Part shown: positions 1 through 64,000 of the stretch, in pieces
Position numbering within the stretch: the first letter of the stretch is position 1
Layout of the letters: the number at the start of each line of letters is the position of its first letter
Assembly (NCBI GenBank): GCA_020161395.1
Contig: JAIUOE010000003.1
Coordinates: 248,001-312,000 of the forward strand
Origin: Bacteroidota bacterium
GTDB lineage: Bacteria; Bacteroidota; Ignavibacteria; Ignavibacteriales; Ignavibacteriaceae
DNA: 64,000 nucleotides
Reading direction: 5' to 3'
The notes under the pieces: generated by a model
Databases searched by the model: none
Seen by the model: only the letters and a program-made list of their open reading frames with translations
What the model was told of the DNA's origin: nothing
Program-made: the position numbers and the translations under genes

Positions 1-483
1 GCACCAAGGATCAGATACAATTCAATCTTCTCTGTGTTCGATTTTGCCAACACCACAGAACTTGAAATCGGTGCCGGATACGACCTGACGAAAAGCATCA
101 CACTCAACGGTAGAGTTGGAGTTGTAAGCTATCAGGGCGATAATGCAAGCAGGTTCACAATCTCTGCAAACACAAACTTTGGCTCATTGAGCTACAGAAA
201 AAGTATGGGTTATGCCGGTGAACAGGATGCAATTTCGTTGTATCTCGCCAAGTCGCTTTTCGACGGGCTTATTACCCCTTCAGCAGGAATTGCTTATACG
301 AGTTATAAACTCTCTCCTGACGCAGAAACAAACAGTCTGACAACAATTATGGGGGGTCTGAATATCAGAGCCATCAGATGGTTGTCTTTCGACCTTCAGG
401 CTCAATACCTGAACAACAAAATATACAAGAACGATCTCAGAATGTTCTTCAAAGCTAATTACTGGTTTAACACAATTTTTTAG
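1..483 (+). CDS. Outer-membrane beta-barrel protein, C-terminal part
   Basis: The reading frame is open to the left edge of the window, so only the last 160 residues are present; the GTG at 34 is probably internal. The visible part alternates polar and hydrophobic residues in short strands (for example ITLNGRVGVVSYQG and FTISANTNFGSLSYRK) and ends in an aromatic residue, NYWFNTIF, the usual C-terminal signature of a barrel inserted by the Bam machinery. It stops 4 bases before a 14-haem cytochrome gene, followed by a cytochrome lipoprotein. That order matches porin-cytochrome conduits of the MtrB/Pcc kind, so I infer it is the porin sheath of such a complex. I cannot see the N-terminal half, and no barrel family is identified with certainty. 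Confidence 0.6.
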   Translation, partial: APRIRYNSIFSVFDFANTTELEIGAGYDLTKSITLNGRVGVVSYQGDNASRFTISANTNFGSLSYRKSMGYAGEQDAISLYLAKSLFDGLITPSAGIAYTSYKLSPDAETNSLTTIMGGLNIRAIRWLSFDLQAQYLNNKIYKNDLRMFFKANYWFNTIF

Positions 484-487
484 ATAG

Positions 488-1711
488 ATGGCTATGAAAA
501 CAAAATATATTTACTCAAGTCTGACGATCCTTGCTGTTGCGTTTCTGCTCTTTTCGGCTTTTACTTCAAGAAGCCACCTGACTTCAGATTCAACATCAAA
601 GGTCATCAAATTTTCACACGAGCTCCATTCATCAGTAATGGAATGTGCGGATTGCCATACCGGAATAACAACCGCTACTTCTCTTAACCAAAGAATGCTG
701 CCCGAGAAATCAGTCTGCGCAAGCTGCCACGATGTCGAAAATTCCGACAAATGCGGCACATGCCACTACGAAGATGTTTACGAACCTCTTAAACAAAAAA
801 CATCAGGCCTTATTTTCAACCACGCTTTTCATCTTAAAAATGCTCCTCTTGCAAAAAATGGAGAGAAGTGTCTCGGATGTCATAAAGATGTGAACCTTTC
901 AACAGGCGTCGAAATAAGAGGGAAATACAATCCGACAATGGAAGCCTGCTGGACATGTCACGCAGAAACCAAACTTGCTACCAATGCATGTGAAGCCTGC
1001 CACATCTCCACTGCAAGTCTGATTCCTCAGACCCACAAGCTTGCTGAATTCTCGACCAGACACAAATTTGCTGCCATGGCTCCTGGAGCCAACTGCATGA
1101 TGTGCCACGATAATTCAACATGCCAGGATTGCCATCTTGCCAATTCAGTTATGACGGAAGGCAATACAGGCGAAAGTTTCTACAAACCAAGCGAAGGAAG
1201 CAATTTCACCGATGGAGCAAAGGTTCAAAAACTTTCCAGAGTGCACGATCTTAACTACAGATTCTCCCATGGAATCGATTTTAAGGGAAAAGCCTCTGAT
1301 TGTCAGACCTGCCACCAGACTGAAACTTTCTGCTCTACCTGCCACAACCAAAAAGGCGGCGATTTTGCTCAGGCAGGGTTCGTCCCCTACTCCCATACAA
1401 AAACCAATTTTGTTATGATTGGTGTTGGCTCGGGTGGTGGTGAACATGCACTGCTGGCTAAAAGAGACCTTGGTTCATGTGCTTCCTGCCACGATGCATC
1501 AGGTGCTGATCCTGTCTGTGTACAGTGTCATAACGATGCTGACGGTATCAAAGGAACCAATCCGAAAACTCACCTTTCCGGATTCATGAGAAGCGAAAAT
1601 GGAGACTGGCATAAAGACATGAATTCAGTCTGCTACAATTGTCACACTGATGCAAACGCAAAACCTAACGGAATAACCGGTATAGGATTCTGCGGTTATT
1701 GCCATAAATAA
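488..1711 (+). CDS. Exported 14-haem c-type cytochrome
   Basis: The 407-residue product begins with a signal peptide (MKTKYIYSSLTILAVAFLLF) and carries fourteen CXXCH haem-attachment motifs spread over the chain: CADCH, CASCH, CGTCH, CLGCH, CWTCH, CEACH, CMMCH, CQDCH, CQTCH, CSTCH, CASCH, CVQCH, CYNCH and CGYCH, the last almost at the C terminus. Extra histidines between motifs can serve as distal ligands. It should act in the periplasm or inside a barrel as an electron wire. The gene lies 4 bases after a beta-barrel gene and 17 bases before a second cytochrome gene, so the three are probably one operon. The start could be 488 or the ATG at 494, which gives a cleaner signal peptide; no clear Shine-Dalgarno sequence separates them. 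Physiological partner and direction of electron flow are unknown. Confidence 0.88.
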   Translation: MAMKTKYIYSSLTILAVAFLLFSAFTSRSHLTSDSTSKVIKFSHELHSSVMECADCHTGITTATSLNQRMLPEKSVCASCHDVENSDKCGTCHYEDVYEPLKQKTSGLIFNHAFHLKNAPLAKNGEKCLGCHKDVNLSTGVEIRGKYNPTMEACWTCHAETKLATNACEACHISTASLIPQTHKLAEFSTRHKFAAMAPGANCMMCHDNSTCQDCHLANSVMTEGNTGESFYKPSEGSNFTDGAKVQKLSRVHDLNYRFSHGIDFKGKASDCQTCHQTETFCSTCHNQKGGDFAQAGFVPYSHTKTNFVMIGVGSGGGEHALLAKRDLGSCASCHDASGADPVCVQCHNDADGIKGTNPKTHLSGFMRSENGDWHKDMNSVCYNCHTDANAKPNGITGIGFCGYCHK

Positions 1712-1728
1712 TCGCCGAGGTTAAGTAA

Positions 1729-2598
1729 ATGAAAAAGTTATATTTTTATTCTGTTTTGTTGTCCGTATCATTAGCGTTCCTCTTTGCAGGTTGCAGTAAG
1801 TTGAAGGAAGACATTCCTGCAGCTCCCGCTGTCAATGCTCATACCGAAGGAATTGTTAAAAGAGGTGCACCCGACCATCACTCCGTTCTGATCAAAAATC
1901 AGAAGTATAATATGAAGCCGTGTACAGCATGTCATGGCAGTAATTATGCCGGCGGAATCATGGGAGCAAGTGCTTCATGCTTAAAATGCCACACTCAGCC
2001 AAAGGGACCTGAAGCATGCAATACATGCCATGGAAGTTACAGAGACCCGTCAGTTATTGCTCCTACTGCAAACGGTGCACATAATCCACATCTCTATGTA
2101 AATGTCCAGGGTAAAAAAGTTGCCTGCGTCGAGTGTCATACTGTTCCTGCAACATATTATGCTGCCGGTCATATTGACAATCCCGATGATCCTGCGGAAA
2201 TTGTATTTGGTACTTTCACCAAAACCCAGTCGAATAAGCCGGGTACACCCAATTATGCAGCTTCCCTGCCAACTTATACTCCTGCGCCAACATATTCAAC
2301 TGCAACAGGTTGTGCAAACACCTACTGCCATGGTTACTTCAAAAACGGTAATCTTACAAATGCGGTTAAATGGACAGATGGAGTAAATGGAAAGAAATGC
2401 GGCAGTTGCCATGGAGATCCTGCAACAGGAAATCCTTTACCAAAAGGAACCCACATTCAGGGCTCATTTGCAAACAATTGCACAGGATGTCATAACTCCA
2501 CGAAATACAATGCCACAACAAATACCTGGACTGTCGATTCAACCAGAGTACATGTCGATGGTAAACTTCGTATCTTCGGAAATGATATCGATTACTAA
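1729..2598 (+). CDS. Multihaem cytochrome c lipoprotein (CxxxxCH/CXXCH type)
   Basis: The 289-residue product starts with a lipoprotein signal peptide ending in FAGC, so the mature protein should be lipid-anchored. It has six CXXCH motifs (CTACH, CLKCH, CNTCH, CVECH, CGSCH, CTGCH) and one seven-residue CANTYCH motif, the CX4CH form. A CX4CH followed by CXXCH is the arrangement described for Geobacter-type outer-surface cytochromes. Behind a barrel gene and a 14-haem cytochrome gene, it is a good candidate for the outer-face component of a porin-cytochrome conduit. A GAGG sequence lies just upstream of the ATG. The operon ends in a strong terminator 25 bases after the stop codon. Surface exposure is inferred, not shown. 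Confidence 0.85.
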   Translation: MKKLYFYSVLLSVSLAFLFAGCSKLKEDIPAAPAVNAHTEGIVKRGAPDHHSVLIKNQKYNMKPCTACHGSNYAGGIMGASASCLKCHTQPKGPEACNTCHGSYRDPSVIAPTANGAHNPHLYVNVQGKKVACVECHTVPATYYAAGHIDNPDDPAEIVFGTFTKTQSNKPGTPNYAASLPTYTPAPTYSTATGCANTYCHGYFKNGNLTNAVKWTDGVNGKKCGSCHGDPATGNPLPKGTHIQGSFANNCTGCHNSTKYNATTNTWTVDSTRVHVDGKLRIFGNDIDY

Positions 2599-2622
2599 GC
2601 GGTTTGCCGATTAATTAAAACA

Positions 2623-2654
2623 AAAGGCTGTCTCGCAAGGGGCAGCCTTTTTTT
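2623..2654 (+). terminator. Rho-independent terminator of the cytochrome operon
   Basis: The stem AGGCTG/CAGCCT encloses a short loop and is followed by a run of seven T. The same AGGCTG/CAGCCT stem recurs at several other gene ends in this window. Confidence 0.8.
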
Positions 2655-2656
2655 AT

Positions 2657-2684
2657 GTTTGAAGTTTGAGGTATGAAGTTTGAA
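2657..2684. repeat. Short heptamer tract
   Basis: Four degenerate 7-bp units of the form GTTTGAA/GTATGAA follow the terminator. The same heptamer family forms long arrays near 28.5 kb and 59 kb and sits inside the coding sequence at 37.56 kb. Confidence 0.7.
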
Positions 2685-2709
2685 AAAACCTCCGGACAAC
2701 ATCTAAAAA

Positions 2710-3055
2710 ACCTGCCTGGGCAGGTGACATGTTCGTAGAAAACCACCCATCCCCTGTCTGTTCAATTCGCCTGGGCGAGTGACATGTTCGTAGAAAACCA
2801 GCCATTCCCCTTCTGTTCAATTCGCCTGGGCGAGTGACATGTTCGTAGAAAACCACCCATCCCCTTTCTGATCAACTCGCCTGGGCGAGTGACATGTTCG
2901 TAGAAAACCAGCCATTCCCCTTCTGTTCAACTCGCCTGGGCGAGTGACATGTTCGTAGAAAACCAGCCATCCCATGTCTGTTCAACTCGCTTGGGCGAGT
3001 GACATGTTCGTAGAAAACCCCCCATCCCATGTCTGTTCAACTCGCCTGGGCGAGT
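2710..3055 (+). repeat. 55-bp tandem repeat array with covarying hairpins
   Basis: The word GACATGTTCGTAG occurs at 2726, 2781, 2836, 2891, 2946 and 3001, an exact 55-bp period over six units. Units are separated by seven 16-base hairpins (starting at 2710, 2765, 2820, 2875, 2930, 2985 and 3040). Most read ACTCGC-CTGG-GCGAGT. The first reads ACCTGC-CTGG-GCAGGT, with two compensatory base-pair changes. Two carry ATTCGC opposite GCGAGT, which pairs through a U-G wobble only in a plus-strand RNA. The first 19 bases of each unit after the hairpin are essentially invariant; the remainder varies slightly. Since 55 is not a multiple of three it does not encode a protein repeat, and it lacks the unique spacers of a CRISPR array. 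It may be a structured RNA or a palindromic repeat element; its function is unknown. Confidence 0.9.
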
Positions 3056-3060
3056 TTTTA
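3040..3060 (+). terminator. Terminator-like last hairpin of the 55-bp array
   Basis: The seventh hairpin, ACTCGC-CTGG-GCGAGT, is the only one followed by a T run (TTTTTA). It could end a plus-strand transcript of the array. Confidence 0.45.
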
Positions 3061-3299
3061 GGTTGAGATGTCAGGTTCTATTTGTAGTCATAACATAAGG
3101 TTTGTCGGTTGGACAATCGAGACGATTGTCGCTCCTTTTCAGAAGAATAAAATTTCGGATTTCGAATTTTACATCCTCGAAATCCGTGTTTAATCCGTTT
3201 CATCCGTGTTCCAATTCCCCTCTCTGCGAAACTCCGTCTAATCTGCGGGTATCTGCGTCCAATCCAATTAATAACTCAAAACTAATAACTAATAAATAA
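3061..3299. repeat. Intergenic AATCCGTG/CTGCGT repeat and AT-rich tail
   Basis: No gene is visible here. From about 3176 the sequence is a degenerate copy of a repeat built from short words such as AATCCGTGTT, ATCCGTGTTCC and TATCTGCGTCC, also found at 9.05-9.15 kb, 10.77-11.06 kb and inside the gene at 38.9-39.03 kb. It ends with an AT-rich tract of ACTAATAACT-like words that overlaps the 3' end of the neighbouring minus-strand gene; a similar tract follows dsbD at 36.93 kb. Bases 3061-3175 show nothing I can name. Confidence 0.6.
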
Positions 3300-3978
3300 C
3301 CACTCTTCCATCCGCCATTTCGATGAGGTTGTCGCCGATAGCCATGAGGTCTTTATTGTGCGTGACGATTACGAAGGTTTTTCCGAATTCATCTCTGAGC
3401 TTGAGGAACAGGTCATTTATTGCGTTCGCGTTGTTGGAATCGAGGTTTCCGGTGGGCTCATCGGCGAGAATGACTTTTGGATCGTTGCTCAGAGCTCTTG
3501 CGAGGGCTGCCCTCTGCTGTTCGCCGCCCGACATTTCTGCCGGTTTGTGGTTTTTTCGCGATTCTAGACCTGTAATGGAAATGAGTTGAAGAGCTTTTTC
3601 GAAGGCTTCCTTCTTCCCTTTTCCGGCAATCAACATTGGAATCGCAACATTTTCAAGTGCAGTAAACTCGGGTAACAGGTGATGAAACTGAAAAACAAAT
3701 CCTATGTTTTCGTTCCTGAATTTCGAGAGCTTCTTCTGACTCAACGAAAAAATATCCGTCCCCATTATGTTCACGCTTCCGGCATCGGGTTTATCAAGTC
3801 CGCTGATAATATGGAGCAGTGTGCTTTTTCCCGCACCTGAAGCACCAACGATTACGGAAATTTTGTTCTCCGGAATCGAAATGTCAACACCTTTCAAAAC
3901 TTCAAGTGTGTTTTGTTTTGAGACTCTGTAGGACTTCACAAGTCCGCTGCCGTTAATTATTTTGTTCATACTGTTCAA
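3289..3978 (-). CDS. lolD: LolD-like lipoprotein-releasing ABC transporter ATPase
   Basis: The 229-residue cytoplasmic ATPase has the full ABC signature: Walker A GASGAGKST, Q-loop FQFHHLLPEF, ABC motif MSGGEQQR, Walker B VILADEPTGNLD and the switch histidine in VTHN. Length and the PTGNLD form fit the MacB/LolD subfamily, which drives extraction of lipoproteins or other substrates from the inner membrane. Two FtsX-type permease genes lie directly upstream on the same strand, so it probably powers a LolCDE-like complex delivering lipoproteins toward the outer membrane. A gap of 69 bases separates it from the nearer permease. The specific Lol substrate is inferred from context; a MacB-type exporter is the main alternative. 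Confidence 0.85.
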   Translation of the reverse strand: MNSMNKIINGSGLVKSYRVSKQNTLEVLKGVDISIPENKISVIVGASGAGKSTLLHIISGLDKPDAGSVNIMGTDIFSLSQKKLSKFRNENIGFVFQFHHLLPEFTALENVAIPMLIAGKGKKEAFEKALQLISITGLESRKNHKPAEMSGGEQQRAALARALSNDPKVILADEPTGNLDSNNANAINDLFLKLRDEFGKTFVIVTHNKDLMAIGDNLIEMADGRVVIY

Positions 3979-4047
3979 ATTTAATTTCTGATCTGTTCTG
4001 CCATAGCAGTTCTTGATTTTGCACTAAAAATAAATTCCTGAAAAAAA

Positions 4048-5283
4048 TCACTCCCACCTTATTGCATCAATCGGATCAATTTCTGCTGCTTTTTTAGCGG
4101 GATATATGGAAGCCAGAAGTGACAGCCCGATTGAAGCTGACAAAATGAGGAAATAATCAATTAAATTGAGCTCCATCGGCATGTATGCCATTTTGAAACG
4201 CAACGGATCGAGAGCAATTATATGATAGTTGATTTGCAGGTAGTAAAGTCCAAATCCAATGAGCCCGCCTGCAAGCGTACCAATCACACCGGTAAGAAAA
4301 CCCTGAATGACAAAAATTCGTATAATCGTCGATTTGTCCATTCCCATGGCAGTCAAGACACCGATATCCCTCTTTTTCTCCATTACCGACATGGTAAGAG
4401 ATGCAAGAATATTAAACACTGCAACCAGAATAATCAGCGACAACAGAAACCAGGCAACAAGTCTTTCCAGCATCATCACATTGTAAATATCGCTGTGGAG
4501 GTCGTACCATGTGGAAAAAACCAGATCCTTTGTGCCGAACTTTTCACTCAGAATCTCCTTTAGCCCGTCGGCTTTTCTGTAGTCATCAAACCTGATTTCA
4601 TATCCCTGTACTTCCTCACCGTAACCGAGGACAAACCCGGCGTGCTCAAGATCGGTAAAAATATATTCTCCATCATACTCGTTGTTTTTCGACTGGTAAA
4701 TGCCTCTCACAATCAACTGAATATTCTGGACATTCCCCGCACCTGAAACAAGGTTCTCGATACCTGCAGGTGATAAAACTGTAAGAGTATCACCAATTCC
4801 CAAACCTAATTTTTCCGAAAGATTTATTCCGATAAATGCAGCACCTGACTCGCCTGAAAAATTATACTCTCCCGACCAAAGTGCCTCTTTTATCCCGTAA
4901 ACATCTTTCCCTTTTCCCGGATCAATTCCTTTTAGCCTGGCAATTCTGTTGTAATCCTTAGAAATTACTGCGGTCTTCCCTTCTACAAATCCGGAAAAGC
5001 TGTCTTTGTAGGGACTTTGTTCGATGTAGCGCTTTACAGAATCGAGTGATGCTCCCGGGTCCTCAGCTATTGACTCAATACGGAGATGAGGCTCAAAGCT
5101 TACCAGGAATGACCGTACCATCCCGGCAAATCCGTTGAAAATTGCAAGCACTATGATTAAAGCCGCAACACCGAGCGTAATTCCGCCAATCGACAGGAAT
5201 GAAATGATCGAAATAAAATTGATATGTCGCTTGCTCAGAAGGTATCGCAAAGCAAAGAAAAGTGACAGTGATCCTGTTTTCAA
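4048..5283 (-). CDS. LolC/LolE-family ABC transporter permease (second of two)
   Basis: The 411-residue membrane protein has the LolC/E layout: one N-terminal membrane helix (about residues 20-50), a large periplasmic domain (about 50-270), then three C-terminal helices forming the FtsX domain. It includes the coupling-like sequence KKRDIGVLTAMGMDKSTI and ends in AKKAAEIDPIDAIRWE, both typical of the family. Its ATG overlaps the stop of the upstream permease by 4 bases, so the two are translationally coupled. Together with the LolD-like ATPase they should form a heterodimeric transporter for outer-membrane lipoproteins. The two permeases are diverged, consistent with LolC and LolE roles, but I cannot assign which is which. 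Confidence 0.85.
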   Translation of the reverse strand: MKTGSLSLFFALRYLLSKRHINFISIISFLSIGGITLGVAALIIVLAIFNGFAGMVRSFLVSFEPHLRIESIAEDPGASLDSVKRYIEQSPYKDSFSGFVEGKTAVISKDYNRIARLKGIDPGKGKDVYGIKEALWSGEYNFSGESGAAFIGINLSEKLGLGIGDTLTVLSPAGIENLVSGAGNVQNIQLIVRGIYQSKNNEYDGEYIFTDLEHAGFVLGYGEEVQGYEIRFDDYRKADGLKEILSEKFGTKDLVFSTWYDLHSDIYNVMMLERLVAWFLLSLIILVAVFNILASLTMSVMEKKRDIGVLTAMGMDKSTIIRIFVIQGFLTGVIGTLAGGLIGFGLYYLQINYHIIALDPLRFKMAYMPMELNLIDYFLILSASIGLSLLASIYPAKKAAEIDPIDAIRWE

Positions 5284-6509
5284 TTGAACCTCAAAGCTTT
5301 CACAGGATCAATCCTTGATGCAGCAAATGCGGGAATGAGAGACGACAGGATGCTTAGCCCAACCGAAACTCCAAAGACGGTCAGAAAATATGTGCCGTTT
5401 ATCGATATCGGTACTTTATCGACAAAATAAATCGTCGGATTCAGTTGCACAAGTCCAAATTCCATCTGAATATAACAGAGGATGTAACCAAATATTACGC
5501 CGGCTATTGCACCTCCAATTCCAAGGAGCAGACCTCTGACAAGGAATATCCTCGTAATAAATCCGGGTGAGGCTCCGATTGCTTTCAGTGTACCGATGGT
5601 GTTCGTCTTGTCGAGAACAAGCATCAAAAGTGCACTGATTATGTTAAATGCCGCAACCACAATAATCAGACCCAGCACAATCGGAATCGGTTTCCGCTGC
5701 AATTCTATCCAGTTGAACATTTGCCTGTTGGCATCAACAAAAGTGACAGCGAAAAACGGATGCCCCAGCGCCTGTTGCAGTTCATTTTTCAAAGAATCTG
5801 CAGGTATCCCCCGCTTCAACTTCACTTCAATCAGATTGATCTTGTCGTCCATCTCATACAATCTTTGCAACTGTGAAATGGCTGTATAAGCAAAAGCATC
5901 GTCATACTTCCCCATTCCGGTCTGATAGATTCCCGAAACAAAGAAATTTTCAACAGCAGGAAGTGCAGTCATACTCTTTAGATCTACAGCATTGATTGCG
6001 AAGAAATTTACAACATCACCCGGTTTTACCCTGAGTTTTGTCGCGAGAGTCTTTCCGATTACCACCCGGTTCAGTGAATCGTCATCAAGCCCCAAATCGA
6101 AACTGCCGGCTACCAGCTTTAATCCTTCTCTCTTCTCGAGGTAACCGTCGGTTATCCCCTTCAGAGTGACACCTTCATTTATTCTGCTTTTCCCCAGAAT
6201 ACATATTTTCTGTGCACCGAATTCTATCGATTGAAGACCGGAACCGGTTATCGTTCTAATTGTTTTTTCTGCCTTTTCCGGCTCGGGTAAATCCTGATTG
6301 CCATATCCGTAAACCTGTATGTCGGAATCGAAAGTAACAAGTTTTTCGCTGATCACTTTCTCATATCCTTCAAGCACACTCAAGGCAACAACGAGTGTTG
6401 TCACACCAAGGGCAATACCGGCAAGTGCAGCCAGCGAGAAAAATGTATAGGTCTTCGACTTGTTGCCGGGCTTCAGATACCTTTTAAGCAGAAATAATGA
6501 GGCACTCAA
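5280..6509 (-). CDS. LolC/LolE-family ABC transporter permease (first of two)
   Basis: This 409-residue protein shares the layout of its downstream partner: an N-terminal helix after FLLKRYLKPG, a periplasmic domain, and a C-terminal FtsX domain with the cytoplasmic loop KTNTIGTLKAIGASPGFI and the tail SRIDPVKALRFN. The start codon lies one base after the end of the upstream TPR gene, and its own end overlaps the next permease by 4 bases, so all belong to one minus-strand operon. The role is the membrane part of an inner-membrane ABC exporter, most likely LolCDE-like. No residue looks missing. Confidence 0.85.
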   Translation of the reverse strand: MSASLFLLKRYLKPGNKSKTYTFFSLAALAGIALGVTTLVVALSVLEGYEKVISEKLVTFDSDIQVYGYGNQDLPEPEKAEKTIRTITGSGLQSIEFGAQKICILGKSRINEGVTLKGITDGYLEKREGLKLVAGSFDLGLDDDSLNRVVIGKTLATKLRVKPGDVVNFFAINAVDLKSMTALPAVENFFVSGIYQTGMGKYDDAFAYTAISQLQRLYEMDDKINLIEVKLKRGIPADSLKNELQQALGHPFFAVTFVDANRQMFNWIELQRKPIPIVLGLIIVVAAFNIISALLMLVLDKTNTIGTLKAIGASPGFITRIFLVRGLLLGIGGAIAGVIFGYILCYIQMEFGLVQLNPTIYFVDKVPISINGTYFLTVFGVSVGLSILSSLIPAFAASRIDPVKALRFN

Positions 6510-6510
6510 G

Positions 6511-7932
6511 TTATTTTCCTGAAGCTCTGCAAAGAAATTTCAGTATGTCGAGTTCAAAACTGTCCGAAGTTGCTGTCTTGTTTACAGGTTTGGATGAACC
6601 CGGTTTCGACACATCCTTTCCTGTTGGATCAAATTTCTTTTCGAAATTTTGAACAAAATCGTTTTTCCCGCAGACGATAGTCCAGTTATACTCGTTCTGT
6701 CCATACATACTCTTTAATACCTTGTCGATATTGTCGGGAGCGGTCTGATCAAACTCTGACTGGAAAACATTCAACATGTTCAAGTCGACATCCGCTGTCA
6801 CAACTGATTTGATAGTGGCTGTGATGCTTGAATCGGCGTTGGTCTTAAGTTCATTGGGTGAATAAAAGAAATATTCATTTCCGTGTTTGATAAACTGTGC
6901 ATCCTTCACGACAGGCATCCACCCGCTTTTTGCCATCTCGTTCAGAATTGTCATCTTTTTCAACAGTTCAATCAGTTTTTTGTTCTTTTTGTACTTATAT
7001 GCCTCCGCATAAAAATTCAGCGACTCCTCGTACGACTTGGAATTGAACTTGAGGTGCCCCTTCTCCATCTTCGTATTGTAAATGATATTCGCTATGTACT
7101 GGATGGAATCTTTCGGAGCATCTTTCCTCTTCATCAAGCCATCATAAGTGACCGTCATCATCGAATCGATTCTGTTCACAACAGTAAACCCCTTGTCGTA
7201 GTCACCTGCATCAAAATACATCCCGTAAAGTTCGCTCAAAGCGTTGATGTTTTTCGGATCCACTTCCAAAACCTTGTTGAAGTGGTGCACGGAACTGTCG
7301 AGAATCCCGACGAATTTATAAATTTGCGCCAGCCCGAAATGGGAAATGGTGTAATATTTGTTTTCCTTGTCAGGTCCGATTGCATCAAGACACAACTGGA
7401 AGTATTTTTTCCCGTTTGCGGCATCATTTATCATCATCGATACCCTGCCGACATCGTTGTAAATGTTTACTTTCGAAAAGTCAAAATCATTCCATCTGAA
7501 AACGGGTACTTCGAGGTAATCAAGCGATTCAAGATAATACTTAATCGCCTCGGAGAAGTGCTTCTTTATCTTGTTTGTGTCTTTTGTATCGGGCGGGACA
7601 AACTCTTTTACCATCCCCTTGTAGTAGGTCAGGATGGCTTTCATGTTCGATTTTCCCTCTTTGAACAACTTAAGTCCCTGATCCAGATTCATATTTGCAC
7701 TTCTTTCATCTTTTGCATAAATGAAAGTAATCGCAATTTTTATGTAAACTTCAGGGTCGTTTTTCTCCAGATTGAGAGCTTCAAGATATTTCATGCGGGC
7801 ATTCAATACATCGGGCGGGCGTTTGTTCAGCAACTTATCCCCCTCCAAAAGCAGTTCCTTATACCCGTTTTGAGCCATTAAACCGAATTGAAGCAAAATT
7901 AAACACAACAGGCCACTTAAAAGTCGCGACAT
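6511..7932 (-). CDS. Exported TPR-repeat protein in the lol operon
   Basis: The 473-residue product has a signal peptide (about residues 1-20, ending in LMAQ) and a long helical region with TPR-like repeats, for example DPEVYIKIAITFIYAKDE and DPKNINALSELYGMYFDAGD. It should be periplasmic or outer-membrane associated. The start is supported by GAGGAAATA just before the ATG. It ends one base before the first LolC/E-like permease gene, so it is first in a four-gene operon with the transporter. The context suggests a role in envelope biogenesis, but no domain gives a specific activity. The C-terminal part from about residue 400 is low in recognisable motifs and rich in K, S and T. Confidence 0.7.
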   Translation of the reverse strand: MSRLLSGLLCLILLQFGLMAQNGYKELLLEGDKLLNKRPPDVLNARMKYLEALNLEKNDPEVYIKIAITFIYAKDERSANMNLDQGLKLFKEGKSNMKAILTYYKGMVKEFVPPDTKDTNKIKKHFSEAIKYYLESLDYLEVPVFRWNDFDFSKVNIYNDVGRVSMMINDAANGKKYFQLCLDAIGPDKENKYYTISHFGLAQIYKFVGILDSSVHHFNKVLEVDPKNINALSELYGMYFDAGDYDKGFTVVNRIDSMMTVTYDGLMKRKDAPKDSIQYIANIIYNTKMEKGHLKFNSKSYEESLNFYAEAYKYKKNKKLIELLKKMTILNEMAKSGWMPVVKDAQFIKHGNEYFFYSPNELKTNADSSITATIKSVVTADVDLNMLNVFQSEFDQTAPDNIDKVLKSMYGQNEYNWTIVCGKNDFVQNFEKKFDPTGKDVSKPGSSKPVNKTATSDSFELDILKFLCRASGK

Positions 7933-8081
7933 TATTTCCTCATAATAAGAATTTCAAAAATCAAACTCTAAATTTACCTATTTATACGAAATGAAGGAGT
8001 AATAGTTTCGTGCAATTTTTTTGCCTGTACCTGATGCCTCAAAAAATATTGAAACAAATTTTAAGAAAAATTCAAAAAATG
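7933..8081. other. Intergenic region between the lol operon and tRNA cluster
   Basis: The region is AT-rich and holds no open reading frame of note. Beyond the Shine-Dalgarno sequence of the TPR gene at its left end and the tRNA promoter that starts at 8082, I see no structure. Confidence 0.5.
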
Positions 8082-8113
8082 TTTGGATAAATTTGCCGGG
8101 AACCCTATATTTG
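8082..8113 (+). promoter_or_regulatory. Bacteroidota-type promoter of the tRNA cluster
   Basis: TTTG at 8082-8085, a 20-base spacer and TATATTTG at 8106-8113 match the known Bacteroidota vegetative consensus TTTG-N-TAnnTTTG. It lies about 75 bases before tRNA-Pro. Confidence 0.6.
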
Positions 8114-8189
8114 TAGTCTGTTTATTTTTAGTTCTGTAACATAATGTTTGCGGCAGAAAATACTGCCCATAGATACCAAAATCTTATAT

Positions 8190-8264
8190 CGGGGTATAGC
8201 GTAGCCCGGCTAGCGCGCCTGGTTTGGGACCAGGAGGTCGCAGGTTCGAATCCTGCTACCCCGA
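8190..8264 (+). tRNA. tRNA-Pro (anticodon TGG)
   Basis: A full cloverleaf can be drawn. The acceptor stem CGGGGTA pairs with TACCCCG, the anticodon stem CCTGG pairs with CCAGG around loop TTTGGGA, and the T arm GCAGG-TTCGAAT-CCTGC is standard. The discriminator base is A and CCA is not encoded. It is first of three tRNA genes read in the same direction. Confidence 0.95.
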
Positions 8265-8292
8265 CAAATCCAGTTATCTGATGATTTTCTAT

Positions 8293-8366
<74 letters not shown>

Positions 8367-8420
8367 CAAGAATTTTGTTCCGGAACTTTTGAATAAACTT
8401 GTTTTGTTGTTACTTTAGAT

Positions 8421-8492
8421 GGCCCCATCGTCTAAAGGTTAGGACATCGCCCTTTCACGGCGGTAATAGGGGTTCGAATCCCCTTGGGGTCA
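8421..8492 (+). tRNA. tRNA-Glu (anticodon TTC)
   Basis: The acceptor stem GGCCCCA pairs with TGGGGTC through one G-U pair. The anticodon loop CTTTCAC gives TTC. The T arm is GGGG-TTCGAAT-CCCC. CCA is not encoded, and a terminator follows immediately. Confidence 0.95.
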
Positions 8493-8496
8493 CAAA

Positions 8497-8536
8497 AAAA
8501 CCCTCATTTTCTTCTGAAGATGAGGGTTTTGACTTT
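8497..8536 (+). terminator. Terminator of the tRNA cluster
   Basis: AAAACCCTCAT pairs with ATGAGGGTTTT around a short loop, and T-rich sequence (GACTTTTTT) follows. It begins a few bases after tRNA-Glu. Confidence 0.8.
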
Positions 8537-8608
8537 TTTAAATTCCACCCTGATTTATCGACCAAAGATGGCTTTATTTTGCCGATAAATTTTCTGAGAT
8601 ATCGCAAA

Positions 8609-9055
8609 ATGAAAAAAATCTCAATCTCCCTTCAAGCTGCCATCATCATTACCGGGCTCGCCGCTTTTGTTTTTATGCTTTGGGAACCCCACCTCGAGGG
8701 GAGAAACGCTCACTCCACCCTCTTCCAAATTTACTTCAACGATCCGTTTCTTGCGTTTGCATATTTGGCTTCAATCCCTTTTTTCACTGCACTTTATCAG
8801 GGTTTTAAACTCTCAAGGCTTTACGGACAAAACATAAAACAATCGGAAGCGGTACTAAAATCACTTCGAGTAATAAAAATTTGTGCGATACTAACCATCG
8901 CTTTTGTCACTATCGGAGAAGTCTTCATCCTTTCAAGCAACAGCGATGATCCTGCCGGCGGAGTTTTTATCGGTGTCATAATTGCCACAGGATCCGTTTT
9001 GGTAGCAGTTGCCGCAATGAAGGCTGAAGCATATGTAAAGAAATCCTCTGCGTAA
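8609..9055 (+). CDS. DUF2975-type small membrane protein
   Basis: The 148-residue product is almost entirely four membrane segments (about residues 9-24, 47-65, 90-108 and 118-136) separated by short polar loops, including FMLWEPHLEGRN and FNDPFLAFAYLASIPFF. This pattern is what I associate with the DUF2975 family of predicted membrane proteins, whose function is unknown. The start is the ATG at 8609, because the longer open frame runs back through the tRNA genes. No partner regulator gene is adjacent. Its final codons and stop (CTCTGCGTAA) coincide with the first bases of an intergenic repeat, so the C terminus may have been reshaped by the repeat. Confidence 0.7.
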   Translation: MKKISISLQAAIIITGLAAFVFMLWEPHLEGRNAHSTLFQIYFNDPFLAFAYLASIPFFTALYQGFKLSRLYGQNIKQSEAVLKSLRVIKICAILTIAFVTIGEVFILSSNSDDPAGGVFIGVIIATGSVLVAVAAMKAEAYVKKSSA

Positions 9056-9148
9056 ACCTCCCGAAGGGATGCCTTTGGCATGTTTAATCTGCGTGTATTT
9101 GCGTCCCCTACACACATGTCGCCACAAGGGCTCAAAATCCAATCCGTG
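9044..9148. repeat. AATCCGTG/CTGCGT intergenic repeat, left part
   Basis: Words such as CTCTGCGTAAA, TGTTTAATCTGCGTGTAT, CTACACACATGTCGC and AATCCGTG are shared with the copies at 10766-11062. Relative to those copies it carries an insertion of about 24 bases (near 9060-9083) with two small palindromes, TCCCGAAGGGA and GCCTTTGGC. The repeat overlaps the stop codon of the preceding gene and is interrupted on its right by the IS110-family element. Confidence 0.75.
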
Positions 9149-9224
9149 ATATTAACAACAAGGTTCTCCGAAATTTTGTAAGTTACCATACCACTGTAAA
9201 CTAACAAGAAATGGAGAACCCAAA

Positions 9225-10283
9225 ATGTATAGTCAAACAATCAATGCAAAATATTTTTGCGGAATTGACCTTCACAAAGATAATATGTTTATCTGCCTTG
9301 TTGATATTATGAATAAAATTCATGTTCACAAAAGAATACCTGCTACTTATCAAGACCTCCGTCAAGAGATCAGCCCCTTCTTCCCTGATGTCGCGGTAGG
9401 TGTTGAATCAACCTTTAACTACTACTGGCTTCAAGATGCCTGTGAAAATGATAATATACAATTCTGTCTTGGACATGCACTCTATATGAGAGTCGGTGTT
9501 CATAAGAAGAAAGATGACAAGCTCGACTCCTATCACATTGCTCAATTGATGAGAAATGGTACCTTCCCCTTCGCATACGCATTTCCTCCTCAACTCAGGG
9601 GACTAAGGGATTTATTTAGAGAAAGACTTAAAGCTGCCAGACTCAGAGGTTCTCTTTACACCAGATTCTACATCAAACTTCTCCAACACTTTGGCTGGTC
9701 TCCCGCTATTGCAATCAACCCGGCTCATAATTCATCTCTAAGAGAAGAATATATTCGTTCTGCCTCTGATCCGGCTCTCAAACTCGTCTTTCAGCAATTA
9801 CACGACGACATACTTTTCATGGAATCATCAATTAATAAACTGGAGAATACTTCTCTCGAAATCATTCGACTGAATATGTCTTCACAGTTAAAATTGGTTA
9901 CCTCAATTCCCGGAATAGGATTCGTTCTCGGAATGACCATCCTCTGTGAGACCGGGGACATCAAACGATTCAAATCGATACAGAATTACTCCTCCTACTG
10001 TAGAGTGGTTCACACTCAAAGAAGTTCCTCTGGTAAAACAGTGGATGGCAAGAATCAGAAGTCAGGTAATACTTTCTTAAAGTGGGCATACTCACAAGGT
10101 GCCTGCTTGGCTATTAGACACTCCCCCCAAATCAGTGCCTATTATAAGAAACTTACAAAGAAGAAAGGGGCACCTGTTGCAAGAGCCACTCTCGCACACA
10201 AACTTGCAGTTGCTGTCTTTCAAATGCTAAAGAATAAAACACCTTTTGATATTATATCGTTTACGAGATCTGTAAGATTTTAA
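9225..10283 (+). CDS. IS110-family transposase (DEDD recombinase)
   Basis: The 352-residue protein has the N-terminal RuvC-like DEDD domain, with D15 in CGIDLHKD, the acidic VGVEST motif and KKKDDKLDSYHIAQLM. It also has the C-terminal transposase_20 region with the helix-hairpin-helix sequence VTSIPGIGFVLG and the conserved SSGK...KSGN...YSQGA block that contains the catalytic serine in this family. It cuts and rejoins DNA during insertion of its element; in IS110 relatives a non-coding bridge RNA guides target choice. Length and motifs look complete, so it is probably active. GGAGAACCCAAA before the ATG may serve as ribosome binding site. Confidence 0.93.
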   Translation: MYSQTINAKYFCGIDLHKDNMFICLVDIMNKIHVHKRIPATYQDLRQEISPFFPDVAVGVESTFNYYWLQDACENDNIQFCLGHALYMRVGVHKKKDDKLDSYHIAQLMRNGTFPFAYAFPPQLRGLRDLFRERLKAARLRGSLYTRFYIKLLQHFGWSPAIAINPAHNSSLREEYIRSASDPALKLVFQQLHDDILFMESSINKLENTSLEIIRLNMSSQLKLVTSIPGIGFVLGMTILCETGDIKRFKSIQNYSSYCRVVHTQRSSSGKTVDGKNQKSGNTFLKWAYSQGACLAIRHSPQISAYYKKLTKKKGAPVARATLAHKLAVAVFQMLKNKTPFDIISFTRSVRF

Positions 10284-10289
10284 TTTTGT

Positions 10290-10690
10290 TGAGGGACGCT
10301 GAACCAAACCCGTCGGATTAGTGGCTTATTTAACCCTCATCCGTGATTGGAGGTTTGTCGTCTCTCTGTTTTTGTTTATTTTTCGACCTTGTTCTTTTTA
10401 GTTCGAGCCCCCGGGCTGTAACCCACGGATTACTGGTGTGAAGAATTAAACACTTCACTAACCCTCTTTTTACTGTGAATGGAACAGTCAACGGGCACTG
10501 TTTAATTTCTGAGGGCCTTCTATGTTAAGGCTAACCCGGGATGTTCCCGGCTGGACTCATAATATGTGTTTGGTGCTTCGAACTGATCCGTAAGAGTTTT
10601 CGGATCGTTCTGGCATAACCGATGATAAAGAAATAAAGCGTTCGACCCAACTGGACATAGGAAAGTCGAAGATAACTGTAGAACAACTTC
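10290..10690 (+). ncRNA. Candidate bridge RNA region of the IS110 element
   Basis: Between the transposase stop and the right end lie at least six separate inverted repeats: AGCC/GGCT (10406-10417), GTGAAG/CTTCAC (10438-10458), AACAGT/ACTGTT (10483-10502), CCGGGA/TCCCGG (10536-10550), GATCCG/CGGATC (10585-10606) and TTCGAC/GTCGAA (10641-10670). No open frame of merit spans it. In IS110-group elements a structured RNA from a non-coding end pairs with target and donor DNA. Because the left end here is too short, the RNA should come from the right end, as in IS1111-like members. The exact RNA ends and guide loops cannot be fixed from one copy. Confidence 0.5.
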
Positions 10691-10765
10691 GCATTTTTTG
10701 GAGACCTTTTTCGCAAAAAGGTTGAGCAGGAGAATTTTATCTCTTGACTTTCAACCTTTTATATG

Positions 10766-11062
10766 TGGAATCCGTGTCCAATCCGTGATATCCGTGGAAC
10801 TATTTAAAATCCTGCTCTGCGTAAATCTGTTTAATCTGCGTGTATCTGCGTACCCTACACACATGTCGCAACAAGGTCTAAAAATCCTATCCGTGGAATC
10901 TGTGTCCAATCCGTGATATCCGTGGAACTATTTAAAATCCTGCTCAGCGTAAATCTGTTTAATCCGCGTGTATCTGCGTACCCTCTCAATATGTCGCCGC
11001 AAGGGATAACTCTGTGGTCTCTGTGCGCTCTGTGGTTTATTGCTTGCTCTGCGTCTCAATGT
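10766..11062. repeat. Intergenic repeat island with a 128-bp tandem duplication
   Basis: TGGAATC and the following ~100 bases occur at 10766 and again at 10894, a 128-bp tandem duplication. It contains the words AATCCGTGATATCCGTGG, CTGCGTAAATCTGTTTAATC and ACACATGTCGC. It runs on into a second word family (CTCTGTGGTCTCTGTGCGCT). The same words, partly in reverse orientation, occur inside the gene at 38.9-39.03 kb. Two apparent open frames here are repeat sequence, not genes. Confidence 0.85.
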
Positions 11063-11086
11063 ATCCCCTTAAAATACCTCAAACAT

Positions 11087-11118
11087 AAAAAAAAAGGCTG
11101 CCTGAAATCAGACAGCCT
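11087..11118 (-). terminator. Terminator of yebC
   Basis: On the minus strand AGGCTG pairs with CAGCCT, with an inner CTG/CAG pairing, followed by a run of nine T. It lies 24 bases past the yebC stop codon. Confidence 0.85.
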
Positions 11119-11141
11119 CTTTTATAAAGTTTTAGCCGAAA

Positions 11142-11855
11142 TTATGTTTGCATGTTATGGTAAACAGCCACCACATCTTCGTCATCTTCGAGGAGATCGA
11201 TGAGTTCGGTCATCTCTTTTCTCTGCTCTTCATCGAGTTCCTTATACATGTTTGGGATGTACTGAAGCTCGGCGCTCTCCACTTCAACACCCTTGTCTTC
11301 GAGGGCTTTCTGCATTTTGCCGAATTCCTCATAAGGACAATAGATGTAAACGAAATCATCGTCACTGTCCAGTTCATCCAAACCGAAATCGATAAGTTCA
11401 AGCTCGAGTTCATCGACATCAGCCACGGAAGCTCTCTTCAACTTGAAGAATGCCTTGTGCTCAAAATTGAATGCAACACTTCCTGAATTTCCAAGAGTGC
11501 CGTTCCCTTTTTTGAAGTGGTGCCGCACATTTGCAACTGTTCTGGTGGTGTTGTCGGTGGCACATGCAACAATTACATAGATACCGTGAGGTCCGATTCC
11601 CTCGTAGGTAATTTCCTGATACCCTGTTGTGTCCTTGTTCGAAGCTCTTTTGATGGCAGCTTCAACTCTGTCCTTAGGCATGTTGACGCTTTTGGCGTTT
11701 TGCATTGCCAGTCTGAGTTTCGAATTGGTGGAAGGATCGGGACCACCGGCTTTCACCGCAATTTCTATTTCTTTTCTTGCACGATTAAATGCAACCGACA
11801 TTTTGGCATAGCGAGCAAACATTGTATGTTTACGCGTCTCAAATATCCTGCCCAT
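11142..11855 (-). CDS. yebC: YebC/PmpR-family regulator
   Basis: The 237-residue protein matches the YebC/TACO1 family over its full length. The N-terminal positively charged helical domain contains FNRARKEIEIAVKAGG and LRLAMQNAKSVNMPKDRVEAAIKRA, then comes YEGIGPHGIYVIVACATDN. The C-terminal acidic domains end in LIDLLEDDEDVVAVYHNM. Members act as DNA-binding regulators or, in the TACO1 branch, as translation factors that relieve stalling at proline tracts. The N terminus MGRIFETRKHTMFARYAKMS is the form common in Bacteroidota. A consensus promoter lies 30-61 bases upstream and a terminator follows, so it appears monocistronic. Confidence 0.93.
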   Translation of the reverse strand: MGRIFETRKHTMFARYAKMSVAFNRARKEIEIAVKAGGPDPSTNSKLRLAMQNAKSVNMPKDRVEAAIKRASNKDTTGYQEITYEGIGPHGIYVIVACATDNTTRTVANVRHHFKKGNGTLGNSGSVAFNFEHKAFFKLKRASVADVDELELELIDFGLDELDSDDDFVYIYCPYEEFGKMQKALEDKGVEVESAELQYIPNMYKELDEEQRKEMTELIDLLEDDEDVVAVYHNMQT

Positions 11856-11884
11856 AAGTCTCGTTTTTTTGATTAATTAATATG

Positions 11885-11916
11885 CAAATTTAAACAGAAA
11901 TTAGCTGTTCATCAAA
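11885..11916 (-). promoter_or_regulatory. Bacteroidota-type promoter of yebC
   Basis: On the minus strand TTTG (11916-11913), a 20-base spacer and TAAATTTG (11892-11885) match both halves of the consensus exactly. The spacing equals that of the tRNA promoter at 8.1 kb. Confidence 0.6.
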
Positions 11917-11959
11917 TCTAATTGGGGTTGCGGGAATATTGACCGCCAAATTTTCTGAA

Positions 11960-14900
11960 TTAATCCTGAATTAAGACAAATGCACCCCAATAATACGGGA
12001 GTTTGTATTTGTTTCTGATTTCAGTTCTTGCCATGTCGAATGCACGCAACTTGTCACCTGTCGTCACCCAGTTTGAATAAAAGCTCACCATAAACTCCAT
12101 AGTTGCGGTATCGTGCACCCTCCAGAGACTCATAATGACACTTTCAGCACCCGCGACCATAAGAGCTCTTTGAAGACCGTAAACCCCCTCCGCGTTTTGA
12201 ACGGTTCCCAGACCTGTCTCGCACGCCGAGAGTACCACAAGATTAGTTGTGGCGAGATCCAGATTCAGACATTCCTGTGCGGTAAGGATACCGTTTTCAG
12301 GGCTTTTCCACTGAAACGGATCGCTGTCTAAAAACACTCCAGCACCGGCAAGAAACAGACCTGACCTCAGTAGAGGATTTTGGGCAACTACTCCCCTGTC
12401 GAATCCGTAGACTTTGTCATCAGCCACATCCTCGTCTTTAATGAAATATCCGTGGGAGGCTATGTGCAGCACCCGGGGAAGTTTTATTTGTTTGATTTTT
12501 GACTCGTTTGCATCTGCACCTGTAAAAAGATGAGATTCCAAACCGCGAACCTTGATTAATGAATCGATGGTCTCCACTTCCCTTTTTGTTCCTGGGATGT
12601 CAGAAAGCCAGTATCTTTTTATGTCATTTCCCGCTTCGACCGGTATCATACTCCGGTCGCTTTCCTGGTTTACAGATTTGGTCCGATCAAATTCGAAATT
12701 GTACAGATCGGGATATCCAAACAGCCAGTTTCCTTTTCCTTCACCGCGCTTTTTTTCCTTCCCTGCCAAAACCCTTGTGCTCGTTACATATTCTATCTCA
12801 TATTCTTCATACAGATATTTGCCCGTTGCGGGATTAATTAAAACAGCCGGATTTATTTTATGGTACACCCCGTCAGCCGAAAAATATATCTTTTTTACCC
12901 CCTGAAGATGGTATTCGATCGGGAGCCAAAAATAGTTGTAGGAAGTTTTGAGGGTTTTTATCTCGTTTTCTGTGAAATAATCGGTATCTACCGTCCTTGA
13001 TGCGTCCTGCAAAGCCCGGAATGCCTCCCCTTCAAGTTGCTTTCCGAGATACTGAAAGCCGATTTCAGGATGGTCGGTGATTTGAGGTGTGACTATTAAA
13101 TAAAGATAGTGAACCGAGTCGGGAGCAGCCGCATCATACGGCTTAAACCTGAAAACCTCTATCGCGGCTTCCCCTTCCTTCAGGTTTGCCCTTATCTCCT
13201 GCCATGTAATTGAAAGATCGATCAGGGAGTCTCCTGTCAGAGTGGAAGTGTTCAGTTCATTTTGAATCATTTTTGCTTCGGTCTCAAGTGATTCAAGGTC
13301 ATAGCCTGTTTTTGCTCTTTCATCCTTTGAGAAATTATACAGTTTCCCGATCAGATTCTTCAAATCATCGAGCTTTCTGATTTTTTCAATTTTTCCCGGA
13401 TCGCTTATTTTTCTCATCCTTTGCCGCTCATTCTTCAGGGCAGCAAGCTTTAATCCTTTTATTCGTAACAGGTTATCGTAATAAAGTCCGTATGCAGCAA
13501 GGTCAAATTCAAAATATTTCATTGAAACTGACATGCACAATTCATTAATCTGAATGAATTTTCGCATCATCACTTCCCGTTCGTTTTCCGTCAGAAGCGG
13601 AAGTGTCTCCCTCAAATATTTTGCCTGTACATCGATCAGTTCTTTATAAAGTTTGAAGAACTCATCCCCTTTTCCTCTTCGTCCCATGAGTTCGATCAGC
13701 TTTACAGTCATAAGAAGATAGTCGGGATTCAGCTCACTGAAATTCTGTTTTTGTTTTTTGATTACTTCAAGAAGAAAATCCTGAGCGGGATTGAAATCTC
13801 CCTCACGATGATAAAATTCCACTATGTTGGTAAGAGCATTCACAAAATAGGGGTCTCTTACCTGAAGGATAAGTTCGGAATTTTTCTTCAGGAATTTATA
13901 AAAATTGCGGTGTCCCTTGTTGTATGGCATGTTGTTGTGCAAAAAGGCAAGGTTCCCGAATGCTTTCATCCAGTCGTTATCTGAAGCTACGGGAAGTTCG
14001 ATAAATGATTTCGAAAGATCACCGAGCAAAACTCCCGATCTTTCCTTTTCACCCTTCTTGAACAAAATCATGGCAAGCTCTGAACGCATTCTGATGACCC
14101 GGAATCTGTTACCCGAATCCCCGCCTGAAACCGGTTTTTCGAAAATATCAAGAAGTTTTTCCGATTTTTCCGGGTTCCCTTTTTGGTTGTAGTAATCGAT
14201 CAACTGGGGAATCAGTTTCCTTTTCTGTTGTTCCTGTTCCACTTTACCGGATATGATGAGGTTATAAACCGAGTCAATGAAGTGATCACATTTTTCGATC
14301 TCACCCGCCTGCTGCATCGTGAAAGCCATCCCAAGCAAAGCATCTGTATAACTGTTGCTCTTTTTAATATCCAAAAAATCGATAACACGGAGCAACTCTG
14401 TCAGAATCTCCCTTGATTCGATAAATTTCCCGAGGTACCGGTAGTTTTCCGCAAGCTGATTTTCATTGTGCATTCGGAGTTCATTCCCCGGCATGAAATA
14501 CTGTTTCAGAAGACTGTATTTTTGCTTTTGCACCTCAAGTGATTTCGAATACTCCCCTGTCTTGATGTAGAGGTCTCTCAGCATTTCAGTGAGGTCAAAA
14601 TAGTCGGTAGAGAGAAAAAGGAAATCATTTTCAAGCCGCGATTTAAGCATCAGGAGGTAGTCTTCAGCAGGCTTAAACCGGAGAGAATCGATCATTAAAG
14701 CTATCCGTCCCATGGCGATTTTATAAGACCAATCCTTTGGTGTAATTTCCTCTATCTGCTTTTCGACTTCCGAAAGTTTGATTTTGTCAGGCACCACTTC
14801 GGCGAAAAAATATTTTTTCCACTCAAGTGCTGTAAGCGATTTAGGATTCTTACGCTGAAAGCCCTCGATGACAGACAACAATTTTTTTGGATTGTTCTTC

Positions 14901-15892
14901 AGATTGTAAGCTGCGAGCCATGGAAAAGTTGACTCCTGAATGTTTTCGACAGAGCCGGTCAACTGCTCATTTTGCGCTTTTAGAAGTGGTGAATTACAGT
15001 TGTTAGCAGCCAGGTAGCAGAAAACTGTCTCGACAATTGGCAGTGAAGCTTCTGTTCCATCATCAGCCATCGATGCGGTCTTAAGGAGGTATTCTTCATC
15101 AAATATCCCCGCAAAAAGAGGGACAAAATAGCCATTGTATGCGGAAATCAGTTCGGATTCATCACTTGCATAAGCCGGCTCAACCCACTTTGCCTCTCCT
15201 TTAAGCCGGATAAGTTCTTCAGCAATCGCAGGTTCATATTTCATGAAGAGACTCAAAGGAAATTGAGTATCATTTACGATTTCAAGTGTGTCGAACCATG
15301 CAAGCCCTTTATGGTAGTTGTCCCTGAAAAATTCCTTTTCATCGGGAAATATGTTTTTATTCCGCTCTGTCCTGTCTTTTAGGAGTGAAATGTCACCTGA
15401 TTTTGGCGTGGCATCATCCTCTTTTGCAGGGAGTGAAGACCAGCATTCAATAAAATAGAGATATGAAGGTGATATCTGAAAAGGAATTTTCCCCTTCAAT
15501 TTCGAAAAGAGTGCTGTCACTTCAGGATAAAACTCTTTTTCCGTTATTATATATTCATAAAGAGCGAGCATCACAAGATCACCTTTTTCGGGAGAGGTTG
15601 TCCTTGCATATTCGAGAAGTGCGGGTTTAATACCTTTGCTAAATGTAAGGTTCAGGTATATCAATTTGAGGAGGTCCCGGGAGGGGTCTTTTTCGATTAT
15701 TCTTTTCAGGGCGGAGACAGCATTTAAATAAGTGCTGTCCGTTGCACCATCTTCACTGTTTACTGTGGATATTGTTCCTGCAAAGTTCGCAAAATATGCA
15801 GAGAACACTTTTTCATCCTCACTCAGACCCTGTCCATGTGTCCGGGTGAAAATTCCGGCTGCGATCAAAATCAGAAAAACGGTCGTTTTCAT
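11960..15892 (-). CDS. Exported TPR-rich CHAT-domain protease-like protein
   Basis: The 1310-residue product starts with a signal peptide, MKTTVFLILIAAGIF. It continues with a long helical TPR-like region (about residues 30-850) and ends with a CHAT domain, a caspase-like fold (about 1010-1310). The predicted catalytic dyad is H1147 in HIASHGYF and C1224 in LSACETGLG, both intact. I chose the ATG at 15892 rather than the upstream TTG because it gives a proper signal peptide. CHAT proteins are peptidases often fused to TPR sensors; cytoplasmic ones serve in cell death or defence, but export here points to an envelope or extracellular target. No CRISPR, caspase-substrate or defence genes are nearby. 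Substrate unknown. Confidence 0.85.
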   Translation of the reverse strand: MKTTVFLILIAAGIFTRTHGQGLSEDEKVFSAYFANFAGTISTVNSEDGATDSTYLNAVSALKRIIEKDPSRDLLKLIYLNLTFSKGIKPALLEYARTTSPEKGDLVMLALYEYIITEKEFYPEVTALFSKLKGKIPFQISPSYLYFIECWSSLPAKEDDATPKSGDISLLKDRTERNKNIFPDEKEFFRDNYHKGLAWFDTLEIVNDTQFPLSLFMKYEPAIAEELIRLKGEAKWVEPAYASDESELISAYNGYFVPLFAGIFDEEYLLKTASMADDGTEASLPIVETVFCYLAANNCNSPLLKAQNEQLTGSVENIQESTFPWLAAYNLKNNPKKLLSVIEGFQRKNPKSLTALEWKKYFFAEVVPDKIKLSEVEKQIEEITPKDWSYKIAMGRIALMIDSLRFKPAEDYLLMLKSRLENDFLFLSTDYFDLTEMLRDLYIKTGEYSKSLEVQKQKYSLLKQYFMPGNELRMHNENQLAENYRYLGKFIESREILTELLRVIDFLDIKKSNSYTDALLGMAFTMQQAGEIEKCDHFIDSVYNLIISGKVEQEQQKRKLIPQLIDYYNQKGNPEKSEKLLDIFEKPVSGGDSGNRFRVIRMRSELAMILFKKGEKERSGVLLGDLSKSFIELPVASDNDWMKAFGNLAFLHNNMPYNKGHRNFYKFLKKNSELILQVRDPYFVNALTNIVEFYHREGDFNPAQDFLLEVIKKQKQNFSELNPDYLLMTVKLIELMGRRGKGDEFFKLYKELIDVQAKYLRETLPLLTENEREVMMRKFIQINELCMSVSMKYFEFDLAAYGLYYDNLLRIKGLKLAALKNERQRMRKISDPGKIEKIRKLDDLKNLIGKLYNFSKDERAKTGYDLESLETEAKMIQNELNTSTLTGDSLIDLSITWQEIRANLKEGEAAIEVFRFKPYDAAAPDSVHYLYLIVTPQITDHPEIGFQYLGKQLEGEAFRALQDASRTVDTDYFTENEIKTLKTSYNYFWLPIEYHLQGVKKIYFSADGVYHKINPAVLINPATGKYLYEEYEIEYVTSTRVLAGKEKKRGEGKGNWLFGYPDLYNFEFDRTKSVNQESDRSMIPVEAGNDIKRYWLSDIPGTKREVETIDSLIKVRGLESHLFTGADANESKIKQIKLPRVLHIASHGYFIKDEDVADDKVYGFDRGVVAQNPLLRSGLFLAGAGVFLDSDPFQWKSPENGILTAQECLNLDLATTNLVVLSACETGLGTVQNAEGVYGLQRALMVAGAESVIMSLWRVHDTATMEFMVSFYSNWVTTGDKLRAFDMARTEIRNKYKLPYYWGAFVLIQD

Positions 15893-16011
15893 GATCACAA
15901 TAACCTTTCGTTTTACGGTTTCCTTTTGTTGATTCCCTTGTCTCAACAATCAAAAATTTGATCACCTAAACTAATCAATTATGATCTAATTTCCCACAAA
16001 AACAGTAAAAA

Positions 16012-16054
16012 CAAAAAAAGAGGCTGCCCGAAACATCTCCCGGATCAACCCCTC
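16012..16054 (-). terminator. Probable terminator of the carbonic anhydrase gene
   Basis: On the minus strand GAGG (16054-16051) pairs with CCTC (16023-16020). An inner CCGGGA/TTTCGG stem with G-U pairs follows, and then a T run. It is an imperfect relative of the AGGCTG/CAGCCT terminators. Confidence 0.5.
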
Positions 16055-16080
16055 GAAATCAAAATGGAAAACTTTTGTTT

Positions 16081-16725
16081 TTAATGCATTATAACCTGAC
16101 CGGTTGCCAGATCATAATATGCTCCGATTATTTGCAGAGAGCCGGAGTGATGTTTATGTTCAAGTGTCTGGCTGTTCTTGGTCAGATTTTTAACCTGCAG
16201 ATCAACATTGAAGTGAATTGCTCTGCTTAAAAGATCAGCCTCACCATCTTCATTTCTCGCACTCGCAACTGCGGGTTCGATATAGCTGATCAGTTTTTCA
16301 ATGTTTGGAGTTGCTTCCCCACCGCTGACAGTAGCCGACACAGCTCCGCATTTGGCATGACCCAGGACAAGAATAAGATTTGCGCCGAGATGCTCCACGG
16401 CATATTCAATACTCCCGATCGCTTCCGGGGTGGCAACATTTCCTGCCAGCCTGACTATAAACAATTTTCCCAGAGATTCGTCAAAAACTATTTCAGGGGC
16501 GACTCTAGAATCAGAACAGGAGAGAATTACCGCATAGGGTTTTTGCCCGTCTTTCAATTTTTGGACTTCAGTTGCATAATCTTTTTGCATTAATTCGCCC
16601 GTGACAAAGCGATTGTTTCCGGCAACAAGTAAATTTATTGCCTGATCAGCCGGGACTTGTGCGAAAAGTGAAATACTGCCAAAGATGATTAAAGAAAAGA
16701 TTAAATGTATACGGCACTTAGCCAT
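16081..16725 (-). CDS. Exported beta-class carbonic anhydrase
   Basis: The 214-residue product has a signal peptide ending near SISLFAQ and a beta-carbonic anhydrase domain. The zinc ligands and active-site residues are visible: C and D-R in LSCSDSRV, and H-x-x-C in GHAKCGAV. It converts CO2 and bicarbonate, and the signal peptide places it in the periplasm, unlike the more common cytoplasmic beta enzymes. It is followed by an imperfect terminator and appears to be transcribed alone. It faces away from the korAB genes, whose reaction releases or fixes CO2, but no shared regulation is visible. Family and export are clear; physiological use (CO2 supply, pH balance) is inferred. Confidence 0.92.
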   Translation of the reverse strand: MAKCRIHLIFSLIIFGSISLFAQVPADQAINLLVAGNNRFVTGELMQKDYATEVQKLKDGQKPYAVILSCSDSRVAPEIVFDESLGKLFIVRLAGNVATPEAIGSIEYAVEHLGANLILVLGHAKCGAVSATVSGGEATPNIEKLISYIEPAVASARNEDGEADLLSRAIHFNVDLQVKNLTKNSQTLEHKHHSGSLQIIGAYYDLATGQVIMH

Positions 16726-16879
16726 AATAATACTCCGATTAAATAATGAACAAATGGATGGTAAATATCAGTTATTTTTATTCAATTTTAAAATTAATTC
16801 TTTCACACTGTAAAATATTTTTTCAGGTAACGGTAAATCATTAGTTTTTAATAACAACATTTATTAAATTTCTTTACCA

Positions 16880-16899
16880 TTTTGGAGAAATTTCCAAAA
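16880..16899. promoter_or_regulatory. Inverted repeat upstream of korA
   Basis: TTTTGGA and TCCAAAA form a perfect 7-base inverted repeat with a 6-base spacer, 34 bases before the korA start. It is a candidate operator for a dimeric regulator. No matching copy was seen elsewhere in the window. Confidence 0.35.
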
Positions 16900-16932
16900 C
16901 GGGGATACATTTTTTAACTAAGAGATGAAAAA

Positions 16933-18774
16933 ATGGCTGAAAAACAACTTGTAAAGGTTGAAGATGTTACCGTCAGGTTCGCGGGAGATTCGGGCGACGG
17001 TATGCAGTTAACGGGGTTGCAGTTTTCCACTTCCTCCGCAATCGCCGGTAATGATTTAAACACACTTCCTGACTACCCTGCAGAGATTCGCGCCCCCGCC
17101 GGTTCCCTGAATGGCGTTTCAGGTTTCCAAATACACTTTTCCAGCGGAGAAAGCACAACTCACGGCGATCATCCTGATGTGCTAGTTGCGATGAATCCCG
17201 CTGCGTTAAAAGTGAACCTAAAAGATTTAAAACCTACTGCCACGATCATTGTTAATGAGTCGTCATTCGATTCAAAGAACCTGTCACTGGCAAAATATGA
17301 GAACAACCCCCTTGAAGATGAAACATTAAAAGGCTACAATGTTCTCCGTGTCCCCATGACCAAAGCGGTCATGAACGCTCTCGACGGTGTTAATATTTCG
17401 ATAAAGGAAAAAGAGAGATGCAAGAACTTCTTTGCACTCGGAATAATGTTCTGGATGTTCAGTCGCCCTGTCGAACCCACAATCAAATGGATTGAAAACA
17501 AGTTCAGAGTGAAACCCGACATCCTCGAAGCAAACAAAAAAGCTTTGATGGCAGGTTATCACTACAGTGAAATGACCGAGCTCTTTACTACCAGATATTT
17601 TCTTGAGCCCGTAAAGCTTCCTCCCGGAAAATACAAAAATGTTACCGGCAACGAAGCAGTTGCACTCGGTATGGTTGCCGCATCATGGAAGAGCGGAGTT
17701 CCCCTTTTCCTCGGTTCGTATCCTATTACCCCGGCATCGGAAATTTTGCATGAGCTAAGCAACTTTAAACACTTTGGTGTAAAAACATATCAGGCAGAAG
17801 ACGAAATTGCGGCCATCTGTGCTTGCATCGGTGCTGCTTTTGCAGGAAATATAGCCCTGACTTCTACCTCAGGTCCCGGTCTTGCCCTTAAAATGGAAGC
17901 CATCGGACTTGGCGTTATGACAGAACTTCCGATCGTGATTGTGGATGTTCAGCGCGGTGGACCAAGCACAGGTTTGCCGACAAAAACAGAGCAGTCCGAC
18001 CTGTTTCAGGCGATGTACGGAAGAAACGGTGAAGCTCCTGTTTGTGTGCTTGCTGCATCTACTCCCGCCGACTGTTTCCATATGGCTTACGAAGCTGCAA
18101 GAATTGCGACCAAGTATATGACCCCTGTAATTCTGCTTTCTGACGGATATCTCTCACAGGGTTCTGAACCTTTCAGAATTCCACCAGAGGATGAACTTCC
18201 GGAGTTGAAAATTGAATTCAGAACCGATAAGGAAGAATTTTATCCTTACTTGAGAGATGAGAATCTTTCACGCCCGTGGGCTATTCCCGGAACTCCCGGT
18301 CTGGAACACAGAATCGGCGGTCTCGAGAAATCACATATCTACGGAAATGTAAGCTATGTACCTGAAAATCATGAATTCATGATCAACCTCAGGGATCAAA
18401 AAATTAAAAACATCGCAAATGATATTCCTGAACTTGAAGTCCGCGGTGAACAGGAAGGTGACCTTCTCGTTCTCGGATGGGGTTCAACCTACGGAGCTAT
18501 CAATGAAGCGATGAACAGAATTCAGGCACGGGATATTAAAATTTCCCAAGCCCACCTTAAATATATCAATCCCCTTCCCAGGAACCTCGGTGATGTTCTG
18601 AAGAGATTCAAGAGAATTCTTGTTCCTGAAATCAATCTCGGACAGTTGGCGATGATTCTTAGGAGTGAATATCTTATAGATATCATTCAATACAACAAAG
18701 TTCAGGGCTTGCCTTTTAAAGCATCTGAAATTGAAGAAAAGATACTAAATCTGCTCGGAGTCGAAAATGAGTAA
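16933..18774 (+). CDS. korA: 2-oxoacid:ferredoxin oxidoreductase, alpha (gamma-alpha fusion)
   Basis: The 613-residue subunit joins the gamma domain (about residues 10-200, starting VRFAGDSGDGMQLTG) to the alpha pyrimidine-binding domain (about 230-600, with GSYPITPASEILHEL and TSGPGLALKMEAIGLG). With KorB it oxidatively decarboxylates 2-oxoglutarate or a related 2-oxoacid to the acyl-CoA using ferredoxin, or runs the reverse carboxylation. The start is supported by conserved sequence from residue 10. It overlaps korB by 8 bases, so the subunits are co-translated. The large fused form is the KorA type rather than the small separate subunits of pyruvate oxidoreductases. Direction in vivo (oxidative, or reductive TCA) cannot be told from the sequence. 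Confidence 0.93.
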   Translation: MAEKQLVKVEDVTVRFAGDSGDGMQLTGLQFSTSSAIAGNDLNTLPDYPAEIRAPAGSLNGVSGFQIHFSSGESTTHGDHPDVLVAMNPAALKVNLKDLKPTATIIVNESSFDSKNLSLAKYENNPLEDETLKGYNVLRVPMTKAVMNALDGVNISIKEKERCKNFFALGIMFWMFSRPVEPTIKWIENKFRVKPDILEANKKALMAGYHYSEMTELFTTRYFLEPVKLPPGKYKNVTGNEAVALGMVAASWKSGVPLFLGSYPITPASEILHELSNFKHFGVKTYQAEDEIAAICACIGAAFAGNIALTSTSGPGLALKMEAIGLGVMTELPIVIVDVQRGGPSTGLPTKTEQSDLFQAMYGRNGEAPVCVLAASTPADCFHMAYEAARIATKYMTPVILLSDGYLSQGSEPFRIPPEDELPELKIEFRTDKEEFYPYLRDENLSRPWAIPGTPGLEHRIGGLEKSHIYGNVSYVPENHEFMINLRDQKIKNIANDIPELEVRGEQEGDLLVLGWGSTYGAINEAMNRIQARDIKISQAHLKYINPLPRNLGDVLKRFKRILVPEINLGQLAMILRSEYLIDIIQYNKVQGLPFKASEIEEKILNLLGVENE

Positions 18775-19801
18775 TGAAAATCAGATCCCAACAGTTCAAC
18801 TGACTGCAAAAGATTTTGCGTCAAATCAGGATGTTAAATGGTGTCCCGGTTGCGGCGATTATTCGATTCTTGCTCAGATGCAAAGAGTATCCCCTTCTCT
18901 TGGTGTAAAGAAGGAAGATTTCGTTTGGATTTCCGGTATCGGATGTTCTTCCCGTTTTCCCTATTACATGGATACTTTCGGTATGCATGGAATTCACGGT
19001 AGAGCACCTTCAATTGCAAGTGGTGTGAAAATTGCCCGTCCCGAACTCGCTGTCTGGATGGCAACAGGTGATGGTGACCTCCTTTCCATAGGCGGTAATC
19101 ACTTCATCCATACCTGCAGAAGAAACATCGGAATAAAAATGGTACTCTTTAACAACCGCATCTACGGTCTGACAAAGGGTCAGTATTCCCCGACTTCCGA
19201 GCAAGGGAAGAAAACCAAATCCACACCTTTTGGAAGTGTCGATTATCCATTCAAACCTGCAATGGTTGCCCTTGGCGCCGGAATCGGTTTTTATGCAAGA
19301 ACTATTGACCGCGAAGCCAAACACATGCAGGAGATGATGCAGAAGGCTGCAGCTCATCATGGAACCACCCTGATAGAGGTGTACCAGAATTGCAACATCT
19401 TCAACGATGGTGCTTATGCACACCTTACAGACAAAGAAACAAAAGCTGATCATGTACTCGTTCTCGAAGATGGTCAACCGATGATTTTCGGCAAAAACCG
19501 TGACAAAGGTATCAAACTTGACGGTGATATCCCCGTGGTTATCGATCTGAACGATGGTGTTCACTCGATCAACGATGTTTGGGTACACAAGGAAGTCGAT
19601 CCTTCACCGGTGAGAGCCTTCATTTTGGCTGAATTTATCGAAAACCCTGATCTTCCTGTTCCGATTGGTTGCTTCAGAAGATTCGAGAAACCAACCTACG
19701 AAGACCTCGTTGTCGAACAGATTGATCATGTGAAAGAAGTGAAAAAAGTCACTTCCTTCGAGCAGTTGATTGGTCAGGGCAATGTCTGGACAGTGGAATA
19801 G
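18767..19801 (+). CDS. korB: 2-oxoacid:ferredoxin oxidoreductase, beta subunit
   Basis: The 344-residue subunit binds thiamine diphosphate (GDGDLLSIGGNH through NNRIYGLTKGQ) and an iron-sulphur cluster, with cysteines C26 and C29 in WCPGCG and C60 in GIGCSS. It carries the active site of the ferredoxin-linked decarboxylation of 2-oxoacids. Its start lies within the end of korA, giving an 8-base overlap. After the stop codon comes a 16-bp microsatellite-like array and a strong terminator, so the operon is just korAB. No ferredoxin-like third subunit gene is present, as is usual for two-subunit Kor enzymes. The substrate is probably 2-oxoglutarate by family. Confidence 0.93.
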   Translation: MSNENQIPTVQLTAKDFASNQDVKWCPGCGDYSILAQMQRVSPSLGVKKEDFVWISGIGCSSRFPYYMDTFGMHGIHGRAPSIASGVKIARPELAVWMATGDGDLLSIGGNHFIHTCRRNIGIKMVLFNNRIYGLTKGQYSPTSEQGKKTKSTPFGSVDYPFKPAMVALGAGIGFYARTIDREAKHMQEMMQKAAAHHGTTLIEVYQNCNIFNDGAYAHLTDKETKADHVLVLEDGQPMIFGKNRDKGIKLDGDIPVVIDLNDGVHSINDVWVHKEVDPSPVRAFILAEFIENPDLPVPIGCFRRFEKPTYEDLVVEQIDHVKEVKKVTSFEQLIGQGNVWTVE

Positions 19802-19804
19802 GTG

Positions 19805-19880
19805 AATGCAGTAATCCAATAATGCAGTAATCCAATAATGCAGTAATCCAATAATGCAGTAATCCAATAATGCAGTAATA
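19805..19880. repeat. 16-bp tandem array (AATGCAGTAATCCAAT)
   Basis: Four to five units of AATGCAGTAATCCAAT follow korB directly. The reverse-complement family (GCATTATT/GGATTATT) forms another array at 28651-28719. It lies between the stop codon and the terminator, so it should be transcribed into the korAB 3' end. Confidence 0.9.
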
Positions 19881-19896
19881 ATTGGATGATTTTTGA

Positions 19897-19930
19897 GGAG
19901 TCGGAATTAATTTTCCGGCTCCTTTTTTTT
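19897..19930 (+). terminator. Terminator of korAB
   Basis: GGAGTCGGAA pairs over ten positions (one G-U) with TTCCGGCTCC around a six-base loop, followed by eight T. Confidence 0.88.
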
Positions 19931-20067
19931 GTTTTATCTGTTTCTCCTCCTCGTTTTTAGCGTACAATCACCTTTGATCCTGTGATGGAGTCGCACCTCC
20001 GCAACCTTTCTTCCCTCGATTATTGGTATATTTAAGGTTTAATTTTTAGATTTTTGTAAGAACCACA

Positions 20068-21753
20068 ATGAAAATCAAGTTTTCCTGGCCTAAAGAGTTC
20101 GTACCCAAAATTTACTCCCTCCTTTCAAGAGGCTATTCAAAAGAAACATTCTTTTCTGATTTAAGTGCCGGCGTTATAGTCGGAATTGTAGCGCTTCCCC
20201 TCGCAATTGCATTTGCCATCGCTTCAGGTGTAAAACCGGAGCAGGGGCTCTACGCGGCAATTGTTGCAGGTCTGTTTGTCTCTCTTTTAAGCGGATCAAG
20301 ATCACAGGTTTCGGGTCCAACCGGGGCTTTTATCGTAATCATTTACGGAATCGTGCAACAGTACGGCTACGATGGACTCGCAGTTGCCACACTTCTTGCC
20401 GGAATTTTTCTTGTCGTGCTCGGACTGTTGAAGTTCGGGATACTTCTCAGGTTTATCCCTTACTCTCTCACCATTGGATTTACCACAGGTATCGCAATTA
20501 TCATCTTTACAAGCCAGATAAATGATTTTCTGGGACTGGGAATTGCAAAAGTACCTGCTGACTTTGTGGACAAATGGATAGTCTTTTCGGAAAATATTCA
20601 GAAAATAAATTACTATGCTTTAGGAATTGGAGCGGTTTCTCTACTCTTTATATTTGTATGGGGAAGATATAATTTCAAAATTCCCGGTTCTTTGATCGCA
20701 ATCATAGTGGGAACTCTCGCAGTTTACTATTTTAACCTGCCTGTGGATACAATCGGATCAAAGTTTGGTACAGTTCCCAACTCACTTCCTGAACCGAGGT
20801 TGCCACAGATTTCGTGGCAAGTGTTCACTCAAATGTTCTCGCCGGCATTTACTATAGCGATGCTTGCGGCAATAGAGTCACTTCTGTCTGCAGTAGTTGC
20901 CGATGGAATGATGGGTTCCCGGCACAGATCGAACATGGAACTGGTTTCTCAAGGTGTGGGTAACATTATATCGCCGATATTCTTTGGTATTCCTGTTACA
21001 GGTGCCATTGCAAGAACTGCAACAAATATCAAAAGCGGTGCAAAAACGCCGGTTGCAGCAGTGATCCACGGTGTAGTAATTCTTGTAACGATGCTCCTTT
21101 TCGCCGATCTTGCTTCACTGATTCCGCTTCCTGTTCTTGCTGCCATCCTGATATATGTAGCCTGGAATATGAGTGAGATGCATGCATTTTTTAGAACTTT
21201 AAAGGGGACGGGTGCCGACAAGCTTATTTTGTTAAACACATTTCTCCTGACACTTTTTATCGATTTAACCGTCGCAATTGAAGTGGGGCTTGTTCTTGCA
21301 GCACTCACTTTCATCAAAAAAATGTCGGATGTTACCCAAACCCAGCTCATAACACAAAGTTTGTACCTCCCTGATGAAGGAGAAGACAAAATGACGAAAA
21401 CCTCGGTACCTGTTCCAAAAGGTGTCGAGATTTTTGAAGTGTATGGCACCCTTTTCTTCGGTGCTGTCGATCAGTTCAGAGATACTATCCGCGGGATGAA
21501 CAAAAAACCGGAAGTTCTTGTTCTTGAAGTAAGCAAACTTCTTGTGATTGACGGGTCGGGACTTAAAGCCATCGAAGACCTTGTGGATGTTTTGAAAAAG
21601 GACGGCACTTCACTTGTTATCTCCGGAATTCATAAACAGCCCCTTTTTGAATTGACAAGAAGCGGTATCATCGACAAAATAGGAGAGGACAATCTTTTCG
21701 GCTCTCTCGATGAAACTCTGAAATTTCTGACTGACAAAACTGTTACAACCTGA
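20068..21753 (+). CDS. SulP-family anion transporter with STAS domain
   Basis: The 561-residue protein has the SulP layout: a membrane domain of many helices (about residues 30-430) opening with DLSAGVIVGIVALPLAIAFA and containing SGPTGAFIVI, then a cytoplasmic STAS domain (about 450-555) with VLEVSKLLVIDGSGLKAI. SulP carriers import sulphate, bicarbonate or other anions, often by symport with a cation. Substrate cannot be assigned from the motifs seen. The carbonic anhydrase gene 3 kb away makes bicarbonate worth considering, but that is only proximity. The gene sits 26 bases before nrnA in the same direction. Confidence 0.9.
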   Translation: MKIKFSWPKEFVPKIYSLLSRGYSKETFFSDLSAGVIVGIVALPLAIAFAIASGVKPEQGLYAAIVAGLFVSLLSGSRSQVSGPTGAFIVIIYGIVQQYGYDGLAVATLLAGIFLVVLGLLKFGILLRFIPYSLTIGFTTGIAIIIFTSQINDFLGLGIAKVPADFVDKWIVFSENIQKINYYALGIGAVSLLFIFVWGRYNFKIPGSLIAIIVGTLAVYYFNLPVDTIGSKFGTVPNSLPEPRLPQISWQVFTQMFSPAFTIAMLAAIESLLSAVVADGMMGSRHRSNMELVSQGVGNIISPIFFGIPVTGAIARTATNIKSGAKTPVAAVIHGVVILVTMLLFADLASLIPLPVLAAILIYVAWNMSEMHAFFRTLKGTGADKLILLNTFLLTLFIDLTVAIEVGLVLAALTFIKKMSDVTQTQLITQSLYLPDEGEDKMTKTSVPVPKGVEIFEVYGTLFFGAVDQFRDTIRGMNKKPEVLVLEVSKLLVIDGSGLKAIEDLVDVLKKDGTSLVISGIHKQPLFELTRSGIIDKIGEDNLFGSLDETLKFLTDKTVTT

Positions 21754-21779
21754 TTTTATAACTTACTGAAAAATATTGA

Positions 21780-22784
21780 ATGATCGACTTTAACAAAATA
21801 GCTGAAATACTTAAGGGGAACAATTCATTCCTGATAACTACCCATGTTAATCCCGATGCTGATGCAATCGGATCGGAAATGGCAGTATATACTCTTCTCA
21901 AGAGACTGGGGAAAGAGATAAAAGTGGTAAATTTCAGCAAAACACCCCCCTTCCTCGAGTTTCTTGACAAAGAAGGTGTGATCGAGAATTTTGCTCCTGA
22001 GATTCACTCAGAATATTTCCTGTGTTGTGATGTCGTTGTTGCATTGGACTTCAATCGAGCAGACAGGACAGTAAAAATGTCTCCCCTTTTCTACCAAAGA
22101 GAAAAATTGAAAATCTGTATCGATCACCACCTCGAACCGGAGGAAATTTTTGACAATATCTTCGATGACCCCGGTTATGCAGCTACATGTCACATAATCT
22201 ATGATTTGATTACAAAAACAAATATTACAGAACTCGACTATGAGATTTCAGTCCCCGTCTACTCGGGAATCGCCACAGACACAGGAAATTTCAAGTATGA
22301 CAGAACCACTCCCGAACTTCACAGGATTGCAGCTACACTTCTCGAAAAAGGAGTAGTGCCAATCGAGATAAATGACCTGATCTACGGCCAGGATGACCTT
22401 TGCAAATTTGCACTCCTCGGCAAGGCGTTAAATTCTTTGAAGATTTATGGTGATGACAATAGATTCGCGGTAATGACGCTTTCTCAAGCCGATTTCAACG
22501 AAACCGGAGCAGTTGAGTCGGATACCGAGGGTTTCATTAATTATTGCATGACCATAAAGGGTGTCAAACTTGGAGCGATGTTCATTGAACTTAGAGAAGG
22601 TTTTAAGGTTTCCCTCAGAGGTAAAAGAGATTATAATGTCAGAGATCTCGCTGCTCACTTTGGCGGTGGAGGTCACCGTCAGGCATCGGGCATCAGAATC
22701 AGGAATCACCACCTTACTGAAAAACAACAGGAAATAATCAACTACATATTGGATAACACTACAGAGGTCAGTCAGAATGCTTAA
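21780..22784 (+). CDS. nrnA: DHH-family phosphoesterase (NrnA-type)
   Basis: The 334-residue protein has the DHH-DHHA1 architecture. Metal ligands include H22, D26 and D28 in HVNPDADAIGS, the DHH motif in CIDHHLEPE, and the C-terminal substrate motif GGGGHRQASG. NrnA enzymes degrade short oligoribonucleotides and dephosphorylate pAp. A related group handles cyclic di-AMP breakdown products, which cannot be excluded. It is the first gene of a tightly packed run: its end overlaps pepA by 8 bases. It lacks any membrane or PAS domain of the GdpP type. Confidence 0.88.
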   Translation: MIDFNKIAEILKGNNSFLITTHVNPDADAIGSEMAVYTLLKRLGKEIKVVNFSKTPPFLEFLDKEGVIENFAPEIHSEYFLCCDVVVALDFNRADRTVKMSPLFYQREKLKICIDHHLEPEEIFDNIFDDPGYAATCHIIYDLITKTNITELDYEISVPVYSGIATDTGNFKYDRTTPELHRIAATLLEKGVVPIEINDLIYGQDDLCKFALLGKALNSLKIYGDDNRFAVMTLSQADFNETGAVESDTEGFINYCMTIKGVKLGAMFIELREGFKVSLRGKRDYNVRDLAAHFGGGGHRQASGIRIRNHHLTEKQQEIINYILDNTTEVSQNA

Positions 22785-24249
22785 ACCGGTTTTTAATTTT
22801 ACAGATTCAATAGAAGTATCACCAAAAAGCTTAACACTCTTCTTTATCAATGACGATGATAACCTCGAAGGGAATCTCGATAAATTCTGTGAGGAACATT
22901 CGATTAAATTGACACCCCTAAACAGGGAAGCATTTCTCGGGAAAAATCACCGTCTGAACTGTCACAACGAAGTTACAAATTTCTCGATTCAGAGAATGAA
23001 GAAGAAAGACCTGTCAGCCGACATGTTCCGCGACAGAACCGCAGATTTTTTTATTTCACTCTCATCATCCGTTGAGGTTGTAAACATAATTCTTCCATGT
23101 CACCTTGAATACGACAAAATTTTCAAGTCTTCCGACTATCTTTATCAGACACTTATCGAAGGTGTCTGGCTGGGTTGCTATAAATTTGACCGTTATCTCT
23201 CCGACAAAAAGGAGGGTGAAATTAGAATAAACCTGATCGGCGGAACTCTAGATGAGAGAGAAAGAACCACCAAAGCTGCAAATCAGGTGATGGAGGGCGT
23301 TTTTCTCGCTCGCGAACTGGCAAATGAACCCGCAAGTGTGATTAATCCCGTTACATTCTCTTTTAAAGTAACCGAAATTTTTTCCAAACTGCCCCATACG
23401 ACAGTCGAAATCTTTGATGCAGAAAAACTTGAAGCCATGGGGATGGGTGGAATTCTGGCTGTAGGTGGCGGAAGTGCAGTCCCCCCAAGACTTGCAATAA
23501 TAAAATATGAACACCCTGAAGCAATAAAAAGCATCGCCCTGGTTGGCAAAGGAGTAACTTTCGATTCAGGCGGCATTTCAATAAAGCCGGCTCAAAACAT
23601 GGGCTGGATGAAAGCCGATATGGGCGGAGCTGCCGCAGTTGCAGGAACAATGCTTAATGTGATCAATATGGGAATGCCTCTTAGGGTTTTTGCTGCAATT
23701 CCCCTCGCTGAAAACATGTTGAGCGGTTCGGCATACAGACCCGGAGACATTGTCACCACATACTCTGGAAAGACTGTGGAGGTTGATAATACCGATGCGG
23801 AAGGAAGAATAATTCTTGCAGACGCCCTTACTTACGCCTCTGAACAAAAACCTGAAATCCTGATCGATCTTGCCACTCTGACCGGTGCCTGTGCCGTGGC
23901 TCTCGCCGAGGTGGCGGCAGGACTCTTTACAAAAGATGATGAACTCGCTGACAAACTCTACACTTCAGGCTTGGAAACATCCGAATTCCTCTGGAGACTG
24001 CCGATGTGGGACCACTACAACCGCTACAACAAAAGTGATGTGGCTGATGTAAAAAATACCGGTGGAAGATATGGCGGTGCAATAACTGCGGCTAAATTCC
24101 TCGAGAATTTTGTCAAAGATGATATATCATGGGCGCACCTTGATATCGCAGCACCTGCAATTCACAACAGCACAACAAGTTACTCCAAGACATGGATGAC
24201 CGGTTTTGGTGTAAGACTTTTAACTAGTTTCCTGGGAGATATTAAATGA
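22777..24249 (+). CDS. pepA: Leucyl aminopeptidase (M17)
   Basis: The 490-residue protein matches M17 aminopeptidases: an N-terminal alpha/beta domain (about 1-165) and a catalytic C-terminal domain with VGKGVTFDSGGISIKP, GWMKADMGGAA and the signature NTDAEGRI. These supply the two-metal site and the catalytic lysine and arginine. It releases N-terminal residues from peptides in the cytoplasm and normally forms hexamers. The start overlaps nrnA by 8 bases and the end overlaps the EcsC-like gene by 4, so the genes are translationally coupled. Confidence 0.93.
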   Translation: MLKPVFNFTDSIEVSPKSLTLFFINDDDNLEGNLDKFCEEHSIKLTPLNREAFLGKNHRLNCHNEVTNFSIQRMKKKDLSADMFRDRTADFFISLSSSVEVVNIILPCHLEYDKIFKSSDYLYQTLIEGVWLGCYKFDRYLSDKKEGEIRINLIGGTLDERERTTKAANQVMEGVFLARELANEPASVINPVTFSFKVTEIFSKLPHTTVEIFDAEKLEAMGMGGILAVGGGSAVPPRLAIIKYEHPEAIKSIALVGKGVTFDSGGISIKPAQNMGWMKADMGGAAAVAGTMLNVINMGMPLRVFAAIPLAENMLSGSAYRPGDIVTTYSGKTVEVDNTDAEGRIILADALTYASEQKPEILIDLATLTGACAVALAEVAAGLFTKDDELADKLYTSGLETSEFLWRLPMWDHYNRYNKSDVADVKNTGGRYGGAITAAKFLENFVKDDISWAHLDIAAPAIHNSTTSYSKTWMTGFGVRLLTSFLGDIK

Positions 24250-25088
24250 GCAACGATCCAAAACTTTTTTCGGCAGAAATGAGCTATGACGATTTTCTCG
24301 AACTCGAAAAATGCGTGGAAATAATCGAGAAACCTTCATTTTTCATCAAGGTTTCCAACTTTATCGGCTCACCAATTGAAAAACTGGTTGAAAAACTTCC
24401 TGAAGGCAGCAGAAACAAGATTACAGATATAACAAACGATGCCCTGCTAAAAGGTACCAACCTCGCCGTTAAAACTCTCGAATATGTCGAGTCGAATACC
24501 GAACACGACAGTAAAAAGATACACAAACTCGTTGCGAGTGTCCTCGGAGGTGGCGCCGGTCTCTTCGGCTTTACAGCTCTCGCCATCGAACTTCCTCTCA
24601 CTACGACTGTGATGCTTCGCTCAATAGCCGAAATTGCTAAAATGAACGGTGAGGATATGTCATCCCTCGAGACCCGTTTGAACTGTGTTCAGGTCTTCGC
24701 ATTCGGTTCAAAAAACAAGGCTGATGATGCAATGAATTCCTCATACTATGCAATCAGAATTCTTCTTTCCCGGGAAATTGCGGCGCTAGCAGGCAGACTG
24801 GAAGCCCATTTCGCAGGTGAACTGGCATCGGGTATTCTCGGCAAATTTCTTGGGAAGATAACTGAAAGATTCAGTCAGAATGTACTTATTAAATTTGTGG
24901 GTCAGGCGACACCCATCATTGGAGCTGCCGGCGGAGCATCGATAAACTACCTCTTTACCGAGTTTTATCAGCAGATAGCCACTGCCCATTTCACCATCAG
25001 AAGACTGGAAAGAAAATACTCTCCCGAACTGATTGAGGCAGAGTACGACAGAATCGCTGTCCGTTTGAAAACAAAAAAAGAAGACTGA
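24246..25088 (+). CDS. EcsC-family protein
   Basis: The 280-residue product matches the EcsC family (named after the third gene of the Bacillus ecs operon). A glycine-rich hydrophobic stretch near residues 97-125 (VLGGGAGLFGFTALAIEL) and another near 210-240 (GQATPIIGAAGGASINYL) are typical. Biochemical function of the family is not established. Here it is separated from any ABC transporter and instead overlaps pepA by 4 bases, with recG 12 bases downstream. The role is therefore open; membrane association is likely from the hydrophobic stretches. Confidence 0.8.
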   Translation: MSNDPKLFSAEMSYDDFLELEKCVEIIEKPSFFIKVSNFIGSPIEKLVEKLPEGSRNKITDITNDALLKGTNLAVKTLEYVESNTEHDSKKIHKLVASVLGGGAGLFGFTALAIELPLTTTVMLRSIAEIAKMNGEDMSSLETRLNCVQVFAFGSKNKADDAMNSSYYAIRILLSREIAALAGRLEAHFAGELASGILGKFLGKITERFSQNVLIKFVGQATPIIGAAGGASINYLFTEFYQQIATAHFTIRRLERKYSPELIEAEYDRIAVRLKTKKED

Positions 25089-25100
25089 TATCAACTTAAC

Positions 25101-27296
25101 ATGGACAGGCTCTCCCAACCCGTAAGTATCCTACCTCTGATCGGTCCTGCGAGAGCAAAGGCATTCAAGAGTGCAGGCTTGAATACGGTAAGGGATATAC
25201 TGTTCTACTTCCCTTTCAGACATATCGACCGGACCACAATCCTGACAATCGGGAAAGCTTATGAACATGTAAAAAAGGGGTATACGGGCGAAATCACACT
25301 GATTGGAAAGGTGCAGGAATCAAAAGTGATGCACTTCGGCAATAAAAAAGTGCTCGCTGTGAGGGTAATCGAAAACACTGCAGAACTTGATTGCATCTGG
25401 TTTCAGGGAATTGAGTATTTCGCCAAAACTTTTCAGACCGGACAAACCCTTGCCATCTCAGGGAAACCATCCCTCTCCAAAAGAGGTGATTTCCAGATAA
25501 TGCACCCTGCTTTTGACAAGCTGACAAACGAAGAGAGTGAAAACTTCTTCAACACGGGAAAAATAATCCCTGTTTATTCAGTAAATCAGTTTTTCAAAGA
25601 AGCCAATCTCGGCGAAACAGGAATCAGAAAAATAATCGAGGGAGCGCTTGACAGGTACCTCCCCGTTGTCCACGAAACTCTTCCCAAATATATCCTCGAA
25701 AAAATCGAGCTGCTGCCGCTACAGTCTACAATAAAAGCGCTGCACCTGCCCGAATCGATGGATATTATCACTAAAGCCCGTCACCGTCTGAAATTTGAGG
25801 AATTCTTCTACTATCAGTTGAATGCCTTCTCAAAAAAAGAACGCTATAAAAAGGAATCGAATGGTATTGAATTTAAACCAAGAACCTCGTTTATCAAAGA
25901 TTTCCTGAACTCACTCCCCTTTTCCTTAACCAAGGCACAGCTTAAAGTACTGCACGAAATTAAGCTTGACATGCTCTCCCCTCAGCCTATGATGAGACTA
26001 CTTCAGGGGGATGTGGGAAGTGGCAAAACGGTTGTTTCCCTCATCTCGATGTTGATTGCGGTCGATTCAGGTTTTCAGTCTGCTTTGATGGTCCCAACGG
26101 AAGTGCTTGCATCGCAACATTTTAAGTCGATTTCAAAACTTCTGAGTAACATTAAATCCTCCGAAGCCACCACTTCCCCTGTGATTGAAATTTTGACCGG
26201 AAGCACAAAAACAAAAGAAAAAAAGAGAATTCTCGAGGCTTTGGCAGGTGGTGAAATCGACATCATTGTCGGTACGCACGCCCTGTTCGAGGAAAACATT
26301 GAATTCAAAAATCTTGGTTTTCTTGTAATAGATGAACAGCACAGATTCGGTGTGGAACAAAGGGCAAGACTGATGAGAAAATCAGCAACTCCCGATGTTC
26401 TTGTTATGACCGCCACTCCAATTCCGAGAACTCTGTCTCTGACAGTCTTTGGCGAACTGGATGTCTCCATTATTGATGAGTTGCCTGCAAACAGAATTCC
26501 GGTTAGAACAGCCATCCGCGGAGAATCAGCTTTATCCGGAATCTATGATTTTATCAGGTCACGAGTGCGGGAGGGTCGTCAGGCGTTTATAGTCTTTCCC
26601 CTTGTTGAGGAATCGGAAAAACTGGACTTAAAAGCCGCTGAACAGGGATTCACCGAAATCTGCACGCATTGGCTCCCCGATCTAAAAATCGTTCTCCTGC
26701 ACGGTAGAATGAAATGGAACGAAAAAGAGGAGATAATGAACAGGTTCGCCGCCGGTGAATACGATATTCTCGTCTCCACGACAATTATTGAAGTGGGTGT
26801 TGATATCCCAAATGCTACAGTGATGGTAATTAATGAAGCCCATCGTTTTGGTCTTTCACAGCTACATCAGCTCAGGGGAAGAATCGGGAGAGGTGCTTCC
26901 CAATCATACTGTATTCTCGTTACTAAAAATGAAATTGTAGCCTCTGCAGCAAGAATCAAACAAAAAGCAGAATACCTCCCACAGGCTGTGATGGAGAGAC
27001 TCAGGTCGATTACCCGCTTAAAGGCAATGGAAGAAAGCAGTGACGGTTTTAAGCTGTCCGAAATTGATCTGAAAATGCGGGGTCCCGGCGATATCTTTGG
27101 CAAAAAACAGAGTGGTATCCCTGAATTTAAATACTGTGACCTCGCGAATGATTCTGCAATTATGTTAAAAGCCAAAGACCTCGCCCAAAATATCATTCAG
27201 AACGACCCCGGACTTAAGCTGCCTGAACATCAAATCATCGGAGAGACGCTTGAAGCACAAATTGCTTCCGGTGACAACTTTTATGGAGTCGGCTAA
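25101..27296 (+). CDS. recG: ATP-dependent DNA helicase RecG
   Basis: The 731-residue protein has the RecG order: an N-terminal OB-fold wedge domain (about 1-250) that grips branched DNA, then a helicase core with motif I LLQGDVGSGKT, motif II VIDEQHRFG, motif III TATPIPRT, and motif VI region QLRGRIGRG, followed by the RecG C-terminal region. It remodels stalled replication forks and Holliday junctions. Length is normal for the family (about 690-830). The last bases overlap the end of the convergent alkD gene by 4. Confidence 0.95.
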   Translation: MDRLSQPVSILPLIGPARAKAFKSAGLNTVRDILFYFPFRHIDRTTILTIGKAYEHVKKGYTGEITLIGKVQESKVMHFGNKKVLAVRVIENTAELDCIWFQGIEYFAKTFQTGQTLAISGKPSLSKRGDFQIMHPAFDKLTNEESENFFNTGKIIPVYSVNQFFKEANLGETGIRKIIEGALDRYLPVVHETLPKYILEKIELLPLQSTIKALHLPESMDIITKARHRLKFEEFFYYQLNAFSKKERYKKESNGIEFKPRTSFIKDFLNSLPFSLTKAQLKVLHEIKLDMLSPQPMMRLLQGDVGSGKTVVSLISMLIAVDSGFQSALMVPTEVLASQHFKSISKLLSNIKSSEATTSPVIEILTGSTKTKEKKRILEALAGGEIDIIVGTHALFEENIEFKNLGFLVIDEQHRFGVEQRARLMRKSATPDVLVMTATPIPRTLSLTVFGELDVSIIDELPANRIPVRTAIRGESALSGIYDFIRSRVREGRQAFIVFPLVEESEKLDLKAAEQGFTEICTHWLPDLKIVLLHGRMKWNEKEEIMNRFAAGEYDILVSTTIIEVGVDIPNATVMVINEAHRFGLSQLHQLRGRIGRGASQSYCILVTKNEIVASAARIKQKAEYLPQAVMERLRSITRLKAMEESSDGFKLSEIDLKMRGPGDIFGKKQSGIPEFKYCDLANDSAIMLKAKDLAQNIIQNDPGLKLPEHQIIGETLEAQIASGDNFYGVG

Positions 27297-27973
27297 CCCA
27301 GTTTTGCCTGCAATCTTGGGGAAGTAAGATGTTTCACGCAGTCAGGTGCCTCACATGAGTTGTCGCCGTAATCAACCACCACTTTTCCTATTCTTTTGGC
27401 AACTGCGACTGCTTTTTCATTCAGTTCCTTGTTGATCTGACCTAAACCGAGAAGACAATTATTCATTGCGTCTTTTACAAAATTTTCCTCGGAATTTATT
27501 TCCATTTCAATCCGGTCGATGATGGCAGTGGCGAACCCGACATTCACCGGTTTTTCGGCACTTATTACACCCGAAAGCATTGCAAACCCCATCCTGCGCT
27601 TCAGATTGTCTTTTTCATTGATCCACTCGAGCACCAGTTCCCTTTTGAATGGAGCGTCCTTCAAGAGATTCGAAACATACGCGTAAGACATCATCCAGAA
27701 TTGTGTATGCTTTATCTGCTCTTCGACTCTCTCGCGTGTCAGAAGTTTTGGATCATCTGTAAGAACTGATAAAATCCTGCAATCATAGACGGGCTCCTCC
27801 CACAACTCCCTCGCCAGCTTGGGATCCTTCTTGATATTTTTCGCAAAGGTTTTCAGTTTGGTCAGTCCGATACCGTAGGTTGACATCTCATTTAATCCTG
27901 CTTTGCTCCATGATTTTATCCCCCTCTCATCCTTATTTTCCTCGAGCCACTCTTTAATTTCATTAAGCGTCAT
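27293..27973 (-). CDS. AlkD-like DNA alkylation repair protein
   Basis: The 226-residue helical protein resembles the AlkD/DNA alkylation repair HEAT-repeat family, for example ELWEEPVYDCRILSVLTDD and HTQFWMMSYAYVSNLL with its aromatic residues. Such enzymes excise alkylated bases through a curved HEAT surface rather than by base flipping. I place the start at the ATG at 27973 (MTLNEIKEW), because the longer open frame upstream overlaps the divergent lipoprotein gene and carries an odd, unconserved N terminus. The gene converges with recG, which may be a loose DNA-repair grouping. Activity of this member has not been shown. Confidence 0.82.
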   Translation of the reverse strand: MTLNEIKEWLEENKDERGIKSWSKAGLNEMSTYGIGLTKLKTFAKNIKKDPKLARELWEEPVYDCRILSVLTDDPKLLTRERVEEQIKHTQFWMMSYAYVSNLLKDAPFKRELVLEWINEKDNLKRRMGFAMLSGVISAEKPVNVGFATAIIDRIEMEINSEENFVKDAMNNCLLGLGQINKELNEKAVAVAKRIGKVVVDYGDNSCEAPDCVKHLTSPRLQAKLG

Positions 27974-28034
27974 CTTTTTCTCACTTCCTTTTATTAAAAA
28001 ATCTATATTGCATATTAAAAAAAATACGGTTCCT

Positions 28035-28508
28035 ATGAAAAAGATTTTTTTCGCCATCACTCTTCTGTCTCTTTTCCTCCCGGGTTGTGTGAGAGAAAAC
28101 AAACAACCGCAGGAGAATTTCCATGTCTTTAATACCATCGACAAACTTTTCAAAGCCTTCGAAACAAGAGATACCCTCTCCCATGACACACTCTGGTTCA
28201 AATCGCCCGAACTGGTAGTCTTCGGACTCTACGACAAATCAGAATTTTTCGGTTGGGACGAAACACGCAAACACCTCGTGCAGGCTGCCAAAACGATGCA
28301 GGCAGCACATTTTACCATAAAATGTAAAGAAATCAGACTGTCCCAATCAAAAACCACCGCCTGGTTTGCCATCATTGCCGACCAGCAATACCAGACTTCT
28401 GCCGGCGTATTCGAAAACAACAATATCCGCTACACCGGTGTCCTCGAAAAGCACGGCTCCCGGTGGCTAATCACTCAGTTCCATGGATCACTACCAAAAA
28501 TAAAATGA
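28035..28508 (+). CDS. SnoaL/NTF2-like lipoprotein
   Basis: The 157-residue product starts with a lipoprotein signal peptide (MKKIFFAITLLSLFLPGC). The mature part looks like an NTF2/SnoaL-like fold of the DUF4440 kind: an early helical region (NTIDKLFKAFETRDTLSH) and C-terminal strands ending YTGVLEKHGSRWLITQFHGS. Members are small cone-shaped proteins with diverse roles, so function is open. I chose the ATG at 28035 for the lipobox; the longer frame has no such signal. It diverges from alkD across about 60 bases. A long heptamer array begins 9 bases after its stop codon. Confidence 0.7.
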   Translation: MKKIFFAITLLSLFLPGCVRENKQPQENFHVFNTIDKLFKAFETRDTLSHDTLWFKSPELVVFGLYDKSEFFGWDETRKHLVQAAKTMQAAHFTIKCKEIRLSQSKTTAWFAIIADQQYQTSAGVFENNNIRYTGVLEKHGSRWLITQFHGSLPKIK

Positions 28509-28517
28509 AAGACGAAG

Positions 28518-28637
28518 TCTGATGTTTGAAGTTTGAAGTTTGAAGTCTGATGTTTGATGTTTGATGTTTGATGTTTGATGTTTGATGTTTGAAGTCTGAT
28601 GTTTGAAGTTTGAAATTTGATGTTTGATGTTTGATGT
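28518..28637. repeat. Heptamer array (TTTGATG/TTTGAAG)
   Basis: About 17 consecutive 7-bp units, mostly TTTGATG, TTTGAAG and TCTGATG, form an uninterrupted tract. The same family, on the other strand, occurs at 37560-37622 and 58950-59026. Confidence 0.92.
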
Positions 28638-28650
28638 TGGAAAATCCGCC

Positions 28651-28719
28651 CATTACTGCATTATTGCATTATTGGATTATTGCATTATTGGATTATTGCA
28701 TTACTGCATTACTGCATTA
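28651..28719. repeat. 8/16-bp array (GCATTATT/GGATTATT)
   Basis: About eight 8-bp units alternate between GCATTATT or GCATTACT and GGATTATT. This is the reverse complement of the array after korB at 19805-19880. Confidence 0.9.
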
Positions 28720-28720
28720 A

Positions 28721-28750
28721 AAAAAAAAGACTCCCTCTTGCGAAGGAGCC
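28721..28750 (-). terminator. Terminator of the TonB receptor/T9SS operon
   Basis: On the minus strand GGCTCC pairs with GGAGTC (one G-U pair), followed by nine T. It lies about 30 bases past the stop codon of the T9SS gene. Confidence 0.75.
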
Positions 28751-28779
28751 CCGGTGTCGAAGTATGTTGAGTAGAGGTA

Positions 28780-30372
28780 CTATTTCAACAAGTTCATTGT
28801 GCGGTTAATGTTTTTTGTTCCTGACTCGAGTCTGTAAACATAAACACCGCTGGAAAGATTGTCTGCCTGCCAATCAACTTCATAAGTGCCGGCTGCTCTG
28901 AATTCATTTACCAGCTCAGCTACCTGTCTGCCAAGTACATCGTAAACTGAAAGTTTTACATTGCCGGCTTCAGGAAGGGCAAATCTGATTTTAGTGGATG
29001 GGTTGAATGGATTCGGATAATTCTGCGACAATTCAAAATCAGCAGGAGTGCCTGAAAGAAGGTCTTCCTTCACACTTGTTGCACCTGACGGATTAAAGTT
29101 TGCCCAGCCTGCTGTCCAGTCTGTACTTCCAAAAGCACCAACGAAAGTGGCAGTTGGATCAAAGAAGGCATCGGTTGGAGGAGTCAAACCTCCTGTAAGA
29201 AGTGGTGAGCCGGAAACAAGAGTGGCGTTTGGTGAGGCAAGATTAAAAGGATTCACCATCTGAAGATCGGCTGCTGCTGAGAATGTTCTGCCGCTCATAG
29301 TTGTGTTGAACCAGTTTGCAATATTAAAAGTACCATTGGAACTCGCTGTATCGAGAAGCTTGTTGCACTGGGCAATGACAGAATTTTTTACATACATGGT
29401 AGAGTTGGCGGCACCATTGATAGTACCTTTGCTGTCGAGGAGAATTCCTGTGGGCCATCCCACTATTACCGCATTGGCAATTCTGTTCTGTGAATTTCTG
29501 CGCAGGTGCATCCCTCTTCTGTAGAGGCTGTTTATCTGCTGCCCTGTCGTTGAAATCGGTCCAATCAGGGTTACATTCCACCATTCGGGTGAAGTAAGAG
29601 GCTGATTTGTTGAGCCTGTTCCGTCGTTGTCCGATTCAAACCCGTTCGAACCTGACTGATCAGCTATTTCAGGGTCTCTTAATCCAAAAAGGAACTGAAG
29701 TTTTCCGGTATAACCAAAATCGGTATCGAAATCGTCATCCCATCCTCTGAAAGCAATGAGATATTTTGCGTTCACAGTTCCACCGAAAAATTCAAAGGAG
29801 TCGTCACCGCTGTAGGAAACCTGAATATACTCGAGTACAGTCCCTCTCCCTACTCCACCAAGTGTGAGACCATTTATTTCGTTATTCAGTGAGAAAGCGA
29901 TACCGGGGTATTCGATTCTTACATATCTAAGCACGCCACTGTTGTCATCAGGATTGTTACCGCCATAGGAATCTCCGGGTCCTTCTATTGAAGTGGTGCC
30001 ACCGGGTACATTTATGGGTGCATTTCCGAGAATGATCACACCACCCCAGTCGCCGTATGTTGGAGGTCTGCTTGCGCCGGGTTTGGTAAACTCGGAAGTG
30101 AAAACGATTGGCTGGCTGACAGTTCCTTCCGCATAGATTTTACCGCCGGGTTTCACAACCAGTGAACCCTGAGTTGAATTCTCACCGTAGATCTTTGTTC
30201 CGGCTTGAATATTCAGGATACCACCCGACTGTACTCTCACAAAACCTCTTAACAGATAGGTGTTGTTTGAAGTCAGATTGACTGTGGTTGTGATATCACC
30301 TTCCAAAACCGTTTGAGCGAAAGCTGAAACCGCCAGTAAAAGTGTGAAAACGAAAGTTAATGATTTAGACAT
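28780..30372 (-). CDS. T9SS-exported beta-helix-like surface protein
   Basis: The 530-residue protein has an N-terminal signal peptide (MSKSLTFVFTLLLAVSAFAQ) and a middle region rich in short repeating strands (LRGFVRVQSGGILNIQAGTK, LVVKPGGKIYAEGT) that suggests a beta-helix. The last 80 residues form a T9SS sorting domain with NYPNPFNPSTKI and ending in MNLLK. It should be moved across the outer membrane and anchored or released outside. It lies 31 bases downstream of a TonB-dependent receptor gene, so the two are probably one operon and may work on the same ligand. What it binds is unknown. Confidence 0.82.
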   Translation of the reverse strand: MSKSLTFVFTLLLAVSAFAQTVLEGDITTTVNLTSNNTYLLRGFVRVQSGGILNIQAGTKIYGENSTQGSLVVKPGGKIYAEGTVSQPIVFTSEFTKPGASRPPTYGDWGGVIILGNAPINVPGGTTSIEGPGDSYGGNNPDDNSGVLRYVRIEYPGIAFSLNNEINGLTLGGVGRGTVLEYIQVSYSGDDSFEFFGGTVNAKYLIAFRGWDDDFDTDFGYTGKLQFLFGLRDPEIADQSGSNGFESDNDGTGSTNQPLTSPEWWNVTLIGPISTTGQQINSLYRRGMHLRRNSQNRIANAVIVGWPTGILLDSKGTINGAANSTMYVKNSVIAQCNKLLDTASSNGTFNIANWFNTTMSGRTFSAAADLQMVNPFNLASPNATLVSGSPLLTGGLTPPTDAFFDPTATFVGAFGSTDWTAGWANFNPSGATSVKEDLLSGTPADFELSQNYPNPFNPSTKIRFALPEAGNVKLSVYDVLGRQVAELVNEFRAAGTYEVDWQADNLSSGVYVYRLESGTKNINRTMNLLK

Positions 30373-30403
30373 GTTGCCTCATTATATTGTTGATGATTGT
30401 TTA

Positions 30404-33178
30404 TCAAAACTTCCAGGAAACGCCCAGAGACATGTCGCTTCCTCTTTTTATTCTGCTCGAAGCTCTGTCACCCAATGGTGATTTTTGCATTGCTATGTAA
30501 TCCTGTGCGAGCAGATTCTTTACTGTAAACTTAAGTGTAAGTGATTCCATGATTCTTTGAGAAACCGAAATGTCGACCTGATCTCTCGGAAGCTCAACGA
30601 TATCTCCAAGACCGGCAAAGCCGACTTTCAAAATTTTCTGTCCAACTTTGTTGTAAACCAGTGATGCAGAGAACCCGCCTTCAAAATTGTCATAGTACAG
30701 ACCGGCATTCAATACATATTCTGCCTGACCTTGCATAGGTCTTGTTGCTTCCTGATATGTGGACTGTGTATTGCCGGTTTCAAATTCAACCTCTGACTTG
30801 ATCCAGGTTGCATTTCCTACGAAAGCCAGACCAAAAAGTGTCGGACTTATGAAATCAAGTGATTTTCTCACTTCGAGTTCAAGTCCAAAATTGTTTGCGC
30901 TTTTAGCATTTTTGAATCCTCTGATTGGTTCGAATGATGAGGAAGGAAGAAAAACCTGCTCGATCGGGTCAGCGAAATTTTTATAGAAGAGTCCGACTGC
31001 AAACATGTCCGCAGCTCTTGCAGGATAATACTCGAATCTGAGGTCATAATTTGTTACGAGTGTTCGTTTCAGATCAGGATTTCCCTGTACAATTTCATTT
31101 TCAAGAAAATCAAAATAGCTGAATGGTGCAGTCTCTCTGAATTCAGGTCTTGCCAGTGTTTTGGTATAAGCAAGTCTTACATTCATCTGTTCCGTTGGCT
31201 GAATGGTAAGATTGACACTTGGAAGAATGTCGTTATATTCAGGTTTGCTCTTCACATTCTCACCGGTAAGGGTTTTCGATGAGAGTTCCAGTTCCGATTT
31301 TTCATATCTGAAGCCGGTGATAAGTTTTACTATCTCAAAAAGAGAGAAATCGAGTGCAAAGTATGATGCCAGAATTGTCTGGTTCGACTGATATGAATCA
31401 GACGGTTTCGTCATCTCTGTTATCTGGATGAAATTTGGAACAATGTTTTCATCCTTGAATATCTGATCAACTGAAAGCTGAAGAATGCTGTCCTCTTTTG
31501 CGAAATTGCCGCCGGGTACATTTTTGTAACCGAAACTCCTTGCACCAAATTCACGGTTTTTGAAGTCAAAAGCGAAACCTGCTTTTATTGAAGGGAGATT
31601 CGGATCTTCAAAAGGCTTAAGATTGAAATCGACATTTGCACCACGATTGATGTCTGTAAGTCCGGCAAAATATCTGGTTGCAACCGACTGATCCATCTGG
31701 AATCTTAACGGCTGGTCTGTCTCATCAAGAAGTCTGGAGTAGACAAATCTTCTTGCGTCGGGTTCATCTCTTTTTGATATCGCATAATTTGCATTCCACA
31801 TTACTCTCAATCCCTGTAAAACATCGAGGTAGTGTTCACCAAGAAGCTGTGTGGAAAGAAGATTTCTGGTTACATATCTTAAGGTTGTCTGCTCTCTGTA
31901 ATCAGGATTGGTGTAGTAGTCACCTTTGTATTTCGTCACTTCGTCATCGGAGTTCTGGCTGAATACATTTTTCCAGCTTACCTTATTGTTTGCTCCGATT
32001 CTGTAGGAGAGATTTAACAATCCTCCCATCATTACCGAATTTCTGTAGTTGTTGCCTTTGTATTCAAATCTCGGACCTGAGAAAGTATAGTTGTTTCTTT
32101 CGAGTGATTCAGCTTCATTCGAGTTTGAATATGTGACTGAGGCAATAACTCCCAAAAGATGGTCTTCAAGAAACGAAAATCTGTTTCCGAGAGAGATGTT
32201 AAAACCTGTATTCATCGGAAGAGAGGTGTTCGAGGTAGCCCATTTGTTGGAGAATGATCGACCGATTGTCTGCAAAGCAACAGGGTCTGCACTGCTCAGT
32301 CTGCCTGAGGGTACTGACGAAGGAAGGGCTCTGGTACCGTCATCATTCCCAAGCCATCTTCTGCCACCCTGGTAGGTTAGTGCGTCTTTTCCCGTTCCGA
32401 ATGTGTTGTAGCTGGATGAAAGACTGAGATTTATGAAAAATCTGTCGGGGAATTCAATGGTCTTGATGTGTACCAGACCGCCGGAAAAGTCTGCCGGCTT
32501 GTCGGGAGTAAAGGTTTTTGAAGTTACAATGCTCTCAATCAGGTTCGCAGGGAAAATATCGTATGAAAATGACTTCTTCTCGGGGTCAGTGCTGGGCAGG
32601 TTTGCTCCGTTGAGCATTGTATTGTTATATCTGTCACCAACTCCGCGAATGTAGGCGTATTTTCCATCTGTAATGGTTACTCCCGTCATCTTCTTTAGCA
32701 CATCGGCACCGTCTGAACTGCTCGTTTTACCTATCATTTCACCGGAGAAGCCTTCGACAATTTCAAGAGAGTTCTTCGAATTCTTTACCATCGATGTTTC
32801 TGTGTTTTGAAGAGCGTCTGCGGTTACAACCACTTCTTTCATTGTTGCAGTGGCAGCCTCAAGCGACACATCAATTTTCGTAGTCTGTCCCTCTTTTACA
32901 ACCACTTTTTCAATTTTCACAGCGTTGTAAGAGATGAAAGAAACTTTAATGGTATAAATACCCTCTGGAACTTTGGCAATTGTGTAGTTACCGTCCAGAT
33001 CGGCAGTTGCACCAAGTCTGGTTCCTTCCACGACGACATTTGCACCCGTTAAAAGATCACCGTTCGATTTATCTTTTATTTTTCCGGTGATGCTTCCTGT
33101 TTGGGCAAAAATTGCCGTTGTTGATAAAAACAGGAGAAGTATAAACTTCATTAAATTGTTCTCATTTGTGCGAATCAT
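30404..33178 (-). CDS. TonB-dependent receptor with CarboxypepD_reg-like domain
   Basis: The 924-residue outer-membrane receptor has a signal peptide ending in TAIFAQ, an N-terminal carboxypeptidase-regulatory-like beta-sandwich (about 30-115), a plug domain (about 125-250, with KKMTGVTITDGKYAYIRGVGD) and a 22-strand type barrel ending in SWKF. It imports a ligand using TonB energy. AGAGGAAACAA ahead of the ATG at 33178 supports this start over the ATG at 33151. A set of 11-bp-phased GTTAA repeats sits just upstream, overlapping where the -33 element would be, suggesting control by an OmpR/PhoB-type activator. Ligand unknown; phosphate-linked compounds are suggested only by the operator. Confidence 0.9.
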   Translation of the reverse strand: MIRTNENNLMKFILLLFLSTTAIFAQTGSITGKIKDKSNGDLLTGANVVVEGTRLGATADLDGNYTIAKVPEGIYTIKVSFISYNAVKIEKVVVKEGQTTKIDVSLEAATATMKEVVVTADALQNTETSMVKNSKNSLEIVEGFSGEMIGKTSSSDGADVLKKMTGVTITDGKYAYIRGVGDRYNNTMLNGANLPSTDPEKKSFSYDIFPANLIESIVTSKTFTPDKPADFSGGLVHIKTIEFPDRFFINLSLSSSYNTFGTGKDALTYQGGRRWLGNDDGTRALPSSVPSGRLSSADPVALQTIGRSFSNKWATSNTSLPMNTGFNISLGNRFSFLEDHLLGVIASVTYSNSNEAESLERNNYTFSGPRFEYKGNNYRNSVMMGGLLNLSYRIGANNKVSWKNVFSQNSDDEVTKYKGDYYTNPDYREQTTLRYVTRNLLSTQLLGEHYLDVLQGLRVMWNANYAISKRDEPDARRFVYSRLLDETDQPLRFQMDQSVATRYFAGLTDINRGANVDFNLKPFEDPNLPSIKAGFAFDFKNREFGARSFGYKNVPGGNFAKEDSILQLSVDQIFKDENIVPNFIQITEMTKPSDSYQSNQTILASYFALDFSLFEIVKLITGFRYEKSELELSSKTLTGENVKSKPEYNDILPSVNLTIQPTEQMNVRLAYTKTLARPEFRETAPFSYFDFLENEIVQGNPDLKRTLVTNYDLRFEYYPARAADMFAVGLFYKNFADPIEQVFLPSSSFEPIRGFKNAKSANNFGLELEVRKSLDFISPTLFGLAFVGNATWIKSEVEFETGNTQSTYQEATRPMQGQAEYVLNAGLYYDNFEGGFSASLVYNKVGQKILKVGFAGLGDIVELPRDQVDISVSQRIMESLTLKFTVKNLLAQDYIAMQKSPLGDRASSRIKRGSDMSLGVSWKF

Positions 33179-33208
33179 TTGTTTCCTCTATTTTTTTTCT
33201 TCGACGCT

Positions 33209-33266
33209 CCAAATAACGGGTTCAAATGTTAAGCTAATGTTAAGCGAAGGTTAAGCTATCGTTAAT
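33209..33266 (-). promoter_or_regulatory. PHO-box-like operator and promoter of the TonB receptor operon
   Basis: GTTAAGC begins at 33228, 33239 and 33250, and GTTAAT at 33261: four direct repeats at exactly 11-bp spacing. Response regulators of the OmpR/PhoB family bind direct repeats on this period, and cyanobacterial PHO boxes use a similar CTTAAC core. On the minus strand the block ends about 11 bases upstream of GTTATTTG (33216-33209), a -7-like element, which is the placement expected when an activator replaces the upstream promoter box. It is 50 bases before the receptor start. Confidence 0.5.
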
Positions 33267-33327
33267 ACTGAATACCCGTCACCGGAGCTCATGAAGAAGT
33301 GCATCTCAGTTCTAACGCTCTATTCCG

Positions 33328-33335
33328 TATATTTG
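33328..33335 (+). promoter_or_regulatory. -7 element of the nadE promoter
   Basis: TATATTTG matches the Bacteroidota TAnnTTTG element exactly, 27 bases before the nadE start codon. No TTTG is found at the usual upstream distance. Confidence 0.4.
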
Positions 33336-33362
33336 GGGTTTGATTAATAAAAATTTGAGACA

Positions 33363-35003
33363 ATGAAAATTGCTGTTTGCCAGATAAACCCGGTAATTGG
33401 AGATATTGACGGGAACAAAGGGAAAATTATTGATGGATACAGAAGGGCTGTTACTGACGGTGCTGATATAGCCGTGTTCCCCGAATTGTCGCTGACAGGT
33501 TATCCGCCTCTCGATTTCGTCGAAAAAAAAGCATTTCGCAAAAGAGTTGTAAATGCAGCAGCAGAGATTGCATCTGAGACCAACGGTAAAACCGCACTCG
33601 TCTTCGGATCAATTACCGAGTTTGAAGACAACATCGGCACGAACATTGAAAACAGTGCCCTCTTTTGCTTCGATGGTGAAATAAAGGTTGTTCAGAACAA
33701 ATCCCTGATACCGAATTACGATGTATTTGATGAGGTTCGCTATTTTGAAGCCGCAGATGAAGTGAAGGTTTTTGAATTCAAGGGTGAGACCATCGGTCTT
33801 TCAGTCTGTGAAGATATCTGGAATGACGAGGACTACTGGAAGAAGAGATTATACCCAGTTGATCCCGTTAAACAGCAAATTGAAAAAGGGGCTACACTTC
33901 TGATTAATATTTCCGCAAGTCCCTACTCCTTCGGGAAACGAAAAGCCCGTTATAAAATGTTGCAAACCATCGCTAAAAAAGACAGAGTAAAGCTCGTTTA
34001 CAACTGCTGTGCCGCCGCGCAGACTGAACTTATATTCGACGGCGCGAGCATGTGTTTCAATGAAAAAGGCGAACTCGTAAAACTCGGGAAAACTTTCGAA
34101 GAGGATTATTTTATCTATGATACCTCCCTCGAATATGATGAAATCAAATCGGTCGAGTCATCATTTGAAGAGGAAGTACACAACGCACTCATTTTTGGAC
34201 TTAAAGATTACTGCAGAAAGCTTAATTTCAAATCGATCTGCCTCGGTTTAAGCGGTGGTATCGATTCGGCAATCGTTGCATACTTCGCGGTAAAAGCTCT
34301 CGGAGCGGAAAATGTCTTTGTTTTAATGATGCCCTCGGAATTTTCGAGCAAAGGAAGTATTGACGATTCTTTGAAACTGATCGATAATCTTGGCATCTCA
34401 CACAATACGGTTCCAATTCAACCCGTTTTTGAACAAATAAAACTGATGTTGAACCCTGTTTTTGGTGACCGTCCCGAAGATGTAACCGAGGAAAATATGC
34501 AGTCCCGTATCCGCGGACTCTATATGATGGCAATAAGCAACAAATTTAACCATTTACTTGTTACTACTGGTAACAAATCGGAACTCGCCACAGGGTATGC
34601 GACGCTTTATGGCGACATGTGTGGCGGACTCGCTGTCATTGGTGATGTTTATAAAACCGATGTTTACAGATTGTGTGAGTATATAAATCGTGATGAGGAG
34701 ATAATCCCCCGCGAAATAATCGACAAGGTTCCCTCGGCTGAATTGAAACCGAACCAGACCGATCAGGACTCACTTCCCCCGTATCCCGTGCTTGACAGGA
34801 TACTTGGCATGTATCTCGAGGAGAACAAGGAAGTGGATGAGATTGCTCCTGTCACCGGCGACAGGGCACTTGTAGTAAAAATGCTGAACCTCGTCGACAG
34901 AAACGAATTTAAACGGAAACAGGGCGCACCTGTTCTCCGTGTCTCAAACAAGGCTTTTGGTTACGGAAGAAGATTTCCAATAGTTCAAAGATGGAGCAGA
35001 TAA
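33363..35003 (+). CDS. nadE: Glutamine-dependent NAD+ synthetase
   Basis: The 546-residue enzyme joins an N-terminal nitrilase-like glutaminase domain (about 1-260) to a C-terminal synthetase domain. The glutaminase triad is visible as E in FPELSLTGYPP, K in QNKSLIPNYDVF and C in GLSVCEDIW. The ATP-binding loop is GLSGGIDSA, and TGNKSELATGYATLYGDM is conserved in NadE. It makes NAD+ from deamido-NAD+ with glutamine-derived ammonia. Its stop codon overlaps the dsbD start as TAATG, so the two are probably co-transcribed. Confidence 0.95.
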   Translation: MKIAVCQINPVIGDIDGNKGKIIDGYRRAVTDGADIAVFPELSLTGYPPLDFVEKKAFRKRVVNAAAEIASETNGKTALVFGSITEFEDNIGTNIENSALFCFDGEIKVVQNKSLIPNYDVFDEVRYFEAADEVKVFEFKGETIGLSVCEDIWNDEDYWKKRLYPVDPVKQQIEKGATLLINISASPYSFGKRKARYKMLQTIAKKDRVKLVYNCCAAAQTELIFDGASMCFNEKGELVKLGKTFEEDYFIYDTSLEYDEIKSVESSFEEEVHNALIFGLKDYCRKLNFKSICLGLSGGIDSAIVAYFAVKALGAENVFVLMMPSEFSSKGSIDDSLKLIDNLGISHNTVPIQPVFEQIKLMLNPVFGDRPEDVTEENMQSRIRGLYMMAISNKFNHLLVTTGNKSELATGYATLYGDMCGGLAVIGDVYKTDVYRLCEYINRDEEIIPREIIDKVPSAELKPNQTDQDSLPPYPVLDRILGMYLEENKEVDEIAPVTGDRALVVKMLNLVDRNEFKRKQGAPVLRVSNKAFGYGRRFPIVQRWSR

Positions 35004-36928
35004 TGAAAAAATTGACGGCAATTGTCCTCTTTTTATCAACCATATTGTCTTTCACAACTTCAGCTCAATTCGGAGGTGGTGACAAACTCTCGCTGGGCAC
35101 TCCCCTTCTCTCACGCGATATTGTGAGACCGGGCGACGAGATAAAGATTGCTGTACCTGCTTCGGTCGATGCCGGCTATCATGTTAATTCAAACAAGCCC
35201 AAAGAACCGAATCTGATCGCTACAGTTCTTTCGATTACTTCCGCCGAAGGAATCAAAACCACTGCCACGGTGTACCCGAAAGCCAAAGACTACACCTTTG
35301 AGTTCTCCGATAAACCTGTTTCTGTTTACGAAGGCAATTTTTACATCTTTGCAAAAGTCAGAATTCCGGAAAAACTTAAACCGGGCAACTACAAGCTGTC
35401 ATTAAATGTGGAATATCAGGCTTGTAATGACCATTCCTGTCTCGCCCCAAACTCAGCGGCTGCCACGGTTACAATTCGCGTCGGGAAAAAGGAATCTGTT
35501 GTTACCGAGACCAACGCTGCAGCTTTTGCCGCTTCAGGCCTGGCATACCTGGATAAGTCAGCCGATGAGGAAGCCGCAAAAAAGGATTCCATTAAAAAAG
35601 CTGAGGCTGAAAGAGATTCCCTCGCAAAAATCGACAGCCTGAAAGCTCTCGAAGGGAAAGATTCTGTCGCTCTCGATTCCTATGGCTCTAAGGATTCCGC
35701 CACCGTAAATGAATCAAAAGATGATGATGTCTCCTCTACTCTCGAGAAAAGCGGACTCTTCTTCTCCCTCCTTTTTGTGTTTCTCGGTGGGCTTGCCCTT
35801 AACCTGACTCCCTGTGTTTATCCCCTGATACCGATCACCATCGGATATTTTGGCGGACAGGCTGAAGGGAAAACCTCCCGTCTCGCTCTGATGGGTTTCC
35901 TTTATGTGATGGGAATTGCGATTACATATTCAATCATCGGTGTGATAACAGCTCTAACGGGCGGTATTCTCGGCTCGCTCCTGCAGGAGTGGTATGTCCT
36001 CGTCATAATATCTTTGATTTTTGTCGGACTTGCCCTCTCACAGTTCGGATTTTATGAATTTAAGCTCCCCGACTCCCTGATGAACATGGCAGGCGGTGCG
36101 AAATCGGGACTTTTCGGTGCATTCTTCATGGGTCTTACCCTCGGAATTGTAGCCGCACCATGTATTGGACCATTTGTTCTCGGACTCGTAACCTATGTCG
36201 CAAAAATCGGAAATGTCCTCACCGGTTTCCTCCTTTTCTTCTTCCTTGCGGTGGGTCTCGGTACCCCCTATTTCATCCTTGCACTCTTCTCTGGAAAAAT
36301 TAAAAGCCTTCCGAGAGCAGGAATGTGGATGGAAGGCATCAAACACATATTCGGCGTGATAATGATCGGTATGGCGATCTGGTTTATACTTCCTCTCCTT
36401 CCAAAAGAGTGGTCGGGTTACCTGTTGCCCGTTTATATCATCATCTCGGTTCCATACCTTGCAATCTTCGATCCGCTCGATGAAAAAATGAAGGCATTCA
36501 GAATTTTCAAATATGCACTTTCAGTCGTTTTCATCGGACTCGCTGTCTGGTGGTTCCCTGCAAATGCGTCGGGAAGTGAAGGTGCAAAACTGAAATTTGA
36601 GACCTATACCGACAGTTCATTCACCGCAGCCAAAGGTCAAAAGAAAATCATCATCGATTTCTATGCCGACTGGTGCATCCCCTGCAAAGAGCTCGATGCT
36701 ATCACTTTCGTCGATCCCAAAGTGGTCGAAGCCGGTAAAAGTTTTGTCTCCTTCAAAGCCGACCTTACCAAATCGGGTGACGAAAAAGTCAAAAAACTCG
36801 TAAAAGATTTTAACATCAAAGGCGTTCCAACCATCCTGATCTTCAACGAAAAAGGTGAAGAGGTCTATCGCCTCACCGGCTTCGTAAACGGTGAAGAATT
36901 CCTCAAACTGATGAAAAAAGCTGATTAG
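35003..36928 (+). CDS. dsbD: Thiol:disulphide interchange protein DsbD
   Basis: The 641-residue protein has three parts. First is a signal peptide and periplasmic alpha-like domain (about 25-160). Next is a membrane domain of eight helices with redox cysteines C271 in LTPCVYP and C387 in AAPCIGP. Last is a C-terminal thioredoxin domain with C558 and C561 in WCIPCK. It carries electrons from cytoplasmic thioredoxin to periplasmic thiols, and may supply reductant for cytochrome c maturation, which would suit the multihaem cytochromes nearby. I chose the ATG at 35003, in TAATG overlap with nadE, over 34991 because it gives a clean signal peptide. A linker rich in K, D, S and A (about 180-235) precedes the membrane part. 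Confidence 0.93.
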   Translation: MKKLTAIVLFLSTILSFTTSAQFGGGDKLSLGTPLLSRDIVRPGDEIKIAVPASVDAGYHVNSNKPKEPNLIATVLSITSAEGIKTTATVYPKAKDYTFEFSDKPVSVYEGNFYIFAKVRIPEKLKPGNYKLSLNVEYQACNDHSCLAPNSAAATVTIRVGKKESVVTETNAAAFAASGLAYLDKSADEEAAKKDSIKKAEAERDSLAKIDSLKALEGKDSVALDSYGSKDSATVNESKDDDVSSTLEKSGLFFSLLFVFLGGLALNLTPCVYPLIPITIGYFGGQAEGKTSRLALMGFLYVMGIAITYSIIGVITALTGGILGSLLQEWYVLVIISLIFVGLALSQFGFYEFKLPDSLMNMAGGAKSGLFGAFFMGLTLGIVAAPCIGPFVLGLVTYVAKIGNVLTGFLLFFFLAVGLGTPYFILALFSGKIKSLPRAGMWMEGIKHIFGVIMIGMAIWFILPLLPKEWSGYLLPVYIIISVPYLAIFDPLDEKMKAFRIFKYALSVVFIGLAVWWFPANASGSEGAKLKFETYTDSSFTAAKGQKKIIIDFYADWCIPCKELDAITFVDPKVVEAGKSFVSFKADLTKSGDEKVKKLVKDFNIKGVPTILIFNEKGEEVYRLTGFVNGEEFLKLMKKAD

Positions 36929-36963
36929 TTTTTAGTTTTGATTTATTAGTTATTATTTTCTAT

Positions 36964-36990
36964 GGCTGTTCGGAGACGGGCAGCCTTTTT
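36964..36990 (+). terminator. Terminator of nadE-dsbD
   Basis: GGCTGTTCG pairs over nine positions (two G-U) with CGGGCAGCC around loop GAGA, followed by six T. Just before it is an AT-rich tract of TTAGTTTT-like words similar to that at 3270-3299. Confidence 0.85.
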
Positions 36991-37041
36991 TATTTTTAGC
37001 TGGACAGGTACCTGAATTATGCCCCGCTCATCGAAAAATCT

Positions 37042-37049
37042 TATATTTG
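37042..37049 (+). promoter_or_regulatory. -7 element of the GH9 gene promoter
   Basis: TATATTTG lies 34 bases before the start codon. TATG, one mismatch from TTTG, sits 20 bases further upstream. Confidence 0.4.
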
Positions 37050-37083
37050 AGGGGTATTTTTGATTCTTTAATTCTGGTTTGAA

Positions 37084-39717
37084 ATGCGCCTGAAATATTT
37101 ATCGCTTCTCGTCTCCCTGATTCTCTCCATTCCCCTCTTCCCGCAATCCGCAATCCGGATAAACCAGCTTGGGTACCAGCCTCATGCGATCAAGGTTGCT
37201 GTACTGATGTCTGAAAATGCACTTATACCGAATGAATTCACAATAGAGGATATCTTCACAGGGAAAACCGTTTTCACATCAAAAGCGATAAAACCGACTG
37301 GCTCCCTCGGAAATTTTAAGGAAACTGCCCGTCTCGATTTTTCAAAACTGACTAAAGAAGGTACATACCGAATCATCACGGGCGATGCAATATCCCCGAA
37401 TTTCAGAATTTCTGACACGATCTACAATTCCACTGCCGATTACCTGCTCTATTACATGCGGCAGCAAAGATGCGGCTACAATCCATATCTAAAAGATTCC
37501 TGCCACACACATGATGGCTTCCCCGTCTATTCCGAAGATGCACCCAACCCTGATTCGCCTCAAACTTCAAACCTCAAACCTCATACTTCAAATATAATAC
37601 CTGATACCTCATACCTGATACCTGTTTTGGGTGGCTGGCACGATGCTTCCGACTACCTTCAGTATGTAACCACTTCCGCTACTGCTGCATATCAACTCAT
37701 GCTGGCTTACAAAAGAAATCCGCAGGCGTTTGGCGACCGGTTTGATAAAAACGGAGACCCGGGAGCGAATGGAATTCCGGATGTTCTCGATGAAGCGAAG
37801 TGGGGCCTCGACTGGTTGAACAGGATGTACCCAGGTGGTGAGGAGATGTATCAGCAGATAGCGGACGACCGCGATCATCAGATGTTCCGGCTCCCGACCG
37901 AGGATTCTGTGAATTACGGTAAGGGACTCGAGAGACCAGTCTATCGTGTGACAGGCAAACCTCAAGGTCTGATGAAATACAAAAACAGATCGACCGGCGT
38001 TGCTTCTATTGCAGGAAAATTTGCTTCAACAATGGCACTCGGGTCTGAACTGCTGCAAAAGTATGACCCTGAATTTGCAGCCACACTTCATAAAAAAGCC
38101 CTTGAAGCGTATGAGTTCGGGAAAAAATATCCGGGAGTCTCTCAAACAGCCCCTTGCAAAGCACCTTATTTTTATGAGGAAGATAACTGGACGGATGACA
38201 TGGAACTGGCAGCAGCACAGCTGTATTCGGTAACTGCATCTAAAAACTATCTCGATGATGCCATCAGGTTTGGTAAAATGGAAGAGGTAACCCCGTGGAT
38301 AGGTGCGGATACAGCATCACATTACCAGTGGTTTCCCTTTATCAATCTTGGGCACTGGCTTCTTGCAGGCAGTAAAACGGATTCTTCAGATCGATTTGCG
38401 GAGTTCTACCGTCTCGGACTCGAAAAACTGTATAACCGCGGGGTAATAGACCCGTTCTATATCGGTGTACCATATATCTGGTGCTCAAACAATCTCGTCT
38501 CGGCAGCGATGACTCAGGCAAAATTGTATCATGAGCTCACTAAAGACCAAAAATATCTCGAAATGGAGGCAGCACTTCGGGACTGGCTTTTCGGATGCAA
38601 CCCCTGGGGTACAAGCATGATTGTCGGACTTCCGAAGTGGGGCGACTACCCCGTCGATCCCCATTCCGCTTTCACTCATGTTTACAACTACCCCGTTGAT
38701 GGCGGGCTTGTCGATGGACCAATCTATTCAACCATTTTCGGTAAGCTTATCGGAATCCATCTTGCCGAACCTGATGAGTATGCAAGGTTTCAGCCCGGCA
38801 GAGCTGTCTATCATGATGACTGGGGCGATTATTCAACCAATGAACCTACAATGGATGGAACGGCGGGTCTTGCGATTTATCTGTCGTCGTTATATAAAGG
38901 TTTAGAAGGAACCACAGAGCACACAGAGAGCACAGAGGAGGATTTAAATGAAACCGCAGAGAACGCAAAGGAAAAATCCGTGGAATCCGATCAATCCGTC
39001 TCATCCGTGTTCTATTCCTGTTCCGTGTTCAATTCGACTTATTTTCTGGGTGCACTAACCCGATTGGACAGTACGAAGGAAAACATTGCTTTGGTTTTCA
39101 CAGGCCATGAATTTGCGGATGGATACAAAACAATAACGGAAACATTAAAGCAACACAACATCAAAGCGAACTTTTTCTTTACGGGGGATTTTTATAGAAA
39201 TCCTGAATTTGCAGAAATCATAAAAGACCTTAAAAACTCCGGTCACTATCTCGGTGCCCACTCGGATAAACATCTTCTCTACAATTCGTGGGAGAAACGG
39301 GATTCCACTCTCGTTACCCGGCTGCAATTCGATACAGATGTGATCGACAATTACAAAGAGATGGCAAAATTTGGCATATCAAAAGATGATGCTCCATTTT
39401 TTCTGCCTCCCTTTGAATGGTATAATCGGGAGATAGCTGCTTGGACAGAGGGTATGGGACTGAAACTTATCAATTTCACTCCAGGCACAAAATCGAATCA
39501 GGACTGGACGATTCCATCCGGTTCCTACTATTATTCCTCCGATTCACTTTACAATTCAATTAATAATTTCGAGAGTAAATCCCCTTCCGGACTTAATGGA
39601 TTTCTGCTTTTGACGCATTTTGGCACACATCCTGAAAGAACTGACAAGTTTTATTTCAAATTAGACGAATTAATATTGTACCTTAAACAAAAAGGTTATA
39701 ATTTTGTTGCATTGTAA
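37084..39717 (+). CDS. Exported GH9 glycoside hydrolase-polysaccharide deacetylase fusion
   Basis: The 877-residue protein has a signal peptide, a CelD-like Ig domain (about 22-110), a GH9 catalytic domain (about 115-605) and a C-terminal NodB-like deacetylase domain (about 660-877). GH9 catalytic residues look intact: D187 and D190 in GGWHDASDY and proton donor E587 in DYSTNEPTMDG. The deacetylase keeps H726 and H730 in AHSDKH, but its usual acidic TFDDG motif reads TGHEFADG. Joining the two suggests cleavage plus deacetylation of a beta-glycan such as chitin-like material or cellulose-related polymer. Two stretches inside it (residues about 159-180 and 608-650) are made of intergenic repeat sequence. 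Substrate is not determined. Confidence 0.85.
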   Translation: MRLKYLSLLVSLILSIPLFPQSAIRINQLGYQPHAIKVAVLMSENALIPNEFTIEDIFTGKTVFTSKAIKPTGSLGNFKETARLDFSKLTKEGTYRIITGDAISPNFRISDTIYNSTADYLLYYMRQQRCGYNPYLKDSCHTHDGFPVYSEDAPNPDSPQTSNLKPHTSNIIPDTSYLIPVLGGWHDASDYLQYVTTSATAAYQLMLAYKRNPQAFGDRFDKNGDPGANGIPDVLDEAKWGLDWLNRMYPGGEEMYQQIADDRDHQMFRLPTEDSVNYGKGLERPVYRVTGKPQGLMKYKNRSTGVASIAGKFASTMALGSELLQKYDPEFAATLHKKALEAYEFGKKYPGVSQTAPCKAPYFYEEDNWTDDMELAAAQLYSVTASKNYLDDAIRFGKMEEVTPWIGADTASHYQWFPFINLGHWLLAGSKTDSSDRFAEFYRLGLEKLYNRGVIDPFYIGVPYIWCSNNLVSAAMTQAKLYHELTKDQKYLEMEAALRDWLFGCNPWGTSMIVGLPKWGDYPVDPHSAFTHVYNYPVDGGLVDGPIYSTIFGKLIGIHLAEPDEYARFQPGRAVYHDDWGDYSTNEPTMDGTAGLAIYLSSLYKGLEGTTEHTESTEEDLNETAENAKEKSVESDQSVSSVFYSCSVFNSTYFLGALTRLDSTKENIALVFTGHEFADGYKTITETLKQHNIKANFFFTGDFYRNPEFAEIIKDLKNSGHYLGAHSDKHLLYNSWEKRDSTLVTRLQFDTDVIDNYKEMAKFGISKDDAPFFLPPFEWYNREIAAWTEGMGLKLINFTPGTKSNQDWTIPSGSYYYSSDSLYNSINNFESKSPSGLNGFLLLTHFGTHPERTDKFYFKLDELILYLKQKGYNFVAL
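37560..37622. repeat. Nine heptamers embedded in the GH9 coding sequence
   Basis: Nine consecutive 7-bp units (TCAAACT, TCAAACC, TCATACT, TGATACC and relatives) occupy exactly 63 bases, or 21 codons, so the frame is kept. They encode residues of the form TSNLKPHTSNIIPDTSYLIP just before the catalytic GGWHDASDY. The units belong to the intergenic family at 28518-28637. Confidence 0.9.
38906..39033. repeat. Intergenic repeat forming the GH9-deacetylase linker
   Basis: The first half (ACCACAGAGCACACAGAGAG, GAACGCAAAGG) is the reverse complement of the CTCTGTG words at 11.01-11.06 kb. The second half (AATCCGTGGAATCCGATC, ATCCGTGTTC) matches the AATCCGTG family at 10.77-10.95 kb. It encodes a low-complexity linker rich in E, T and S between the two enzyme domains. 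Confidence 0.85.
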
Positions 39718-39755
39718 ATCATCACTTCTTTATACCTCTTTTATCGCGGAGTTTT

Positions 39756-41090
39756 ATGGAAATCCTGAACACTATTGAATCCTCTGTTAAGGCAGCAGCC
39801 GGATTCGTCTGGGGATGGCCCCTTATCATTTTGCTGTTTGGCACTCACTTGTATCTGACCGTAAGAACGGGATTTATCCAAAAATACATCTTTAAGGCGA
39901 TCAAAATCTCCTTTCAGAAAGATGAAGGAGCTGCTGGTGATGTCAGTCAGTTCGGTGCCCTTGCTACAGCTCTTGCAGCCACCATCGGAACGGGTAATAT
40001 CGTCGGCGTTTCCACTGCCATTGTTGCAGGCGGTCCCGGAGCTGTCCTTTGGATGTGGTTGACGGGTATTTTTGGAATTGCAACGAAATATTCAGAAGCG
40101 CTTCTTTCTGTAAAATACCGTGTGCACACCGAATCGGGATATGCCGGTGGACCGATGTATGTTCTCGAGAGAGGTTTGAAGATGAAGTGGCTCGGAGTAA
40201 TCTTCGCAGCCCTGACAGCAATTGCAGCATTTGGTATCGGAAACATGGTTCAGGCAAACTCAATAGCCCATCTAAGCAGTGACACACTTGGAATCAATCC
40301 ACACATCGCAGGTGTTGTGATGGCGTTGTTTACTGCACTCGTGATCCTCGGAGGAATCAAATCGATTGCGAAAGTTTGCGAAGCACTTGTTCCTTTCATG
40401 GCGATTATCTACATCATCGGATGTGTCACCTTACTCATCGTCAATTTTTCCACACTTGGTGATACCTTCATCAATATTTTTGAATCAGCATTTACAGGAA
40501 ATGCCGCCATTGGTGGTTTTGCAGGCGCAGCCATGAAAGAGGTGGTAAAAGCCGGTATTTCAAGAGGACTTTTCAGCAACGAATCCGGACTTGGAAGTGC
40601 GCCAATTGTAGCTGCCGCAGCCCAGACAAGGAACCCGGTTCGACAGGCTTTGGTCTCCTCCACAGGTACATTCTGGGATACTGTTGTAGTTTGTGCTCTT
40701 ACAGGACTGGTTGTCGTAAACAGCGGGTTCTGGACAGAAAAGGGACTCAACGGCTCGGCACTCACAAGCGAAGCCTTTGGTCATGTCGGGATTATCGGTC
40801 CGATTTTTCTAACATTTTCACTTTTGACCTTTGTTTTTTCAACCATTCTCGGCTGGTCATATTACGGTGAAAAGGCCGCCGAATACCTCTTCGGTGAAAA
40901 AATACTCCTCCCCTATCGAATCCTGTGGGTAATCTTCGTTTATGTCGGTTCCGTTCAGACCCTCGATCTCGTCTGGGATTTCGCCGATCTTGCCAACGGA
41001 CTGATGGCAATTCCGAACATCATTTCCCTTATCATGCTGACGAAGATTCTGAAATCGGAGACGGAGAAATATATAAATGAGGTGGAGTAG
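39756..41090 (+). CDS. Sodium:alanine symporter (AGCS family)
   Basis: The 444-residue protein has about ten to eleven membrane helices and the AGCS family signatures: FGALATALAATIGTGNIVGV near residues 65-85 and the later GLFSNESGLGSAPIVAAAA. These carriers bring in alanine or glycine with sodium. It is preceded by a short gap after the GH9 gene and a GGAG ribosome binding site. It ends 100 bases before a convergent AAA/PD-(D/E)XK gene; the gap shows no clear terminator. Confidence 0.92.
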   Translation: MEILNTIESSVKAAAGFVWGWPLIILLFGTHLYLTVRTGFIQKYIFKAIKISFQKDEGAAGDVSQFGALATALAATIGTGNIVGVSTAIVAGGPGAVLWMWLTGIFGIATKYSEALLSVKYRVHTESGYAGGPMYVLERGLKMKWLGVIFAALTAIAAFGIGNMVQANSIAHLSSDTLGINPHIAGVVMALFTALVILGGIKSIAKVCEALVPFMAIIYIIGCVTLLIVNFSTLGDTFINIFESAFTGNAAIGGFAGAAMKEVVKAGISRGLFSNESGLGSAPIVAAAAQTRNPVRQALVSSTGTFWDTVVVCALTGLVVVNSGFWTEKGLNGSALTSEAFGHVGIIGPIFLTFSLLTFVFSTILGWSYYGEKAAEYLFGEKILLPYRILWVIFVYVGSVQTLDLVWDFADLANGLMAIPNIISLIMLTKILKSETEKYINEVE

Positions 41091-41190
41091 GATTTCCTGG
41101 ACAGCGGGGTTTTCAAACGGAAATTGGGTCTGAATTCTTTTTCAGTTAAAAGTGTTCAGAAATGCATTTTGAGAATGGTGAGAAAATCGG

Positions 41191-42903
41191 TTATTTTATT
41201 TCGATAGCCTCACCCTTGTCATTTAGAAACAAGATAAGCCACGCTTTCATGTTTTCTTTCTTTTTGAGATTTTCAAGTCTAAGATAATTTTGCAGTTGCT
41301 CAATCCCGTTTCTTTTGATCTCCTCATATTTATCAGACTCATTCAGTTTTAAATATTTAAGTTCAAGAATGAACGAGTATTTTCCTTTGTAATCAGGTTG
41401 AAGTTCAAGTAGCAAATCGACATATTTCCTGTTGATCTCAAATTCACTATTAATCCTGTAAATTTGTGAAAATGAGAGAATGGTTACAAGTATGGATTTG
41501 AGGTTCAATTCACGAAAACCGCTAAGGTCACGGTTCGAAAGAGTATTTATGATTGCCGAAGTGTAGTCAATTAGTTTAGAAACTCTGCCTTCAAAACGCA
41601 TTTCATCTAGAACAGGCATAAGTTCTACAAATCCCAACCCCGCCACATTTTCTTCCACCATTAGTTTCCTGATGAATTCCCAGTACATAATTTTGGAAAC
41701 ATAATTTGGAATGACGAATGTTACTAATTTCCCTTCTCCCGATTCCATAGTCAATAAACCGTTGTAAAACAGTAAAGAGATGAGATCCTTGCGCTCCAAA
41801 CCGGTTTCAAAATCGTATTGTTGCGTGAGTTCGTCGCAAATTGTTTCGTTTTCGATAATTTCAGTGATTACATTATAGGATTCTTGCGGCTTTAGAATCC
41901 CAAGTTGTTTCTTGATTTTAGAATAATCAGAGGAAACGGAAGGATCGTACATATCAGGCGGATATTTACCATGATTGAATAAATAATTCAGGAAATTTAA
42001 CAACATCTGTGGATTATAAAGTCTTTCCCTGGCATCAATGGAGAATTTACTTCCGTTGTACCATTTGCGGATATCATCAGAGATTTTTTCCGGCTCAAAT
42101 TGTAGTTCTTTACTCGAAACAGCTTCGATCAATCGTCTAACCTCATCTTCGGTAAAGCCAGCCATTTTATGATATAAGGGGTCGGTCGTGATGTTTTTGG
42201 CAATATTGAATCCACTTGTCATGCTGTCTAATGTAACAGGAGTAACGCCTGTTGCAAAAAACCGGCCGATCAGACCTTCTCCTATAAATTGTTTGATTAC
42301 TTCGTAAAATTTCCGGACCCAACCGTTTTGACTTACAATCTCTCTGAAATGATCGATATTAAAAGATAACAGTTCGTTCGTAAAATGGTCGTATTCATCT
42401 ATTAGAATAAATATCTTACCAGAAAATCCTTTATAAATCAAGGAAGGGAAAAAGTTCGATAAAATATCAGCTGGAGTTCTTTGATTAAAAAAGGAGTCCA
42501 GTTCCGATTCTGAAAAAAATCCATAATTGGCAGCAAAGATCTTAATGCTCCCGATCACTTTATTATTGAATGCAGGTAAGAGATTATCAACATTTTCAGT
42601 GTCAATTCCGGAAAAATCAAATCTGAAAATATGGTAAGTGTTTTTTAATGCAGTGGATTGATTTGGCTGACCAACATAATATTCACCAAACAACTCATTA
42701 AAATCCTCCCGGTATTGAATTCCATAATAATGCTCCAAAACAGAAAGTAACAAGGATTTACCAAATCTTCTCGGTCTTAAAAAAAAGACATTCGGATTCG
42801 AGTAATTCTCAAGCAACGGTATAAATCTTGTTTTGTCAACATAGTATCCGTTATTTTTTATCAGAGTTTCGTAGTCTGAGGTTAAATATATTCGCTTCTT
42901 CAT
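41191..42903 (-). CDS. AAA-ATPase-like/PD-(D/E)XK nuclease-like protein
   Basis: The 570-residue protein fits the family with an N-terminal AAA-ATPase-like domain (about 1-210) and a C-terminal PD-(D/E)XK nuclease-like domain (about 470-560). The ATPase part starts YVDKTRFIPLLEN and has FFLRPRRFGKSLLLS as Walker A and IFILIDEYDHFTN as Walker B. The nuclease part shows VDLLLELQP followed by FILELKYLK, the acidic and E-x-K elements. Such proteins are common and often multicopy in Bacteroidota; their biological role is unknown and defence or mobile-element links have been suggested. It stands alone between unrelated genes. Lower use of the usual neighbours' operon layout makes transfer plausible but unproven. 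Confidence 0.85.
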   Translation of the reverse strand: MKKRIYLTSDYETLIKNNGYYVDKTRFIPLLENYSNPNVFFLRPRRFGKSLLLSVLEHYYGIQYREDFNELFGEYYVGQPNQSTALKNTYHIFRFDFSGIDTENVDNLLPAFNNKVIGSIKIFAANYGFFSESELDSFFNQRTPADILSNFFPSLIYKGFSGKIFILIDEYDHFTNELLSFNIDHFREIVSQNGWVRKFYEVIKQFIGEGLIGRFFATGVTPVTLDSMTSGFNIAKNITTDPLYHKMAGFTEDEVRRLIEAVSSKELQFEPEKISDDIRKWYNGSKFSIDARERLYNPQMLLNFLNYLFNHGKYPPDMYDPSVSSDYSKIKKQLGILKPQESYNVITEIIENETICDELTQQYDFETGLERKDLISLLFYNGLLTMESGEGKLVTFVIPNYVSKIMYWEFIRKLMVEENVAGLGFVELMPVLDEMRFEGRVSKLIDYTSAIINTLSNRDLSGFRELNLKSILVTILSFSQIYRINSEFEINRKYVDLLLELQPDYKGKYSFILELKYLKLNESDKYEEIKRNGIEQLQNYLRLENLKKKENMKAWLILFLNDKGEAIEIK

Positions 42904-42929
42904 CTTTTAATTTTGTTTATTCGGATTTG

Positions 42930-42956
42930 CAAATATAACGAATAGTTATGAGTCAA
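42930..42956 (-). promoter_or_regulatory. Promoter of the AAA/PD-(D/E)XK gene
   Basis: On the minus strand TATATTTG (42937-42930) matches the -7 consensus 27 bases before the start. TTGACT lies 16 bases upstream of it, a shorter spacing than at the other promoters. Confidence 0.4.
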
Positions 42957-43096
42957 TCAGTTGAGTGGATAGTTGGAGAATGCGTCGATAATACAGGTTT
43001 TCGTTAAATCGTCCGATCTCGTCCGGAATTTTGCTTATCAAACGAATGGACTTATGGTAATCTCGAGGATTTTTCTCTTATAATGCACACAAAAAT

Positions 43097-43126
43097 TTTG
43101 AAATCTGAAACTTAGAAGTATATTGG
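43097..43126 (+). promoter_or_regulatory. Possible promoter of the sialate O-acetylesterase gene
   Basis: TTTG (43097-43100), an 18-base spacer and TATATTGG (one mismatch to TAnnTTTG) lie 40 bases before the start codon. The rest of the gap from 42957 shows nothing I can name. Confidence 0.35.
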
Positions 43127-43165
43127 ATAAGTGAATTAAAATTTCCCCCAAAAACAAATTTTACC

Positions 43166-45223
43166 ATGCACCAGTCAATTAAAAACCGTAACAAATTAAA
43201 TATCCTGAAGCCACTTGCATTTATGCTGGTGGCTTTACTCCTCTCCTCATGCTCGAATGCACAGATTCAATCGGGCAAACTGTCCCTCCCGGCAATATTC
43301 TCCAACAATATGGTGTTGCAGAGAAACAGTGAGATCACGATTTGGGGAAATGGCGCCGCCGGGAAAACTGTCGATGTAAAAGCGGACTGGGGACAAACTG
43401 CGAACAGTGTTGTTACCAAAGAGGGAAAGTGGAGCCTGAAACTGAAAACCCCGGATGCGGGGGGTCCGCACGATTTGACAATTGTCAGCGGTTATGATTC
43501 AGTTTCTTACAAAAATGTATTAATCGGCGAAGTGTGGCTTTGCTCAGGTCAGTCAAATATGGAGATGCCTCTGGGTGGCTGGCAACCCCTCGATACCATT
43601 TTTACCGCCGCAGTTGAAATTCCAAAGGCTAACTACCCCAATCTCAGGTTTTTTACTGTCGAGAGAACCACTTCCATCACTCCTGAAAATGATTGTAAAG
43701 GCTCGTGGAGCGTCTGCTCTCCTGAAAATGCTTCTGCTTTCAGTGCGACGGCATTTTTCTTTGGTAAAAAATTATTGAATGAACTTAATGTCCCAATTGG
43801 ATTGATTCACTCGAGTTGGGGTGGATCCCCGATTGAAGCATGGATGGGGGCAAAATCGCTCGATAAATTTCCCGAATATAAAGAATTTCTGGCAGGCATG
43901 GCAAAAAGCAAGGAAGAATCGGAAAAACTGGAATCGTGGTTAGAAAAACTCCCCCAAATCGACATGAGAGAGAGAACAGGTGCCGGGAGATGGGAAAATC
44001 TCCACTTTCAGGATGCTGCCTTTTCCGCAGCCGGCTTCGATGACTCAAAATGGTCCATTGCAGAGATGCCCGCAGACTGGATGAAATTTGGCTTTGGTAA
44101 TTTTGACGGGGTGATATGGTTCAGAACCAAAATTGATATTCCTGCAAACTGGTTGAATAAGGAGCTTACTCTCTCCCTCGGTCCAATCGATGACATGGAT
44201 GTAACATTCGTAAATGGAGTTAAGGTTGGAGGATATGAAACCGAAGGTCACTGGCAGACCGAAAGAAATTACACAATTCCTGCAAAATTGGTCAACTCGA
44301 AGACGCTCGTTATTGCTGTCCGGGTCCTTGACAATATGCAAGGAGGTGGAATGTACGGACGGGCTGACAATTTCCGTTTGTCGCTAGTAAATACCAAAGA
44401 ATCCCTCTCAATCGCAGGGACATGGAGATATCTTCCTGTGGCTGAATTCCGGAATCCGAAATTTTATCTCTATTCGGGCATTAATTTTAATTACACTTCG
44501 AGACCTGAAGTGACATCAGAGATTAACTTTCACTCCCCGACTGTTCTCCACAATGGTATGATCACTCCACTGGCGCCCTTTAAAATCCGGGGAGCCATCT
44601 GGTATCAGGGGGAGTCGAACACTTACAATGCCGGTCGATACAACGAACTTTTTTCTGCCATGGTGGAAAACTGGCGAACCCTTTGGAGTGACGATTTTTC
44701 ATTCTATTTTACGCAGCTTGCCCCTTACAGATACGGAGAGGGTACAAACTCCCAGCTCCTGAGAGAAGCACAATTTCGGTCGATGTCAGTACCAAAAACA
44801 GGGATGGCAGTAACACTCGATATCGGAAATATCATAAATATCCACCCCGGAAATAAAAAGGATGTTGGCGAACGGCTTGCACTCTGGGCACTCGCAAAAG
44901 ATTACGGAAGAAATATCGTCTACTCTGGACCCGTCTACAAAAATTTTGTCACCGAACAGGAAAAAATAATCCTGACATTTGACCATGCGGAAGGGATAAA
45001 ACTTGTCCCAAAAAACGGGAATCTGAACTTTCAAATAGCGGGAACCGACAAGATTTTCCATGAAGCGGATGCGAAAGTGACCGGATCAACGGTTGTTGTT
45101 TCATCACCCAGGGTTAAGGCACCTGTTGCCGTGCGGTATTGCTGGAGCGACACTTCCGAAGCAACACTCTTCAACGGAGCCGGTCTTCCGGCATCCTCTT
45201 TCAGAACGGACAACTGGAAGTGA
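43166..45223 (+). CDS. Sialate O-acetylesterase-family lipoprotein
   Basis: The 685-residue protein has a lipoprotein-like signal (ALLLSSCSNA) and the SASA/SGNH hydrolase core. The nucleophile S130 lies in SGQSNMEMPLGG, and IWYQGESNTYNAG is the conserved second block. A galactose-binding-like beta-sandwich insert lies at about residues 270-420 (DVTFVNGVKVGGYETEG). It removes acetyl groups from sialic acids or other acetylated glycans in the envelope or outside. The gene fits the nearby GH9-deacetylase theme of glycan processing. A two-component pair starts 60 bases downstream on the same strand and may or may not share its transcript. Confidence 0.88.
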   Translation: MHQSIKNRNKLNILKPLAFMLVALLLSSCSNAQIQSGKLSLPAIFSNNMVLQRNSEITIWGNGAAGKTVDVKADWGQTANSVVTKEGKWSLKLKTPDAGGPHDLTIVSGYDSVSYKNVLIGEVWLCSGQSNMEMPLGGWQPLDTIFTAAVEIPKANYPNLRFFTVERTTSITPENDCKGSWSVCSPENASAFSATAFFFGKKLLNELNVPIGLIHSSWGGSPIEAWMGAKSLDKFPEYKEFLAGMAKSKEESEKLESWLEKLPQIDMRERTGAGRWENLHFQDAAFSAAGFDDSKWSIAEMPADWMKFGFGNFDGVIWFRTKIDIPANWLNKELTLSLGPIDDMDVTFVNGVKVGGYETEGHWQTERNYTIPAKLVNSKTLVIAVRVLDNMQGGGMYGRADNFRLSLVNTKESLSIAGTWRYLPVAEFRNPKFYLYSGINFNYTSRPEVTSEINFHSPTVLHNGMITPLAPFKIRGAIWYQGESNTYNAGRYNELFSAMVENWRTLWSDDFSFYFTQLAPYRYGEGTNSQLLREAQFRSMSVPKTGMAVTLDIGNIINIHPGNKKDVGERLALWALAKDYGRNIVYSGPVYKNFVTEQEKIILTFDHAEGIKLVPKNGNLNFQIAGTDKIFHEADAKVTGSTVVVSSPRVKAPVAVRYCWSDTSEATLFNGAGLPASSFRTDNWK

Positions 45224-45283
45224 CTCAGCAGGTGGTGATGTGATTAAATTTTACATCAACAAAACAATCAGTTATTAATATTT

Positions 45284-46423
45284 TTGGTTTTACAAAATCA
45301 GTTTCACGGAGAGATTATTCTATTTCAAAAAACAAGTCTGTTTGACAACAAATATAAAATCTGGCTCATCCTTTTTGGTGTAGCCCTCTTTTTTGGACTC
45401 TCATCAACGGTTTCCTCTTTCCTTTATTACATAGGAAACAATCAGGAATTCCATTGGGATGTGTATCTGCCACAAAGATTGCCGAGCTATTTCATGTGGG
45501 CTCTGTTCGTCCCGTTGATCCACTCGAAGGTTGCAAAACAGTTCAGTCATCCCGGTTCGGTTACGGAGAAGGTAATCAAACTTACGGGGTGGATAATTCT
45601 GATTTCGGTTATGCACCGTCTCCTGGCGTTCATTTCAATTGGTCTGATAATGGAAAATCTTGGCGAGATTCTTTCCACCCTTTTTTCAAATCCAAAAGAG
45701 ATAATTTTACCTCTGATTTCCCTTTCTGCCGACAGTTTCATGCTTACCGTGATCATTGGTCTGACCGCCGGTGTGATCGAATACTCCCGGTTTATCAAGC
45801 AGGAAAATGTGAAACAGGAAGAGATAAAAAGAAGACTCGTCGAGTCACAACTGCAGAATCTGACGGGGAATCTTCATCCCCATTTCCTCTTTAATGCCCT
45901 TCACGGCATCTCGATGATGATTTACAAAGACCCCATGCTCGCCGATAAAATGATCTCATCCCTAAGTGATTTGCTAAGAAGCACATTCCAGAACTCCGAG
46001 GATCAGTTTATCACCCTGAAAAAAGAGATCGAGATCGGAAGAAATTATCTTTCCATTCAAAAGCTTAGATTTGGCGCCAGGATAGTTGAGACCGTTGAAC
46101 TCCCGGGAATGGGTGGAGATGTGATGGTACCAAAATTTATTCTTCTGCCTCTTCTGGAAAACTGTATCAAACATAATGTCGATATCACCCCGGAATCTGT
46201 TGAAATTGGTTTAAAAGTGGCGGTTTCAGAGAATGATATTTCGATTGTGGTAAGAAACAGCAGACCTGTCAGGAAAGTAAAAGATCCCCTCCCCTCGGGT
46301 GAAGGATTAAAACAGATAAAAGCACGACTGGAAATTCTTTACGGGGAAAATTTCAAATTCAATATAAAAGAGACTGATTCCGAATATATCGTCGAAATAA
46401 ATGTGCCTGTTTCAAAGCAATGA
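45284..46423 (+). CDS. LytS-type sensor histidine kinase
   Basis: The product of up to 379 residues has about four membrane helices (residues 25-180) and a cytoplasmic His_kinase/HATPase region. The phospho-acceptor motif is LHPHFLFNALHGIS and the N box is LLPLLENCIKHN. It is a LytS/YehU-type kinase without a large extracellular sensor, so the signal may be in the membrane. The start is uncertain: the frame opens with TTG at 45284 and has no ATG before the second helix; a GGAGAG sequence near 45308 hints at a non-ATG start a little further down. It overlaps the LytTR regulator gene by 4 bases, so they form a pair. Confidence 0.88.
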   Translation: MVLQNQFHGEIILFQKTSLFDNKYKIWLILFGVALFFGLSSTVSSFLYYIGNNQEFHWDVYLPQRLPSYFMWALFVPLIHSKVAKQFSHPGSVTEKVIKLTGWIILISVMHRLLAFISIGLIMENLGEILSTLFSNPKEIILPLISLSADSFMLTVIIGLTAGVIEYSRFIKQENVKQEEIKRRLVESQLQNLTGNLHPHFLFNALHGISMMIYKDPMLADKMISSLSDLLRSTFQNSEDQFITLKKEIEIGRNYLSIQKLRFGARIVETVELPGMGGDVMVPKFILLPLLENCIKHNVDITPESVEIGLKVAVSENDISIVVRNSRPVRKVKDPLPSGEGLKQIKARLEILYGENFKFNIKETDSEYIVEINVPVSKQ

Positions 46424-47136
46424 TTAAAGCAATAATTGTGGAAGATGAAGTGCTCGCACGCGAAAAACTCAGGTTTTTTCTTGAAGACTTCCCCAATATT
46501 TCAGTCGTGGATGAGTGCGGTGATGCAGTTTCGGCTCTTGAAGCGATAAAAAAACACAAACCCGATTTGATTTTTCTTGACATCCAGCTCCCCGGCATTT
46601 CAGGGATGGAATTGATCCGCTCGATTACCAAAAATTCGCCCGGAGTTATTTTCACAACTGCATTCGACAATTATGCAATTGAGGCATTCGATTTCCGCAC
46701 TCTCGGGTATCTGCTGAAACCGTTTGACAGGCAAAGATTCAGAACCACGATGCTGAAGGCTCTTGAAAAACTCGGGGGGACTCCCTCCTCACCTTCTCCT
46801 GCCGGCAAAATTCCCGTAAAAAAAGAGGGTGACAAAGGAAAATTTATACTTCTCGACACGAATGAGATTAATAATATCCAGTCAAACGGTAATACAATAC
46901 TGATTCATACCGATACTTCCCTCTTTACCATGCAATCCACACTCGATTCAATGGAAAAACTCCTCGGCGATAAACAATTCATGAGAGTTCATCGCACTGC
47001 AATCGTGAACAGGGAAAAAATCGTCGAAATAGAAAATCTCTCGAATAACGAATATCAACTGAAACTGAAAAACGGAAAGAAAATCTGGACAGGGAGAAAA
47101 TATGCCGCTGCAATTCAGACACTCCTAAAAATTTAG
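46420..47136 (+). CDS. LytTR-family response regulator
   Basis: The 238-residue regulator has a receiver domain (about 1-120) with phospho-acceptor D54 in IFLDIQLPG and a C-terminal LytTR DNA-binding domain (about 140-236) with FMRVHRTAIVNREKIVEI. It should be phosphorylated by the overlapping LytS-type kinase. LytTR proteins bind two 9-bp direct repeats with a 12-13 bp spacer; just such a pair lies 14 bases after this gene, in front of the T9SS FG-GAP gene. The start overlaps the kinase stop as ATGA. The receiver-to-LytTR linker is rich in S, P and G. Confidence 0.92.
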   Translation: MIKAIIVEDEVLAREKLRFFLEDFPNISVVDECGDAVSALEAIKKHKPDLIFLDIQLPGISGMELIRSITKNSPGVIFTTAFDNYAIEAFDFRTLGYLLKPFDRQRFRTTMLKALEKLGGTPSSPSPAGKIPVKKEGDKGKFILLDTNEINNIQSNGNTILIHTDTSLFTMQSTLDSMEKLLGDKQFMRVHRTAIVNREKIVEIENLSNNEYQLKLKNGKKIWTGRKYAAAIQTLLKI

Positions 47137-47149
47137 TCATCACGACATA

Positions 47150-47179
47150 ACAGTTCACCACTTCAATATAACTGTTCGT
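47150..47179 (+). promoter_or_regulatory. Candidate LytTR operator
   Basis: ACAGTTCAC (47150-47158) and ACTGTTCGT (47171-47179) each match 8 of 9 positions of the LytTR consensus [TA][AC][CA]GTTN[AG][TG] and are separated by exactly 12 bases. The extended words TAACAGTTC and TAACTGTTC repeat on a 21-bp period. The pair lies between the regulator gene and the T9SS gene that starts at 47257. Confidence 0.55.
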
Positions 47180-47256
47180 CATCCCGTCGTAAAATAACCT
47201 CATCTTCATTATTTAATTGCGTTCGAATTTGAAACTTTATCAAAAGGAGCAGCCAA

Positions 47257-49008
47257 ATGAGATATGCGATTATTTTCCTGATCTTCCTCTCTTTTGCGTT
47301 AAATGCGCAAAGATTTATTAAAATTACCGAAGGTGCCATCGTGAACGACGGAGGCGATTCCCGTTCTGTCAACTGGATTGATCACGACAGGGACGGAGAC
47401 CTCGATCTTTTTGTGAGTAACGGAAAGAACGGTGGACAAAACAATTTTTTCTACCAAAACAACGGCGACGGTACCTTCACCAAAATTGATTCCATAGTGA
47501 TCACAAAAGACAATTCCCCCTCAGTTGGTGCATCGTGGGGAGACTTCGATAATGACGGTTACCCCGATCTGTTTGTCTCCACATGGTACAACAAAATTAA
47601 TTACCTTTACAAAAACAACGGAGACGGCACTTACACCCAACTTTCATCATCTGCCGTGATGACTGATCTGACATACTCCGAAACAGGAACATGGGGAGAC
47701 TACAACAAAGACGGCTTTCTCGACCTCTATGTAACTAACAGTGCAGGCAACACACGAAACCTGCTCTACAAAAACAATGGAAATGGCTCATTTACAAAAC
47801 AGCCTCAAACGGGTTTCCTGACCGACCAGTTTTTTTCAAGAAATGCCGATTTCATTGAATACAATGGGGATTTCCTTCCTGATCTCTTTGTCGTGAATGA
47901 AGGGAGTCAGAACGAGAATCTCTATACAAATCTCGGAAACGGTTCATTCAGCAGAACTGGCAATGCCCCCCTTCTGAATAACGGGGGAAGCTCCATCAGT
48001 TCAAATTATGAAGATGTGGACAACGATGGTGACATGGACATTTTCATTTCCAATGCCGAAGGCGGAAGAAACTGGCTTCTCCTGAATGACGGAAACAACA
48101 ATTTTACCAAAGTTGCAGAACCTTTCAATACTGATGTTGCAAATTCTTTTTCAAGCGTTTTTGGGGACATCGATAATGACGGCGACCTCGATCTGTTTGT
48201 TTCGAATGCTTTTAATGCAGACAACACGCCAATGACAAATTATCTCTACATCAATCATGGAAACGCAATTTTCGTTCGTGATACAGTGACTCTGTCGGAA
48301 CAAAAAGGATGGACTTACGGTGCAGCATTTGCCGACTATAACAAGGACGGCTGGCTCGATCTCTTTACCGCAAACTGTTTCGGAGCAAATCAGAATAATT
48401 CCCTCTATCGAAATTCAGGTGGTTCAAATAATTGGATAATGATTGATCTGGAGGGTATTAGGAGCAACCGAAGTGGAATTGGAGCGGTCGTAAAGCTCAA
48501 AGTGACTGAACACGGGACTCCCCGCTGGATGACACGACGGGTATCTGCACAATCGGGACATTGCAGTCAAAACATGCAATTGCATTTTGGGCTCGGGACA
48601 GCCACCACTATCGATTCAGTTGTCATCATGTGGAGTTCGGGGATTGTTCAGTTCGTAAATGGTCTTCTGCCCGGCTCATTCAACAGGATTGTCGAGGACA
48701 CAACACTGACCGGTATAAATCCCGAGACAGATTATTCCAACATTCATGGTTTTAACCTGATGCAGAACTACCCCAATCCATTTAATCCGGAGACAAGGAT
48801 TTCATTTACAACTTCAAATGCAGGTACAGTAACACTTAAAGTGTACGATATCCTCGGAAACATAGTAAAAGAGCTGATCAACGAATACAGACACGCGGGT
48901 CAGCACAGTGTAACTCTGAATGCGGAGGGGTTGAGTTCGGGAATATATCTTTATGAACTGACATCCAATGGCAACAGAAGCGTAAAGAAGCTCTCAGTGC
49001 TGAAATAA
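47257..49008 (+). CDS. T9SS-exported FG-GAP/VCBS repeat protein
   Basis: The 583-residue protein has a signal peptide (MRYAIIFLIFLSFALNAQ), about seven FG-GAP/VCBS-type repeats with calcium-binding loops such as DHDRDGDLDLFV, DFDNDGYPDLFV and DIDNDGDLDLFV, and an ASPIC/UnbV-like segment. A T9SS sorting domain with NYPNPFNPETRI ends the chain. It should be a secreted beta-propeller on the cell surface, of the kind that binds carbohydrates or proteins. AAAGGAG precedes the ATG. The LytTR-type operator upstream suggests it is the main target of the neighbouring two-component pair. Confidence 0.88.
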   Translation: MRYAIIFLIFLSFALNAQRFIKITEGAIVNDGGDSRSVNWIDHDRDGDLDLFVSNGKNGGQNNFFYQNNGDGTFTKIDSIVITKDNSPSVGASWGDFDNDGYPDLFVSTWYNKINYLYKNNGDGTYTQLSSSAVMTDLTYSETGTWGDYNKDGFLDLYVTNSAGNTRNLLYKNNGNGSFTKQPQTGFLTDQFFSRNADFIEYNGDFLPDLFVVNEGSQNENLYTNLGNGSFSRTGNAPLLNNGGSSISSNYEDVDNDGDMDIFISNAEGGRNWLLLNDGNNNFTKVAEPFNTDVANSFSSVFGDIDNDGDLDLFVSNAFNADNTPMTNYLYINHGNAIFVRDTVTLSEQKGWTYGAAFADYNKDGWLDLFTANCFGANQNNSLYRNSGGSNNWIMIDLEGIRSNRSGIGAVVKLKVTEHGTPRWMTRRVSAQSGHCSQNMQLHFGLGTATTIDSVVIMWSSGIVQFVNGLLPGSFNRIVEDTTLTGINPETDYSNIHGFNLMQNYPNPFNPETRISFTTSNAGTVTLKVYDILGNIVKELINEYRHAGQHSVTLNAEGLSSGIYLYELTSNGNRSVKKLSVLK

Positions 49009-49033
49009 TGAATCCGGAGAAGCTTCAATTATA

Positions 49034-49073
49034 TTCATAAGTGGCAGATTTTTCGTAAATTGCCACTTATGAA
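49034..49073 (+). promoter_or_regulatory. 13-bp perfect hairpin spanning a start codon
   Basis: TTCATAAGTGGCA (49034-49046) and TGCCACTTATGAA (49061-49073) are perfect inverted repeats around a 14-base loop. The ATG of the next gene (49069-49071) lies in the right arm, so the start codon would be paired in the RNA. No T run follows, which argues against an ordinary terminator. Confidence 0.6.
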
Positions 49074-50142
49074 AATATACAAAATAATTCTTCTGCCTGT
49101 CATTGCTCTGATTGCCATCTGCATAAACTCCTGTGCACTGTATGAGGCATCGCCCGGTCGTGCCCATGACAAATTGCTTGCAAGCTGGTTGAGTGAACCC
49201 AGATATGTCGAAACCGAACTGAGAATCACCATTAAAAACTATAAGGTGTTGCGTGGAGAGGAGCTGGTAAAAGCAAACAGGGAGATGAAAATACCCGACA
49301 ACACTCCTCCATCGTTCAGAATATGGAGTTCACAACCGTTCGAGTACATCAACCAAAGGAATGTTAAATTTCTTGGGGTTTCTCCCGAACCCGATGAGAG
49401 ATGGACTGATGCAGAGAATGGAAATGTAATTTTCTACTGGGATATTGCAAAAAGAATGAAAGATGGTGATTCACTCGTAATTACACGGCGATTCAGATAC
49501 GATTTATTTAATTTTACTGTTCCGCAGGATATCCAAACAACAAACGCACCCGATGGCATGCTTGACGACGCAGAAAGGTATCTTGTTTCCGAGGAGTTTC
49601 TTGAGTTGACAGACAGCATTAAGGCAATGTCTGCATCTATCGCCGGGGGCGAAAATGATCCGCTAAAAAAGGCAAGGCTTTTTTATGACTGGATGAGGGG
49701 TAACATGAAATATGAATGGCCAGTCCTCGCAAGAGGTGCCGGTGAGGCACTTAAAACCTGCAAAGGTGACTGTGGCCAGTACTCCTACCTCTATATTGCC
49801 TTTTGTCGTGCTTCAAACATTCCCGCAAGACTTGTCTCCGGTTTTATGCTGGCTCCCGATACTCTAAGCTATCATGTATGGTCGGAGATTCAACTGCCCG
49901 GTCTCGGCTGGCTGCCGGTTGACTGCACCGATAAAAACGGATTTCTATCCCTCGACAACAGACGGCTTGTCACTTCCAGGGGAACTAACATCCCTCTGCC
50001 AAATGTACCGGAATGGGCGACCTGGAAAAACAGCGAAGCCCAAAACGGGAAAACCGACTTCATGCAAATGATGACAACGGTTATCAGTGGAGTGAAAGCC
50101 GAGATCTCCTCCCGGCGAATTCTTCACAAATATGAAAAGTGA
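49069..50142 (+). CDS. Transglutaminase-like lipoprotein
   Basis: The 357-residue product has a lipoprotein signal peptide (MKIYKIILLPVIALIAICIN then SC). It has a transglutaminase-like domain (about residues 195-300) whose Cys-His-Asp triad appears as C in KGDCGQYSYLYIAFCR, H in LSYHVWSEIQL and D in LPVDCTDKN. Such domains act as peptidases or cross-linkers at the cell envelope. The ATG at 49069 is preferred over the upstream TTG at 49060 because it gives the best signal peptide. That start lies inside a perfect 13-bp hairpin, suggesting translational control. The gene is convergent with the TPR-like gene on the minus strand. Confidence 0.85.
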   Translation: MKIYKIILLPVIALIAICINSCALYEASPGRAHDKLLASWLSEPRYVETELRITIKNYKVLRGEELVKANREMKIPDNTPPSFRIWSSQPFEYINQRNVKFLGVSPEPDERWTDAENGNVIFYWDIAKRMKDGDSLVITRRFRYDLFNFTVPQDIQTTNAPDGMLDDAERYLVSEEFLELTDSIKAMSASIAGGENDPLKKARLFYDWMRGNMKYEWPVLARGAGEALKTCKGDCGQYSYLYIAFCRASNIPARLVSGFMLAPDTLSYHVWSEIQLPGLGWLPVDCTDKNGFLSLDNRRLVTSRGTNIPLPNVPEWATWKNSEAQNGKTDFMQMMTTVISGVKAEISSRRILHKYEK

Positions 50143-50147
50143 ACCTG

Positions 50148-50786
50148 CTACGGTTTGTCCACATATTCTAAAAGTTCCGCCAGATGAGGTCTACCCCAAT
50201 TTGGATGGATCGAGGATGCCGGGACAAACTTTTCAAATTTTTCCTTCGCTGTAAGTAACAGTGGTTTTGCTTTTGCTTTTCCCCCACCCATCATCTCAGG
50301 TGTAAACAGGAGAATCAGCCCGCTTTGAAGGTAAGTTCTGGGGTTCTCAGGATCAAGTTCAGTGGCTGTCGCCATATATTTTGTTGCCAATGGTAGCATT
50401 GTCATGTATCTCTCCATCGGACTGATACTGATTCTGGCATACACAATTACCGATTTGATCAGATAGATCTCGGAATTGTTTGGATTAAGTGAATCAGCTC
50501 TGTTTATATAGAACTCGGCTTTGTCTATTATTTTTTCCTTGAGAACATTGTCCTTCTCCCTCATCGAATAGGCGGAATTTGCCACAGAGGCATAATACTG
50601 TGCTATCCACTCCCCTGTCTCGACATCAGCTATCCTCTCAAAATTGTTAATTAAAAGTTTCGCTGTCTCGATACTTCTTGCTGTATCAAGAATGGCAACA
50701 TTTTTTTCAATGGCTTTTACCATCTTTTCATTTTGAGAGAAAAGAGAAATCATTCCAAGAACAAGTATCAAAAGTAATTTTTTCAT
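50148..50786 (-). CDS. Exported TPR-like protein next to a TonB receptor
   Basis: The 212-residue product has a signal peptide (about 1-18, LVLGMISLFSQN) and a helical repeat region with TPR-like spacing, for example EFYINRADSLNPNNSEIYLIKS and ATELDPENPRTYLQSG. A glycine-rich turn (MMGGGKAKAK) precedes the last helices. It starts 15 bases after the end of a TonB-dependent receptor gene and shares its strand, so they probably form an operon. Periplasmic TPR proteins paired with receptors may help assemble them or their cargo, but no specific role can be assigned. Confidence 0.75.
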   Translation of the reverse strand: MKKLLLILVLGMISLFSQNEKMVKAIEKNVAILDTARSIETAKLLINNFERIADVETGEWIAQYYASVANSAYSMREKDNVLKEKIIDKAEFYINRADSLNPNNSEIYLIKSVIVYARISISPMERYMTMLPLATKYMATATELDPENPRTYLQSGLILLFTPEMMGGGKAKAKPLLLTAKEKFEKFVPASSIHPNWGRPHLAELLEYVDKP

Positions 50787-50801
50787 GGCTAAACTTTATT
50801 T

Positions 50802-52916
50802 TTATTTGTAATCAAATGAGATAAACACTCCGACAAAATATGTTCTGAGTGCGGGTGCGATAACTTCCTGCCTCCGGGCTCCATCGGTCGAAAATCTGTA
50901 TCCGTAAATATTCTCATAACCAGGCAGGTTTGTGATTGAAACATACACAATTGCAAAATTACCAAAAATGGTGGTTAACCAGCTCCCGTTAAAGCTAAGG
51001 CTGTGCTGTACGGGAGTTCTGTCACCATTAAAAACCGGATTATTCGGATTATAATAGGGTCTGCCTGAAGAAAAGGTGTAAGTGAACCCGATAAAACTGT
51101 TAAGCGCTCTGAATGCCTGTTTGTAAACCAGTGTCAGAGTGTGTTCCGAAGCGAATGTTGGAGTCGCAATTGTCGGAAAATCACGGTAGTCTCTTTCAGT
51201 ATCAAGCCATGAATAAGATATCCAATAGTCAATATTTTCGAAAGTGGCGCCTCTGTCACGCCAAAAGACATCAATACCCTTTGCATAACCCGAACCGTTG
51301 TTTTTATATTCCGGGACTCCAAAAACAGGACCGGTAATATTTCTTTTCATAAGTGATTTATAGTCCTTGTAATAGCCTTCAATCCTGAATGTTGTTTTTG
51401 CACCAATATTCTGGTAGTTCAGGATATAATGATCAGCTCTTTCATAGTCAAGGTTTTTCCCCTGATAAAGAAATTGTCTGTCAGGTGTTTGATAAAACTG
51501 CCCGTAGGCAAAATTTATCTGATCATCTTCCCTGACTCTTAAAGCAAATGAAACTCTTGGAGCTATATTCGCTTTTTTAAGATAGTCTGAATATTCATAC
51601 CGGGTTCCAATTCTAAAAGCTGCAAAATCAGAGAGGAAAAAATCAGTTTCAGCGAAACCTGCATAATATTTATCCTCGAGATTTGCTTTTAAAGAAGAAA
51701 ATGAATCGTCTGCTTTTAAAAACCAGGTTTCGGCTCCCACAGTAAGAAATGCATTTTCAGCTATATTTTTGGTACCCTTAACCTTAAACTGATGCAGTTG
51801 GTCGTCCCGGTTTGCCGGGAAAGTATTTAACTGAAGGTCATCATTATTGTTGCTGTATGAATAGCCGGCAAAAAAGGCAACATCATTTAATACAATATCA
51901 GAATAACTCGTGTTTAGATAAAAATTTGTATTGTTGAGCTGAAAGCGGGGTTTGAATGTTGGATCATCCAGACTCTGCTGGTAAAGGGACAATTGACTGT
52001 TTGAGAAAGTACCATAAAACTTGTACATACCCGACTTGCCTGTCTTTTGGCGAAACAGAAAAGTCCCGGCTTTGCCGACAGGTGCTTCATCCCACTCAAC
52101 TCTTTGTGGAATTATATTGTTATAGGGTGCCAGATTAAAATAGTCAGCGGAGACACTAACTGCAGTGTTTTCCCATCGTTGGGTGTGTACCGCATTAAAT
52201 CCTGCTGCCAGAAGACCAAATGAGCTCCTCGTATCGGGCGGAAGGTCAATGCTCTTCAGGATTAATGTGGATGAAAGTGCCTGACCATACTGGGCTGAGT
52301 ATCCTCCTGTGCTGAAGATCGTACCCTTAAACAATATTGCTGAAAACCTGCCTCTCTGTGGCACATCAGGAACATTGGAGAAGTAGGGATTTTGCACAAT
52401 CATTTCGTCAATAATTGTTTTTGTCTCTGCTGATGAGCCTCCTCTGACAAAAAGACCTTCGGTTTCCCCAACCTGGGAGGTGCCGGGAAGTGTATTTAAT
52501 GCACTTGAAAGATCACCTGTGGCTCCCGCCGTAGTCAGAATATCGAGTGGTTTCAGAACCACAGATTTCCGTTCATCTGAAGCTTCAAATGAACCTGCTG
52601 AAATTGTCACCTGCTTCAATATCTTTGAATCGGGATCGAGCTTCAAGTCGAATGTGAGCGGTTTTCCATCAAGTACAATCTTTGTCTCTTTGGTCTTGTA
52701 ACCTATATAGCTCGAAACTAGTATCTGTTCACCTGTTTCTGTGGTTGTAAACTCGAAATTCCCCTTCACATCACTGGAGGCACCATCGTAACTTCCCTTT
52801 ATAAAAAAATTGGCGCCCGCCAGCAGTTCTCCCTGTGTGGAACGAATCGTACCGGAAATTTTGGTTTGGGAGAAAATTGTGATTGGTAATATTAAAAGCA
52901 GTAATAAAAACTTCAT
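50802..52916 (-). CDS. TonB-dependent receptor with CarboxypepD_reg-like domain
   Basis: The 704-residue outer-membrane receptor has a signal peptide (ending TIFSQ), an N-terminal carboxypeptidase-regulatory-like domain (about 18-105), a plug domain (about 120-230, with TEGLFVRGGSSAETKTIID) and a barrel of many strands ending FISFDYK. It is shorter than the receptor at 30.4-33.2 kb and has no T9SS partner; its partner is the TPR-like gene downstream. It should import a ligand with TonB energy. No iron box or other known operator was recognised in the 146 bases upstream. Ligand unknown. Confidence 0.9.
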   Translation of the reverse strand: MKFLLLLLILPITIFSQTKISGTIRSTQGELLAGANFFIKGSYDGASSDVKGNFEFTTTETGEQILVSSYIGYKTKETKIVLDGKPLTFDLKLDPDSKILKQVTISAGSFEASDERKSVVLKPLDILTTAGATGDLSSALNTLPGTSQVGETEGLFVRGGSSAETKTIIDEMIVQNPYFSNVPDVPQRGRFSAILFKGTIFSTGGYSAQYGQALSSTLILKSIDLPPDTRSSFGLLAAGFNAVHTQRWENTAVSVSADYFNLAPYNNIIPQRVEWDEAPVGKAGTFLFRQKTGKSGMYKFYGTFSNSQLSLYQQSLDDPTFKPRFQLNNTNFYLNTSYSDIVLNDVAFFAGYSYSNNNDDLQLNTFPANRDDQLHQFKVKGTKNIAENAFLTVGAETWFLKADDSFSSLKANLEDKYYAGFAETDFFLSDFAAFRIGTRYEYSDYLKKANIAPRVSFALRVREDDQINFAYGQFYQTPDRQFLYQGKNLDYERADHYILNYQNIGAKTTFRIEGYYKDYKSLMKRNITGPVFGVPEYKNNGSGYAKGIDVFWRDRGATFENIDYWISYSWLDTERDYRDFPTIATPTFASEHTLTLVYKQAFRALNSFIGFTYTFSSGRPYYNPNNPVFNGDRTPVQHSLSFNGSWLTTIFGNFAIVYVSITNLPGYENIYGYRFSTDGARRQEVIAPALRTYFVGVFISFDYK

Positions 52917-53062
52917 AGCACTCTTGTGATTGTTTAAAATAAAACCATTGAAATTTAGTTAAAAGTTTCAAAAAGGTTATTATTTATATGATAAGCGGAA
53001 AAAGTTGCGGGTGAGGAAAGAAAAGAGAAGAAAACCGTCAGATTTCTTCTCTTTAACTCAAA

Positions 53063-53794
53063 TTAAAAGTTCTTTATAAAATTAAGGGATATATTTGCGG
53101 GTGCAGCCTGGGAGATGTTGTAGTCAAAATAAAAATTCCAGGTCGTTTCGATGCTCTTGTTATAGGAAGATACAAGACGAACCGCATTAATTGCGCTGGC
53201 AATCCTGTTAAGGATCATACCGCCGACTACAAACCTGATATTGTTGTTCCAGCCTTCGGATGACGACCAGAGTTCGCGATAGCTTTTTCGTTCGGTATTG
53301 GTAGCCCAGTTCCACGAATGAGTGGCAGTATTGTACATTTTGTTGAATCTTCCCTGTTTTGCCATGTCGTCGTTAAAATCATTTATGTTCAGATAGTTAC
53401 CGATGTCAGCGTAGTAATCACCGTTTTTTGCAGACATGTTTTTCACTCCGCCATACGATTCAGCATAAGAGAAATAGTTGTCCTTTTGCCTGTCGGAATA
53501 GTATCTCATTCCCCCGTATGCAAGCCACAATCCCGCTTCTGCTATCGTAAAATATTTTCCGCTTGCATACCCTTCTGCGTATAACTCACCCATTCCGGGA
53601 AGTATAACCGAATATAGAATTGCAAGACCAACATTTTTTTTGCCGGGAGCCTGGAATGAAGGTTTCATCGGGATACTGCCGTTATCGGGCATTTCCTTCA
53701 ACTTCATGGAAGATTTTAACTCCGCCAGTGACCCCGTTTCCTGGGCAGACAGAATAAATGATGATAACAAAAAAATGACAACTAATCGTTTCAT
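53063..53794 (-). CDS. DUF5683-type exported protein
   Basis: The 243-residue product has a signal peptide (about 1-17) and a central segment, KKNVGLAILYSVILPGMGEL followed by YAEGYASGKYF, typical of the DUF5683 domain found in Bacteroidota and relatives, with two hydrophobic stretches. The C-terminal half has alternating strands and ends in NFIKNF, which might form part of a small barrel. Function is unknown. It starts 10 bases after the end of mtaB on the same strand, so it is probably co-transcribed with it, though no functional link is evident. Confidence 0.7.
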   Translation of the reverse strand: MKRLVVIFLLSSFILSAQETGSLAELKSSMKLKEMPDNGSIPMKPSFQAPGKKNVGLAILYSVILPGMGELYAEGYASGKYFTIAEAGLWLAYGGMRYYSDRQKDNYFSYAESYGGVKNMSAKNGDYYADIGNYLNINDFNDDMAKQGRFNKMYNTATHSWNWATNTERKSYRELWSSSEGWNNNIRFVVGGMILNRIASAINAVRLVSSYNKSIETTWNFYFDYNISQAAPANISLNFIKNF

Positions 53795-53803
53795 TGACAG
53801 ACC

Positions 53804-55120
53804 TTAAACGGTAATCGATTCGGTTTCAAGTATCTCACCATGGCAATGCTCTGCATCGCTTGAGAGAATTCTGAATTTGGAAAATTTGTTTGTAAATTCA
53901 GTCATAAAAGGGTGACTTATTCTCACATACTCTGAAGAAAAGCCTTTCATTTCACCCGAATTATTTGTGTTTTCAAATAAAACATCCACTTCTTTGCCGA
54001 GCACGGAAGTGTAAAAATCAGCCTTTTTCTTCTGGCTCAAAATCCTTAAAACATTTGTACGGCGCCTTCTTTCAGCAACATCAACCATACCCGGCATGTT
54101 GATTGCTTTTGTTCTGGGGCGCTCGGAATAGGTAAACACATGGAAATATGACACAGGAAGATTCAGCAGAAAATTATGAGTCTCGGTAAATTCCTTCTCA
54201 CCTTCTCCGGGGAAGCCCGTTATTACATCCACACCAATTCCCAATCCGGGGATAATCCTGTTTGCTTTGTAAATCAGCTTGTCATAATCGGCAGTGTTAT
54301 ATCTCCTCTGCATTAAACGCAAAATGGAGGGACTTCCGCTCTGAAGCGGTATGTGAAAATGTTTAGCCATTTTCTCCGAACCAGCTGTCAGTTCCAAAAT
54401 CCTGTCCGTCAACAAATTTGGCTCGATTGAGGAAATTCTGATTCTGTAATCACCCGGAACTTCAAGAAGTTTTCTTAAAAGTTTGTAGAACGACATATCA
54501 ACATTCTTGCCGTAATCCCCGACATTCACTCCCGTCAATATAATTTCTTTGTAGCCCGCATCAAGGAGTTCTGCAAATTTTTCAACCGCTTTACCGGGAT
54601 CCATGCTTCTGCTGCTTCCCCTCGCCAAAGGAATTGTGCAGAAGGTACATTTGTAGTCGCAACCATCCTGAATCTTAAAATAGGCTCTGGTGCGGTTGTC
54701 GGATTCACCTGAAGAGGCAAAACCAAATTCACTCGAAAGGTCTTCTGTTGGCGAAACAAAAATGCAGGCGAGATCTTTTTTCTCAAAATTCTCTATGAAT
54801 GAAAAAACATCGAATTTTTCCTTGCTCCCGAGAACCATGTCAACTCCGTCAATCGCCGCAATCTCTTCCGGACGCAACTGAGCATAACACCCCGTGACGA
54901 GCACATAGGCATCAGGATTCGACCTGAGTGCTTTTCTGACTATCTGACGGCAGTCTTTTTCGGCATTCTCGGTAACTGTGCATGTGTTTATTACATATAT
55001 ATCAGCTTCGTGGTTGAAATCAACCACTTCAAATCCGTTTTTCAGGAATTGCTTACCGATCGAGGAGGTTTCGGAAAAATTAAGTTTACAACCTAATGTG
55101 TGTAAAGCGACTTTCTTCAT
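53804..55120 (-). CDS. mtaB: tRNA t6A37 methylthiotransferase MtaB
   Basis: The 438-residue enzyme has the methylthiotransferase order: an N-terminal UPF0004 domain with cysteines in HTLGCKLNF, INTCTVT and VTGCYAQ, a radical SAM domain with CDYKCTFCTIP (CX3CX2C), and a C-terminal TRAM-like domain. It adds a methylthio group to t6A at position 37 of tRNAs that read ANN codons, using S-adenosylmethionine and two 4Fe-4S clusters. The first residues KKVALHTLGCKLNFSE fit MtaB rather than MiaB or RimO. It leads a short operon with the DUF5683 gene. Confidence 0.92.
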   Translation of the reverse strand: MKKVALHTLGCKLNFSETSSIGKQFLKNGFEVVDFNHEADIYVINTCTVTENAEKDCRQIVRKALRSNPDAYVLVTGCYAQLRPEEIAAIDGVDMVLGSKEKFDVFSFIENFEKKDLACIFVSPTEDLSSEFGFASSGESDNRTRAYFKIQDGCDYKCTFCTIPLARGSSRSMDPGKAVEKFAELLDAGYKEIILTGVNVGDYGKNVDMSFYKLLRKLLEVPGDYRIRISSIEPNLLTDRILELTAGSEKMAKHFHIPLQSGSPSILRLMQRRYNTADYDKLIYKANRIIPGLGIGVDVITGFPGEGEKEFTETHNFLLNLPVSYFHVFTYSERPRTKAINMPGMVDVAERRRRTNVLRILSQKKKADFYTSVLGKEVDVLFENTNNSGEMKGFSSEYVRISHPFMTEFTNKFSKFRILSSDAEHCHGEILETESITV

Positions 55121-55203
55121 TAACTATCTTAAATCTGAATCATAAATTTAACTCACAGCGGTATTCCAAAAAAGGCAGTTCTTTATATGAAATCGTACCG
55201 CGA

Positions 55204-55238
55204 TAATAAAAAAGAGGCTGCACGATAAATGCAGCCTC
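55204..55238 (-). terminator. Terminator of rpsA
   Basis: On the minus strand GAGGCTGCA pairs perfectly with TGCAGCCTC around a seven-base loop, followed by a T run. It lies about 25 bases past the rpsA stop codon. Confidence 0.88.
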
Positions 55239-55263
55239 TAATTACATGATCAATTAATGATCA

Positions 55264-57078
55264 TTAATTTCCTTCTTTTTTAGGTTTTCCGGCAGCCGGT
55301 GAAACTTCAAATGTAGGGAAATCGAGATTTTCAACTTTGGAGGTTTCAGCGTTCTGGAAATCAGAAACATTAACTTTCTCAAGTTTATGAGTAGCCATGT
55401 ATTCTTTTATTTCCTCTTCGTCCTTGTCTTTAAGATAAGCAACGGAGCTAAGAACGATTTTCTTGTTCTCTTTGTCGAAATCAATTACTTTAAGGCTTAC
55501 TTCCTGATCGATGAGGAAATGGTTTCCAACATTCTTAACCTTGCCGGGTGAAAGCTGTGAAGTAGGAACAAATGCGTCGACGCCTTCTTCCAGTTCAACA
55601 ATTACACCTTTTTCGATCAATCTTGAAATTTTTCCTTTTGTTTCAGTTCCTGTACCGTAAAGGGTTTCAAATCTGTCCCAGGGGTTATCCTGAATCTGTT
55701 TGTGACCCAATGAGATTTTTCTCTGTTCGGTATCGACAGTAAGAACTACAACATCAATTCTTTCACCTTTTTTGACAACTTCCCCGGGATGGCGAATTTT
55801 CTTTGTCCATGAAAGGTCACTGATGTGGATGAGTCCGTCGATACCAGGTTCCAGTTCAACAAATACACCAAATGTGGTAAGATTTCTTACGATACCTGTG
55901 TGTTTGCTGCCGACAGGATATTTAGCCATCAATTCATGCCATGGATCCGGTTCAAGCTGTTTCATACCGAGAGAAATTTTCTTCTCTTCAGCATCAAGGC
56001 TAAGGATTACTGCCTCGATTACCTGTCCCATTGAAACCATCTGTGATGGATGTTTGATATGCTGAGTCCAGCTCATTTCACTGTTGTGGATAAGACCTTC
56101 GATGCCTTTTTCGATTTCGATAAATGCACCATACTCGGTAAGAGAAACAACTCTGCCTGAAACTTTTTTGCCAATTTCATATTTCTCGGCAATGTTTTCC
56201 CATGGGTGCGGGAGAAGTTTTTTCAGACTGAGAGAAATTCTTCTCTTCTCTTCGTCGAAGTCGGTAACAACAACTTTGATCTTCTCATCAAGTTTAACCA
56301 CTTCGTTGGGGTGATTAATTCTGCCCCAGCTAAGGTCGGTGATATGGATAAGACCATCTACACCACCAAGATCCACAAACACACCAAAATCTGTGATTGC
56401 TTTAACAGTACCTTCGAGGATTTGACCCTTGTCGAGGCTGTGTAAAATTGCGTGTCTCTGATCAGCGAGTTCTTCTTCAACGAGTACTTTGTGTGATACA
56501 ACAACATTCTCGGTAGGGATATTAACTTTAACAACTTTAAAGTCCATCTCTCTGCCGACAAATGCGTCAAAGTCTCTGATAGGACGCACATCGATCTGTG
56601 AACCGGGAAGGAACGCATCCATACCCATAAGATCCACAACCATGCCGCCTTTAATTCTGCGGGTGATTCTTCCCTGAATAACATCACCACTGTCGTGTGC
56701 TGCAAGAACTCTTTCCCAAACTCTCAAGAAATCTGCTCTCTTCTTGCTGAGTACCAGGTTACCTTCCTGATCTTCAACGGATTCGAGAACCACTTCGACT
56801 TCGGTTCCAAGCTTAATGTCGGTCATACCTTCAAATTCTGAAATGGGTATCTGACCTTCTGATTTGAAACCAACATCTACTATGACATAGTCGGGCTGAA
56901 TACGAACAATTTTACCCTTGACCATCTCTTTCTCTTTGACATTTCTAAACGATTCGCCAAAGAGGGATGCGAGTTCTGAAAATTCTTCCTGTGAATATTC
57001 GTCATCAAAGAAATATTTCTTTGATTTGTTAAACAAGACCTCAAGATCCAATGTTGGGGTCTTCTTTTCTTCGGACAT
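55264..57078 (-). CDS. rpsA: 30S ribosomal protein S1
   Basis: The 604-residue protein carries six S1 RNA-binding repeats, recognisable by motifs such as [40 protein letters not shown] and [20 protein letters not shown]. The first two repeats are more diverged, as usual for the ribosome-binding part. It helps mRNA bind the 30S subunit. The tail after the last repeat is charged and ends in [15 protein letters not shown] stands just before the ATG. It follows ispH and cmk on the same strand, the gene order seen in many bacteria. Confidence 0.96.
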
Positions 57079-57186
57079 TAATCCTCCAATGTACGGTTAT
57101 TGCTGTCTGCTCAAAACTGCCAAAGGGCGCGCAGCATTATTGATTGGTTAGTGTAACATATATCTGACTAACTGCAGTTTATTGTG

Positions 57187-58089
57187 CTATAAAACTTCTT
57201 CTTCTATTCCAAATTTTTCTTCAATCAGCCGTTTGAAATCCCTCATCACCCAGTGGGGTGTGGAAGTGGCGCCTGTAATTCCCACGGAATTTGCACCTTC
57301 AAACCAGCTCCAGTCAATCTCTTCTTTTGTTTCGGCAAAGTATGTCCTCTCATTCACATCGTGACAGATGTGATAGAGCACCTTTCCGTTGCTCGATTTT
57401 CTTCCCGCTGTAAAAATTATAATATCATTCTCTGCGGCAAACAACTGAAGTTTCTTTTCTCTCCCCGAAACCTGCCCGCAAATTGTGTCTTTGGCGTGGT
57501 ATTCTACCGCTGTCTCCTCTATCGAACCGATAACCAGAGTATCCAGTTTCTGCCTAAGAGCGTCCGCCACTTCTTTGAATTCCTGCTTGTCCATGGTCGT
57601 CTGCGAAAAAAGAACCGTCGGTTTTGTAAAATCAACCGATTCGAGTGCTTCTTCCTTGTTCAAAACGACAATGGAAGTGTTCCCCGTTACTCCGTTAATC
57701 CCGACAACTTCGGCATGATTTTTTTTACCAAATATCACAACCTGAAAACCTTTGTCAACAAATTTTCTTACCCGCTCCTGCACCTTAATCACTATGGGAC
57801 ATGTGGCATCCACAAGTTCGAGCCCAAACTCAAGTGCAAGCTTGTATGTTGCAGGCGGTTCACCGTGTGCACGAATCAGTACCCGGCTTCCTTTTGGGAG
57901 TTTTGGAAAATCTTCCACGGTGATGGTTTCAAGTCCAAGATTATTCAATCTTTGCACTTCGACGGTATTGTGAATTACATCCCCTAGGCAAAAGACCTTT
58001 GGTTTATCTTTCAGCGAATCTTCGGCAATATCAATTGTTCTAACCACTCCCCAGCAAAATCCGGCATTTTTATCGATCGTAACTTTCAT
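57187..58089 (-). CDS. ispH: 4-hydroxy-3-methylbut-2-enyl diphosphate reductase
   Basis: The 300-residue enzyme performs the last step of the MEP isoprenoid pathway, making IPP and DMAPP. The three conserved cysteines that hold the iron-sulphur cluster are visible: C12 in NAGFCWGV, one in DATCPIV and one in DTICGQVSGR. RAHGEPP and GITGATSTPHWV are also conserved. It lies between cmk and rpsA, with 32 bases separating it from cmk. The 108-base gap to rpsA is long enough for a separate rpsA promoter, but none is clear. Confidence 0.95.
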   Translation of the reverse strand: MKVTIDKNAGFCWGVVRTIDIAEDSLKDKPKVFCLGDVIHNTVEVQRLNNLGLETITVEDFPKLPKGSRVLIRAHGEPPATYKLALEFGLELVDATCPIVIKVQERVRKFVDKGFQVVIFGKKNHAEVVGINGVTGNTSIVVLNKEEALESVDFTKPTVLFSQTTMDKQEFKEVADALRQKLDTLVIGSIEETAVEYHAKDTICGQVSGREKKLQLFAAENDIIIFTAGRKSSNGKVLYHICHDVNERTYFAETKEEIDWSWFEGANSVGITGATSTPHWVMRDFKRLIEEKFGIEEEVL

Positions 58090-58121
58090 CTGTTCACCTT
58101 TTTCTTAATCAAACCGAAATC

Positions 58122-58799
58122 TCAGCCCAACTGTTCCTTTTCACGCACAAGTTTTACAATATGATCGCACTGCTGTTCAAGTGTCATGGAAGTGGTGTCA
58201 ATCTCTATTGCGTCATCAGTTTTGCTCAACGGTGATACTTCTCTCCCGGAATCGTATTTATCCCGTCTGATGATGCTTGCCCGGACTTCGTCGAATGACA
58301 TTTTGGCTCCCTGAGCCTGAAGTTCGGAGAGGCGTCTTTTCGCCCTTTCATCAACGGTTGCTGTGAAAAAGAACTTGAAATCGGCATCAGGAAACACGAC
58401 TGACCCGATATCCCTTCCCTCCATTACAACTCCGCCCTCTTTCCCCATTTCCTGCTGCATTCTGACAAGTTCTGTCCTTATTTCAGAAATGCTGCTTATT
58501 TTCGATACATTTTGATTAATCTCTTCCGTTCTTATAGCTGCAGAAACATCCTCATCATTCAGGAAGACAATGTTGCCGTCTTCGCCCGGTTTCAGCGTTA
58601 TTTTATACTCCGGAAGCAGCGAAAGAAGAGCCTCTTTATTATCAAGATTACCCGTCCTTATAGCAAGAAGTGTAACCGCCCTGTACATCGCTCCGGTATC
58701 TATAAACAGATATCCAAGCCTCTTTGCAACAAGCTTTGCAGTACTGCTCTTACCCGATCCGGCGGGTCCGTCTATTGCCACTGTAAACATTTTTTTCAT
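58122..58799 (-). CDS. cmk: Cytidylate kinase
   Basis: The 225-residue kinase has the P-loop GPAGSGKSS at residues 11-19, the CMP-binding region with YLFIDTGAMYRAVT, and the conserved EGRDIGSVVFPDADFKFF and RDKYDSGREVSPL segments. It phosphorylates CMP and dCMP. It is the first gene of the cmk-ispH-rpsA cluster on the minus strand. TATATTTC, close to the -7 consensus, sits only about 13 bases upstream of the start, which may be too near to serve as its promoter. Confidence 0.95.
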   Translation of the reverse strand: MKKMFTVAIDGPAGSGKSSTAKLVAKRLGYLFIDTGAMYRAVTLLAIRTGNLDNKEALLSLLPEYKITLKPGEDGNIVFLNDEDVSAAIRTEEINQNVSKISSISEIRTELVRMQQEMGKEGGVVMEGRDIGSVVFPDADFKFFFTATVDERAKRRLSELQAQGAKMSFDEVRASIIRRDKYDSGREVSPLSKTDDAIEIDTTSMTLEQQCDHIVKLVREKEQLG

Positions 58800-58949
58800 A
58801 GCTTGGAAATATACGGAATTTTTAGCTTTTATGCAATTTTGAGACTGCTTGAGAGTCAGTTATGACTGATAAATATTTTGATGTCTTTGAGCAGGAGGAG
58901 GCATCAGTTTATTTAACAAAAAAAGCTGTTTTTCTCAGGACTGCTTGAA

Positions 58950-59026
58950 TTCAATCTTCAGAAATTCAAACTTCAAACTTCTGACTTCAAACTTCAGAAA
59001 TTCAGCCTTCAATCTTCAGTAATTCA
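58950..59026. repeat. Heptamer array overlapping a gene end
   Basis: About eleven 7-bp units of the TTCAAAC/CTTCAGA type run without break and include the stop codon of the glycosyltransferase gene on the minus strand. It is the reverse-complement orientation of the array at 28518-28637. The remaining gap from 58800 to 58949 shows nothing recognisable. Confidence 0.8.
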
Positions 59027-60023
59027 TCATTTTGGAATAAATTATCCCGGCATCGATTCCCCCTTCACCGGAGAAATCGCACTTTTTAGGATCGCCGGGA
59101 CAGCGGGTGGCACAGTAGTTTTCTGAAGGGAGAACAAATTCGGCTTTGTTTCCGACGGGTCCCCAAAGAGATGGTTTACAGGCAGGAAGAGGACAAAAAA
59201 GGGAAAGGGTATCAACCCCCAATGCCGCAGCTATGTGCATGGTGCCTGTTGAGGAGGAAATTAAAAGATCGAATATGGAAAAATTGACTATCGATTCTCT
59301 TAACAATTTACCCTCATTTATCAGCAGAATGCCTTCGGGAAGTGTTAATTCGGGAGGTAGCCGGTTATCCGTTACGACCACTTTAATTTGTGGATTTGAT
59401 GCAAGAAGATTTATCAGCCTGAGATATTCACCCGCCGGCATGTTTGGAGCAGAACCGCCACTGGTTATATGCACTCCGGTTATCTTCTCACCGTTTGGTG
59501 CTGTTTCCTTTTTGAATTTCTCTGCAGTGAACCGTTCTTCTTCGCTTAAATAAATTTTTGTTGAGAATTCCGTGACTTCCCCGCCGGCTGACCTGACAAA
59601 ATCGAGACAATAATCGGCTTCACTTCTCTCTTCGGCATATTTTTTACGATCCAAAGAGATGGTATTGGTCAGAAGATGGTAAAGTTTTCTGCTTGTTCCA
59701 TATCTTCTTTTTATCCCTGCCAGAAAAAATGAATAAGCCAGAGTTTCATTCGGAAGAAGCATAAAACCATCGGTGAAACCGTGAGGTTTAAGAAATTTCG
59801 CAAGACTCCGGATTTTTGAAATCCCCCTTGAAAAATCGTCCCAAACGAGGATATGATCGACAAAAGGATTGTGAAGGAAAATATCCTTTGTGTAGCTTCT
59901 GACAAGTACCGACACTTCACAGCCGGGGAAACTTTTTTTCAGTTCGCGCGGAAGTGGAGTTGCCAGAACGGTATCACCGATCCTGTCGATTCTTGCGATA
60001 AGAAATTTTCGTTTGTCGCTCAT
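59016..60023 (-). CDS. Glycosyltransferase family 9 (heptosyltransferase-like)
   Basis: The 335-residue protein has the GT9 layout: an N-terminal Rossmann half opening KFLIARIDRIGDTVLATPL, and a C-terminal nucleotide-sugar half with GVHITSGGSAPNMPA and SSSTGTMHIAAALGVDTLSLF. Such enzymes add heptose or related sugars to lipopolysaccharide core. The end contains CATRCPGDPKKC, a cysteine group also seen in some LPS heptosyltransferases. The stop codon lies inside a heptamer array. It diverges from a methyltransferase gene across 62 bases. The exact sugar is unknown. Confidence 0.88.
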   Translation of the reverse strand: MSDKRKFLIARIDRIGDTVLATPLPRELKKSFPGCEVSVLVRSYTKDIFLHNPFVDHILVWDDFSRGISKIRSLAKFLKPHGFTDGFMLLPNETLAYSFFLAGIKRRYGTSRKLYHLLTNTISLDRKKYAEERSEADYCLDFVRSAGGEVTEFSTKIYLSEEERFTAEKFKKETAPNGEKITGVHITSGGSAPNMPAGEYLRLINLLASNPQIKVVVTDNRLPPELTLPEGILLINEGKLLRESIVNFSIFDLLISSSTGTMHIAAALGVDTLSLFCPLPACKPSLWGPVGNKAEFVLPSENYCATRCPGDPKKCDFSGEGGIDAGIIYSKMMNY

Positions 60024-60085
60024 TTTCCTGGAATTGCGTTATCTTTCGTTTTGAATTCTGAAATTTATGAAAAAATCAGCTAATA

Positions 60086-60811
60086 ATGAGAAAAGCCGAC
60101 TTTAATTACGTCGATCACTATAAAACCGACGCCCGTGAATTCGACTATTTTGTAGAGAGAACGGGGGCAACTGCTCATGATGAAAGACGGGTTCATGAAT
60201 ATATTATGTCGGAAGTTGATGTGAAACAGGGGAAAATTCTCGATGTTGGTGCCGGAAATGCATGGATTGCGGAGCATTACATCAAAAAAGGGTTTGAAGT
60301 GGTTTCGATGGATATTTCCCTCGTCAACCTGAAAAAGGCGAAGGATAAGGTACCACATCCGCTCCATTCCTGTGTCAGCAGCGACGCTTTTTCTCTCCCG
60401 TACAAAGATTCCACATTCGATCTTGTTGTTGCTAGTGAGGTGATCGAGCATGTGCACGATCCCGAAGGTTTTGTAAAGGAACTTTCCCGGGTTGTAAAGA
60501 AGGGTGGACAATTAATCATAACCACTCCCTACAAAGAAAAACTTCAGTATTCACTCTGCATTCATTGTAATAAACCCACCCCTTTGCACGCACATATTCA
60601 TTCTTTTGATGAGAAGATCCTCGCTTCTTTATTCAAGGAAGTGGAGCATGACAAACTTGAATGGGAAACATTTGGCAATAAAATTCTCATTTTTGCAAGA
60701 ACTTATGTTATAATGAAATTTTTTCCATTCCCGCTCTGGAAATTCAAGGATAAAGTCGCCAATTTTCTCTATAATCTGCCCGCACACATCATCGTGAAAT
60801 GCACCCGCTGA
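60086..60811 (+). CDS. SAM-dependent methyltransferase
   Basis: The 241-residue protein has a class I methyltransferase fold with motif I ILDVGAGNAWIAEHY, an acidic residue after strand 2 in VVSMDISLVNL, and DLVVASEVIEHVHDPEGF. A hydrophobic tail (about 205-240) may bind membrane or lipid substrate. Its neighbours are glycosyltransferases and an acyltransferase-like gene, so a role in modifying a surface glycan or lipid is plausible. It converges with the GT4 gene, leaving one base between the stop codons. Confidence 0.82.
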   Translation: MRKADFNYVDHYKTDAREFDYFVERTGATAHDERRVHEYIMSEVDVKQGKILDVGAGNAWIAEHYIKKGFEVVSMDISLVNLKKAKDKVPHPLHSCVSSDAFSLPYKDSTFDLVVASEVIEHVHDPEGFVKELSRVVKKGGQLIITTPYKEKLQYSLCIHCNKPTPLHAHIHSFDEKILASLFKEVEHDKLEWETFGNKILIFARTYVIMKFFPFPLWKFKDKVANFLYNLPAHIIVKCTR

Positions 60812-60812
60812 T

Positions 60813-61937
60813 TTAACTAAAATTATGGCTCTCGTTAGAAAATTCTCTCTCCCAGTTTAATTCTTCCGCCGCCTTCAATGATTTGAGCTTTATCTCTCTG
60901 CGAATTTCAGGATCACAAAGATGGTTCAGTGCCTCAATAATTTCATTTCTGTTTTCGGGATTTACATATTTTCCGACACCGTAAATATCAATAATCTGTT
61001 TCATTTGTGGAAGGTCGCTGGCAAGGACTGGAATTCCGGCAGCTACATATTCGAAAAGTTTGTTAGGCAGGGCGTAATAGTAGCTTTTGCTTATGTTCTC
61101 AATAAGGGTACAACCGATATCAGCCCCTGCAGTATATGAAAGAAGTTCATCCTGTGTTACGGTTCCCGCAAATATAACCCTGGAGGCTACACCCAACTCC
61201 CCGGCGTATTTTTCGAGTTCAACTCTGAGCTCACCCTCTCCGAGAATTATTAAATGCAGTGATTGATTCTCCGGCAGCAGTTCAATTATTTTCCTCAATC
61301 CCCTTCCTTTAACAACAACTCCCTGGTATATCAGGATTACTGCATCGTGAGAGAGATTGAATTCCTTGCGCAGATCTTTCGCTTCTGGTTTGACTGATTT
61401 TCGGGGTAAATTTCTCAGGAGTATGAATTTATAAGGGGACAAACCGTAATCCTCAATCAGGACACCGGCATCCATCATACCCGTCACGATTATTTTATCG
61501 CAATCCTTTATATATGATTCTTCAATAAATGAAAGAAGCGCCTGAACATTTTTCTTTCCTGTCAGTCCCGCAAGATAGCGGAAAAGTTCTCTGGAATCAT
61601 AAAAAAGCGGTTTACAGCGGAATTTTGCAAAAAAGGAGAGGAAAGGCAGATTGTAGATATCGGCGGCAATGTACAAATCGTATTTGTTAAAGAGCAGCTT
61701 AAGGATGACAGTAAAGGCAAATTTGAGATAGAATCCTGCGGATGATTTCCCTTTTGTCAGTTTCACGACGGGGATATCACCCCCCTGTGGACGGTCGAAC
61801 CAGTCAAAACTGACAGTATCCACATCAAAACCCCTTTCAATCAGTGAGGTACAAAGATTCCTCGCCCTCGTATCGTAATTGATGTTTCCAAGAAAGGAGA
61901 TTAAAATCCGGCGGTTATTTCCTGAATCAGAGATCAA
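60813..61937 (-). CDS. Glycosyltransferase family 4
   Basis: The 374-residue protein has the GT-B fold of family 4. The nucleotide-sugar half holds VILIYQGVVVKGRGLRKIIE, HLIILGEGELR and, near residues 275-310, the conserved acidic region GCTLIENISKSYYYALPNKL followed by FEYVAAGIPVLASDLP. It transfers a sugar to a growing surface polysaccharide or glycolipid. The start overlaps the end of the upstream acyltransferase-like gene by 11 bases, so the two are coupled. Sugar and acceptor are not assignable. Confidence 0.88.
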   Translation of the reverse strand: MISDSGNNRRILISFLGNINYDTRARNLCTSLIERGFDVDTVSFDWFDRPQGGDIPVVKLTKGKSSAGFYLKFAFTVILKLLFNKYDLYIAADIYNLPFLSFFAKFRCKPLFYDSRELFRYLAGLTGKKNVQALLSFIEESYIKDCDKIIVTGMMDAGVLIEDYGLSPYKFILLRNLPRKSVKPEAKDLRKEFNLSHDAVILIYQGVVVKGRGLRKIIELLPENQSLHLIILGEGELRVELEKYAGELGVASRVIFAGTVTQDELLSYTAGADIGCTLIENISKSYYYALPNKLFEYVAAGIPVLASDLPQMKQIIDIYGVGKYVNPENRNEIIEALNHLCDPEIRREIKLKSLKAAEELNWEREFSNESHNFS

Positions 61938-62889
61938 TTTTCAGTGTGTTTCTCATTACTGTTCTTGCGTCAAACTTCTCCTTGAATTCTATAAGATTCA
62001 TGCTCGGAGTCATTGGATTTGCAGCTTTGGTATCCTGCGAAACGCCGATATCCACATATTTATAGCCGCTTTCTGTTGCCCACTTCACCACTTCATACAT
62101 AACCCGTTGAATCGGCTTCATGTGATCATATTCGTATTTGAGCATATTGTAGAAACAAAGAGTCACCTGCTTGTTGGTGTTGAACATCAGACTCCCGCCA
62201 ATGGGATTGCTCTTGTGGTAGACCATGAAAAGTTTCATCATCCCCGGCATCAGTTCATTTATTCGGTAAATATCTTCAAGGGAATGAGTAGGTTTAACAT
62301 TGTGTCGTGCTTTGTTTTCGATCAAGATGGGATAGAATTCATCAAACTTTTCGTTGACCTCCACATCAAGCCACCCTTCCTTAAAGGTTTTTCTGATGTT
62401 TCTTCTTGTAGTGGGTGCAAATTTCTCCAAAAAATCCTCGGAGGGATCGAGTTTTATGCAGCTTGAAATATAATGCAAATCGTATTTAAATCCCCGCCAC
62501 AACATTGCAAAATCGAGACTCTGGTTCCTGGTTCTTTCATAGATATCAGGTGCCGAGGTCAGGATGTAACCTTTGAATCCCTTTTCTTTACCGTATGCGA
62601 TCAAAAGATCGATCATGTCGAGTGCCTCTGCAAACCGGATATCACCCGTAACCAGAGAACCGTAACTGGCCCCGATTGGTGATTCAAAATAACCGTCGGG
62701 CATTATTCTTCCCGGGAGAACGGCTTTAATGTTCCCTCTTTCAAGGATTATCAAATGATTGTATGAGAATTTTCCGGGGGTGTGGTAATCAAAAAATATC
62801 TGTTTATGAAATACCGTTCCGTTATTTGAAGTGTCAACAAATCTGTCCCAGCGCTCTTTCCATTCGGGACTGTATTCTATTATTTCCAT
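61927..62889 (-). CDS. FemAB/GNAT-like acyltransferase
   Basis: The 320-residue protein resembles the GNAT/FemAB group (acetyltransf_6-like): an N-terminal half with FHKQIFFDYHTPGKF and LVTGDIRF, and a C-terminal half with PIGGSLMFNTNKQVTLCFYN and KYVDIGVSQDTKAANPM. Such enzymes transfer acyl or aminoacyl groups, and in polysaccharide clusters often act on surface sugars. It is first of a two-gene minus-strand operon with the GT4, overlapping it by 11 bases. TATACTTG, one mismatch from the -7 element, lies only about 8 bases upstream, so transcription may start elsewhere. Substrate unknown. Confidence 0.78.
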   Translation of the reverse strand: MEIIEYSPEWKERWDRFVDTSNNGTVFHKQIFFDYHTPGKFSYNHLIILERGNIKAVLPGRIMPDGYFESPIGASYGSLVTGDIRFAEALDMIDLLIAYGKEKGFKGYILTSAPDIYERTRNQSLDFAMLWRGFKYDLHYISSCIKLDPSEDFLEKFAPTTRRNIRKTFKEGWLDVEVNEKFDEFYPILIENKARHNVKPTHSLEDIYRINELMPGMMKLFMVYHKSNPIGGSLMFNTNKQVTLCFYNMLKYEYDHMKPIQRVMYEVVKWATESGYKYVDIGVSQDTKAANPMTPSMNLIEFKEKFDARTVMRNTLKIDL

Positions 62890-62938
62890 TTTTCCACAAG
62901 TATAAATTATCGAACTTTTAAAAATATGAATTTTTAAA

Positions 62939-62965
62939 ATAAAAAAGCCCCGGATAAACCAGGGC
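62939..62965 (-). terminator. Terminator of the CBM48-like gene
   Basis: On the minus strand GCCCTGG pairs with CCGGGGC (one G-U) around a five-base loop, followed by a T run. Confidence 0.75.
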
Positions 62966-62990
62966 CGGATACATACGGGAGATCAATTTC

Positions 62991-63308
62991 TTATTTGGTA
63001 AGGTCGAGCAAACCGTTTTGGGAATCACCGTAAGGCGAATTTACAAAGCCATCGGCTTCGCTGTCGTTAACCCACTCTTTACCATCGAGTACATATCTGA
63101 ACTGATAAACTGAACCTGTCGGAATTTCAGCTACTAAAGAAAATGAACCGTCTTTTTTGAGTTTGCTCATCTGATGTGCTTCCTGATTCCATCCGTTGAA
63201 ATCACCTACCACACTGGCTGACTCAAATGGTTTGCCGATTTCTTTAGCTATTCTAAATGTAACCTTGCAAACCGGTTCACTCTTCAAAAACTGTTTTTTA
63301 ACAGACAT
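62991..63308 (-). CDS. Isoamylase-early-set/CBM48-like glycogen-binding protein
   Basis: The 105-residue protein is almost one domain of the early-set/AMPK glycogen-binding type, with VVGDFNGWNQEAHQM followed by GSFSLVAEIPTGSVYQFRYVLDG and WVNDSEADGF. The tryptophan after FNG and the later YQFRY aromatics are the usual sugar-binding positions. It has no signal peptide and no enzyme domain, so it probably binds glycogen or partners in the cytoplasm. Stand-alone copies are common in Bacteroidota and their role is unclear. A promoter and terminator flank it, so it is monocistronic. Confidence 0.85.
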   Translation of the reverse strand: MSVKKQFLKSEPVCKVTFRIAKEIGKPFESASVVGDFNGWNQEAHQMSKLKKDGSFSLVAEIPTGSVYQFRYVLDGKEWVNDSEADGFVNSPYGDSQNGLLDLTK

Positions 63309-63358
63309 TCATACCTCGAAAACTTGTTGAGTAATATTAATTATCAAAATCTTTGATT

Positions 63359-63390
63359 CAAATATAGGGGCTCAAACACCTTCATGCAAG
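63359..63390 (-). promoter_or_regulatory. Promoter of the CBM48-like gene
   Basis: On the minus strand CTTG (63390-63387), a 20-base spacer and TATATTTG (63366-63359) match the consensus with one mismatch, 51 bases before the start codon. Confidence 0.5.
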
Positions 63391-63399
63391 AAAAAAAGA

Positions 63400-63541
63400 C
63401 CGTTCGGGCGTCCGACCGAGCGTTTTTTAGATAATTTTACCCTCTTTTTCGCTCGTTCGGGCACCCGACCGAGCTGTTTTGATGCCTTCGACCGGGAAAT
63501 ACCGGGTGTTTCTCGATCCCGTTCGGGCGTCCGACCGAGAT
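63400..63541. repeat. Three GTTCGGGC palindromic repeats
   Basis: CGTTCGGGCGTCCGACCGAG occurs three times within about 140 bases (one copy has CAC in place of CGT in the loop). Each can fold as TCGG/CCGA around a GCGT or GCAC loop; the middle copy extends to a 9-bp stem with one mismatch (CTCGTTCGG/CCGACCGAG). A further CCGGG-rich word pair lies between the second and third. No gene is present in the gap. Confidence 0.8.
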
Positions 63542-63690
63542 ATTCAGTATATTCGCGACTTAATTACTCCGGTAATGATGCCACTTTACACAACGGAAAC
63601 CGGATTTGATTCTGTGAAAATTCAACTAAATTAATTGACTCTTTTTCAGTAAATTTTGGTTTGTATTTAATAATATTTTCCGGAAAATTA

Positions 63691-64000
63691 ATGGCTTCTG
63701 CTCCAAAGAAACACAGTCTTGTAACTGCCATCACCGTAACCATCTCGACCATGATTGGAACGGGTGTTTTTACAAGCCTTGGCTTTCAAGTTTTTGATAT
63801 TAAATCGGTTCCCCCGCTTCTTGCATTATGGATTATCGGCGGTATAATTGCAACTGCAGGAGCCCTCACATACGGTGAGTTGACCTCGGCTTTCCCAAGA
63901 TCGGGAGGTGAATACAATTTTCTGTCAAGATTGTATCATCCAATAGTGGGTTTCCTTTCGGGATATGTCTCTGCCACTGTTGCGTTCGCAGCTCCAATCG
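63691..64000 (+). CDS. APC-family amino acid permease, N-terminal part
   Basis: The frame from ATG at 63691 runs off the right edge of the window. The 103 visible residues start MASAPKKHSLVTAITVTIST and continue MIGTGVFTSLGFQVF, the usual first helix and GxG motif of APC superfamily carriers. A second helix follows (LLALWIIGGIIATAGA), then LTYGELTSAFPRSGGEYNFL, highly typical of amino acid permeases. It should import an amino acid or related amine. Substrate and the rest of the chain cannot be seen. Confidence 0.9.
   Translation, partial: MASAPKKHSLVTAITVTISTMIGTGVFTSLGFQVFDIKSVPPLLALWIIGGIIATAGALTYGELTSAFPRSGGEYNFLSRLYHPIVGFLSGYVSATVAFAAPI

Follow-up and report, generated by a model that had tools for sequence, protein, structure and literature searches.

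The hairpin array at positions 2710-3055 of the window, the whole 64,000-nt stretch of Ignavibacteriaceae DNA analysed here, appears to be a run of REP-like elements stacked head to tail, each consisting of a hairpin, a 9-nt spacer and a GTAG tag, that are linked to a Y1 transposase of TnpA-Y1 subclass 1.2; judging from the sequence, we give this reading a probability of roughly 0.7. The array lies on the plus strand and was examined by a hairpin scan, Tandem Repeats Finder and symmetric hairpin scoring. It contains seven 16-nt hairpins (2710-2725, 2765-2780, 2820-2835, 2875-2890, 2930-2945, 2985-3000 and 3040-3055) separated by six exact 55-bp steps, as the first-pass annotation had stated, and Tandem Repeats Finder reports period 55, 6.2 copies, 92% matches and a score of 561. 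In each unit the variable hairpin is followed by the 9-nt spacer and GTAG: GACATGTTCGTAGAAAACC stands directly 3' of hairpins 1-6 and is absent after hairpin 7, which continues into TTTTTAGG. The first element (2710-2738) comprises hairpin 2710-2725 and the spacer and tag GACATGTTCGTAG at 2726-2738. It is followed by a 55-nt module running from one GTAG end to the next (2739-2793; linker, hairpin, spacer, tag) and four further such modules reaching 3013, all with putative boundaries, and by the last linker and hairpin (3014-3055) without spacer or tag. Two compensatory base-pair changes separate copy 1 (ACCTGCCTGGGCAGGT) from ACTCGCCTGGGCGAGT, copies 2 and 3 carry a T-G pair in place of C-G, the U-G pairs of the first-pass annotation, and copy 6 has T instead of C as its seventh base; both the compensatory changes and the U-G pairs had thus been described correctly. 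A CRISPR array was provisionally set aside, the window linkers being near-identical rather than unique. Other tandem repeats of the window lie at 19805-19879 (16-bp unit, 4.7 copies, 100% matches) and 28520-28638 (7-bp unit, 17 copies).

The unit is not confined to the window. The array has matches at 16 further places in the source genome; among 58 relatives, only one, G003 of the same genus, matched. With one mismatch allowed, the core CATRTTYGTAGAAA has 52 matches in the source genome (22 exact) compared with 12 for the reversed pattern. An exact scan for the window core in a genome-contig collection, which may omit records near the source genome, returned 0 matches. Across 18 sources (the window and 17 other stretches of the same genome), the tag is nearly constant and the stem is variable, with ACTCGC/GCGAGT, ACACGC/GCGTGT, TCCCTC/GAGGGA and ACCCC/GGGGT among the types seen. 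Neighbouring units less than 100 nt apart are spaced by 50-59 nt in 43 of 44 cases, also where the two hairpins are of different types. Five loci in L052 share a first hairpin with a similar leader and continue into differing blocks that each end in GTAG, and these block types recur in other orders at related loci; part of this block shuffling may stem from recombination between tags, for which the transposase is not required. Eleven of 66 sites in the genome fall inside ORFs, possibly spurious ones, of 110 aa or more. L056 has two copies of ATTTCAATCCCTCATAGGTTCGATTTAAGAC spaced by about 67 bp (around 6431-6570, within 140 bp), which resemble a CRISPR repeat.

Three Y1_Tnp genes are encoded in the source genome. 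The first (L054, 4964-5419) encodes a 151-aa Y1 (IS200-like) transposase and is flanked mirror-wise on both sides by units consisting of a hairpin and TTATATGTTCGTAG. These flanking units have the ATGTTCGTAG core of the window array and a different stem type; the window's own type (CTCGCC/ACACGC) was not found beside any transposase gene, and the link is the shared core. The first-pass annotation had recognised no described element with this unit, a view that its dispersal and its inverted placement around a Y1 transposase gene do not support. The second gene (L055, 6502-6951) encodes a 149-aa Y1 protein and lies between hairpins that carry a GGGTAG variant of the tag; a dispersed GACATATGGGTAG set is found in the genome alongside this GGGTAG type. 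The L054 and L055 transposases are 50% identical, score above the NCBIfam IS200 cut-off (NF033573) and not above that of NF047646, and by motifs and length carry the WQ and Y--Q--HH signature of TnpA-Y1 subclass 1.2. Sequence matches of the Y1 protein to IS608 TnpA structures reach E 2.7e-05. The third gene (L053) is a class-2 RAYT above the NF047646 cut-off, flanked on both sides by inverted copies of the palindrome GACAATCG-loop-CGATTGTC (L053 6268, 6319, 6884, 6935). A single copy of this dispersed palindrome is present in the window at 3112-3130, outside the array and with no strand assigned, and that stretch has many matches in G003; the window junction would thus hold repeats of two Y1 systems. 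Partial 18-bp units of the AGGGTTATATGTTCGTAG type, which have no hairpin, are repeated beside the L054 transposase gene at 4910-4946 and 5498-5516.

Of 296 genomes sampled from the phylum, 143 have matches to the L054 protein, the source genome counted. The 110 related loci compared here are the best 80 of 247 relative-encoding stretches together with 30 from the 296-genome search; all are best matches, they are partly redundant, and many come from metagenome bins, with titles that include Bacteroidota, Verrucomicrobia, Poribacteria, Ignavibacteria and others. Unguided comparison of each upstream flank with the mirrored downstream flank gave 23 loci a score higher than the best among 150 cross-locus pairs (21). 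The tag NNNATNNNN[AG]TAG, sought within 130 nt with pairing ignored, is present at 108 of 217 gene sides, whereas distant blocks have it in 18 of 204 cases and the opposite strand in 14 of 217, and a perfect 5-bp stem stands directly before it at 95 of 133 tag sites, where shuffles predict 0.26. Among 113 unique 26-mers from the related loci, the top three mutual-information column pairs are the stem pairs, and paired changes keep the stems, so the hairpins do covary as proposed at first pass. Hairpin and tag were found jointly upstream of 62 of 108 genes, downstream of 56 of 109 and on both sides of 36 of 107. The corresponding counts were 4/100, 9/104 and 1/94 for distant blocks and 8/108, 12/109 and 3/107 for the opposite strand, with 4.6, 4.5 and 0.05 in shuffles. 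Tags flanking one gene agree with each other (mean distance 1.82 vs 4.48 permuted in 33 loci; minimum over 2000 permutations 3.30), and the distance between tags rises with that between proteins (Mantel r 0.667 in 63 loci; maximum over 2000 permutations 0.157), a correlation that could come from shared descent alone. The subclass 1.2 motifs Y---Q--HH and WQ are found in 108 and 110 of the 110 proteins, respectively, and DH[VI]H in 79, while the Y..NP motif of class-2 RAYTs is found in none of them.

At the level of individual genomes, the ATCAATAG form is present in 10 of 11 carrier genomes with 0 control matches, and 52 of its matches lie in a single genome, G348, reached via the Pinibacter aurantiacus locus L133. 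In G348, elements tagged in this way often occur as oppositely oriented pairs about 40-90 nt apart, whereas the arrays of the source genome are direct. The looser 12-base pattern ATNTTTGTAGAA has 90 matches compared with 18 control matches in the ten genomes of the Verrucomicrobia loci (G327-G336) and little or no excess in the other five genomes (G337, 16 vs 12; G338, 8 vs 4; G339, 5 vs 2; G000, 3 vs 5; G003, 2 vs 2). A specificity sample of 60 loci, in 16 of which the script found no ORF, yielded the RTAG element at 2 of 18 further subclass-1.2 genes, one of the 18 being L055 of the source genome, whose GGGTAG variant falls outside the RTAG pattern. It was found at 0 of 20 class-2 genes, 0 of 4 class-1.1 genes and 0 of 2 RAYT-model matches typed 1.1 by pattern. 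With 2 of 18, the RTAG form therefore characterises the clade around the L054 protein rather than subclass 1.2 as a whole. When shared inverted flanks were scored with no motif preset, the 95% value of the null (12) was exceeded at 12 of 20 subclass-1.2 and 16 of 24 class-2 loci, at none of the 4 class-1.1 loci and at both RAYT-model matches typed 1.1. The more distant subclass-1.2 genes L220 and L202 have other inverted hairpin motifs, in L220 a hairpin followed by GACTGTGCATAACC.

The congener G003 allows the array to be compared between two species. Twenty-four flank pieces from 12 clusters were searched in G003 and 11 regions compared, none for L066, with both flanks anchored for L054, L057, L058, L059 and L064 only; intergenic DNA has diverged, and the comparison reads presence or absence rather than exact empty sites or junctions. 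At the corresponding gene junction, G003 lacks the window array, and units of the ACACGC/CTCGCC type are also missing there at L059, L063 and L065. For L056 and L060, whose G003 stretches are anchored on one side only, none were seen. L057 has 3 units in both species and L064 has 4 in the source genome compared with 7 in G003. A simple tandem repeat, expanded through slippage and unequal recombination and resembling the transposase flanks by ancestry only, with no transposase acting now, would account for this difference at L064 and for the near-identical linkers of the window array. It is the strongest of the alternatives and still an unlikely one: the unit is dispersed, mixed arrays keep the same spacing with different hairpins and linkers, and the L054 transposase locus is conserved in both species (95% identity), with differing unit numbers.

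The array lies between two convergent ORFs, both read by eye, a CXXCH-rich ORF ending at 2598 and an ORF at 3289-3978 with ABC-ATPase motifs. It had been described as directly following a porin-cytochrome operon. The CXXCH-rich ORF does end upstream of it, but a terminator-like hairpin of that operon at 2622-2651 on the plus strand, outside the array, comes in between, and inspection by eye shows a similar structure at the corresponding position in three congeners (G001-G003). The cytochrome operon thus has a terminator of its own before the array is reached, and this neighbourhood looks incidental. A consensus scan marked the last hairpin (3039-3056) as terminator-like on the plus strand, with TTTTT 3' of it, in keeping with the terminator-like T run noted at first pass, and the first hairpin (2710-2725) as terminator-like on the minus strand. 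CTAAAAA precedes the first hairpin and TTTTTAG follows the last, a terminator-like arrangement pointing outward at both ends. Whatever its origin, the array could now mainly serve as a bidirectional terminator between the convergent genes. Such a role is improbable given the operon's own upstream terminator, which the congeners have too, the absence of a T run from the inner units and the placement of only 7 of 20 clusters of the source genome between convergent genes.

The units might also be miniature remnants of an ordinary IS200/IS605 insertion sequence. Like IS608, the system described here has a Y1 HUH transposase with a sequence match to IS608 TnpA, hairpins near the gene ends and a protein above the NCBIfam IS200 cut-off. 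However, the flanking hairpins are inverted copies of one type rather than the two different same-strand ends of such insertion sequences (layout in part after PMC6006769), and the two transposases of the genome, at 50% identity, are not multiplied copies of one gene. An origin of this kind is very unlikely.

The first-pass annotation held that the hairpins pair only as plus-strand RNA and suggested selection on such an RNA. The claim about pairing was too strong. Scoring that was not symmetric favoured G-T pairs by its design (11 vs 0), and the analysis was repeated with symmetric scoring, which gave 12 G-T and 10 A-C pairs among 30 unique hairpins of 72 sites from the 18 sources; once chance or misregistered sites were set aside by eye, the counts were 6 and 2, no strong asymmetry. 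G-T pairs are tolerated in single-stranded DNA as well. A scan of the window region against Rfam 15 returned no family at its gathering score, the best match being Gut-1 (RF01706) at 24.6 and 19.2 bits compared with a gathering score of 50 (2758-2845 and 2868-2955). The Gut-1 model consists of two hairpins in tandem, with GUGAAAU after each, and thereby resembles two array units, which nevertheless reach about half of the gathering score. Gut-1 was not found at threshold in the 296 genomes under strict filters (15 first-look candidates scored per genome in the 20 genomes listed), nor was any family, Gut-1 included, in 12 related loci. Gut-1 might itself be an element of the same kind as the array, an idea to which the genome and related-locus scans gave no support. 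A structured plus-strand RNA, regulatory or small, is the least probable reading: the compensatory changes, the G-T pairs and the sub-threshold likeness to Gut-1 speak for it, and the mirror-image units around transposase genes, the mixed orientation to genes (5' neighbour on the same strand in 12 of 20 clusters by crude ORF calling, with no consistent sense orientation), the absence of an Rfam family at threshold and the lack of the array in G003 speak against it. We consider the evidence for action as RNA weak and read the array as REP-like elements that would be acted on as single-stranded DNA. The mobile palindromic repeat that the first-pass annotation had offered as its alternative fits the dispersal, the transposase flanks and the mixed orientation better.

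Mobilisation of these REP-like elements by the transposase is proposed by analogy with work on IS608 and TnpAREP, as far as described in the available text of PMC8266576. There, TnpAREP of E. coli and others binds and cuts the single-stranded repeat, and the tag lies 5' of the hairpin. The Ignavibacteriaceae transposase would bind the hairpin on exposed single-stranded DNA and cut at or near the RTAG tag. A unit of about 55 nt would then be joined to the 3' side of a second RTAG, which would place each new unit behind those already present, and recombination between units may afterwards alter copy number. The system shares with GTAG REP/RAYT pairs (REPtrons) short, dispersed, GTAG-tagged palindromes, a Y1 gene flanked by inverted copies and, in the source genome, a separate repeat type for each transposase. 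It differs in that the tag stands 9 nt 3' of the hairpin, whereas canonical REPs carry GT[AG]G at the 5' foot of the hairpin or 1-2 nt away, in that relatives carry RTAG rather than strict GTAG, and in that the protein is of the Y--Q--HH type rather than the NP type (Y..NP, NF047646) of class-2 RAYTs. In the available text on GTAG REPs (PMC3733652), few head-to-tail pairs are described.

The two transposases agree with TnpA-Y1 subclass 1.2 in length (151 and 149 aa compared with about 148), WQ, Y--Q--HH and low copy number. In the available text of Quentin et al. 2018 (PMC6006769), the Y--Q--HH signature defines this subclass, which has no REP in that listing and generally lacks terminal hairpins; in contrast, one clade examined here has hairpin-tag elements. 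The automatic REP search described there sought a 5' GT[AG]G foot, and we infer that it would miss a tag on the 3' side. A search by title and abstract opening, covering openly accessible journal articles, returned no paper tying subclass 1.2 to such repeats. We tentatively hypothesize, at slightly less than even odds, that these elements form a distinct class of mobile DNA of about 55 nt that subclass-1.2 Y1 transposases move in trans, that uses its own RTAG as target, stacks head-to-tail and is present in several phyla, and that was overlooked since its tag and the canonical REP tag lie on opposite sides of the hairpin. The layout of the repeat departs from that of canonical REPs, and covarying hairpins in arrays need not be RNA. 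The family is a candidate substrate for a transposase branch that had been described as having no such repeats, and the gain of single units at a tag could be sought in its direct arrays.
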